From Acidobacteriota bacterium (GTDB taxonomy: Bacteria; Acidobacteriota; Vicinamibacteria; Vicinamibacterales; UBA2999): DNA of 32,356 bases. Under the pieces are notes generated by a model. The model saw nothing but the letters and a program-made list of their open reading frames with translations, did no database searches and was not told where the DNA came from. The position numbers and the translations under genes were made by a program. Where the stretch lies: NCBI GenBank assembly GCA_021730945.1, contig JAKFYH010000004.1, forward strand, positions 1-32,356. The letters run 5' to 3'. This document shows positions 1 through 32,356 of this stretch, in pieces; the stretch's first letter is position 1, and each line of letters begins with the position of its first letter.

Positions 1-36
1 GGCGGGGGTATCATTGGCTCGGTCAAGGAGAGAGTG

Positions 37-1098
37 ATGCAGAAACTACTGATGGGTTTGATCGCCGCCGCCGGTGCCGCCGCGCTCGCGGTCGCTGGCC
101 TGGGCGCCCAGGGCGCGACCCCCTACAAGCTCGGCATGTTCCAGCAAGGCACGCGGACTTTTGTCGGCCTGGTGATCCAGAACGACACGGTCGTGGTCGA
201 CCTGTCGCGCGCCGACGCCGGGGTGCCGGCGACGCTCAGGCAGTTGATTGCCGGCTGGGACGCCGGCACCGGCACGCGGCTGGCCGCGCTCGCGGCGGCC
301 TCGGCGGCCAAGGCACCGGCGTTCTCGATGAAGGTGTCCGAGCTGAAGACGCTGCCGCCCATTACCGACCCGCGGGTGCTGCTGAGCACGGCCGTAAACT
401 ACACCGAACACTCGATGGAGATGACTGGCACGGCCACGGCGGCCGCCAGCGCGGCGGCGGTTGACCCCAAGATTGCGCAGGGCATTCCCGGCTATTGGCA
501 ACGCCGTCCAGGCGACCCGCGCCAGAACCCCTATTTCTTCGTCAAGGCCAACACCGCCATCACCGGCAATCACGATCCGATTCTGCTGCCGCCGGGCCGC
601 GACCGCATCGACTGGGAATGCGAGATGAACATCGTGATCGGCAAGACCGCCAAGCGGGTGTCACGCGATCAGGCGGCCGACTACATCTTCGGCTTCACGC
701 TGATGAACGACGTGTCCGATCGCGGCGGCCGCGCCGATGGCCGTCATGGCTCCGACTGGCAGCTCGGCAAGAGCCACGACACCTTTGCCCCGCTCGGCCC
801 GTATGTCGTGCCGCGACAGTTTGTCGCCAACCCGCAGAAACTGGCGATCAAGTTCCTGCTGAGCGGCAAGGTAATGCAGGACTCGAACACCGACCGCATG
901 ACCCACACGGTCTACGAGCTGGTGGAGTACGCGTCACACATGATGACGCTGCATCCCGGCGACCTGATCTCAACCGGCAGCCCGGCCGGGGTGGGTACGG
1001 CGCGCGCCACGCCGATCTATTTCAAGGACGGCGATTCCTCGAACTGCACGATTGAAAGCATCGGCACCCTCGAAAACCCGGTGAAGGCGGACAAGTAA
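37..1098 (+). CDS. exported fumarylacetoacetate hydrolase (FAH) family protein
   Basis: A 353-residue protein of the FAH / 2-keto-4-pentenoate hydratase superfamily, whose members hydrolyse, hydrate or decarboxylate 2-oxo-acid intermediates using a divalent metal. The C-terminal two thirds carry the family landmarks: the acidic metal pair in DWECEMNIVIGK (about residues 192-203), the third acidic ligand in NDVSDR (about 224-229), and the closing segment LHPGDLISTGSPAGVG. Unusually for this normally cytosolic family, the N-terminus is a clear Sec-type signal peptide: a Lys, then an Ala/Leu-rich core ending near GAQGA. I chose the ATG at 37 rather than the GTG at 34 because AAGGAG at 25-30 is then 6 nt upstream. 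It is translationally coupled to the next gene. The substrate is unknown; an aromatic or lactone-derived oxo-acid would fit the family. Confidence 0.88.
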   Translation: MQKLLMGLIAAAGAAALAVAGLGAQGATPYKLGMFQQGTRTFVGLVIQNDTVVVDLSRADAGVPATLRQLIAGWDAGTGTRLAALAAASAAKAPAFSMKVSELKTLPPITDPRVLLSTAVNYTEHSMEMTGTATAAASAAAVDPKIAQGIPGYWQRRPGDPRQNPYFFVKANTAITGNHDPILLPPGRDRIDWECEMNIVIGKTAKRVSRDQAADYIFGFTLMNDVSDRGGRADGRHGSDWQLGKSHDTFAPLGPYVVPRQFVANPQKLAIKFLLSGKVMQDSNTDRMTHTVYELVEYASHMMTLHPGDLISTGSPAGVGTARATPIYFKDGDSSNCTIESIGTLENPVKADK

Positions 1099-1460
1099 TG
1101 GCCTCAACGACGCGTTTGTTTGGACTCATCCTGATCGTCATGGGCGTGGCCAGTTATGTGGGCACCGGGCGCACGAGCGTGACGGCGCTCATTCCCGCCA
1201 TCTTCGGCGCGATCTTCGTGATCTGCGCGCTGGTCGCCCGGACCGAATCCATGCGCAAGCACGCGATGCACGTCGCGGTGGCAGTGGGCCTGGTCGGCGC
1301 GCTGGCATCACTGGTGCGGGCCGTGCCGGCGGTGATGGCCGGCGACGCCGCGCGGCCGGCAGTGCTGGTGCAGCTGGCCATGGCGGTGATGCTGCTCTTC
1401 TACGTTTTCCTGGGCGTGCAGTCGTTCATCGCGGCGCGCAAGGCGCGGCTGGGCCGGTAG
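1098..1460 (+). CDS. small four-helix integral membrane protein
   Basis: A 120-residue hydrophobic protein with four predicted transmembrane helices at about residues 6-23, 28-48, 56-74 and 89-112, and a short basic C-terminus (AARKARLGR) expected in the cytoplasm by the positive-inside rule. Its start overlaps the stop of the preceding FAH-family gene by one base (TAATG), so the two are almost certainly co-translated. I do not recognise a characterised family. Small four-helix proteins of this kind occur widely as uncharacterised membrane proteins. Coupling to an exported FAH protein is the only functional hint. Confidence 0.75.
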   Translation: MASTTRLFGLILIVMGVASYVGTGRTSVTALIPAIFGAIFVICALVARTESMRKHAMHVAVAVGLVGALASLVRAVPAVMAGDAARPAVLVQLAMAVMLLFYVFLGVQSFIAARKARLGR

Positions 1461-1466
1461 GCCGGC

Positions 1467-2663
1467 CTAAGGCGGGGTCGCGGTCTTTCGCGCCGGGCTG
1501 AAGAATGGCGTCGGCACGACAGTGGCGGCTGCCTGGTGACGGACCGCGTCCACCGTGATTTCCATCTCTAGTCGGGTTCCCGCCGCGAAGTGCGGCGCGT
1601 CGATGGTCGCCAGGGCGATCAACTTCTTCATCACCGGTGACCAGGTCGTCGACGTCGCGCGGCCGACCTGGGTGCTGCCCTTGTAGACCGGCACCGCGAC
1701 TCGCGAGGTGCCGGCCGGCGCCGTCGGCGGCAGCCCCACTGCGTCGTACAACTTTTCCACGTCGGTCCAGTCGATTTCGAGGCCGACGATCTGCCTCGGC
1801 TGGCCTCGCAAGACCTGATCCGCCAGCGCTTTGCGGCCGATGAACGGTCCCTTCTTCATGTCGACCAGCCGCGCCATGCCCAGTTCCTGGGGCGTGTACT
1901 TCTGTGACTCGATCAGCGCCTTGCGGCTGCTGTGAAAGTCGACGTCGATGAGCAGCAATCCGGCTTCGATGCGCGCGATGTCGAGCGCGAGCATGCCGAC
2001 GGGGTGAAGGTCAAAGGCCGGCCCGGCGGCGACGATGGCGTCCCAGACCGTGAGCGACGCTTCCCACGGCATCCAGATTTCGTAGCCCAGGTCGCCGGTG
2101 TATCCGGTGCGGGAGACATAGACCGGCACGTCGGCAATCATCCCGCTGGTGGCACGGAAGTAGCGCAGCGCAGCAAAATCGACGGTGCTGACGCGTCGCA
2201 ACAGCGCGGCCGACGTCGGCCCCTGCAAGGCCAGTGCCGCGACCTCCTCCGAGACATCCTTGATGTGCACGTCGAGGCCAGCGGCGTTCTGGGTCAGCCA
2301 GCGCAGGCTGGGGTCGGCGGCGGTCCAACGGAAGACATGGTCGGCCACCCGGGTCACCGTCCCATCGTCAATGACCTTGCCGTCGTCGTCGCACCAGGGG
2401 GTGTAGTAGACCTGCCCGATGGCCATCTTGTTCGCGTCGCGGGTGATCACGCGATTGACCAGGCGCACCGCGTCCTGGCCCGAGACGCGGTATTTGAACA
2501 GGGGTGAGATGTCGATCAGGCCGCAGGCGTTGCGCAGTGCGTTGTACTCGTGCTCGTGGTGGGTTTCGTAGGCGCTGACGGCATAGTAGCCCGCCCAATC
2601 GCGGTAGTTGAGGCTTTCGCACAGTTCGCGGGTGCGCGCGTGGAAGGCGGAGCCGACAGGCAC
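1467..2663 (-). CDS. GcvT-family aminomethyltransferase (folate-dependent)
   Basis: A 398-residue protein of the glycine-cleavage T-protein / DMSP-demethylase / dimethylglycine-oxidase T-domain family, which moves one-carbon units from an amine or thioether donor to tetrahydrofolate. Visible family features are the N-terminal substrate-domain segment ALRNACGLIDISPLFKYRVSG, the Asp-rich loop GKVIDDGTVTRV, ALQGPTSAALL, the SRTGYTGDLGYEIW signature, and a C-terminal beta-barrel with FIGRKAL and GRATSTTWSP. The frame stays open upstream across the divergent gene, but the GTG at 2663 is preferred: homology begins just after it and a -10 box lies 6 nt upstream. No gcvH or gcvP is nearby, so a stand-alone demethylase acting with the divergent FAD oxidoreductases is more likely than the glycine-cleavage T protein. 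Confidence 0.85.
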   Translation of the reverse strand: MPVGSAFHARTRELCESLNYRDWAGYYAVSAYETHHEHEYNALRNACGLIDISPLFKYRVSGQDAVRLVNRVITRDANKMAIGQVYYTPWCDDDGKVIDDGTVTRVADHVFRWTAADPSLRWLTQNAAGLDVHIKDVSEEVAALALQGPTSAALLRRVSTVDFAALRYFRATSGMIADVPVYVSRTGYTGDLGYEIWMPWEASLTVWDAIVAAGPAFDLHPVGMLALDIARIEAGLLLIDVDFHSSRKALIESQKYTPQELGMARLVDMKKGPFIGRKALADQVLRGQPRQIVGLEIDWTDVEKLYDAVGLPPTAPAGTSRVAVPVYKGSTQVGRATSTTWSPVMKKLIALATIDAPHFAAGTRLEMEITVDAVRHQAAATVVPTPFFSPARKTATPP

Positions 2664-2697
2664 GATGGCAGTATAACGGTGTCTGACACCGTGGCAG
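2664..2697 (-). promoter_or_regulatory. predicted leaderless promoter of the GcvT-family gene
   Basis: Read on the minus strand: CTGCCA (2692-2697, four of six matches to the -35 consensus), a 16-bp spacer, then TATACT (2670-2675, five of six to the -10 consensus). Six bases (GCCATC) separate the -10 from the GTG start, which places transcription initiation on or beside the start codon. No Shine-Dalgarno is present. The spacer is almost exactly filled by a 17-bp palindrome, so any protein binding that dyad would compete with RNA polymerase. Confidence 0.55.
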
Positions 2698-2720
2698 AGT
2701 TTGGTAAGGTGTCTGACACC
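2676..2720. repeat. two copies of the palindrome GGTGTCTGACACC between divergent genes
   Basis: The first copy (2676-2692) is a perfect dyad with 8-bp arms around a central T (ACGGTGTC-T-GACACCGT). The second (2708-2720) keeps 6-bp arms. Dyad centres are 30 bp apart, about three helical turns, so both face the same side of the DNA. The pair lies between the divergent GcvT and FAD-oxidoreductase starts. It could be a repressor operator pair or copies of a dispersed palindromic repeat; sequence alone does not decide. Confidence 0.7.
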
Positions 2721-4295
2721 GTGAAATACGACGCGATTGTTATTGGCGGCGGACACAACGGCCTGACCTGCGCCGCCTATCTCGCCCGGGCCGGCCGCAA
2801 GGTGCTGGTCCTGGAGCGGCGCCATGTCCTGGGCGGCGCGGCCGTCACCGAGGAGGTCTTCCCGGGCTTCAAGTTCTCGGTCTGTTCATACGTCGTCTCG
2901 CTGCTCAGGCCCGAGATCATCCGCGAGCTCGATTTGCCTCGCCACGGCATGGAGCTGCTGCCGCTCGACGGCACCATGACGCCGATGCCCAACGGCGACT
3001 ACCTGTGGCGGGTCAACGACCACGACAAGACCCGCCGGGAGATTGCCCGCCACTCGCGGCTCGACGCCGAGGCCTACGACGAGTACGGCAAGGCGATGGT
3101 GGAGATGGGGCGGTTCGCCAAGCCGATCATGGGGATGCTGCCGCCGGATCCGACCTCGCTCGATCCCCGGGGTCTGTTCGAACTGCTCGGCATGGGCAAG
3201 CGGTTCCGCGACATGCGGTTCCACGACAAGGTGAACCAGGTCCAGTTGCTGACCATGAGCGCGGTCGATTTTCTCGATCAATGGTTCGAGACCGACGTGC
3301 TCAAGGCGACCATGTCTGCCTCGGGGATTATTGGCACGTTCCTCGGCGTCCGCTCGCCGGGTACCGCCTATGTGTTGCTGCACCACTACATGGGCGAGAT
3401 CGACGGCGCCTTCCGCTCGTGGGGGCTGTCGCGCGGCGGCACCGGCGCGGTGTCCAATGCGATTGCGGCGGCCGCGCGCGAATTTGGCGCTGAGATCCGC
3501 ACCGAAGCAGCCGTCGCGCAGATTCTGTCGAAGAACGGGCGCGCGACCGGGGTGGTGCTGGCCAACGGCGACGAGATCCACGCCAAGGTGGTGGTCTCGA
3601 GCGTGGATCCCAACCTGACGTTCCTGCAGTTCATGAACGAGCGCGACCTGCCGGCCGATTTTGTCGAGAGCGTCAAGCGCTACAAGTACCGCGGCTCGTC
3701 TGGCAAGGTGAACCTGGCGCTCGATGGCCTGCCCAACTTCACCTGCCTGCCGGGCACGGGTCCGCACCTGCGTGGGGCCATTTCGATCTCGCCGAGCATC
3801 GACTACATGGAGCGCGCCTACGACGATGCCAAGTACGGAAAGTTTTCGAGCCGGCCGTACATGGACATGGTGATTCCGTCGCTGACCGATCCGTCGCTGG
3901 CGCCGCCCGGCAAGCACGTGATGTCGTGCTTCGTCCAGTACGCGCCGTACCACCTGCGCGACGGCGTGTGGGACGACCGTCAACGCGAGGCCTTCGGCGA
4001 TGCCGTGATCGACACGATTGCCGAGTACGCGCCGAACATCAAGGACATCATCCTGCACCGCCAGGTCCTGACGCCGCTCGACATCGAGCGCGAGTTCGGC
4101 CTCACCGAGGGCAACATCTTCCAGGGCGAGCTCACGCTCGAGCAGTTGTTCTTCCTGCGACCGGTACCGGGTTATGCGCAGTACGCGACGCCGATCGATC
4201 GCCTCTACATGTGTGGATCCGCCACGCATCCCGGCGGCGGCATCATGGGCGCGCCTGGCCGAAATGCGGCGATGCAGATTCTCAGGAAGAGCTGA
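2721..4295 (+). CDS. PYROXD2/phytoene-desaturase-like FAD-dependent oxidoreductase (copy 1)
   Basis: A 524-residue flavoprotein of the phytoene desaturase-like group best represented by PYROXD2. The N-terminus has the FAD-binding beta-alpha-beta motif (YDAIVIGGGHNGLTCAAYLA) followed by LERRHVLGGAAVTEE, the second FAD-contact region typical of CrtI/amine-oxidase proteins. The C-terminus has the flavin-contacting segment LYMCGSATHPGGGIMGAPG. There is no signal peptide, so it is cytosolic or membrane-associated. GTG 2721 puts the Rossmann motif at the extreme N-terminus; in-frame GTGs at 2709, 2691 and 2679 lie within the palindrome region and cannot be excluded. No carotenoid genes are present, so carotenoid desaturation is unlikely. 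The divergent GcvT-type gene suggests oxidation of an N- or S-methylated compound, which is an inference. Confidence 0.85.
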   Translation: MKYDAIVIGGGHNGLTCAAYLARAGRKVLVLERRHVLGGAAVTEEVFPGFKFSVCSYVVSLLRPEIIRELDLPRHGMELLPLDGTMTPMPNGDYLWRVNDHDKTRREIARHSRLDAEAYDEYGKAMVEMGRFAKPIMGMLPPDPTSLDPRGLFELLGMGKRFRDMRFHDKVNQVQLLTMSAVDFLDQWFETDVLKATMSASGIIGTFLGVRSPGTAYVLLHHYMGEIDGAFRSWGLSRGGTGAVSNAIAAAAREFGAEIRTEAAVAQILSKNGRATGVVLANGDEIHAKVVVSSVDPNLTFLQFMNERDLPADFVESVKRYKYRGSSGKVNLALDGLPNFTCLPGTGPHLRGAISISPSIDYMERAYDDAKYGKFSSRPYMDMVIPSLTDPSLAPPGKHVMSCFVQYAPYHLRDGVWDDRQREAFGDAVIDTIAEYAPNIKDIILHRQVLTPLDIEREFGLTEGNIFQGELTLEQLFFLRPVPGYAQYATPIDRLYMCGSATHPGGGIMGAPGRNAAMQILRKS

Positions 4296-4303
4296 GGTCC
4301 ACC

Positions 4304-5947
4304 ATGAGCGAGATCCCGACGAGTGGTGTCCTCCCGACCAATGGTGCCTTCCCGGCCCGAAGTGCCCTCCCGGCCCGACGCGCCTATGACGCAGTCGTGA
4401 TTGGCGGCGGCGTGAATGGGCTGACGTGTGCGGCGATGCTGGGGAAGGCGGGCGTGCGCACGATCGTGGTCGAGCAACGCGACGAAGTGGGCGGCTGCGC
4501 GGCCGAGAGCGCGATTGCGCCGGGCTTCCGCGTGCCGACCCTCGCGCATGCCACCGGCCCGGTCCGGCGCGACGTGGTCGAGCACCTGCAGCTTTATCTG
4601 CATGGGCTCAGCTTCCTGGACTCGGCGATTGAGGTCAGCAGCCTGTCGCCGGACGGACGCGCGCTGACGATCTGGACCGACCCGCAGCGCACCGCGGCCG
4701 GCCTTGGCGAGTGGTCGGCCCGCGACGCGCACGCCTGGCCGGGGTTTCACCAGTCACTCGGACGGCTCGGCGGGCTGATCGGTTCGTTGTTTGAATCGGC
4801 GCCGCCGTCAATTGATGCGCCGCACGCGCGCGACCTGTTGTCGCTGATGCAGACGCTCTCGGCGTTCCGCGGCTTGCCCAAGGCCGATCAGTGGCGCTTG
4901 CTGCGTTGGGGGCCGATGGCCGCCGCCGACCTCGTGAGCGAGTCGGTCGACCACGAGTTGCTGCGGGCCACGCTGGCCGCCGACGGCATCTTCGGCGCCA
5001 TGCTGGGCCCATGGTCGGCGGGAAGCGGGTTGCAGCTGCTGCTCGCCGCCGCCAATCGATCGCTGGCATGGCCTGGAGGCCGGGTGGTCGCCGGCGGACC
5101 GGTGGCGGTTGCCCGCGCGCTCAGGCGCGCGGCTGAACGGCACGGCGTCGAGATTCGCACCGGGTCGGCGGTCGCGCGGATCGAGGTGAAGGCCGATCGC
5201 GCGGCCGGCGTCACGCTCGCCAACGGCGAGCACATCGAGGCTCGCGCGGTGGTGTCCGCCATCGACCCCAAGCAAACCTTGCTGTCCTTGTGCGACGCCG
5301 ATTATCTGCCGCCGGAGTTCTCGTGGCGCATGACTCACTACCGCTCGCGCGGCACGCTGGCCAAGGTCAACTTCGCGCTGTCGGCGCTGCCCGCGTTCAG
5401 CGGTGCGACGCGGGAGATGCTGGCCGGTCGCGTCCGCCTGGCGCCGGATCTTGACTACCTCGAGCGGGCGTTCGACCACGCCAAATACGGGCGCTATTCC
5501 TCACAGCCGTGGATCGAATTCACCGTTCCATCGATCGACAACCCTGCCCTGTCGCCCGGCGGCGCGCACGTGCTCTCGGCGTACGCGCAGTTTGCGCCGT
5601 ACGATCTGCGCGATACCAACTGGGACGCCGAGCGCGAGCCATTCGGCAACTTGGTCGCAGCGACCCTGGAGCGCTACGCGCCGGGTTTCTCTTCGCTGGT
5701 CGTTGCGAGGCAAACGCTGACGCCGCTTGACCTCGAACGCGGCTGGGGTCTGACCGGCGGGCAGATTTTCCATGGCGAGCTGTCGCTCGATCAGTTCTTC
5801 ACCATGCGTCCGCTACTGGGATTTGGCGACCATCACACGCCCATCCGCGGCCTCTTTCTGTGCAGCTCGGGTACCCATCCCGGCACGGGTCTCACCGGCG
5901 GATCCGGGGCAAATGCCGCAGCGGTGGTGGTTCGCGCGCTCGCCTGA
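4304..5947 (+). CDS. PYROXD2/phytoene-desaturase-like FAD-dependent oxidoreductase (copy 2)
   Basis: A 547-residue paralogue of the preceding protein, 8 nt downstream and probably in the same operon. It shares the order of motifs: FAD motif YDAVVIGGGVNGLTCAAMLG at about residues 28-47, VEQRDEVGGCAAES, YLERAFDHAKYGRYSS, and a C-terminal GLFLCSSGTHPGTGLTGGSG. Unlike copy 1, whose FAD motif begins at residue 2, this protein has about 27 extra residues before it. They are encoded by the 18-bp dispersed repeat and have a six-residue period (TSGVLP, TNGAFP, ARSALP). No downstream start lies before the FAD motif, so the ATG at 4304 and translation through the repeat are required. A tandem pair may form a heterodimer or two specificities. 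Confidence 0.85.
   Translation: MSEIPTSGVLPTNGAFPARSALPARRAYDAVVIGGGVNGLTCAAMLGKAGVRTIVVEQRDEVGGCAAESAIAPGFRVPTLAHATGPVRRDVVEHLQLYLHGLSFLDSAIEVSSLSPDGRALTIWTDPQRTAAGLGEWSARDAHAWPGFHQSLGRLGGLIGSLFESAPPSIDAPHARDLLSLMQTLSAFRGLPKADQWRLLRWGPMAAADLVSESVDHELLRATLAADGIFGAMLGPWSAGSGLQLLLAAANRSLAWPGGRVVAGGPVAVARALRRAAERHGVEIRTGSAVARIEVKADRAAGVTLANGEHIEARAVVSAIDPKQTLLSLCDADYLPPEFSWRMTHYRSRGTLAKVNFALSALPAFSGATREMLAGRVRLAPDLDYLERAFDHAKYGRYSSQPWIEFTVPSIDNPALSPGGAHVLSAYAQFAPYDLRDTNWDAEREPFGNLVAATLERYAPGFSSLVVARQTLTPLDLERGWGLTGGQIFHGELSLDQFFTMRPLLGFGDHHTPIRGLFLCSSGTHPGTGLTGGSGANAAAVVVRALA
4314..4379 (-). repeat. 18-bp dispersed repeat, four units, inside the 5' end of a coding sequence
   Basis: TCCCGRC cores start at 4314, 4332, 4350 and 4368, exactly 18 bp apart. 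This is the reverse orientation relative to the GTCGGGAGGGCAC form. The array begins 10 bp after the ATG of the second FAD oxidoreductase and is translated in the S-A-L-P frame as a six-residue periodic, Pro/Ala/Ser-rich N-terminal extension. Confidence 0.9.
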
Positions 5948-5975
5948 CGCCCAAAGTTCAAACTTGAAAGCCGGG

Positions 5976-5999
5976 CGGTGGGAGTTTAACTTTCCACCG
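5976..5999. other. stem-loop between the oxidoreductase operon and the regulatory-domain genes
   Basis: Perfect 6-bp arms CGGTGG (5976-5981) and CCACCG (5994-5999) enclose a second short stem, AGTT-T-AACT. A smaller dyad, TTCAA-AC-TTGAA, lies just upstream. There is no T-tract after the stem on either strand, so it is a poor intrinsic terminator. It may be an mRNA 3'-end structure or an operator. Confidence 0.4.
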
Positions 6000-6038
6000 T
6001 TGCAGTTCCAGTGGCCGTTGAGAGTCTCGGGGGACGGT

Positions 6039-7784
6039 ATGCGTGGATTAGGCTTCCTCAGCTTTGCTCTTGTGCTGGCCGCCGCCACCAGTCACGGCCA
6101 GACGCCACAACCCTCGACACCTGGCCAGGTCATCCAGCCGGGACAACCGGCGCCAGGTGTGCCCGCGCGGCCATTGCGGCCGGGCGAGACGCCGCCGAAG
6201 GGCTCCGCCATCATTCGCGGACAAGTGATGGCGGCCACCGGCTCACCGATCCGCCGCGCTCAGGTGCGAGTGATGTCCGCCGACGGCCGCGGTAGCGGCG
6301 GCGTCACCAGCACCGACAACGAAGGACGATTCGAAGTCAAAGAGCTGGCCGCCGGCCGCTACAACGTGACGGCGACCAAAGGCGGGTTCGTCACCGTCCA
6401 GTACGGGCAACGGCGACCCAATGAGCCGGGCACGCCGATCGAGCTCACCGATGCGCAAACCGCCGAGCGGGTGAACTTCAATCTGGCCCGCGGCAGCGTC
6501 ATCTCCGGGCGCATCGTCGACGATGGCGGTGAGCCGGTGTCGGGCGCACAGGTGATGGCCCTGCGCTATGGGTTCGCCGCCGGAACACGGCGCATGATGC
6601 CGGCCGGCGCCGAGGGCGGGAACGACCGGACCGACGACCAGGGTGGGTTCCGCCTGTTCGGCCTGCCGCCCGGCGAGTACTACGTCAGCGCAGTGACCCG
6701 TAACATGGGCATGATTTCCGCCGACATCAACAACACCGAGGCCGATGGGTTCGCGCCGACCTACTACCCGGGCACACCGAACGTGGCCGAGGCATCGCGC
6801 ATCCCGCTCAGAACCGGCCAGGAGATGGCCGGTGCGAACTTCGCGATGATCGTCGCGCGGCTGGCGCGGGTGCGGGGCCGCGCGGTGAACTCGCGCGGTG
6901 AGCCGGTCGCCAGCGCCATGATGTCGCTCACGCCTGCCGATCCGTCCCAGATGTCGCTGTCGTTCAACAATACGATGGTCGGGCGCGACGGCGCGTTCCA
7001 GTTCGCCAACGTCGCGCCGGGCCGCTACAACCTCAGCGTCCGGCCCAATAGCCTGCCCAGTGTTGGCGCCGAGTTCGCCACCCTGCCGATCGTGGTTGGC
7101 AACGACGACATCGACAACCTGCTGCTGAGTACGTCGATCGGCGCCGTCGCCCGCGGCATCATCTCGACAGACGACGGGTCGGCACCGACGTTCAAGCCCA
7201 GTCAAGTGCAGGTCGTGGCCAACCCTGCCGAGCCTATGACGATGATGTTCGGCAACAACGACATGAAGGTCCACGACGATCTGTCATTCGAGATCGCCGG
7301 CCTGTCCGAGCGCCGATTGATTCGCGCGACGACGGGCGCCGCCTCAGGGTGGTTCCTGAAGGCGGTCATGCATGACGGAGAAGACGTCACCGACCGCGGT
7401 GTCGAGTTCATGCCGGGCCGTGCGTACGAAGGGTTCGAAGTGATCTTCACGCAGAAGACCACCGACCTCTCCGGCCTGGTCACCGACGACCGGGGCAAAC
7501 CCGTCCTCGACGCCACCGTCGTCATCTTCCCGGCCAACCGCGAGCGTTGGACCTACTTGTCGCGCTACCTGCGCACGGCGCGGCCCGACACCACCGGTCG
7601 CTACAGTGTGCGATCGCTGCCGGCGGGCGACGACTACCTGGTGATCGCGGTGCGGAACCTCGAGAGCGGCCAGGGCGGCGACCCGGAGTTCCTCACCCGC
7701 GCCAGGGAAGAGGCAAAGCCGTTCACCCTGAATGAGGGTGAAACCAAGACCGTGGACGTCAAACTGTCACAGGTAACGCCCTAG
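6039..7784 (+). CDS. secreted carboxypeptidase-regulatory-like domain protein (copy 1)
   Basis: A 581-residue exported protein. A Sec signal peptide (MRGLGFLSFALVLAAATSHG) is followed by a Pro/Gly-rich linker and then a series of Ig-like beta-sandwich modules of the carboxypeptidase-regulatory/CNA-B type. Each has the hallmark pattern of a G-x-V/I strand, a substitution-prone loop, GRFEVKELAAGRYNVTATKGGF or GGFRLFGLPPGEYYVSAV, and a closing strand. Modules can be seen at about residues 60-130, 150-240, 270-350, 370-450 and 480-560. No catalytic residues are evident, so it is probably a binding or structural cell-surface or periplasmic protein. The start at 6039 follows a GGGG-containing ribosome site by about 4 nt. 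The next gene is a close paralogue. Confidence 0.82.
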   Translation: MRGLGFLSFALVLAAATSHGQTPQPSTPGQVIQPGQPAPGVPARPLRPGETPPKGSAIIRGQVMAATGSPIRRAQVRVMSADGRGSGGVTSTDNEGRFEVKELAAGRYNVTATKGGFVTVQYGQRRPNEPGTPIELTDAQTAERVNFNLARGSVISGRIVDDGGEPVSGAQVMALRYGFAAGTRRMMPAGAEGGNDRTDDQGGFRLFGLPPGEYYVSAVTRNMGMISADINNTEADGFAPTYYPGTPNVAEASRIPLRTGQEMAGANFAMIVARLARVRGRAVNSRGEPVASAMMSLTPADPSQMSLSFNNTMVGRDGAFQFANVAPGRYNLSVRPNSLPSVGAEFATLPIVVGNDDIDNLLLSTSIGAVARGIISTDDGSAPTFKPSQVQVVANPAEPMTMMFGNNDMKVHDDLSFEIAGLSERRLIRATTGAASGWFLKAVMHDGEDVTDRGVEFMPGRAYEGFEVIFTQKTTDLSGLVTDDRGKPVLDATVVIFPANRERWTYLSRYLRTARPDTTGRYSVRSLPAGDDYLVIAVRNLESGQGGDPEFLTRAREEAKPFTLNEGETKTVDVKLSQVTP

Positions 7785-7796
7785 CCTCGCTGCTCG

Positions 7797-7808
7797 TATG
7801 CTGTAGGT
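7797..7808 (+). promoter_or_regulatory. predicted -10 box for a leaderless start
   Basis: TATGCT (7797-7802) is followed by six bases (GTAGGT) and then the GTG start of the second regulatory-domain protein. There is no convincing Shine-Dalgarno at normal spacing. The box lies in the 24-bp gap after the upstream paralogue's stop, which suggests this copy can be transcribed on its own. Confidence 0.45.
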
Positions 7809-9569
7809 GTGAAGCAATTCCTGCTGGTCGTGATGGTCTGGGGTCTGGCCACCGCCGTGGCGCAGGCCCAGGGTGGCGGCGGACAGTTTCCGGGCGGCCC
7901 CGGCGGCGGTCAGTTCCCCGGTGGTGGCCCGGGACAGCGGGGACAGGCGCGGGCGCTCCCGCTGCGCGACGATGCCCCCCGCGGCACGGCCATCATGCGC
8001 GGCCAGATCGTGGCCGCCGATAACGGCGCGCCGATCCGCCGCGCGCAAGTGCGCGTGATGTCTGCCGAAGCCCGGGAAAGCCGCCTGGCGGCGACCGACG
8101 CGCAAGGGCGCTTCGAAATCAAGGAACTGCCGGCCGGCCGCTACACCATGACCGCCAGCAAGGGCGGCTTCGTCTCGCTGCAGTACGGCCAGCGCCGCCC
8201 CTCAGAGTCAGGCACGCCCATCGAACTGGGCGATGGCCAGTCCCTCGACAAGCTCCAGATCGCCTTGCCCCGCGGCAGCGTGATCGGCGGACGCATCATG
8301 GATGAGTTCGGCGAACCGGTGGCCAACGCCGCGGTGGTCGCCATGCGCTACAGCTACGCTGCCGGCGGGCGCCGGCTGACGCCGGCCCCCGGCGGCAACT
8401 CTCGCGACACCACCGACGACCAGGGACACTTTCGCCTGTTCGGCTTGCCACCCGGTGAGTATTTCGTGAGTGCGACGCTGCGGTCCGGGGGCACCGAAGC
8501 CGCCGATCCCACCGGCGAGACCTCGGGCTACGCCGCTACCTACTACCCCGGCACGCCCAATCTCGGCGAAGCCAGCCGCGTGACGCTGGCGGTATCGCAG
8601 GAAAACACCACGGTGTCGTTCAGCCTGATCGCCACCCGATTGGTGCGCGTCACCGGCACGGTGCTGTCATCCGACGGCACGCCCGCCTCGGGCGCGACGA
8701 TTATGTTGCTGCCCGGGAATTCCGGCGGCGGCCGCGGCATTGCACTGCAGCAGGGCGGCAACGGCGCCCGGACCACTCCCACCGGCGCATTTCAAGTGGC
8801 CAACGTCGCGCCGGGCCGCTACCAGATGCAAGCGCGAACCGGGGGTCGCGGCGGCGAAGGCGAGCTGGCCCGCATGGATCTGGTGGTGGGCGCCGACGAT
8901 GTGACGGGCCTGACGATGGTGACGGCACCGGGCGCGACGATCACGGGAGCAGTGCTCAGCGACACCGGCGAGCCGCTCGATTTTCGAGCGTCGCAGTTGC
9001 AGATTGCCGCGCGGCCGGTCGACATCGACGTGGCCGGGATTGCCGGCGGCGGCGCTGGCCGCGTCGGTGACGACTGGAGCTTCGAGCTGCGCAACATCAC
9101 CGATGCCCGCCTGCTCCGGGTCAATGCGCCCAGTGGTTGGATTCTCAAGTCGGTGGGCCTCAATGGCCAGGACATTACCGATACACCCATCGAGTTTCCA
9201 CCTGGCCAGGCCGTCGGCGGTGTACAGGTGGTGCTGACCAAGAAGGTGACGGCGCTATCGGGCGCGGTGACCGACGCTCGCGGCAATCCGCTGCTCGACG
9301 CCACCGTGGTTGTGTTTCCAGCCGACGAGAAACTCTGGATGTTTCAGTCGCGATTCATCAAGGCGGCCCGGCCCGACCAGGCCGGCAGCTACCGCCTGAG
9401 CGGGCTGCCGCCGTCAGAAGATTACCTGGCCGTGGCGTTGCAGGGCCTGGAAGATGGCCAGGCCGGCGATCCCGACTTCCTGGCCTCGATCAAGGAACTG
9501 GCCACCAAGTTCACGCTCGGCGACGGCGAGACCAAGGCCGTCGACCTTAAACTCTCGACGCCGAAGTGA
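7809..9569 (+). CDS. secreted carboxypeptidase-regulatory-like domain protein (copy 2)
   Basis: A 586-residue tandem paralogue of the preceding protein. It has a signal peptide (MKQFLLVVMVWGLATAVAQA), then a Gly/Gln/Pro-rich segment (GGGGQFPGGPGGGQFPGGG) before the first module. The first module matches copy 1 closely (RGTAIMRGQIVA, PIRRAQVRVMS, GRFEIKELPAGRYTMTASKGG). Later modules contain GHFRLFGLPPGEYFVSATLRSG and GAFQVANVAPGRYQMQ, and the last one ends in KAVDLKLS. Length, module number and C-terminal architecture match copy 1, so the pair arose by gene duplication. No enzyme motif is visible. The GTG start is supported by the position of the signal peptide and an upstream -10 box. Confidence 0.82.
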   Translation: MKQFLLVVMVWGLATAVAQAQGGGGQFPGGPGGGQFPGGGPGQRGQARALPLRDDAPRGTAIMRGQIVAADNGAPIRRAQVRVMSAEARESRLAATDAQGRFEIKELPAGRYTMTASKGGFVSLQYGQRRPSESGTPIELGDGQSLDKLQIALPRGSVIGGRIMDEFGEPVANAAVVAMRYSYAAGGRRLTPAPGGNSRDTTDDQGHFRLFGLPPGEYFVSATLRSGGTEAADPTGETSGYAATYYPGTPNLGEASRVTLAVSQENTTVSFSLIATRLVRVTGTVLSSDGTPASGATIMLLPGNSGGGRGIALQQGGNGARTTPTGAFQVANVAPGRYQMQARTGGRGGEGELARMDLVVGADDVTGLTMVTAPGATITGAVLSDTGEPLDFRASQLQIAARPVDIDVAGIAGGGAGRVGDDWSFELRNITDARLLRVNAPSGWILKSVGLNGQDITDTPIEFPPGQAVGGVQVVLTKKVTALSGAVTDARGNPLLDATVVVFPADEKLWMFQSRFIKAARPDQAGSYRLSGLPPSEDYLAVALQGLEDGQAGDPDFLASIKELATKFTLGDGETKAVDLKLSTPK

Positions 9570-9576
9570 GGTCTGA

Positions 9577-9798
9577 ATGAGCATGCGATGCAAACAGTGC
9601 GCGGAGTCGTTTCCCAAGGGACAGCCCTACGACATGTGGGAAGTACGGCGGCAACATGTCTCGCCGGTCGATGTCGACAGCCTCACGACCACCGTGAACA
9701 TGGAAGACGCCGGCGTCTTCTGTTCGCGCAAGTGCTTGAGCGACTACCTCACGGCCGGCGATCGATCGGGCGTCTTCGATCTGGGGCGGCGGAAGTAG
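9577..9798 (+). CDS. small Cys-rich, possibly zinc-binding protein
   Basis: A 73-residue hydrophilic protein with four cysteines in two pairs: C-K-Q-C at residues 5-8 and C-S-R-K-C near residues 49-53. This spacing could bind one zinc ion in a ribbon-like fold. It starts 7 nt after the preceding stop, with GAGG about 5 nt upstream of the ATG, and so may be co-transcribed with the two secreted proteins. I do not recognise a named family. The paired Cys motifs, ribosome site and tight spacing favour a real gene; short length is the main reason for doubt. Confidence 0.6.
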   Translation: MSMRCKQCAESFPKGQPYDMWEVRRQHVSPVDVDSLTTTVNMEDAGVFCSRKCLSDYLTAGDRSGVFDLGRRK

Positions 9799-9806
9799 TC
9801 GACAAA

Positions 9807-10778
9807 TCAGAAGTAGTCGGAATGCCAATACACCACTTCCGCCGAGGCCAGGGGCGGTAACGGCAACAGGCGGTCGCGCAGCGGCCTGATCATCAGCACT
9901 TCCTGGGTCGGCATCGACGCGGCGATCGTGAGCTGTGGCGGCACCAGCGACTGCGGCCACCAGCCGCGGATTTCCGGCACGCGCTCGCTGGGATAGCGCG
10001 CCAGCATCACCTGCAGCATGGCGCCCAGGCGCGCGCCCGACGGATCGCGGTCTCCGGCCTCCTCGATCATCCAGCGGCCATCCTGCGCGGTCGCCACCAG
10101 GTATGCGACCGCCTGGTGCCCCTCTTCCACCACCAGGAACTCGGTCGTTCGCATGCCCGCGGGCGCCAGGCCAGACTGCAGTCGTTTCCTGGTGATGCCA
10201 AAGCGGATGAAGTCCTCACTGCGGTCGAGGGCCAGGCGGGCGCCGGCGGCTCGGGCGGCCGACATCTCGATGATGTTGGGCAGATCCCGGTCGTCGCCAC
10301 TTCGCACCAGCATGGCCGGCGCGCCGCCGCGCTTCTGATCCACTTCGATGGTCCACTCGGTCAGCGGCACCGGCACGAACTCGAGGCGCTCGTAGAAGGC
10401 GGGCGGAATCTCCGAGAACAACATCGCGAACTCGAATCCCTCGGCGACGGCCGTGTCGAGCATGCGGCTGAGCAGTTCCCGCGCGGCGCCGCGGCCGCGA
10501 TGGGCTTCGGCCGTGAATACCGCACCTATGCCAAGCACGCGGCGAATGCGGCCGTCGAAACGAAGCGACAGGTCGTAGCGCTTCGCACTCGACACCACGT
10601 GCGGGCCATCGACCAACGCGATCCGGTCGAGGTGGCCGGCGCCCCACGGCGTCTTGACCTGGGCCGCCCACGACTTGCCGTAGTGCTCGCGGGACAGCCC
10701 GTCGTTCCAAATTGAATAGGTGTCGTCGAGCACACGCTCGAGGACGGCACCGGCGGCCGGGACTACCTGAAGGGACAT
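9807..10778 (-). CDS. GNAT-family N-acetyltransferase, Eis-like two-domain type
   Basis: A 323-residue protein with an N-terminal GNAT domain. The acetyl-CoA binding motif is visible in VFTAEAHRGRGAARELLSRM (about residues 88-107; R-x-x-G-x-A pattern), followed by EGFEFAMLFSEIPPAFYERLEF, the usual GNAT strand 5/helix 4 region. The second half looks like another degenerate GNAT fold, and the layout resembles enhanced-intracellular-survival (Eis) type enzymes, which acetylate amines. It is cytosolic, with no signal peptide. Its 5' leader contains four units of the 18-bp repeat ending about 19 bp before the ATG, and no clear Shine-Dalgarno is present. The substrate cannot be inferred. Confidence 0.82.
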   Translation of the reverse strand: MSLQVVPAAGAVLERVLDDTYSIWNDGLSREHYGKSWAAQVKTPWGAGHLDRIALVDGPHVVSSAKRYDLSLRFDGRIRRVLGIGAVFTAEAHRGRGAARELLSRMLDTAVAEGFEFAMLFSEIPPAFYERLEFVPVPLTEWTIEVDQKRGGAPAMLVRSGDDRDLPNIIEMSAARAAGARLALDRSEDFIRFGITRKRLQSGLAPAGMRTTEFLVVEEGHQAVAYLVATAQDGRWMIEEAGDRDPSGARLGAMLQVMLARYPSERVPEIRGWWPQSLVPPQLTIAASMPTQEVLMIRPLRDRLLPLPPLASAEVVYWHSDYF

Positions 10779-10796
10779 GACGGGAACAAGCCTCTT

Positions 10797-10868
10797 GTCG
10801 GGAGGGCACTCCTGGTCGGGAGGGCACTCCTGGTCGGGAGGGCGCTCCTGGTCGGGAGGGCACTCCGG
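10797..10868 (+). repeat. 18-bp dispersed repeat, four near-identical units
   Basis: Units begin at 10797, 10815, 10833 and 10851. The consensus is GTCGGGAGGGCACTCCTG, with only three substitutions across the array. It lies in the divergent region between the GNAT gene and the DUF1800 operon, inside the probable 5' untranslated region of the GNAT gene. An ATG at 10879-10881 opens a frame through the whole array but is out of phase with the GNAT start. Confidence 0.95.
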
Positions 10869-10932
10869 TCGAGACGCGCATTAAACGATCACCCGGCGCG
10901 GCGGGTCGAATCAGCCAGTAAGAGGTTAACTC

Positions 10933-12495
10933 ATGTGGACACGCGTCATTCTCGTCTTGTCGCTGCTCGCCGTCGCCGCCGGCCGGCCGCAGGCCAGTGC
11001 GCCGCCATCACTTCCCGCGACCGACGGGGCCATCGTTCATGCACTAAACCGCCTGACCTACGGCCCGCGACCGGGCGACGTGGCGCGCGTGAAGGCCATG
11101 GGCCTGCAGCGCTGGATCGACCGCCAGCTCGACCCGTCGCGAATCGATGACGGCGTCCTGACCGCGTCGCTGGCCCGGCTGGAGACGCTGACGCTCGATT
11201 CGCAGACCATCCAGCGCGAGTACTCGGGCCCGGCGATGGTGGAGCGGCGCGAGCGGCAGCGCGACACCCCTGCCGGCGACGAGCCAAACCCCGTGACGCG
11301 CCCGCCTTCGCGAACGACCGGACAGTCGCAGGAAGAGATGGCCGCGCCCCGCACGAGACCGAGCGAGGCACAACTGAAAGACCGGCAAGTCATCGCCGAT
11401 CTCGAGGAAGCAAAGCTGCTGCGCGCGATTCACAGCGAACGGCAGCTGCAGGAAGTGCTCGTCGACTTCTGGTTCAACCACTTCAACGTGTTCGCGGGCA
11501 AAGGCGCGACGCGCAACTATCTGAGCGAGTACGAGCGCGAAGCCATCCGGCCGCACGTGCTCGGCAACTTCCGCGACATGCTCGAGGCCAGCGCGAAGAG
11601 CCCCGCCATGCTGTTCTATCTCGATAATTGGCAAAACGTCAGCCCCGACGCGTCGTCCCCAGGAGGCGCGCAGCGCCGACCCCAACGAAGGCCCGAAGGG
11701 CCGAGCCCCACAAGCGGCGCAGCCGCGAGCCCCACCCGCCTCGAAGTGGCGCGCCCCCAGAGAGGCATCAACGAAAACTACGCGCGCGAGCTCATGGAGC
11801 TTCACACCTTGGGTGTCGATGGCGGTTACACGCAGGCCGACGTCCAGAACGTGGCTCGCGCGCTCACCGGTTGGACGATTCAGCCGCGCGAGGGTTCGGG
11901 CACGCAGTTCGTGCCGCGGCTCCACGACGACAAAGCCAAGACGGTGCTCGGCCACACCCTCAAGGCCGGCGGCGGCGAGCGCGACCTCGAGCAGGTGCTC
12001 GATATCCTGGCGGCGCATCCGTCGACGGCGCGTCACATTGCCACCAAGCTGGCGGTGCGGTTCGTGAGCGACACACCGCCTGCCGCACTCGTGGATCGCG
12101 CGGCCGCGCGGTTCACCGCCACCGGGGGCGACCTGCGCGAGGTGGTGCGGACCATCATCACGTCGCCGGAGTTCTTCGCGCCCGACGCGCTTCGCGCGAA
12201 GGTGAAGACGCCGCTGGAGTTCGTGGCCAGCGCGCTGCGCGCCACCGGCGCGGAGGTCCGCACGGCGTTGCCGCTGGCGCGCGAGCTGCGCGACATGGGC
12301 ATGCCGCTTTATTTCTGCCAGCCGCCGACCGGCTACGACGACACCGCGACGACGTGGGTGTCGGCCGGGGCGCTGGTCAGCCGGATGAACTTCGCCGTGG
12401 CACTCGGCAAGAACGAAGTCCGCGGCGTGCGTATTGCCAATCCTCCCGACGATCTCGGCCAGGAGATTGGTTCACCCGCGTTCCAGAGACAGTGA
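10933..12495 (+). CDS. DUF1800 domain-containing secreted protein
   Basis: A 520-residue protein of the DUF1800 family, typically encoded beside DUF1501 as it is here. It has a signal peptide (MWTRVILVLSLLAVAAG) followed by HALNRLTYGPRPGDVARV, the family's usual opening. The central landmarks are VDFWFNHFNVFAGKG, a conserved LFYLDNWQ, and INENYARELMELHTLGVDGGYT, and the C-terminus has PTGYDDTATTWVSAGAL. Residues about 242-276, between LFYLDNWQ and the INENYAREL block, are a Pro/Arg/Ala-rich linker encoded by tandem mini-hairpin repeats. AGAGG lies 7 nt before the ATG. The biochemical role is unknown; the family is exported and co-occurs with a Tat-exported DUF1501 partner. Confidence 0.88.
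   Translation: MWTRVILVLSLLAVAAGRPQASAPPSLPATDGAIVHALNRLTYGPRPGDVARVKAMGLQRWIDRQLDPSRIDDGVLTASLARLETLTLDSQTIQREYSGPAMVERRERQRDTPAGDEPNPVTRPPSRTTGQSQEEMAAPRTRPSEAQLKDRQVIADLEEAKLLRAIHSERQLQEVLVDFWFNHFNVFAGKGATRNYLSEYEREAIRPHVLGNFRDMLEASAKSPAMLFYLDNWQNVSPDASSPGGAQRRPQRRPEGPSPTSGAAASPTRLEVARPQRGINENYARELMELHTLGVDGGYTQADVQNVARALTGWTIQPREGSGTQFVPRLHDDKAKTVLGHTLKAGGGERDLEQVLDILAAHPSTARHIATKLAVRFVSDTPPAALVDRAAARFTATGGDLREVVRTIITSPEFFAPDALRAKVKTPLEFVASALRATGAEVRTALPLARELRDMGMPLYFCQPPTGYDDTATTWVSAGALVSRMNFAVALGKNEVRGVRIANPPDDLGQEIGSPAFQRQ
11657..11758 (-). repeat. tandem mini-hairpin array (CCCC-spaced) inside the DUF1800 gene
   Basis: CCCC blocks begin at 11657, 11680, 11706, 11730 and 11754 (23-26 bp apart). 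Between them lie four hairpins with three-base GNA loops closed by C-G: GGCGC-GCA-GCGCC (11665-11677), GGCCC-GAA-GGGCC (11690-11702), GCGGC-GCA-GCCGC (11714-11726), and CGCCTC-GAA-GTGGCG with one T-T mismatch (11737-11751). Stem sequences differ while stem length, loop type and spacing are kept, so structure rather than sequence is conserved. The array stays in frame. Confidence 0.85.
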
Positions 12496-12502
12496 GGCGG
12501 TC

Positions 12503-13753
12503 ATGACGTCACGACGAGTGTTCCTCAAGAGCGGCGCGATGGCGATGGTCACGATGGGGTTGGCGCCGTCCTTCCTGGCCCGGACGGCGGCGGCCGGCTC
12601 TCGCAAGAAGCTGCTGATTACGGTGTTCCAGCGCGGCGCGGTCGACGGCCTGAACATGGTCGTCCCCTACGGCGAGGCCGACTACTATCGCGCGCGCCCG
12701 TCGATTGCGATTGCCAGGCCCGGCGCCGCCGAGGGCGCCATCGACCTCAACGGCTTCTTCGGGCTGCATCCGCGCATGTCGGCGTTCAAGCCATTGTGGG
12801 ATCGCGGGGAGCTCGCCATCGTCCAGGCCTCGGGGTCACACGACACCACGCGATCGCATTTCGACGCGCAGGACTACATGGAGTCGGCGACGCCTGGCGT
12901 CAAGAGCACGAAGGACGGGTGGCTAAATCGCTACCTGGCCGCCTCCGCCGCTCATGATGCCGCGGTCGCCGAGGGGCGCAACCCGCTGCGGGCGGTGGCG
13001 CTCACGTCGCAGATGCCGCGCACGCTGCAGGGCGCCGCGCCGGCGCTGGCCATGGGCAACACCGCCGACTTCACCGTCGCCGACATGAGCGCGCGCACCT
13101 CGTTCGAGGAGATCTACCAGGCCACGCACGACAAGTCTCTGAACGGCGCCGGCGGGGAGGCCTTCGAGGCCATGCGTACGCTGTCGAAGAAGACCGCCGG
13201 GCAGTACCGCCCCGCCAACGGCGCCGCCTATCCGCGCTCGCCGTTCGGGCAGGCGCTGCAGGAGATTGCACGGCTCGCCAAGTCGGACGTGGGCCTGGAA
13301 ATCGCGTTCGCCGAAAGCACGCAGTGGGACCATCACGTCAACCAGGGCGCAGCGACCGGGCAGATGGCCAACCGGCTCGACGACTTCTCGCGCGGCATCG
13401 CCGCGCTCGCGCAGGACCTGGGCGAGCGCATGGCCGATACGATCATTCTCACCATGTCGGAGTTCGGGCGGGCGGTGGCCGAGAACGGCAGCCGCGGCAC
13501 CGATCACGGTCACGGCAACGCGATGTTCGTGATCGGCGGCAGTGTGAAGGGCAAGGAGGTCTACGGCAAGTGGCCTGGCCTGAAGGCCGACCAGCGCTTC
13601 GAGGGCCGCGACCTGGCGGTGACCACCGACTTTCGCGACGTGTTCGGCGAGGTGGTGGTGAAGCACCTGGGCGCCAGCGCCGCCACGACGGCACGGGTGT
13701 TCCCCGGTTACGAAGTGAAGAGGTCAGCGTTTCACGGGGTGCTGAGAGCCTGA
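12503..13753 (+). CDS. DUF1501 family protein, Tat-exported
   Basis: A 416-residue protein. The N-terminus is a twin-arginine signal (SRRVFLKSG at residues 3-11, then a moderately hydrophobic stretch ending near RTAAAG), so it should be exported folded by the Tat system. DUF1501 belongs to the alkaline-phosphatase/sulfatase-like superfamily. Visible family segments are VFQRGAVDGLNMVVPYG, FFGLHPRMSAFKPLWDRGELAIVQASG, SHFDAQDYMESATPG, TMSEFGRAVAENGSRGTDHGHG and FPGY near the end. The His/Asp-rich GTDHGHG is a likely metal site. It starts 7 nt after the DUF1800 stop with GAGG about 5 nt upstream, so the two form an operon. The substrate is unknown. Confidence 0.9.
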   Translation: MTSRRVFLKSGAMAMVTMGLAPSFLARTAAAGSRKKLLITVFQRGAVDGLNMVVPYGEADYYRARPSIAIARPGAAEGAIDLNGFFGLHPRMSAFKPLWDRGELAIVQASGSHDTTRSHFDAQDYMESATPGVKSTKDGWLNRYLAASAAHDAAVAEGRNPLRAVALTSQMPRTLQGAAPALAMGNTADFTVADMSARTSFEEIYQATHDKSLNGAGGEAFEAMRTLSKKTAGQYRPANGAAYPRSPFGQALQEIARLAKSDVGLEIAFAESTQWDHHVNQGAATGQMANRLDDFSRGIAALAQDLGERMADTIILTMSEFGRAVAENGSRGTDHGHGNAMFVIGGSVKGKEVYGKWPGLKADQRFEGRDLAVTTDFRDVFGEVVVKHLGASAATTARVFPGYEVKRSAFHGVLRA

Positions 13754-13821
13754 CACCGACACGCCCCGAGACTGAAAGCTGTGGCACGAGGCCGCCATAG
13801 CCAGGGCTCGACCGGCGCCGC

Positions 13822-13929
13822 GCGCTTCAGCGTCGAGAGCCAACTGGTGACGATGCGGATCTCGTCGGTGCTCGTCTCTCCGCCCGCGCGCACCGCCAGA
13901 AACCGGCCGGCGTCGCCACTTGCCGTCTG
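13822..13929 (-). pseudogene. possible C-terminal remnant of a TolB-type beta-propeller protein
   Basis: One minus-strand frame reads GRFLAVRAGGETSTDEIRIV followed by TSWLSTLKR. This resembles the usual C-terminal strand-and-tail of acidobacterial TolB-propeller or serine/threonine-kinase proteins (an RFL strand, an I-x-V-V-strand, then a W-x-x-x-L-K ending). No start or upstream domain exists: the same frame runs back into the DUF4143 gene without similarity. I read it as a decayed gene end. The match is from family memory only. Confidence 0.3.
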
Positions 13930-13960
13930 GCCTGGGCGAATCTGCGGCTTCCCGCGGCCT

Positions 13961-15124
13961 TCACGCCAGCGGCGCCACGTCCTCCAAGAGCCGCGACAGC
14001 GCCACCGCGCGAATCCGGGGCGCCAGCGGAAAAGTGCGATCGCCGGCGTGAATCACGTCGAGACGTGACAGTTTCAAGTCCTTGAGCGCGGCCCTCATCG
14101 ACGGCGTGACCGCGGGCGCCACGGTCCGCTTGATCTCGAAGCCGATTCGCGTGCGACCGCGGACGACCAGCAGGTCCAGTTCCGCGCCCGCGTACGTGGC
14201 CCAGAAGTAGCATTCGTCCCATCGCGCGCGGAGCTGGTCTACGATCGACGCGATCGCAAATCCCTCGAACGAGGCGCCAACTTTCGGGTGCCGTTCCAAG
14301 TCTTCGCGTGCGCCGAGGTTGAGCAAGGCGTGCAGCACTCCGCTATCGGCAATGTAGATCTTCGGCGACTTGACCTGCCGCTTGCCAAGGTTCTCGTGCC
14401 ACGGAAGGAGAATCCGGACCACGAAAGTCGCGGCCAACAGATCGAGATATCGCCGGACAGTCATATCCGAGACGCCGAACGACCGGGCGAACTCCGAGGC
14501 GTTCCACACCTGCCCGTGGTAATGCGCCAGCATCGTCCAGAAGCGGCGGAGCGTCGTGGCGGGAATCGAGACGCCAAGCTGGGGCAGGTCGCGGGCGAGG
14601 AAGGTATCGACGAAATCCAGCCGCCAATCCAGGCTGGCGCGGCCTGATCGCGCCAGGAAGGAGAGCGGAAAGCCGCCGCGCAACCACAGCTGGTCCAGGC
14701 GCGCGGCCCCGACCTCGTCGATGGCGAATGGCCCCAGTTCGTGAAAGGCCAGGCGGCCTGCCAGCGACTCCGACGACTGTTGAAGCAGCGCCGGCGAGGC
14801 GCTGCCGAGGACGAGAAAACGGGCCGGCGTCCGGGGGCGATCCGCCAGGACCCGCAACACCGGGAAGAGTTCCGGCCGCCGTTGGACTTCGTCCAGGATC
14901 ACCAGGCCACGCAGCGGCCGGAGGGCCAGCATCGGGTCAGCCAGGCTGGCGACGTCGCCGGGATCCTCCAGGTCGAAGGTCGTCACCGGCCCGTGCCACG
15001 CCGTGGCGATGGCCCTGGCCAGGGTGGTCTTGCCCACCTGGCGGGGCCCGAGAATGGCCACCGCCGGCGACCGCTTCAGGAGCTGCTGAAGGCGGCCTAG
15101 GTGCCGCTGGCGGTGGATATCCAT
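13961..15124 (-). CDS. AAA+ ATPase with C-terminal DUF4143 domain
   Basis: A 387-residue protein of the widespread AAA/DUF4143 group. Walker A is GPRQVGKTTLARA (residues 28-40), Walker B is GLVILDEVQRRPELFPVLR, and VLGSASPALL is the sensor 1 region. The C-terminal half shows the DUF4143 pattern: LSFLARS, DLPQLGVSIPATTLRRFW, a winged-helix-like SEFARSFGVSDMTVRRYLDLLAATFVV, YIADSGVLHALL, and a nuclease-like ending, CYFWATYAGAELDLLVVRG then IGFEIKRT. The role of the family is unclear; members are patchily distributed and often flanked by remnants, as here. ATG 15124 is chosen because the protein begins with the expected MDIHRQRHLGRLQQLL and a strong promoter ends 7 nt upstream. Confidence 0.88.
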   Translation of the reverse strand: MDIHRQRHLGRLQQLLKRSPAVAILGPRQVGKTTLARAIATAWHGPVTTFDLEDPGDVASLADPMLALRPLRGLVILDEVQRRPELFPVLRVLADRPRTPARFLVLGSASPALLQQSSESLAGRLAFHELGPFAIDEVGAARLDQLWLRGGFPLSFLARSGRASLDWRLDFVDTFLARDLPQLGVSIPATTLRRFWTMLAHYHGQVWNASEFARSFGVSDMTVRRYLDLLAATFVVRILLPWHENLGKRQVKSPKIYIADSGVLHALLNLGAREDLERHPKVGASFEGFAIASIVDQLRARWDECYFWATYAGAELDLLVVRGRTRIGFEIKRTVAPAVTPSMRAALKDLKLSRLDVIHAGDRTFPLAPRIRAVALSRLLEDVAPLA

Positions 15125-15162
15125 ACCTTGAATTATCAATCGTATGTATTGAATTTTCAAGG
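15125..15162 (-). promoter_or_regulatory. sigma-70-type promoter embedded in an AT-rich inverted repeat
   Basis: On the minus strand: TTGAAA (15155-15160, five of six to -35), a 17-bp spacer, GATAAT (15132-15137, five of six to -10), then seven bases to the ATG of the DUF4143 gene. The same stretch is an imperfect inverted repeat with 15-base arms (15126-15140 and 15148-15162; 12 of 15 paired, outer seven perfect: CCTTGAA/TTCAAGG) around a 7-base loop. It is much richer in A/T than its surroundings. A dimeric regulator bound here would cover the whole promoter. Confidence 0.65.
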
Positions 15163-15200
15163 TCACGGCGATGCCATACCCAGCGGCCTGGTGGCGCATA

Positions 15201-15224
15201 TATAATCCGCCCTTCAGGGGGTGA
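15201..15224 (+). promoter_or_regulatory. consensus -10 box and strong ribosome site for the secreted-protein operon
   Basis: TATAAT at 15201-15206 matches the -10 consensus exactly; no good -35 is seen at 16-18 bp. AGGGGGTGA at 15216-15224 is nearly the full anti-Shine-Dalgarno complement and sits 6 nt before the ATG at 15231. This selects that ATG over the in-frame GTG at 15225. Unlike several neighbours, this gene has a leader. Confidence 0.6.
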
Positions 15225-15230
15225 GTGCTT

Positions 15231-16094
15231 ATGCGGTGGGTTTCGGTCTTGAAGGCATCGGCGGTGGCTGGGGTGGTCGCGGCAGCGGTAGCACTCACGG
15301 CCATGCCGTCGGTGACCGGGCAATCCCGGACCTCCGGGATACCACGCCTGAACGGCAAGCCGGATCTGAACGGTCTCTGGCAGACCATCAATACCGCCAA
15401 CTGGGACATCCAGGCGCATAGCGCCAAGCCCGCGCTGGCGATGCGGCCCGGACCGGTCGTGCCGGTGCCGGCCAAGGAAGTACTCGCGTTTGGCGCGGTC
15501 GGCTCGGTCCCGAGCGGCCTCGGCGTGGTCGACGGCAACGACCTGCCGTATTTGCCGGAGGCGCTGAAGAAGAAGGAAGAGAACCAGGCCAACTGGCTGA
15601 CGCGTGACCCGGAGATCAAGTGCTACCTGCCGGGTGTCCCACGGGCCACCTACATGCCGCACCCGTTCCAGATCTTCCAGGGTGACGGTTCGTTCTTCAT
15701 CGCCTACGAATTTGCCGGCGCCGTGCGCAACGTCTACCTGAAGGACCCCGGGCCTGCCGCCATCGACAGTTGGATGGGCCAGTCGTTCGGCCGCTGGGAC
15801 GGCGACACGTTCGTGATTGAAGTCTCTGGCTTCAACGACCAGTCGTGGTTCGATCGCGCCGGCAATCACCACACCGAACAACTGACGGTCACCGAACGCT
15901 ACACGATGACCGATGCCGATCACATCACCTACCAGGCCACCATCACCGATCCCGGCACGTTCTCGAAGCCGTGGACGATGACCATGCCGCTGTACCGGCG
16001 AGTGGAGCGTGGCGCACGGCTGGGACAATTCAAGTGCGTCGAGTTTGTCACCGAGTTGATGTACGGCCACCTGCGCAAGGAGCCTCTCAAATGA
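15231..16094 (+). CDS. secreted protein of an uncharacterised acidobacterial family (first of a pair)
   Basis: A 287-residue exported protein with a Sec signal (MRWVSVLKASAVAGVVAAAVALTAM trimmed near SVTGQS). The mature part opens with LNGKPDLNGLWQTINTANWD and contains CYLPGVPRATYMPHPFQIFQ. Its C-terminal half reads SFGRWDGDTFVIEVSGFND, HHTEQLTVTERYTM and ITYQATITDPGTFSKPWTM. The same core order recurs in the next protein, so the two belong to one structural family. No enzyme signature is recognised. The start follows a near-perfect ribosome site. The stop overlaps the next start by 4 nt (ATGA), giving strong translational coupling. Confidence 0.78.
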   Translation: MRWVSVLKASAVAGVVAAAVALTAMPSVTGQSRTSGIPRLNGKPDLNGLWQTINTANWDIQAHSAKPALAMRPGPVVPVPAKEVLAFGAVGSVPSGLGVVDGNDLPYLPEALKKKEENQANWLTRDPEIKCYLPGVPRATYMPHPFQIFQGDGSFFIAYEFAGAVRNVYLKDPGPAAIDSWMGQSFGRWDGDTFVIEVSGFNDQSWFDRAGNHHTEQLTVTERYTMTDADHITYQATITDPGTFSKPWTMTMPLYRRVERGARLGQFKCVEFVTELMYGHLRKEPLK

Positions 16095-17203
16095 GAATCA
16101 TCGGCCTTACGTTGACGGCGGCGCTGCTCGGACTTGTGGTCACGGGCGCGCAGACACCGGCCGCGCGGCCGGCCGGAGCCAAGCCGGCGACACGCGCCGC
16201 CACCGTCCCTCGTTTGAGTGACGGGCGTCCCAGCCTGCAGGGCAATTGGACCAACGCCACGATCACGCCGCTCGAACGCCTGGGCGCGGACCGGCCACTG
16301 GTCCTCAGTGAGGCGGCGGCGCTGGACGAGGAACGCCGAACCCAGAACGCGATCGATGCGCGCGAGAGCGACAGCGATCCCAATCGCCCGGCGCCGCCGG
16401 TCGGCGGTGAGGCGCGCAAGAGCCCGAACGCGGAGCCGACCTACCTCGAACGGGTCTGGCAGGCCGGCGCCGGCGTGGTGGGCGGCTACAACTCGTTCTG
16501 GGTGGATCCGGGCGATCGCGTCTTGCGCGTCGACGGACAACCGCGTAGCTCGATCCTGATCGATCCGCCAAACGGCCGGGTGCCTGCCCTGACGCCTGAG
16601 GGCCGTGCGCGCCTGGCGGCGGCGGCCGCCGCCCGCAGCAAAGCCGGCGGCGAGTTCGACCACCCGGAGTTGCGGCCGCTCGCCGAGCGCTGTATCACCT
16701 CGTTCGGCAACAACCTGGGGCCGCCGATGCTGCCCAACTACTTCTACAACAACAGCTACACGATCGTGCAGACCCGCGACAACGTGATGATCCTGACCGA
16801 GATGGTGCACGACACGCGGGTCGTGCGCATGGGTGGCACCCACCCACCCCCGAGTTTTCGCCAGTGGTTCGGCGACTCGATTGGCCGCTGGGAGGGGGAC
16901 ACGCTCGTCATCGAGACTACCAACTTCCACCCCAATCACGGCTTCCGCGGCGCGTGGGAGAACCTGAAGGTCACCGAGCGGCTCACCCGCAAGGACGCCG
17001 GCACGCTGTCGTACCGATTCACCGTTGAGGATCCGGCCACCTTCACTGCGCCGTTCAGCGGCCAGCTCGAGTTCCGCGCGATGGCGCCGGACGAGCAGGT
17101 CTACGAGTACGCGTGCCACGAAGCCAACTACGGCCTCGAGGGCGTGATGAGCGGCGCCCGCGCGCAGGAGCGCGAGGCCGCGAAGAAGAAGTCGCAGCAG
17201 TGA
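16091..17203 (+). CDS. secreted protein of the same uncharacterised family (second of the pair)
   Basis: A 370-residue exported protein (signal MRIIGLTLTAALLGLVVTGAQ). After an Ala/Pro-rich linker it has LSDGRPSLQGNWTNATITPL, parallel to the LNGKPDLNGLW opening of the previous protein. The C-terminal core is SIGRWEGDTLVIETTNFHPN, LKVTERLTRKDAGTLSYRFT and VEDPATFTAPFSG, again the same order: G-R-W-x-G-D-T, V-T-E-R, D-A, D-P-x-T-F. It is about 80 residues longer because of an N-terminal segment rich in charged residues. Coupled start codon (ATGA) and shared core suggest the two products act together, perhaps as a heteromer. Function unknown. Confidence 0.78.
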   Translation: MRIIGLTLTAALLGLVVTGAQTPAARPAGAKPATRAATVPRLSDGRPSLQGNWTNATITPLERLGADRPLVLSEAAALDEERRTQNAIDARESDSDPNRPAPPVGGEARKSPNAEPTYLERVWQAGAGVVGGYNSFWVDPGDRVLRVDGQPRSSILIDPPNGRVPALTPEGRARLAAAAAARSKAGGEFDHPELRPLAERCITSFGNNLGPPMLPNYFYNNSYTIVQTRDNVMILTEMVHDTRVVRMGGTHPPPSFRQWFGDSIGRWEGDTLVIETTNFHPNHGFRGAWENLKVTERLTRKDAGTLSYRFTVEDPATFTAPFSGQLEFRAMAPDEQVYEYACHEANYGLEGVMSGARAQEREAAKKKSQQ

Positions 17204-17231
17204 TCGCGCCGGCGGGGGCGGGAGCCTGGTC

Positions 17232-18425
17232 ATGAATGTAGATGGGCTCGCCACTCCGGCCGTCCTGATCGATCGCGCCCGCGCCGAGCGCAACCTCGAC
17301 CGCATGCAGGCCGCGGCCGCGGCCCGTGGCGTGCGGCTGCGGCCGCATACCAAGACCCACAAGAGCCCCCTCGTCGCCGGCTGGCAGATCGCGCGCGGTG
17401 CCGTCGGCATCTGCTGCGCCAAGCTGGGCGAAGCGGAGGTGTTTGCCGCCCACGGCATCGCCGATATCCGGCTGCCCTATCCACTGAATCCCGCCAACGC
17501 CGATCGCGTACTCGCGCTGCTCGATCGCACGCGCCTGTCGTTCATCGTCGATCATCCGGTGGTCGCGAAGCAGTGGTCCGAGGCCATGGTCCGGGCGGGG
17601 AGGCGGGTCGAGATCCTGGTCAAGATCGACGTCGGTTTCCATCGCTGCGGTCTCGATCCGGATTCCCGCGAGACGGTGGCCACGATTCGGGAGATCGCGG
17701 CATTGCCGGGACTGGATTTCCGCGGCCTGCTGTCGCACGCCGGGCAGGCCTACCACGCGCATTCGGAGGACGGGCTGCGGTTGATGGCAGAGTCGGAAGT
17801 CCGCACGATGAGCGACCTGGCTTCGTGGTGCCGGGCGAAGGGCCTCGCCGTTGACGAGATCAGCCTCGGGGCGACGCCGCCGAGCCGTTTCTCGCTGCAA
17901 CAGGATGGCTTCACCGAGTTGCGTCCCGGCAACTACGTCTACTTCGATCGGACGCAAGTGTCGCTCGGCGCGGCGACGCTCGACGACTGCGCCCTCACGG
18001 TGCTGGCGCGCGTCGTCAGCAAGCCGGCCGCCAACCGGATCATCCTGGACTCGGGTTCCAAGACCCTCACGAACGACGGGGCCCGGGGCTTCGCTCCAGC
18101 TCCGGGTTACGGAACGGTACTTCGCCAGCCGGGAGGGCATTCGTCGTCGGGAGGGCACACCTTGTCGGGAGGGCAAACCATGTCGGGAGGGAATGTCTTG
18201 TCGGGACCGGCGGTCGCCGACGACACGCTGGTGATCGAGCGGCTGTCGGAAGAGCACGCCACGGTGAAGGTCACGACCGGCTCGACCACCCTTGAGCCCG
18301 GTGACCTCGTCCGGATCGTGCCGAATCACTCGTGTGTCGTGTCGAACCTGGTGGACCAGGCATGGCTGGTGGACGGCGACCGCGTCGAGCCGCTCCCCAT
18401 CGCCGCCCGAGGACGGATCACCTGA
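17232..18425 (+). CDS. PLP-dependent D-threonine aldolase / D-serine dehydratase-like enzyme
   Basis: A 397-residue fold-type III PLP enzyme (alanine racemase N-terminal barrel plus DSD1-like C-terminal domain). The PLP lysine is in RPHTKTHKS (K41), preceded by LATPAVLIDRARAERNLDRM. The barrel continues with KIDVGFHRCGLDP, GLLSHAGQAYH and PGNYVYFDRTQ. The metal site of eukaryotic-type D-serine dehydratase and D-threonine aldolase is present as H366-S-C368 in VPNHSCVVSNL. A reaction on D-threonine, D-serine or another beta-hydroxy-D-amino acid is therefore likely. Between the GYGTV strand and DDTLVIERLSEEHA there is an insert at residues about 300-326, encoded by the 18-bp repeat, with the period S-G-G-H-T-L. 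It starts 28 nt after the previous stop. Confidence 0.85.
   Translation: MNVDGLATPAVLIDRARAERNLDRMQAAAAARGVRLRPHTKTHKSPLVAGWQIARGAVGICCAKLGEAEVFAAHGIADIRLPYPLNPANADRVLALLDRTRLSFIVDHPVVAKQWSEAMVRAGRRVEILVKIDVGFHRCGLDPDSRETVATIREIAALPGLDFRGLLSHAGQAYHAHSEDGLRLMAESEVRTMSDLASWCRAKGLAVDEISLGATPPSRFSLQQDGFTELRPGNYVYFDRTQVSLGAATLDDCALTVLARVVSKPAANRIILDSGSKTLTNDGARGFAPAPGYGTVLRQPGGHSSSGGHTLSGGQTMSGGNVLSGPAVADDTLVIERLSEEHATVKVTTGSTTLEPGDLVRIVPNHSCVVSNLVDQAWLVDGDRVEPLPIAARGRIT
18128..18208 (+). repeat. 18-bp dispersed repeat, four and a half units, inside the PLP-enzyme gene
   Basis: Units begin at 18128, 18146, 18164, 18182 and 18200 (partial). The GGGAGGG core is kept while the last six bases vary. 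The array is read in the S-G-G-H-x-x frame, a different frame and strand from the copy at 4314. It falls in a loop between two conserved elements of the C-terminal domain, so the enzyme can plausibly fold around it. Confidence 0.92.
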
Positions 18426-18440
18426 ACCCGGCACTTTGGG

Positions 18441-18560
18441 AAGGTGCTTAGGGTGCGTACGGGTGCCAAGGGGTGCCAAGGGGTTGGTGCCAACGTGCGG
18501 CACCAGCACCCATGGCACCAGACCCGGCACCCTTGGCACCGTACGCACCCTAGGCACCTT
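18441..18560. repeat. 120-bp imperfect inverted repeat rich in GGTGCC
   Basis: The outer arms (18441-18470 and about 18531-18560) pair over roughly 30 bases with one mismatch and one single-base bulge, containing AGGGTGCGTACG and its complement. Further GGTGCC/GGCACC copies inside allow alternative pairings. It lies between the PLP-enzyme stop and the BMC shell gene, ending 15 bp before the latter's -10 box. As RNA it would be a long stem that could separate the two transcription units, though no T-tract follows. Confidence 0.85.
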
Positions 18561-18575
18561 CCGCCGTTCCGATAG

Positions 18576-18587
18576 TAGAATGCTTCC
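18576..18587 (+). promoter_or_regulatory. predicted -10 box for a leaderless start of the BMC gene
   Basis: TAGAAT (18576-18581), then GCTTCC and the GTG start at 18588. No ribosome site precedes the start. The -35 position falls at the end of the long inverted repeat and matches the consensus poorly. Confidence 0.45.
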
Positions 18588-18890
18588 GTGGCGAGCAAAC
18601 CAGACGGCACCGAAGCGGTTGGCATGGTCGAAACCCGGGGCCTGATCGGGATGATCGAGGCGGCCGACGCCATGGTCAAGACCGCCAACGTGGTGTTTGT
18701 CGGCTGGCAGAAGGTCGACGCCGGCCTGGTCACTGCCATCGTCCGGGGCGATGTCGGTTCCGTCAAGGCTGCGACTGACGCCGGCGCTGCAGCGGCGCGC
18801 CGGGTCGGTGAGCTGGTCGGCGTGCACGTGATTCCGCGCCCGGCTGAAGATCTCGAGAAGGTCTTCCCGATGCTCCGCCAGAAGATCTAG
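18588..18890 (+). CDS. bacterial microcompartment shell protein, BMC-H type
   Basis: A 100-residue single-BMC-domain protein, the right size for the PduA/EutM/CcmK class that forms hexameric shell tiles. Family segments are continuous: [52 protein letters not shown] and [17 protein letters not shown]. The edge lysine important for hexamer-hexamer contacts (K26 in PduA) is K31 here, and the Arg of the HVIPRP motif is R84. The pore loop differs from the common K-I-G-S-G: it reads K42-V-D-A-G, placing Asp and Ala where Gly and Ser usually line the central pore. No other shell protein, pentameric vertex protein, encapsulation-tailed enzyme or aldehyde dehydrogenase is in the window, so it is an orphan or satellite gene. 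Confidence 0.93.
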
Positions 18891-18952
18891 TCCCGACAGG
18901 CGGCACCCTCCCGACAGGCGGTGCCCTCCCGACGGGTGGTGCCCTCCCGCCA
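18891..18952 (-). repeat. 18-bp dispersed repeat, four units, directly after the BMC stop codon
   Basis: TCCCGMC cores at 18891, 18909, 18927 and 18945, in the reverse orientation. The first core begins on the base after the TAG stop of the BMC gene, and the last ends 9 bp before the predicted -10 box of the CocE-type gene. It fills almost the whole intergenic gap. Confidence 0.93.
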
Positions 18953-18960
18953 GCTTCAGA

Positions 18961-18972
18961 TAGGCTGTGCGC
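18961..18972 (+). promoter_or_regulatory. predicted -10 box for a leaderless start of the CocE-type gene
   Basis: TAGGCT (18961-18966), GTGCGC, then ATG at 18973. The match to the -10 consensus is moderate. Spacing to the start is identical to that at five other genes in the window, and no ribosome site is present. Confidence 0.4.
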
Positions 18973-20904
18973 ATGAAGCGCGCCACTCCAGCCTTTCTCC
19001 TCCTCGTCGTTGGCTTCCTCGTCATCTCCACGGCGCCGGCCCGGCTCCAGCAGCCGGCCACATTTGCCGACCGCTTCGAGGTCAGCGACGTGATGATTCC
19101 AGCGCGCGACGGCAAGCGCCTCCACACCAAGATCTTCACGCCCCGCCTCCGCCAAGGCTCCGGCGCGGCAGGCTCAGACGGCGAGCCGCTGCCGATCATC
19201 TTCAAGCGCACGCCGTACGGGATCGAGGGCTCGGCCGGCAACTTCAACGCGTACTACAAGGCGCTGGCAGACGAGGGCTACATCTTCGTGCACCAGGACA
19301 TCCGCGGAAAGTTCGGATCAGAGGGCGAGTTCGTCATGCAGCGTCCCGCCCGGCCGCCTTCGCCCAGGGGCTACGGCGGGCCAGGCTCTGAGGATCCGAA
19401 CAAGGCTATCGATGAAGGCACCGACACCTACGACAGCATCGAGTGGCTGATCAAGAACGTGCGCAACAACAACGGCCGGGTCGGCATGCTCGGCGTGTCG
19501 TACGACGGTTGGACGACGATCATGGGGGCGATCGAACCGCATCCGGCGCTCAAGGCGATTTCGCCGCAGGCGTCGCCGGCCGACATGTGGTTGGGCGACG
19601 ACTTCCACCACAACGGCGCCTTCCGCCTGAGCTACGGCTTCGAGTACGCCGCGATGATGGAAAGCGGCAAGGACGTGCAGCAGTTCTCGTTCGATCGCTA
19701 CGACACGTTCGACTGGTACCTGAGCCTGGGGCCGCTGGCCAACGTCAACGAGAAGTACCTGAAGGGCAAGATCCCGACCTGGAATGACTACGTCGCGCAT
19801 CCGGACTACGACGAGTTCTGGAAGCGCCAGACGATGATTCCGCACCTGAACAGCGTGAAGGTGCCGACGTTGAACGTGGCGGGATGGTGGGACCAGGAGG
19901 ACTTCTACGGTCCCATCCGCATTTACGATGCGCTGGAGCGGTTCGACACGCAAGGAATGAACTACCTGGTGGTCGGGCCCTGGCGCCACGGCGGCTGGGC
20001 CAACGGTACCGGCGAGTCGCTCGGCGCGATCCCGTTCGGCAGCAACACCGCGGAGTACTTCCGCGAAAAGGTGCAGGCCCCGTTCTTCGCCTACTTCCTG
20101 AAGGACAAGGGTGCGAAGGACTTCCCGCAGGCGCTGACGTTCGAGGCCGGCGCCAACCAGTGGCGGCGATGGGATCAGTGGCCGCCGACGGCGCGGACCG
20201 AGGTGCGGTCGCTCGCGTTTGGACCGAATGAGACCCTGGCTCTGGCCGACGCTAAAGCGTCGGCCCTCCGAACGTCGGATTCGGCATTCGATGAGTACGT
20301 CTCAGATCCAGCTCACCCGGTGCCGTATCGCCAGCGGCCGATTCAGCCGACCTACTTCCCTGGCGGTTCGAAGTGGTCCACCTGGCTCGTCGAGGATCAA
20401 CGCTTTGTCGACGATCGGCCCGACGTGCTCAGTTGGGAGACCAGCGTGCTGGATCAGGATGTGACCATTGCCGGTGAGGTGAAGGCGCACCTCTTTGCCT
20501 CGACGACCGGCTCCGACGCCGACTGGATTGTGAAACTGATCGACGTCTACCCTGAGGACCATCCGTCGAACTGGGCACTGGCCGGCTTCCAGCTGATGGT
20601 CTCGAACGAGGTGTTTCGCGGCCGCTATCGCACCAGCTTCGAGAAGCCGGCGCCGATCGAGCCGAACACCGTGCTCGAGTACACCTGGAGCCTGCACACG
20701 CAGAACTACACGTTCAAGAAGGGGCACCGCATCATGGTGCAAGTGCAGAGCACGTGGTTCCCGATCATCGATCGCAACCCGCAGACCTTCGTGCCGAACA
20801 TCTTCCTGGCGAAGGAGGGCGATTTCAAGGCCGCGACGCACCGCGTTTACCGGACGCCGCAGTACCCTTCGCGGGTCGACGTGCCGGTCGTTCGCGCGCG
20901 ATGA
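18973..20904 (+). CDS. secreted CocE/NonD family hydrolase (S15-like)
   Basis: A 643-residue alpha/beta hydrolase of the CocE / X-Pro dipeptidyl-peptidase S15 / alpha-amino-ester hydrolase family. A signal peptide (MKRATPAFLLLVVGFLVIST) is followed by VMIPARDGKRLHTKIFTP, the usual first strands. The triad is visible: nucleophile S176 in LGVSYDGW, D307 in AGWWDQEDFYGP, and H339 in GPWRHGGW. The C-terminal third is the jelly-roll domain that shapes the active site. These enzymes cleave amide or ester bonds of acyl-amino acids, dipeptides or beta-lactam-like substrates; the substrate here is unknown. About residues 424-432 are encoded by a palindromic element inserted between the two domains. 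The 3' end overlaps the convergent MerR-type gene by 80 nt. Confidence 0.9.
   Translation: MKRATPAFLLLVVGFLVISTAPARLQQPATFADRFEVSDVMIPARDGKRLHTKIFTPRLRQGSGAAGSDGEPLPIIFKRTPYGIEGSAGNFNAYYKALADEGYIFVHQDIRGKFGSEGEFVMQRPARPPSPRGYGGPGSEDPNKAIDEGTDTYDSIEWLIKNVRNNNGRVGMLGVSYDGWTTIMGAIEPHPALKAISPQASPADMWLGDDFHHNGAFRLSYGFEYAAMMESGKDVQQFSFDRYDTFDWYLSLGPLANVNEKYLKGKIPTWNDYVAHPDYDEFWKRQTMIPHLNSVKVPTLNVAGWWDQEDFYGPIRIYDALERFDTQGMNYLVVGPWRHGGWANGTGESLGAIPFGSNTAEYFREKVQAPFFAYFLKDKGAKDFPQALTFEAGANQWRRWDQWPPTARTEVRSLAFGPNETLALADAKASALRTSDSAFDEYVSDPAHPVPYRQRPIQPTYFPGGSKWSTWLVEDQRFVDDRPDVLSWETSVLDQDVTIAGEVKAHLFASTTGSDADWIVKLIDVYPEDHPSNWALAGFQLMVSNEVFRGRYRTSFEKPAPIEPNTVLEYTWSLHTQNYTFKKGHRIMVQVQSTWFPIIDRNPQTFVPNIFLAKEGDFKAATHRVYRTPQYPSRVDVPVVRAR
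20244..20265. repeat. perfect palindromic element inside the CocE-type gene
   Basis: GGCCGACGC-TAAA-GCGTCGGCC: 9-bp perfect arms with a 4-base loop. It is read through as part of LALADAKASALRTS, in the region joining the hydrolase domain to the jelly-roll domain. The strength of the dyad in coding DNA and its position at a domain junction suggest an inserted REP-like element rather than selection on the protein. Confidence 0.75.
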
Positions 20905-21325
20905 GCTGGCGCAGCTTGATGTCCTCGCCCAGCATCAGCAACGGCTGGGCGGCGTCATCCAGCAGGTTGAACAGATCGCCGGCCTCGTTGCGGGCATAGA
21001 TGTTGTCGCCATCGATAAACAGGGTGACCGCACCGCCGCCCTCGATCGCGTCGTAGAGACGCGTTTGAAAGCGTGACTTCAGCACCTGCAGCAGCTTGCG
21101 GATCTTCTGGACGGTGAAGCCCTTGCGGCGCAGGTCGGCCAGCACCATCAGCTCAAGCAGTTCGACCGGGGTGTAGCGCCGTTCGGTGAAGCCCCCGGCA
21201 TCGGTCTTGTGCGACGGCACCGTCGCGACAAACAGCTTGCGCTGCTCCCACCACTGCAATTGACGCGCGGTCAAGCCGGTGAGCTGCGCCACCTCCCGCG
21301 AGCTGTAGAGCTTCTTTAGTTTCAT
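20825..21325 (-). CDS. MerR-type helix-turn-helix regulator
   Basis: A 166-residue protein. Residues about 6-75 form a MerR-like winged helix: LYSSREVAQLTGLTARQLQW (recognition helix), WEQRKLF, RRYTPVELLELMVLADLRRKG and FTVQKIRKLLQVL. The remainder (ALTLFIDGDNIYA-type segment, then ARNEAGDLFNLLD) looks like a small effector or dimerisation region and ends in a Lys/Arg/Ala tail. No cysteines are arranged as in metal-sensing MerR proteins. It starts 5 nt after the pterin dehydratase stop, so the two form an operon. Its last 80 bp overlap the convergent CocE-type gene. The ligand and targets are unknown. Confidence 0.8.
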   Translation of the reverse strand: MKLKKLYSSREVAQLTGLTARQLQWWEQRKLFVATVPSHKTDAGGFTERRYTPVELLELMVLADLRRKGFTVQKIRKLLQVLKSRFQTRLYDAIEGGGAVTLFIDGDNIYARNEAGDLFNLLDDAAQPLLMLGEDIKLRQLIARERPARRPAKGTAASGKRGASRP

Positions 21326-21339
21326 GACGGCTAGCCGTC
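21326..21339. promoter_or_regulatory. perfect 14-bp palindrome at the dehydratase/MerR junction
   Basis: GACGGCTAGCCGTC abuts the ATG of the MerR-type gene and contains the TAG stop of the dehydratase. It could be an autoregulatory site or an mRNA hairpin hiding the ribosome site, or chance in GC-rich DNA. Confidence 0.35.
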
Positions 21340-21645
21340 GCCGAACTCCTCGAGGTGCGGGAGGCTGGCGGCGACTTCGTCGGCCATGACCGCGCCGTCG
21401 ATGTCCTTGCCGGTGACCCCGCCTTCGGAATGGGTCGAGTACGACAGCACCACGCGCTTGTAGTGGATTTCGATGTCGGGATGGTGGTCGGCATCCTCGG
21501 CCCCGGGCACCAGCGCACTCACAAACAGCACGGCCTCAGGGAAGTCCTGGAACACGAACTCCTTGCGGATGGCATTGCCTGCGGGACTCCAGCCCTCGAG
21601 GCCCTTCAACTTGTCGGCGAGGTCGGTTGCGGTCAGTACAGCCAT
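21331..21645 (-). CDS. phhB: pterin-4a-carbinolamine dehydratase
   Basis: A 104-residue protein of the PCD/DCoH family, which dehydrates 4a-hydroxytetrahydrobiopterin formed by aromatic amino-acid hydroxylases so that the cofactor can be recycled. The length is typical. The active-site signature is visible as DADHHPDIEIHYKRVVLSYS (His-His-Pro, about residues 53-55), followed by THSEGGVTGKDIDGA, which supplies the distal His and Asp. No phenylalanine hydroxylase is in this window; some bacterial PCD-like proteins also serve in molybdopterin-related chemistry. It heads an operon with the MerR-type gene. A TATTAT -10 box (21678-21683) and AGGGGA (21657-21662) lie upstream on the minus strand. 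Confidence 0.92.
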   Translation of the reverse strand: MAVLTATDLADKLKGLEGWSPAGNAIRKEFVFQDFPEAVLFVSALVPGAEDADHHPDIEIHYKRVVLSYSTHSEGGVTGKDIDGAVMADEVAASLPHLEEFGDG

Positions 21646-21683
21646 GGCGGTTGATGTCCCCTGATCTCTTGCTGCCGATAATA
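21646..21683 (-). promoter_or_regulatory. predicted promoter and leader of the dehydratase-MerR operon
   Basis: TATTAT (21678-21683, minus strand) is five of six to the -10 consensus; no convincing -35 is visible. The resulting leader of about 26 nt contains CAGGGGA, ending 11 nt before the ATG, a slightly long but workable spacing. This is a leadered gene in contrast with several neighbours. Confidence 0.45.
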
Positions 21684-21741
21684 CCCTTCGACCAGGCCCG
21701 CCGAAACATCGGCGAGCCCCGCCCAGGACGGCCTTGTCTCC

Positions 21742-22857
21742 TCAGAGCCGTCCGTGACGGGCGGGAGCCAGGTCGCGCAGTGCCGGGTCGTCGCCACGAT
21801 CGAAGACGAGGTCGTCGACCAGTTGCACGGTGAGAGGCGTGAGCAGGACGCCGTTTCGATAGTGTGCGGTCGCGTAGATTAACCCTGGGACCACGGTCGA
21901 ACGGCCGAGGATGGGGAGGTCGTCGGGTCCGCGCGGCCGCAGGCCGGTACGAACACTCGTGAGCGGCGCGCCGGCCAGGCCCGGCACCAGCGCGGCGGCG
22001 GCCGCCCGCAGCGTGCTGACGCCTTCGTCGGTGTGCCGTTCGTCGAAACCCACGTCCTCGACGGTCGATCCGACGAGTACCGTGCCATCGGGCCACGGCA
22101 CGAGGTATCCGTCCGGTCCCCAGATCACGCGCTGTGCCAGGCCCGGTTCGGACTGGAGTTCGATTAGTTGTCCGCGGATGGGTGTCACGGGCACCGCGGC
22201 CGCACCCTCGACCACGATCTGCGACGACCAACTGCCGGCCGCAAGCACCACGCGGTCCGCATCCCAGGTGGCGCCTCCCGCGTCGACACCGACGCGGCTT
22301 GAGGTCAGAGCGCGAATGCGAATCGCACCCGTCTCGGTGATGAATTCCACCCCCTGCTTCCGGGCGGCAGCGGCGGCGGCGAGTGTGACCGATGTCACCC
22401 CGACAAACCCGTGGGCCGGGATCAACAGGGCGCCGAGCGCGGCCGGCGACGCAGCCGGCTCGTGGTTCTTGAACGCCGCCGGCGCCACCCACTGGTGCGC
22501 GACACCTTGCCGGGCCAAGGCCGCCGCCAGTGCGGCCAACCGCTTCACGTCGGCTGAATCGAAAGCCAACTCGAACGTGCCATTGCGCGCGTAGATCAGA
22601 TCGGCGCCGCTGTCGGCGATGAGCCGGTCCATGAAGTCGGCGTAGAGGTCGAGGCTGCGCAGGCCGAGGCTGCGCAGCGCGTCCGAGCCGTGCCCCTCAA
22701 TGTAGGGCGCGAGAATTCCCGCCGACGCGCGGGTCGCGCCCTGGCCGGGTTGGCGGGTTTCAAAGACCCGAACGCTGGCGCCTGATCGGGCGAGTTGATG
22801 GGCGACGGTGCAGCCGACGATGCCGGCGCCGATGACGATGACGACGGGAGGGTTCAC
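21742..22857 (-). CDS. thiO: glycine oxidase ThiO-like FAD-dependent amino-acid oxidase
   Basis: A 371-residue D-amino-acid-oxidase-fold flavoprotein. The FAD motif VVIVIGAGIVGCTVAHQLAR lies at about residues 5-24, followed by RQPGQGATRASAGILAPYIE, typical of ThiO. The C-terminal half has RGQLIEL, GYLVPWPDGTVLVGSTVEDVGFD, TGLRPRGPDDLPILGRS and ATAHYRNGVLLTPLT, the closing ThiO signature. ThiO oxidises glycine to iminoacetate for the thiazole of thiamine, but no thiS, thiG or thiE lies nearby, so a broader D-amino-acid or sarcosine oxidase role is possible. GTG 22857 is chosen because the FAD motif follows at once and a -10 box lies 6 nt upstream. The frame stays open further upstream only because the 18-bp repeat has no stops. 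Confidence 0.85.
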   Translation of the reverse strand: MNPPVVIVIGAGIVGCTVAHQLARSGASVRVFETRQPGQGATRASAGILAPYIEGHGSDALRSLGLRSLDLYADFMDRLIADSGADLIYARNGTFELAFDSADVKRLAALAAALARQGVAHQWVAPAAFKNHEPAASPAALGALLIPAHGFVGVTSVTLAAAAAARKQGVEFITETGAIRIRALTSSRVGVDAGGATWDADRVVLAAGSWSSQIVVEGAAAVPVTPIRGQLIELQSEPGLAQRVIWGPDGYLVPWPDGTVLVGSTVEDVGFDERHTDEGVSTLRAAAAALVPGLAGAPLTSVRTGLRPRGPDDLPILGRSTVVPGLIYATAHYRNGVLLTPLTVQLVDDLVFDRGDDPALRDLAPARHGRL

Positions 22858-22869
22858 TCTTACAGAGTA
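22858..22869 (-). promoter_or_regulatory. predicted -10 box for a leaderless start of the ThiO-like gene
   Basis: On the minus strand TACTCT (22864-22869), then GTAAGA and the GTG start. The -35 region would fall inside the first unit of the 18-bp repeat array, so promoter strength may depend on the repeat. Confidence 0.45.
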
Positions 22870-22870
22870 T

Positions 22871-23078
22871 GACGGGAGGGCATTACTTGTCGGGAGGGAA
22901 CTACTGGTCGGGAGGGAACTGCTGGTCGGGAGGGAACTGCTGGTCGGGAGGGAACTGCTGGTCGGGAGGGCACTACTGGTCGGGAGGGCACTGCTGGTCG
23001 GGAGAGTGCCAGGGGGCACTCCCGACGGGAGGTGTCCTCCCGTCAAGAAGTGCCGTCCCGACCAGCAGTGCCCTCCCG
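22871..23078. repeat. largest 18-bp repeat array: eight forward and four inverted units
   Basis: Forward units start at 22871, 22889, 22907, 22925, 22943, 22961, 22979 and 22997; inverted TCCCGWC cores follow at 23020, 23038, 23056 and 23074. The two blocks form a perfect 23-bp inverted repeat (22981-23003 with 23056-23078), which ends on the base before the stop codon of the TonB receptor gene. The array fills the whole space between the receptor and the ThiO-like gene. As a transcript end of the receptor operon it would fold into a long stem. Confidence 0.95.
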
Positions 23079-25748
23079 TCAGAATCCGAAAGACGCCCCG
23101 ATCTCGACCCGGCGCGGCGCGCCTGCCGAGGTGGCGGTGCCGAAGAACTGCGACAACTGGTTGCCGACAAACGCGTTGTAGTTCACGCGGTTGAACGCGT
23201 TCTGCAGGTTCACGTAGAGGTCGAGGCGGTACTTCTGGGCGCCGCCTTCCATGATCATGATCTGCGGCCCGCCGCCATCGCCGCCGCCGCCGGGGCCGCC
23301 ACCGCCGGGACCGCGCTGGGCCGCGACACCGCCCGAGGGCGGCGGCGGCATGGGCATGCCGCCGGGAAAGCCGGCACCGCCGGCCCGCGGGCCGCCGAGG
23401 CCGATCGACTTGTTGAGGCGCACATTGGCGGTCCACTGGGCTGCCCCGCGGGCGCTATTGCGTTCAACGCCCGCCGCGCGGTCGTTAAATACCGTGTCGC
23501 CGTTGGCGTCGAAGCCGGTGGTGATGTTGTACGGCAGGGCCGACGAGCCCTGCAGCCCAATGCTCATGCGCACGCCGTTGCCGATCGGCGAGTTGAGGTT
23601 GACGAACAAGCGATGGCGCACGTCCTGGGCCGACGGCCCCCAGTCCAGGTCGGGGTTGTTGCTGTCGGATGGCAACGACAACGCGCTGTCGGCATAGTTT
23701 CTCTGGCTGCCCAACTGATACATCACCATGGCGAACATGCGTCGCGGCGCGTAGCGCATGTTCAGCGCCATGGTGGCGCGGTCGGAAGCGCGCTTGCCGC
23801 TGGACTGAATCTCGGAGATGTTGCCCACGGTTGCATCGGGGCGCACACCGTCGATCGGCGCGTTGACGTTGAGGGAGCGCAGCGTGTTGTAGCCGCGCGT
23901 CCACATGTAGTCGGCGCGGACATCGGCCCACGACGTGAGCGGCCGCTCGACGCCCACCGACGCCTGGTGGATGATCGGCTGGTTGAGATTGGCGGACCGG
24001 ATCAGGCTGGCCGGCAACCGGGTTCCGGCACCGCCATCCACGACCGGGAAGGCGGGATTCTGGATCACCACATCGATCTGGTGGGTGCCGTCAACGCGAA
24101 TGGTCTGCTCCAGCAGGTTCGAGTCGTACCAGTCGTAGAAGATACCGTAGCCGCCACGGACCGTGGTCTTCTTGGTGGCGTTCCAGGTGAAGGCCGCGCG
24201 CGGCGCCAGGTTGAAGCGCGAGTCCACCTGCGTCTGGATTTCCTGGCGGAGGCCCAGGCTGATCTGCAGCGTGCGCGACGGGCGGAAGTCGTCCTGCAGG
24301 TACCAGCCGGCCTTCACCTGCGTGTAATCCACCACCGGGTCGCCGGTGCGAATGGTGTAGGTGGCCGGCAGGCCGGCCTGGTAGGCGGCGAGGCTGGTGA
24401 AGGTATAAGTGCCGAAGGCGTTGGTTTGCTGGTTGCTGTTCCACCAGCCGGCTTCGAACTGTACGCCCGCGCGCATGGAATGCTTGCGGCCAATCGTGAA
24501 ATCGAAGTTCTGGGCAATCTCCAGTTCCCGAGCCGTGCGTTCACCCAACTGGCCGGCACCGCCGGCCGTGAAGGCCTCGTTCACGCGGATGGTCGGCTCC
24601 AGCGATCCGGACTCGTTGGCATTGGTCGAGCTGTTGAACTCGGCGCGGAACTCGCTGAACACCTTCTTGCCAATCACGTTGGTCGTGCGCAAGCGGAACG
24701 TGTCCGTATTCATGTCGGTGCCATAGGCGCGCTCCGGCAGGTCGAAGTCACCCACGCCCAGGTTGCTGCGCTGGTTCTGCCGGCGCGAGTACTCGGCCCG
24801 CAGCTGAGCGCTGCCGCCAATCAGGTGCTCGACGCGGGCGCTGAAGTTGATGGCATCGGTCGGGGCGATCGCCAGCGAATTGAATGCCCCACCCGCCGGC
24901 GACTGCGCGACGATGGTGCGCGAGTCGTAGGAGCTGTTGCCGTCGAATGACAGCGACAACCCGGTCTTGCCCTTGGCGATCGGGCCGGAGAAATTCACCA
25001 TGTAGCGGCGCATCTGCTCAGGACCCTTTTCGTCGGCAAACGCGTTCCTGGCGTTCAGCGACTCGTCGCGGAAGCCGAAGTTCGAACTGCCGCGCCACCC
25101 GCCCATGCCCGGCTTGGTGATCACTTCAACCCGGATCATCCCGGCTTCGTGATACTCGGCTGAGAACGAGTTGGTGTGGAAACGGATCTGCTGAATCTGG
25201 TCTTTCGGCGGCAGGCGGCCGCCACGGAAGCCGTCAACAAAGATTTGCGCGCCGGGTCCGGCCATGCGCGCCAGTTCGTCAGCCATCTCGTCCGGATCGT
25301 CGGGCAGTGAGTCGATCTCGTCCTGCGTGAGCGTGGTCGTGAAACCGTTGTCCCGCCGATCGGCAGCACTCAGGTCCTGCACCACCACCGTTTGCTCGAT
25401 GCTGGCCACCGCCAGCCGCAAAGTGGTGCGGTTCTCACCCTGGCGCACGGTGACCGGCAGCGCGATTGGCCGGAAGCTCTCGGCGGAGGCCTGCACCTGG
25501 TAGACCCCTGGCGTCAGGCCCTGGAACACGGCGACGCCCCGTTCATCCACCACGGCCTCGCGGGCCACGCCCATGGCGTCGAGCACCGTGACCTGCGCAA
25601 TGATGAGCGCCGCCTCGGTCTGGTCGAGCACGGTGACCCGCAACGTGCCCCCGACCCCAGACCCCTGCACCACCTGCGCTGCCGCCGTCGAGGCGACGGC
25701 GAACACGAACGTGGCGGCCACCAACCAGCTTCCGATGATTCGTTTCAT
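23079..25748 (-). CDS. TonB-dependent receptor with N-terminal carboxypeptidase-regulatory-like domain
   Basis: An 889-residue outer-membrane protein. The signal peptide ([20 protein letters not shown]) leads to one regulatory-like Ig domain (about residues 35-115; [20 protein letters not shown]), then a plug-like region with [40 protein letters not shown], and a long beta-barrel of alternating aromatic and polar strands ending in the terminal Phe of EIGASFGF. A Gly/Pro/Met-rich loop ([13 protein letters not shown] then a poly-Gly run) interrupts the last third of the barrel. This matches the Oar/CarA-like receptors abundant in Acidobacteria; the ligand is unknown. It is 12 nt downstream of the LolA-like gene, in an operon divergent from a sensor kinase system. 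Confidence 0.88.
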
Positions 25749-25760
25749 AACGGTACCGAT

Positions 25761-26756
25761 CTACTTCTTCTCCCAGACGTCGGCTTTGATCGTCGGGTTG
25801 ACCTTGTACTTCTCGATCGTCCACTCCTCGTTGGGCTGGCCATCGAGCGCGATGTCGATCTTGTGCGGCAACATGACGCCGTCGACCTTCTTGTAGTCGC
25901 CCAGGTGCATGGCGTAGGTGCCGAGCGCGGGCGGATTGGCGCGCATCTCTTCCATGCGCTTCTGCATTTCCTCCTGCGACATCTGGGGCGGAGGACCGCC
26001 GGGGCCGCCGCGTCCGCCGCCGCCGGGGCCACCGGGACCGCCCGGGCCACGGCCACCCGGACCGCCCTGCATCATCACCATGGGCTTGGGGTCCTGGTAC
26101 TGCACCATCAGCGGCAAGTGCGTCGCCTGGTCGATGAAGAGGCGCAGCACGCGGCCGGTTTCTTCCTTGGTTTCGAGAATGTCGGCCTTGCCGTCGGGCG
26201 ACTCCGCGATGCCGGCGTCGGTCCAGGCTGCCGGGCCCTCAACCACCAGCGCCGCCAGGAGACGGTGCAACTGGACGCGGGCTCGGCGCACGCGCACTTC
26301 GTTCATTTGCTCTTCGGTCATGGCGCCGGCGCCGGGCCCACCGGGACCGTCGCCGGGTCCGCGCATGACGATCTGCATGCCACCGCCCATGCCGCCGCGA
26401 TTGGACATGTCGTCCCACGCCTTGGCGCCGGCCAGCACCGAGGTGCGCTCAATCGACGGCCCGCCAACCATGCCGCCCATCGCCATCTCTTCAACCCGAT
26501 GCATCTTGTCGGGGCGGACGATGGTGAGGGTTACCGTGCCTTCCATGTCGCGGCCACCCATGGCACGACGGAACGGCCCCTCGGCGGTGAGGCCCTTGAC
26601 CGCGGCGACCTTGTCGGCGCCGCCGAGCGCCTTCTTCGCCTCGGCCAGCACGCCGGCGACGCGGTCCTGTGCCGCGAGTGGCAGGATCGACACGCCGTCG
26701 ATGTGAACGAACGTCGCCGCCATCATCAAGGCCGCGGTGGAAATCAATCTGCGCAT
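25761..26756 (-). CDS. periplasmic LolA-like (outer-membrane lipoprotein-sorting-like) protein
   Basis: A 331-residue exported protein with signal peptide MRRLISTAALMMAATFVHID. The mature part resembles LolA/LolB-fold proteins: AKKALGGADKVAAVKGLTAEG opens the first strand, followed by TLTIVRPDKMHRVEEM, ILETKEETGRVLRLFIDQATHLPLMVQY, and LGDYKKVDGVMLPHKIDIALDGQP with WTIEKYKVNPTI at the end. A Gly/Pro-rich insert (about residues 234-262) and another near residues 132-142 sit in loops. AGGAG lies 6 nt before the ATG. It is the first gene of the receptor operon, so it may deliver or sense a hydrophobic ligand for the TonB receptor; that link is inferred from position. Confidence 0.75.
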   Translation of the reverse strand: MRRLISTAALMMAATFVHIDGVSILPLAAQDRVAGVLAEAKKALGGADKVAAVKGLTAEGPFRRAMGGRDMEGTVTLTIVRPDKMHRVEEMAMGGMVGGPSIERTSVLAGAKAWDDMSNRGGMGGGMQIVMRGPGDGPGGPGAGAMTEEQMNEVRVRRARVQLHRLLAALVVEGPAAWTDAGIAESPDGKADILETKEETGRVLRLFIDQATHLPLMVQYQDPKPMVMMQGGPGGRGPGGPGGPGGGGRGGPGGPPPQMSQEEMQKRMEEMRANPPALGTYAMHLGDYKKVDGVMLPHKIDIALDGQPNEEWTIEKYKVNPTIKADVWEKK

Positions 26757-26795
26757 GGTTGGCTCCTGGAATCCGTCGAAAACGCTTTCCGATTG

Positions 26796-26824
26796 ATATT
26801 ACGAGCAAGTCGCCAGATAAGACG
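26796..26824 (-). promoter_or_regulatory. predicted promoter of the LolA-like/TonB receptor operon
   Basis: Minus strand TAATAT (26796-26801) is a good -10. The hexamer 17 bp upstream, CGTCTT (26819-26824), is a poor -35. Its outer edge touches the first 11-bp direct repeat, the position expected when a PhoB-like activator substitutes for a weak -35. Confidence 0.45.
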
Positions 26825-26860
26825 TTAAGGCTGGGCTAAGGGATTGTTAAGGATGTTAAA
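26824..26860. promoter_or_regulatory. direct repeats resembling a PhoB/OmpR-type response-regulator site
   Basis: Four TTAA/CTAA cores at 26825, 26836, 26847 and 26856 lie 11, 11 and 9 bp apart, in the contexts GTTAAGG, GCTAAGG, GTTAAGG and GTTAAAT. OmpR/PhoB-family dimers bind tandem half-sites with about this period. The repeats lie between the kinase/regulator operon and the receptor operon, at about -87 to -51 of the former and directly behind the -35 of the latter. Confidence 0.6.
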
Positions 26861-26898
26861 TGCTTGAATCAGCGGGATTTATGGCATTTTCTGCGTGC

Positions 26899-26910
26899 TA
26901 GACTTTGCCC
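26899..26910 (+). promoter_or_regulatory. predicted -10 box for a leaderless start of the sensor kinase gene
   Basis: TAGACT (26899-26904), TTGCCC, then ATG at 26911. The -35 position (26876-26881, GATTTA) is a poor match, consistent with an activator-dependent promoter. No ribosome site is present. Confidence 0.5.
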
Positions 26911-28959
26911 ATGGCGAGCGGTTTCGACAACCCACGCACCTTTGCGTGGCAAGGCCGGCGGATTTCAGCGGTCACCGTGCTGGTAGGCCTGGTCATGCTG
27001 CTCGTTCCGGCCCTGGCCTACATGCAGTACCAGTGGCTCGGCCAGCTCAGTACGGCCGAACGCGATCGCATGCAGCGGACGCTGCGGACGGCCGCCGCCC
27101 AGTTCGGCATGGAGTTCGACTCGGAGCTGTCGCGCGCCTTGATCAGCCTGCAGGTGGACGCCTCCACCATTCGCGACGAGAACTGGACCGGTTACGCGCA
27201 GCGATACTCGGCCTGGACGAACAGCGCGACGGAGCCGCGCCTGATCCGCGAGGTCCTGCTGGTCGACACGCTGCCAGGCACTGAACTGCCCGCGCTCGGA
27301 TCGGCCACAACTATTCCCGTCGAACAGCTGCGGCTCCGGCGTTGGAGCGCGCAAACCCTGACGTTCGAACCCGCGGAGTGGACGCCGGATCTCGCGGCGT
27401 TGCGCAGCTCGCTCTCCACCCATTTCGTCGGCTTCACCGTTGACCGCGGCGGTCGCGGCGGCGACGGCCGTGGCGGCGACCGCGGCCGGCTTGAGACCCG
27501 CGTTTCGCTCGGCGACGACCACACGCTGGTCTCGCCAGTCACCTTATTCGAGCTGCCGGAGGATCGGCGTAGTACGCCAAAGATCACCGTCCTCGGCTTC
27601 ACGGTGGTGCGCCTCGATCCGGCCGTGGTGCGCGACTCGCTGCTTGCGTCACTGGCCACGCGCCATTTTCACGGCAACGACGAAGAGGTGGATTACCGTG
27701 TGGCCGTGGTCCACAAGGACAACCCGGCCAGCGTGGTCTGGGAATCCGAACCAGGCGTGGCCAAGCTGATCGCGGCCTCCCCGGATGTGACCACCAACTT
27801 CATGGCGCCGCGCCCCGACCAGATGTTTGTGTTCGCGCGCGGCGGTTCCGCGCCGCCACCGCCGCCACCGCCGCCGGCCCCGCGCGACAGCGCGACGCCA
27901 ACATCCCCGGATGAGACGACCCGGCTGCGCACTGAAAACCTGGTGGTGTCGATGGTCGAGCGAGAGACCCGCGGCGGCGGTCCCGGCCGGGTGATCACGA
28001 CGCGGAGCTCGGCCCTCGGGCCTTATGACGGCCGATGGATCCTGATGGCCAAACACCGCGCCGGCTCGCTCGAGGCGGCAGTCGCGGCGGTCCGCCAGCG
28101 CAACCTGCTGGTGAGTTCGAGCGTGCTGCTGTTGTTGACCACCGCAGTTGGGTTGATTGTCGTCTCGGCGCGCAGGGCCCAGGATCTGGCCAGGCGGCAG
28201 ATGGAGTTTGTCGCCGCGGTTTCCCACGAGCTGCGCACGCCGGTCTCGGTGATTGGCGCCGCCGCCGGCAACCTGGCCGACGGCGTGGTCGGCGATCCGC
28301 AGCGCGTGCGGAAGTACGGTGAGACGATCCAGGGCGAAGCCCGGCGGCTGGCCGAAACCGTCGAGCGGGTGCTGCAACTCGCCGGCATCGCCGCCGGCCG
28401 GGCCGCGGCCACGCGGTCAGCGGTCGTTCCGGGAACGCTGGTCAATGAAGCTGTCAACGCCTGCCGCACGGAGATCGATCAAGCCGGCGTCCAGGTGGAA
28501 GTCGAGGTGGCGCCGGATCTGCCGCCGGTGCTCGGTGATGCCGGCGCCCTGCGCTCGGCGCTCCGTAATCTGATCAGTAACGCGGTGAAGTACGGCGGCG
28601 ATGCCCGCTGGGTGCGCATCGCCGCACGGCCGGGAGTCGGGAGTCGGAAGTCGGGAGTCGGCAAGAGCGTCATCTTCACGGTTGAGGACCACGGCCTGGG
28701 CATCGACGCCGACGACCGCAAGCACATCTTCGAGCCGTTCTATCGCGGGCGCGAGGCGGTGTCGAAGCAAATCCAGGGCAGCGGCCTCGGCCTCAACCTG
28801 GTGGCACGCATCGCCCAGGCTCACGGCGGTCGCGTCACCGTGACCAGTGAACCGGGCAAGGGCAGCGCGTTTGTGATGACTCTGCCGGCGGCGACCAACC
28901 AGGCGGCGGCCGAAGCGCAGTCGACCCTGGCGCACGGGCTGGAAGCGTCGCGGTCGTGA
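26911..28959 (+). CDS. membrane-bound sensor histidine kinase
   Basis: A 682-residue sensor kinase. TM1 lies at about residues 20-39 and TM2 at about 399-418, leaving an unusually large periplasmic sensor region of roughly 360 residues with no recognised domain. This region contains low-complexity inserts: an Arg/Gly/Asp stretch (DRGGRGGDGRGGDRG) and a run of eight prolines. The transmitter is complete: H-box FVAAVSHELRTP with H439, N-box NLISNAVKYGG, G1 VEDHGLGI, F-box IFEPFYRG, and G2 GSGLGLNL. A 7-bp tandem repeat encodes an extra loop (GVGSRKSGVG) between two strands of the ATPase domain. Its stop overlaps the response regulator start. Position opposite the TonB receptor operon suggests it controls that operon. 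Confidence 0.92.
   Translation: MASGFDNPRTFAWQGRRISAVTVLVGLVMLLVPALAYMQYQWLGQLSTAERDRMQRTLRTAAAQFGMEFDSELSRALISLQVDASTIRDENWTGYAQRYSAWTNSATEPRLIREVLLVDTLPGTELPALGSATTIPVEQLRLRRWSAQTLTFEPAEWTPDLAALRSSLSTHFVGFTVDRGGRGGDGRGGDRGRLETRVSLGDDHTLVSPVTLFELPEDRRSTPKITVLGFTVVRLDPAVVRDSLLASLATRHFHGNDEEVDYRVAVVHKDNPASVVWESEPGVAKLIAASPDVTTNFMAPRPDQMFVFARGGSAPPPPPPPPAPRDSATPTSPDETTRLRTENLVVSMVERETRGGGPGRVITTRSSALGPYDGRWILMAKHRAGSLEAAVAAVRQRNLLVSSSVLLLLTTAVGLIVVSARRAQDLARRQMEFVAAVSHELRTPVSVIGAAAGNLADGVVGDPQRVRKYGETIQGEARRLAETVERVLQLAGIAAGRAAATRSAVVPGTLVNEAVNACRTEIDQAGVQVEVEVAPDLPPVLGDAGALRSALRNLISNAVKYGGDARWVRIAARPGVGSRKSGVGKSVIFTVEDHGLGIDADDRKHIFEPFYRGREAVSKQIQGSGLGLNLVARIAQAHGGRVTVTSEPGKGSAFVMTLPAATNQAAAEAQSTLAHGLEASRS
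28632..28659 (+). repeat. 7-bp tandem repeat inside the kinase ATPase domain
   Basis: Four units: GGGAGTC, GGGAGTC, GGAAGTC, GGGAGTC. The unit length is not a multiple of three, so gain or loss of one unit would shift the kinase frame ahead of the G1, F and G2 boxes. In the present sequence the frame is intact. Confidence 0.85.
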
Positions 28960-29654
28960 CGGTGTCCGGCAAGCGGCTCCTGCTCGTCGAGGACGAACCC
29001 GGCCTGCAACTGGCGCTCAGCGATCGGCTGTCGGCCGAGGGCTTTGCGGTGGAGACGGCCGGCGACGGCAACGTCGCGATCGCGCGCGCCACCGGCGAAC
29101 CCTTCGACATCATCGTGCTCGACGTGATGCTGCCGGGCCGCGATGGCTTTGACGTGGCCAGGACCATCCGGCAGCAGGGCGTGCAAACCCCCATCCTCAT
29201 GCTGACGGCGCGCAGCGAAGTGGTAGACCGGGTGGTCGGCCTCAAGCTGGGGGCGGACGACTATCTCACCAAGCCGTTCGAGACCATCGAGCTGCTCGCG
29301 CGAATCGAGGCCTTGCTGCGCCGCGCGCCCAGCGGCTCGCCGGGCCTGTCGCTCGAACGCTACAGCTTTGGCGACATCACGGTGGACGTGCGCAAGGCCG
29401 AGGTGATGAGCAAGGGGCAGCCGCTCGATCTGTCGGCCAAGGAATTCCAGCTGCTCAAGTACTTCATCGAGCATCGCGGCGCCACGATCTCACGCGACGA
29501 ACTGCTCCATGAGGTGTGGGGCTACAGCGCCATGCCGTCAACCCGCACGGTCGATGTCCATGTCGCGTGGTTGCGTCAGAAGCTCGAGACCAATCCGCGG
29601 GTGCCGCAGTTCATCCTTACCGTGCACGGGCTGGGTTACAAGTTCGCGGGGTAG
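28956..29654 (+). CDS. OmpR/PhoB-family response regulator
   Basis: A 232-residue two-domain regulator. The receiver domain (about residues 6-120) has the acidic pair VEDE, phosphoacceptor D56 in VLDVMLPGRDG, the conserved Thr in MLTARS and K106 in DDYLTKPF. The DNA-binding domain (about 135-232) is a winged helix of the OmpR/PhoB type, with SAKEFQLLKYFIEHRGATIS, LLHEVWGYSAMPSTRTVDVH and a closing TVHGLGYKF. The GTG start overlaps the kinase TGA by four bases (GTGA), so kinase and regulator are made together. The 11-bp direct repeats upstream of the operon are its best candidate target, predicting autoregulation and control of the divergent receptor operon. Confidence 0.95.
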   Translation: MTVSGKRLLLVEDEPGLQLALSDRLSAEGFAVETAGDGNVAIARATGEPFDIIVLDVMLPGRDGFDVARTIRQQGVQTPILMLTARSEVVDRVVGLKLGADDYLTKPFETIELLARIEALLRRAPSGSPGLSLERYSFGDITVDVRKAEVMSKGQPLDLSAKEFQLLKYFIEHRGATISRDELLHEVWGYSAMPSTRTVDVHVAWLRQKLETNPRVPQFILTVHGLGYKFAG

Positions 29655-29727
29655 GGGTCGGGCGCATACGCGCCCTCGTAGGGGTCGGCCTTACGGCCTT
29701 CCTGGGGCTCGCTTCGCTCGTGGGGGT
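29654..29727 (+). repeat. second tandem mini-hairpin array (GGGG-spaced) after the response regulator
   Basis: GGGG blocks at 29654, 29681, 29704 and 29722 separate GGGCGC-ATAC-GCGCCC (29660-29675), GGCC-TTAC-GGCC (29687-29698) and GCTTCGC (29711-29717). Read on the minus strand the grammar is CCCC, a short spacer with ACGA or AGGA, a hairpin, GA, CCCC: the same as in the DUF1800 gene. The array begins on the last base of the regulator's stop codon. Its minus strand holds GCGAAGC, known as an exceptionally stable DNA mini-hairpin. Confidence 0.75.
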
Positions 29728-29791
29728 TCCCGTCACGGAGTGACCTCCCGTCAAGGGGTGTCCTCCCGACAAGAAGTGCCGTCCCGGCAGG
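29728..29791 (-). repeat. 18-bp dispersed repeat, four units, fused to the mini-hairpin array
   Basis: TCCCGWC/TCCCGGC cores at 29728, 29746, 29764 and 29782 keep the 18-bp phase in the reverse orientation. The first unit also contains GTCAC-GGA-GTGAC. The array ends 6 bp before the stop of the convergent LOG-family gene, so the two repeat families together fill the entire gap between convergent genes. Confidence 0.88.
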
Positions 29792-29797
29792 TTCCGT

Positions 29798-30379
29798 CTA
29801 GGTCTCGTCGCGACGAATCCACTTCGGTGCGTCGGGCAGCTCAATCGTCGACAACGTCTCGATCAGCCGGGCCGGGTCGTCGTCCACCACGATGATGGCG
29901 CGGTGCAGGGGCTTGATGAAGGCCTCCGAGACGGCCTGGTCGATGAACACGGCCAGCGGCGTGTAGAAACCAGCCACGTTCAGCAGGCCGCACGGCTTCC
30001 GGTGCAAGCCCAGTTGCGTCCACGTCACGGCCTCGAAGAACTCCTCAAACGTGCCGACGCCGCCCGGCATGGCCACAAAGGCGTCCGACAGGTCGGCCAT
30101 CATCGCCTTGCGGGTGTGCATGGAATCGACCACCCGCAACTCGGTGCACCCGGCGTGGGCGACCTCGCGGTCGGCGAGCGCTTGCGGGATCACGCCAATC
30201 ACTTCGCCACCCGCCGCCAGTGCGGCATCGGCGACGATGCCCATCAAGCCGACGTTGCCGCCACCGTAGACCAGGCCAATGCCGCGATGAGCGAGCAGCG
30301 TGCCCATGGTTGCCGCCGCCTCCGCATACGCGGGATTGACGCCTGTGCTCGACCCGCAAAACACACACAGCCGTTTCAT
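29798..30379 (-). CDS. LOG-family protein (cytokinin riboside 5'-monophosphate phosphoribohydrolase-like)
   Basis: A 193-residue protein of the LOG/TIGR00730 Rossmann family, which cleaves the N-glycosidic bond of nucleoside 5'-monophosphates to free the base and ribose 5-phosphate. Landmarks are MKRLCVFCGSSTGVNPAYAE, LVYGGGNVGLMGIVADAAL, SMHTRKAMMADLSDAFVAMP, and the catalytic signature PGGVGTFEEFFEAVTWTQLG (Arg and Glu of the active site). Length is typical. In bacteria without plant association it is probably a nucleotide salvage or detoxifying hydrolase. The upstream gap holds a dispersed repeat rather than a clear ribosome site. Confidence 0.92.
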   Translation of the reverse strand: MKRLCVFCGSSTGVNPAYAEAAATMGTLLAHRGIGLVYGGGNVGLMGIVADAALAAGGEVIGVIPQALADREVAHAGCTELRVVDSMHTRKAMMADLSDAFVAMPGGVGTFEEFFEAVTWTQLGLHRKPCGLLNVAGFYTPLAVFIDQAVSEAFIKPLHRAIIVVDDDPARLIETLSTIELPDAPKWIRRDET

Positions 30380-30390
30380 TGGTTAAATGC

Positions 30391-30454
30391 AACCACGAAG
30401 CGCACGAAGACACGAAGACAAATATTGGCTTCGTGTCATTCGAGTCCTTCGAGG
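30391..30454. repeat. ACGAAG/CTTCGT inverted repeat cluster
   Basis: Three ACGAAG copies at 9-bp spacing (30395, 30404, 30413) face CTTCGTGTC (30429) and CCTTCGAGG (30446). The arms pair around an AT-rich centre (ACAAATATTGG). It fills the gap between the helicase-nuclease stop and the LOG gene start and resembles a dispersed intergenic element. As RNA it could terminate or punctuate transcription. Confidence 0.65.
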
Positions 30455-30455
30455 T

Positions 30456-32356
30456 CTAAATCTTCAAGATCAGGCCGGTCGCTGGTTGGCCGGTTGCCCG
30501 AGTGACCGCATCGAGGTAGATCGAGACCTGCCGCACGTAGGCGTCTTGCGCGGTGGCAATCTCGATGTCGGTCTTGAAGTCGATCACCATCCAGCCGTCA
30601 TCGGTCTCGTAAGCCAGGTCGATTTGCCCGTCGACGATCTGCGGCCTGCCGCTGCCATCGTCCAGTCGCAGCGACACCGGCGCTTCGCGCCAGACGCGGC
30701 GGCCGGCAACCTCGGCGGCGCGCGCTTCCGCCAGCCGGGGATGCTTCAGCACGTTGACCACCATGACGCGCGCCGCTGCCTGTTCCTCGTCGGTGGCGCC
30801 CAGCAGTTTGCCATGCAGTGCCGACAGCTCGGCCACCTCGCCTGGCTTGGCGGACAACGGCACAGACGCAAGCAGCGCATGGACAAGTGTGCCGAAGCGC
30901 TTCCCCGACGGGCGCGCCGACGTGACCGCGCAATCTTCAATCAGCACCTGATGAGATCCCAGACTCTGCGTAATCTGTGCCATCTGCGGCCCTGGCGTTT
31001 CGGCCTGCGTCATCTGTGTCGGAGTTGTCACCACCATCGAAGGTATGGCGCCCTGGGTTTGGACCGCCAATCTGTGTTGTCGCCATTGGTCGTAGCGCGC
31101 ACGATCGGCGGCGACGTCAACTGGGCTGGCCTCTTTCGAGATCAAGTCGTTGCGCCGCAGTCCGCGGCCCTCGTCGGTCGACGCTTCCAATAACAGCGGA
31201 TCCCACCACACCACGGTGTAGGCCTGGCTCGAGGCTTCGTCGCCGAGTTGATACGCGCCGGGGCGCACGGTATCGTCCACCGGCTGGCCGTCGGCGCGGG
31301 CGTCGGCCATGATCGTCTGCTTGCCCTTGAAGAGCGGCACACCGCGGGCCGGCGATGGTGACTGCCATTGGTCCTTCGGTGGATAGAGCGCGCGGTTCAG
31401 CGGCCGCAGCCAACCCTTGTCGTACGGCCCGTCACCGACCGCCGGCACGACCAGCAAATCCTTTGCGCGAGTCGCCGCGACATAGGCCAGGCGCACGCCT
31501 TCGGCCTCGTCACGCTTCGCCTCCTGCGTGTTGTGTTCCTGAAGTTCCAGTGGTGACCACCCGCCAATGCGCATGGCACACAAGTTCTTCGCCGGATCCA
31601 GATAGCGCGAGGCGTCGTCCAGGCTCAGCTTGCACGCGATGTCGGCCAGCACCACGACGGGAAACTCGAGACCCTTGGCCTTGTGGACGGTCATCAGCCT
31701 CACGCCGTCGCTGCCTTCCTCCAGAATCGGCGCTTCCGGCGAATCGGCGCGGCCCGAGGCATCGTGCAGCGCATCGACAAACCCGCGAAACGACAGACCG
31801 CCTTCCAGCTCGTAGCGCCGGGCCAGGTCTGAGATATGCGTGACGTTGGCGAGCACCTGTTCGCCGCCGCGCCAGAGAATGAAGCTGGCGTGTGCCCGCG
31901 TCACCGCTATCAGGCGGCCGATGGTGTCGGCGACCGGCCGGTGATTGCGTGTGGCGTGCAACTCGCGCAGCGTGGTGAGCGCCAGGGCGACGGGCTGCAG
32001 CCGCTCGGGCAGCTCCGCCGGCACGCGGTACGGATGGAAGGCGCGCGCAACCGAGTGATACTCCAGCAGCTCTTCCTCGCCGATGGCGAACAACGGCCCG
32101 TGCAGGGTCGCGTAAACCGACAGCTCATCCTCGGGCCACTCGATCGCGGTCAGCGCCGTGCGAATCGCATCCACTTCCTCTCGCTCATGAAACGTCTTGC
32201 CGCCGACCAGCAGGTGCGGGATGCCCCGCGCCTCGAGCGCCTCGACATAGTCGCGCGTGATGTCGTTGCCGAAGTGCAGGAATCGCCGGAACAGCAGGCA
32301 GACGTCGCTGGCAACGATACGTCGACGCTGCTCACCAGCCCCACCTGCCCCACCCG
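30456..32356 (-). CDS. AddA/RecB-like UvrD-family helicase-nuclease, C-terminal part
   Basis: At least 633 residues of a larger protein whose 5' end lies beyond the window; the frame is open to the edge, so this is a partial gene, not one starting at the internal GTG 32174. Helicase superfamily 1 motifs of the C-terminal RecA domain are present: SDVCLLFRRF (motif IV region), VRLMTVHKAKGLEFPVVVLA (motif V), and RLAYVAATRAKDLLVV (motif VI). The C-terminus is a PD-(D/E)XK nuclease: VDGQIDLAYETDDGWMVIDF followed by KTD, with YVRQVSIYLDAV completing the RecB-type Q-x-x-x-Y motif. Such proteins process double-strand DNA ends with an AddB-like partner, here presumably upstream outside the window. 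A linker between helicase and nuclease carries an inserted repeat. Confidence 0.9.
   Translation of the reverse strand, partial: GGAGGAGEQRRRIVASDVCLLFRRFLHFGNDITRDYVEALEARGIPHLLVGGKTFHEREEVDAIRTALTAIEWPEDELSVYATLHGPLFAIGEEELLEYHSVARAFHPYRVPAELPERLQPVALALTTLRELHATRNHRPVADTIGRLIAVTRAHASFILWRGGEQVLANVTHISDLARRYELEGGLSFRGFVDALHDASGRADSPEAPILEEGSDGVRLMTVHKAKGLEFPVVVLADIACKLSLDDASRYLDPAKNLCAMRIGGWSPLELQEHNTQEAKRDEAEGVRLAYVAATRAKDLLVVPAVGDGPYDKGWLRPLNRALYPPKDQWQSPSPARGVPLFKGKQTIMADARADGQPVDDTVRPGAYQLGDEASSQAYTVVWWDPLLLEASTDEGRGLRRNDLISKEASPVDVAADRARYDQWRQHRLAVQTQGAIPSMVVTTPTQMTQAETPGPQMAQITQSLGSHQVLIEDCAVTSARPSGKRFGTLVHALLASVPLSAKPGEVAELSALHGKLLGATDEEQAAARVMVVNVLKHPRLAEARAAEVAGRRVWREAPVSLRLDDGSGRPQIVDGQIDLAYETDDGWMVIDFKTDIEIATAQDAYVRQVSIYLDAVTRATGQPATGLILKI
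30966..31018 (-). repeat. 14-bp direct repeat in the helicase-nuclease linker
   Basis: CTGCGTAATCTGTG (30966-30979) and CTGCGTCATCTGTG (31005-31018) differ at one base and lie 39 bp (13 codons) apart. They encode A-Q-I-T-Q and T-Q-M-T-Q in a polar linker between the helicase and nuclease domains. The composition of this linker is unlike its flanks, suggesting another inserted dispersed element. Confidence 0.6.

Follow-up and report, generated by a model that had tools for sequence, protein, structure and literature searches.

The window analysed here, a stretch of 32,356 nucleotides from an Acidobacteriota genome, carries a string of four mini-hairpins within a gene for a DUF1800 protein. In the reading that we consider probable, this string represents a gene-internal cluster of a family of REP-like repeats, which is concentrated in one acidobacterial genus, probably of the Vicinamibacterales. 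The units would be non-autonomous elements, spreading and homogenising within a genome via single-stranded DNA hairpins, and they would be handled either by some enzyme, a RAYT-like Y1 protein being one candidate, or by recombination between repeats. Pairing would be restored after mutation, through selection or through the copying of one arm from the other. In the DUF1800 gene itself, an ancestral in-frame insertion into a linker of variable length would have been followed by gains and losses of units. The family looks new, in its host group as well as in its structural form. It is called REP-like, and not a RAYT-driven REP family, because the link to a RAYT gene is absent, the tag GTGG is commoner, the units are joined head to tail and their stems differ.

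The array in the DUF1800 gene

The features of the window are collected in Table 1, where R1 designates a model of the unit built from 12 units. The original prediction had placed four hairpins at positions 11657-11758, with C-G-closed GCA or GAA loops, CCCC ahead of each unit and a regular spacing. The sequence bears this out for all four, with one T·T mismatch in the fourth. Units 1 to 3 have perfect 5-bp stems. The loops start at 11670, 11695, 11719 and 11743, giving spacings of 25, 24 and 24 nt. Structure, loop class and spacing are retained despite the changed letters of the stems, as had also been proposed.

Table 1. Hairpin arrays of the window and the gene that hosts the first of them.
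Feature	Positions	Strand	Make-up and basis	Unit with flanks; hairpin
Host gene, DUF1800 protein, 520 aa	10933..12495	+	Pfam PF08811, E 1e-137; ORF list	
In-frame array	11656..11760	+	Read as SPGGAQRRPQRRPEGPSPTSGAAASPTRLEVARPQ; sequence, frame and peptide; variable among orthologues	
Unit 1, 'first' type	11657..11681	+	CCCC-AGGA-GGCGC gca GCGCC-GA, outer pair G..C; R1 match 11657-11685, 40.1 bits	CCCCAGGA-GGCGC-gca-GCGCC-GACCCC; 11665-11677
Unit 2	11682..11705	+	CCAACGAA-GGCCC gaa GGGCC-GAG; R1 match 11688-11710, 27.2 bits; sequence	CCCCAACGAA-GGCCC-gaa-GGGCC-GAGCCC; 11690-11702
Unit 3	11706..11729	+	CCCCACAA-GCGGC gca GCCGC-GAG; R1 match 11706-11734, 45.5 bits	CCCCACAA-GCGGC-gca-GCCGC-GAGCCC; 11714-11726
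Unit 4	11730..11758	+	CCCCACC-CGCCTC gaa GTGGCG, one T·T mismatch, then CGCCCC; sequence; no R1 match listed	6-bp stem with one internal T·T mismatch; 11737-11751
Second array, three units	29652..29727	-	R1 matches 29652-29683 and 29703-29725; sequence	

Three or more perfect GNA hairpins of at least 5 bp arose in none of 200,000 mononucleotide shuffles of the DUF1800 stretch and in none of 200,000 recodings with synonymous codons that preserve the peptide; two was the most seen in either set. Together with the flank-only search of the genome and its control (see below), these tests rule out a chance origin of the hairpin string. In the minimum-free-energy fold of the + strand of the array, unit 2 alone forms and four separate mini-hairpins are not obtained. 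The energy of this strand is mildly below that of shuffles (z -1.63 as DNA, -1.93 as RNA), the values for the other strand being -0.48 and -0.02. In the second array of the window, two of the three hairpins form when the GNA strand is folded (z -1.35). Energy folding strongly favours neither strand.

The array occupies the linker between YLDN and NENYAREL. This linker holds four units in the window's own genome (G000, 4.73 Mb), three in G005, three in G006 and two in G007, where unit 2 resembles a fusion of the flank of unit 2 with the hairpin of unit 3. G001 has a remnant that corresponds to the start of a first unit, and the linkers of G002, G003, G004 and G008 contain no units. In a one-gene DUF1800 tree, calculated with the linker removed, G003 is the sister of the array-bearing G007 (support 100/99), so that the array was probably lost in G003. 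In named relatives, the linkers measure 16-82 aa, are without conserved sequence and are in many cases rich in Pro and Arg; of the 80 DUF1800 loci of named records that ranked best among 581, none matches the unit model at E<=0.1. Conservation of the linker amino acids, which the original prediction had named as the observation that would speak against it, was looked for in the homologues and not found: length is variable and the array is present or absent depending on the species.

A second intragenic array was observed in an Amidohydro_2 gene of the same genome (L174:13550-14581, contig C10). It lies in frame at 13966-14102 and includes six short units of 18 nt encoding repeated SPTSEA. Judging from their sequences, intragenic arrays look like guests tolerated in permissive loops. 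The two in-frame cases show how such repeats add linkers to proteins.

Anatomy, placement and distribution of the units

Searching the genome of the window with R1 gave at least 96 matches at E<=10, a figure that is a lower bound because 150 candidates were scored. As the loci behind the unit statistics given below (59 units, loops, linkers) were chosen because they hold matches, a flank-only pattern leaving 13 free bases between the flanks provides a bias-free test. In G000, this pattern has 27 matches, against one for the reversed control. Twenty-one of them are perfect 5-bp hairpins, five are hairpins with one or two mismatches and one is unrelated. The genome search for other arrays, proposed as a check together with the original prediction, therefore found many. 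One is the second array of the window, situated directly 3' of the TAG stop codon of ORF 28956-29654, between convergent ORFs; it was seen to contain a short unit with the core GCGAAGC. A known structured RNA is ruled out by the result of Rfam 15 at the gathering score, 0 matches in the window. An exact match to the unit pattern was noticed at L251 6432-6458, within a 73.6-kb contig of a viral collection. A phage-borne family was rejected, since one viral stretch only has an exact match.

Typically, the unit consists of a GC stem of 5 bp with a loop GNA or GNNA, framed by a tandem G·A mismatch as bracket and, outside it, by a pair that is C-G (or G-C). The sequence of internal units is CC[CT]AC-GA-stem-GNA-stem-GAG. 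By eye, CCCC-AGGA-stem-loop-stem-GA-CCCC is a frequent form of first units, and the stem is longer in several last units, whose bracket has turned fully paired. Successive units follow each other head to tail through linkers of the form GT[AG]GG / CC[CT]AC. The stem is shared in 9 of 28 adjacent unit pairs and different in the other 19. A short form of the unit has a 2-bp stem, and its 7-nt middle is exactly GCGAAGC in 13 cases out of 30.

Of the 295 stem cells in 59 units defined by their flanks, 272 form Watson-Crick pairs; shuffling the 3' arms among the units gives 193 on average (sd 7.6) and at most 217 in 2000 trials. At pairs 2-4, G-C and C-G replace each other; 55 of the 59 units have G-C at pair 1 and 55 have C-G at pair 5. 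The 23 unpaired cells comprise 4 G·T and 6 A·C, and neither strand therefore shows tolerance of wobble pairs. In perfect stems of at least 4 bp, C-G closes the loop in 94 cases out of 94, and covariation is seen in the pair on the outer side of the tandem G·A mismatch (C..G 82, G..C 10, C..C 2). GNA accounts for 51 of 64 distinct triloops (GAA 27, GCA 12, GGA 7, GTA 5). Loops longer than 3 nt, found in 22 distinct units, are GNRA in 13, GNYA in 3 and others in 6. In DNA, both C-GNA-G loops and sheared G·A pairs in tandem form very stable structures. Passages of PMC6479982 discuss GNA loops. In some units (L170 1745-1806, L272 ~2020-2085, L252 near 2586 and others), the place of the GNA loop is taken by a longer hairpin, ACTTGTCCGCCG...GGCGGAAG. 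Nested in this way, it resembles a further repeat with the hairpin loop as its target.

Placement, stop codons and strands were counted with the gene calls of a codon-score finder of our own. The 41 clusters of G000 are distributed among unidirectional (19), convergent (15) and divergent (4) neighbours, two intragenic positions and one unplaced case. Of the 38 between-gene clusters, 33 are no more than 60 nt away from a gene 3' end. The impression that the array is special to the DUF1800 gene did not hold, two clusters of 41 being well inside an ORF and the usual site being just after a stop codon. When a gene ends no more than 40 nt from an array, this codon is TAG in 28 cases out of 37, compared with 52 out of 132 for the other genes (Fisher p 1.4e-4). 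One orientation is found in 26 clusters and both in 15; in all 15 two-orientation clusters, the minus-strand units are on the left and the plus-strand units on the right, with complementary GT[AG]G tags that point outward. Forty-six gene ends have a unit no more than 100 nt away. In 33 of these the nearest unit has its GNA strand antisense to the gene and in 13 sense, so that the stable GNA loops are usually not in the mRNA of that gene. Three further arrays overlap the first codons of called ORFs, and they precede the Pfam match in L169 and L171; these three ORF starts may have been called too early. Tandem 7-base repeats of the type GATCAGG were also seen just upstream of predicted gene starts (L174 ~8640-8715, L169 ~5928-5960).

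R1 has matches at E<=0.1 in 15 of 60 genomes, the window's own included. Within the genus, they number 79 in G001, 78 in G000, 53 in G005, 40 in G006, 14 in G007, 6 in G002 and 3 in G003, and G004 and G008 have none at this threshold. Eight genomes outside the genus have 1 to 10 each. In a sample of 297 genomes of the phylum, with 25 candidates scored per genome, 14 match at E<=0.01 and three of these belong to the genus. Each of the remaining 11, which come from two further genera (nine and two genomes), has one weak match, more than one match being found in genomes of the genus only. A family spread over the whole phylum was rejected on these counts. G003 was seen to be nearly array-free even though its DUF1800 gene groups with that of G007, and a genome-wide loss of arrays is possible in this species.

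Linkers between units differ from genome to genome. GAGTCC and GAGCCC stand in a ratio of 36:7 in G001, against 2:45 in G000, 0:34 in G005 and 2:23 in G006, a skew that points to homogenisation across loci within lineages. As GAGTCC is also found in two of two linkers of G002, the sister of G001 in the one-gene tree, the variant may be inherited by lineage. Orthologous intergenic sites were compared in 12 printed sets, of which set C was left out as too short to tell. Array units stand at the same place in another species in 11 of the 11 informative sets, mostly with different stems, although these sets give no rate because they were drawn from loci known to hold arrays. At the orthologous site L178/L279, several stems have changed in both arms with pairing kept. 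Orthologous arrays show long residence, and no movement is seen in the comparison of species. With their different yet paired stems, they constitute a data set for weighing selection against arm copying in the upkeep of bacterial palindromes.

Y1 proteins and the upkeep of the units

Y1_Tnp genes occur in all nine genomes of the genus (44 matches), with 5 in the array-free G004 and 13 in the array-free G008. All 44 loci were inspected together with some 1.5 kb of flanking DNA on either side, as far as the contigs extend. Arrays of at least two units are found beside none of the 43 loci run through the parser, and R1 recognises a single unit at L198 (E 0.017), besides two matches that are very weak (E 0.15 and 0.86). 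At L198 (~1230-1310, G007), an array unit and an imperfect second one, recognised by eye, were observed about 200 bases upstream of a Y1 transposase ORF. This is the single convincing array unit near a Y1 gene among the 44 loci, which by a rough estimate is no more than expected by chance.

Among the five Y1 proteins of G000, that of L210 scores 118 bits and the others 57-76, the NCBIfam RAYT cut-off being 80. The L210 RAYT gene (contig C10, ~45,400-46,000) is bordered on both flanks by tandem palindromes with a 10-bp stem, AGCGACGGCT-TY-AGCCGTCGCT. Flanking palindromes of this type are also present, to varying degree, at its relatives in G001, G005 and G007, with variants in G008. L210 and its palindromes look like an ordinary REPtron of a second REP family. 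A link between a RAYT and REPs thus exists in this genome, and the mini-hairpin units are not part of it.

Elsewhere, G000 has a gene for another Y1 protein, RAYT-like and present in single copy (C12:130940-131785, L302/L316; 282 residues as searched, 62 bits for a cut-off of 80). Five other genomes of the genus, each with at least six array matches, have a protein with 49-58% identity to it. Identity is only 34-41% in the array-free G004 and G008, and G003, with its three array matches, gives no match at E<=1e-30. When 43 Y1 proteins are grouped at 45% identity, six single-copy proteins correspond to exactly the six genus genomes with at least six array matches. For any one group, a 6/3 split as perfect as this would arise by chance once in 84 times, to be read with about ten groups looked at and a cut chosen afterwards. 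Outside the genus, the protein is missing at E<=1e-30 in G029, G032 and G036, which have 7-10 array matches, and no arrays are found beside the single-copy gene. Being post hoc, involving about ten groups and failing outside the genus, the association is a lead only, by which this protein may be considered as one candidate enzyme for handling the units.

Several other explanations may be envisaged. Quasipalindrome correction proceeds by intra-strand template switching. It is possible, if somewhat doubtful, that such switching keeps the arms complementary while slippage alters the number of tandem units, with neither function nor transposase. The adjacent pairs with the same stem (9 of 28), the fusion-like appearance of unit 2 in G007 and the lack, as a rule, of a transposase gene beside the arrays would all be in keeping with neutral maintenance. 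However, alone it leaves unexplained that dozens of separate sites obey one grammar, as well as the genome-specific linker variants and the fixed outward orientation. Another idea is that transcribed arrays act at the 3' side of genes, where they would stabilise, process or terminate mRNAs, pairing being kept by selection on the RNA. The closeness of 33 of 38 between-gene clusters to a gene 3' end (within 60 nt) argues for it, as do the distinct loops longer than 3 nt (13 of 22 GNRA, 3 GNYA, 6 others), yet these numbers are small and the GNRA excess is partly a GNA loop with a doubled A. G·T wobbles are not favoured (4, versus 6 A·C, among the 23 unpaired cells), the GNA strand is antisense at 33 and sense at 13 of the 46 gene ends, and no Rfam family matches the window. 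Such an RNA element appears unlikely to us, and on mixed evidence we would lean towards a structural role at the level of DNA rather than RNA. Finally, it is scarcely credible that the pattern is merely low-complexity GC-rich sequence coding for a Pro/Arg linker. The DUF1800 linkers of named relatives are indeed variable and many are Pro/Arg-rich, but three hairpins appear in none of the 200,000 synonymous recodings, the same units are found in intergenic DNA on both strands, and none of the 80 named-record loci, the best of 581, matches the unit model at E<=0.1. A linker explained by the protein only is refuted by the genome-wide family, the recodings and the named-record loci.

The original prediction had also evoked an element that copies by structure. 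This comes close to what the data suggest, the copying itself being what we infer. Beyond the REP-like family favoured here, one may go as far as imagining that the inherited 'sequence' is a shape, namely near-any GC stem able to form a C-GNA-G mini-hairpin with G·A brackets on one DNA strand, and that a process other than ordinary RAYT recognises this shape to copy, homogenise and re-pair units genome-wide. We regard this extension as improbable. The nearly free stem, the fixed loop and bracket, and the ordinary RAYT accompanied by other REPs separate shape from sequence and so offer a natural test of what is recognised.

Comparison with known repeats

Mini-hairpins of the d(GCGAAGC) type have the same C-GNA-G loop with a free middle base, and differ from the units in being model oligonucleotides, not a genomic repeat family. 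Membership of the CGTC REP superfamily was rejected. Extracts of its description give it a CGTC tag, stems of 8-9 bp with A-T in the first two pairs and loops of 4-5 nt, and the units have mostly 5-bp GC stems and 3-nt loops. Among the literature matches listed, no paper deals with such repeats in this group.

In E. coli REPs, a mismatch within the stem is needed for the activity of TnpA-REP, as reported in passages of PMC8266576. This conserved mismatch, near the 4-base tag, resembles the G·A bracket of the units (T·C on the other strand). By the same passages, E. coli REPs differ in sequence, in length, in their mosaic organisation and in the demonstrated cleavage by TnpA-REP. The REPINs of Pseudomonas fluorescens are represented, in excerpts of Bertels and Rainey (2011, PMC3116915), by 16-mers such as GTGGGAGGGGGCTTGC, with core GGGGGCTTGCCCCC. 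They also begin with GTGGG (GTGGGAG in the 16-mer), followed by a short GC palindrome, and form inverted pairs; compensatory changes are described in their spacer hairpin. The same excerpts indicate a common 16-mer per group and clustering beside a RAYT of their own, in contrast with the diverse stems of the units, for which no such link was found.

The closest likeness in anatomy is with the GTAG REPs (Di Nocera et al., 2013, PMC3733652). In the passages cited, these are palindromes of 20-40 bp at gene 3' ends, with an unpaired GTAG (or GTRG) tag at one end, the TAG of the tag used as stop codon, outward (HH) pairs, alternative complementary residues in the stem, and intragenic clusters that encode tens of residues. 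Leaving aside the tag, considered below, these traits recur here, where many short palindromes are mostly intergenic (38 of 41 clusters between genes), with convergent or unidirectional neighbours and a shared TAG stop. GTAG-1 of Thauera sp. MZ1T, with its 5-bp stems in clusters, appears especially similar from the same passages. The original pattern is real and unusual-looking, but less exotic than had been proposed, since its anatomy matches much of what these pages of PMC3733652 describe for the REP class. The differences concern the tag, mostly GTGG in the present family (29 CCCAC versus 13 CCTAC in G000) and common to both neighbours in tandem, and the regular head-to-tail arrays, in which neighbouring stems vary, the loops are GNA/GNNA and a tandem G·A mismatch forms the bracket. 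According to the same passages, head-to-tail dimers are absent or rare in most REP genomes, although clusters are known. A RAYT gene flanked by repeats is typical of GTAG REPs, being reported as missing in some species in the part of the literature cited; here, no RAYT flanked by the units was found among the 44 Y1 loci, and the above-cut-off RAYT of the genome has another REP family. In the one survey considered, REP elements are reported mainly from Proteobacteria and a few other phyla; the present REP-like family is from Acidobacteriota.
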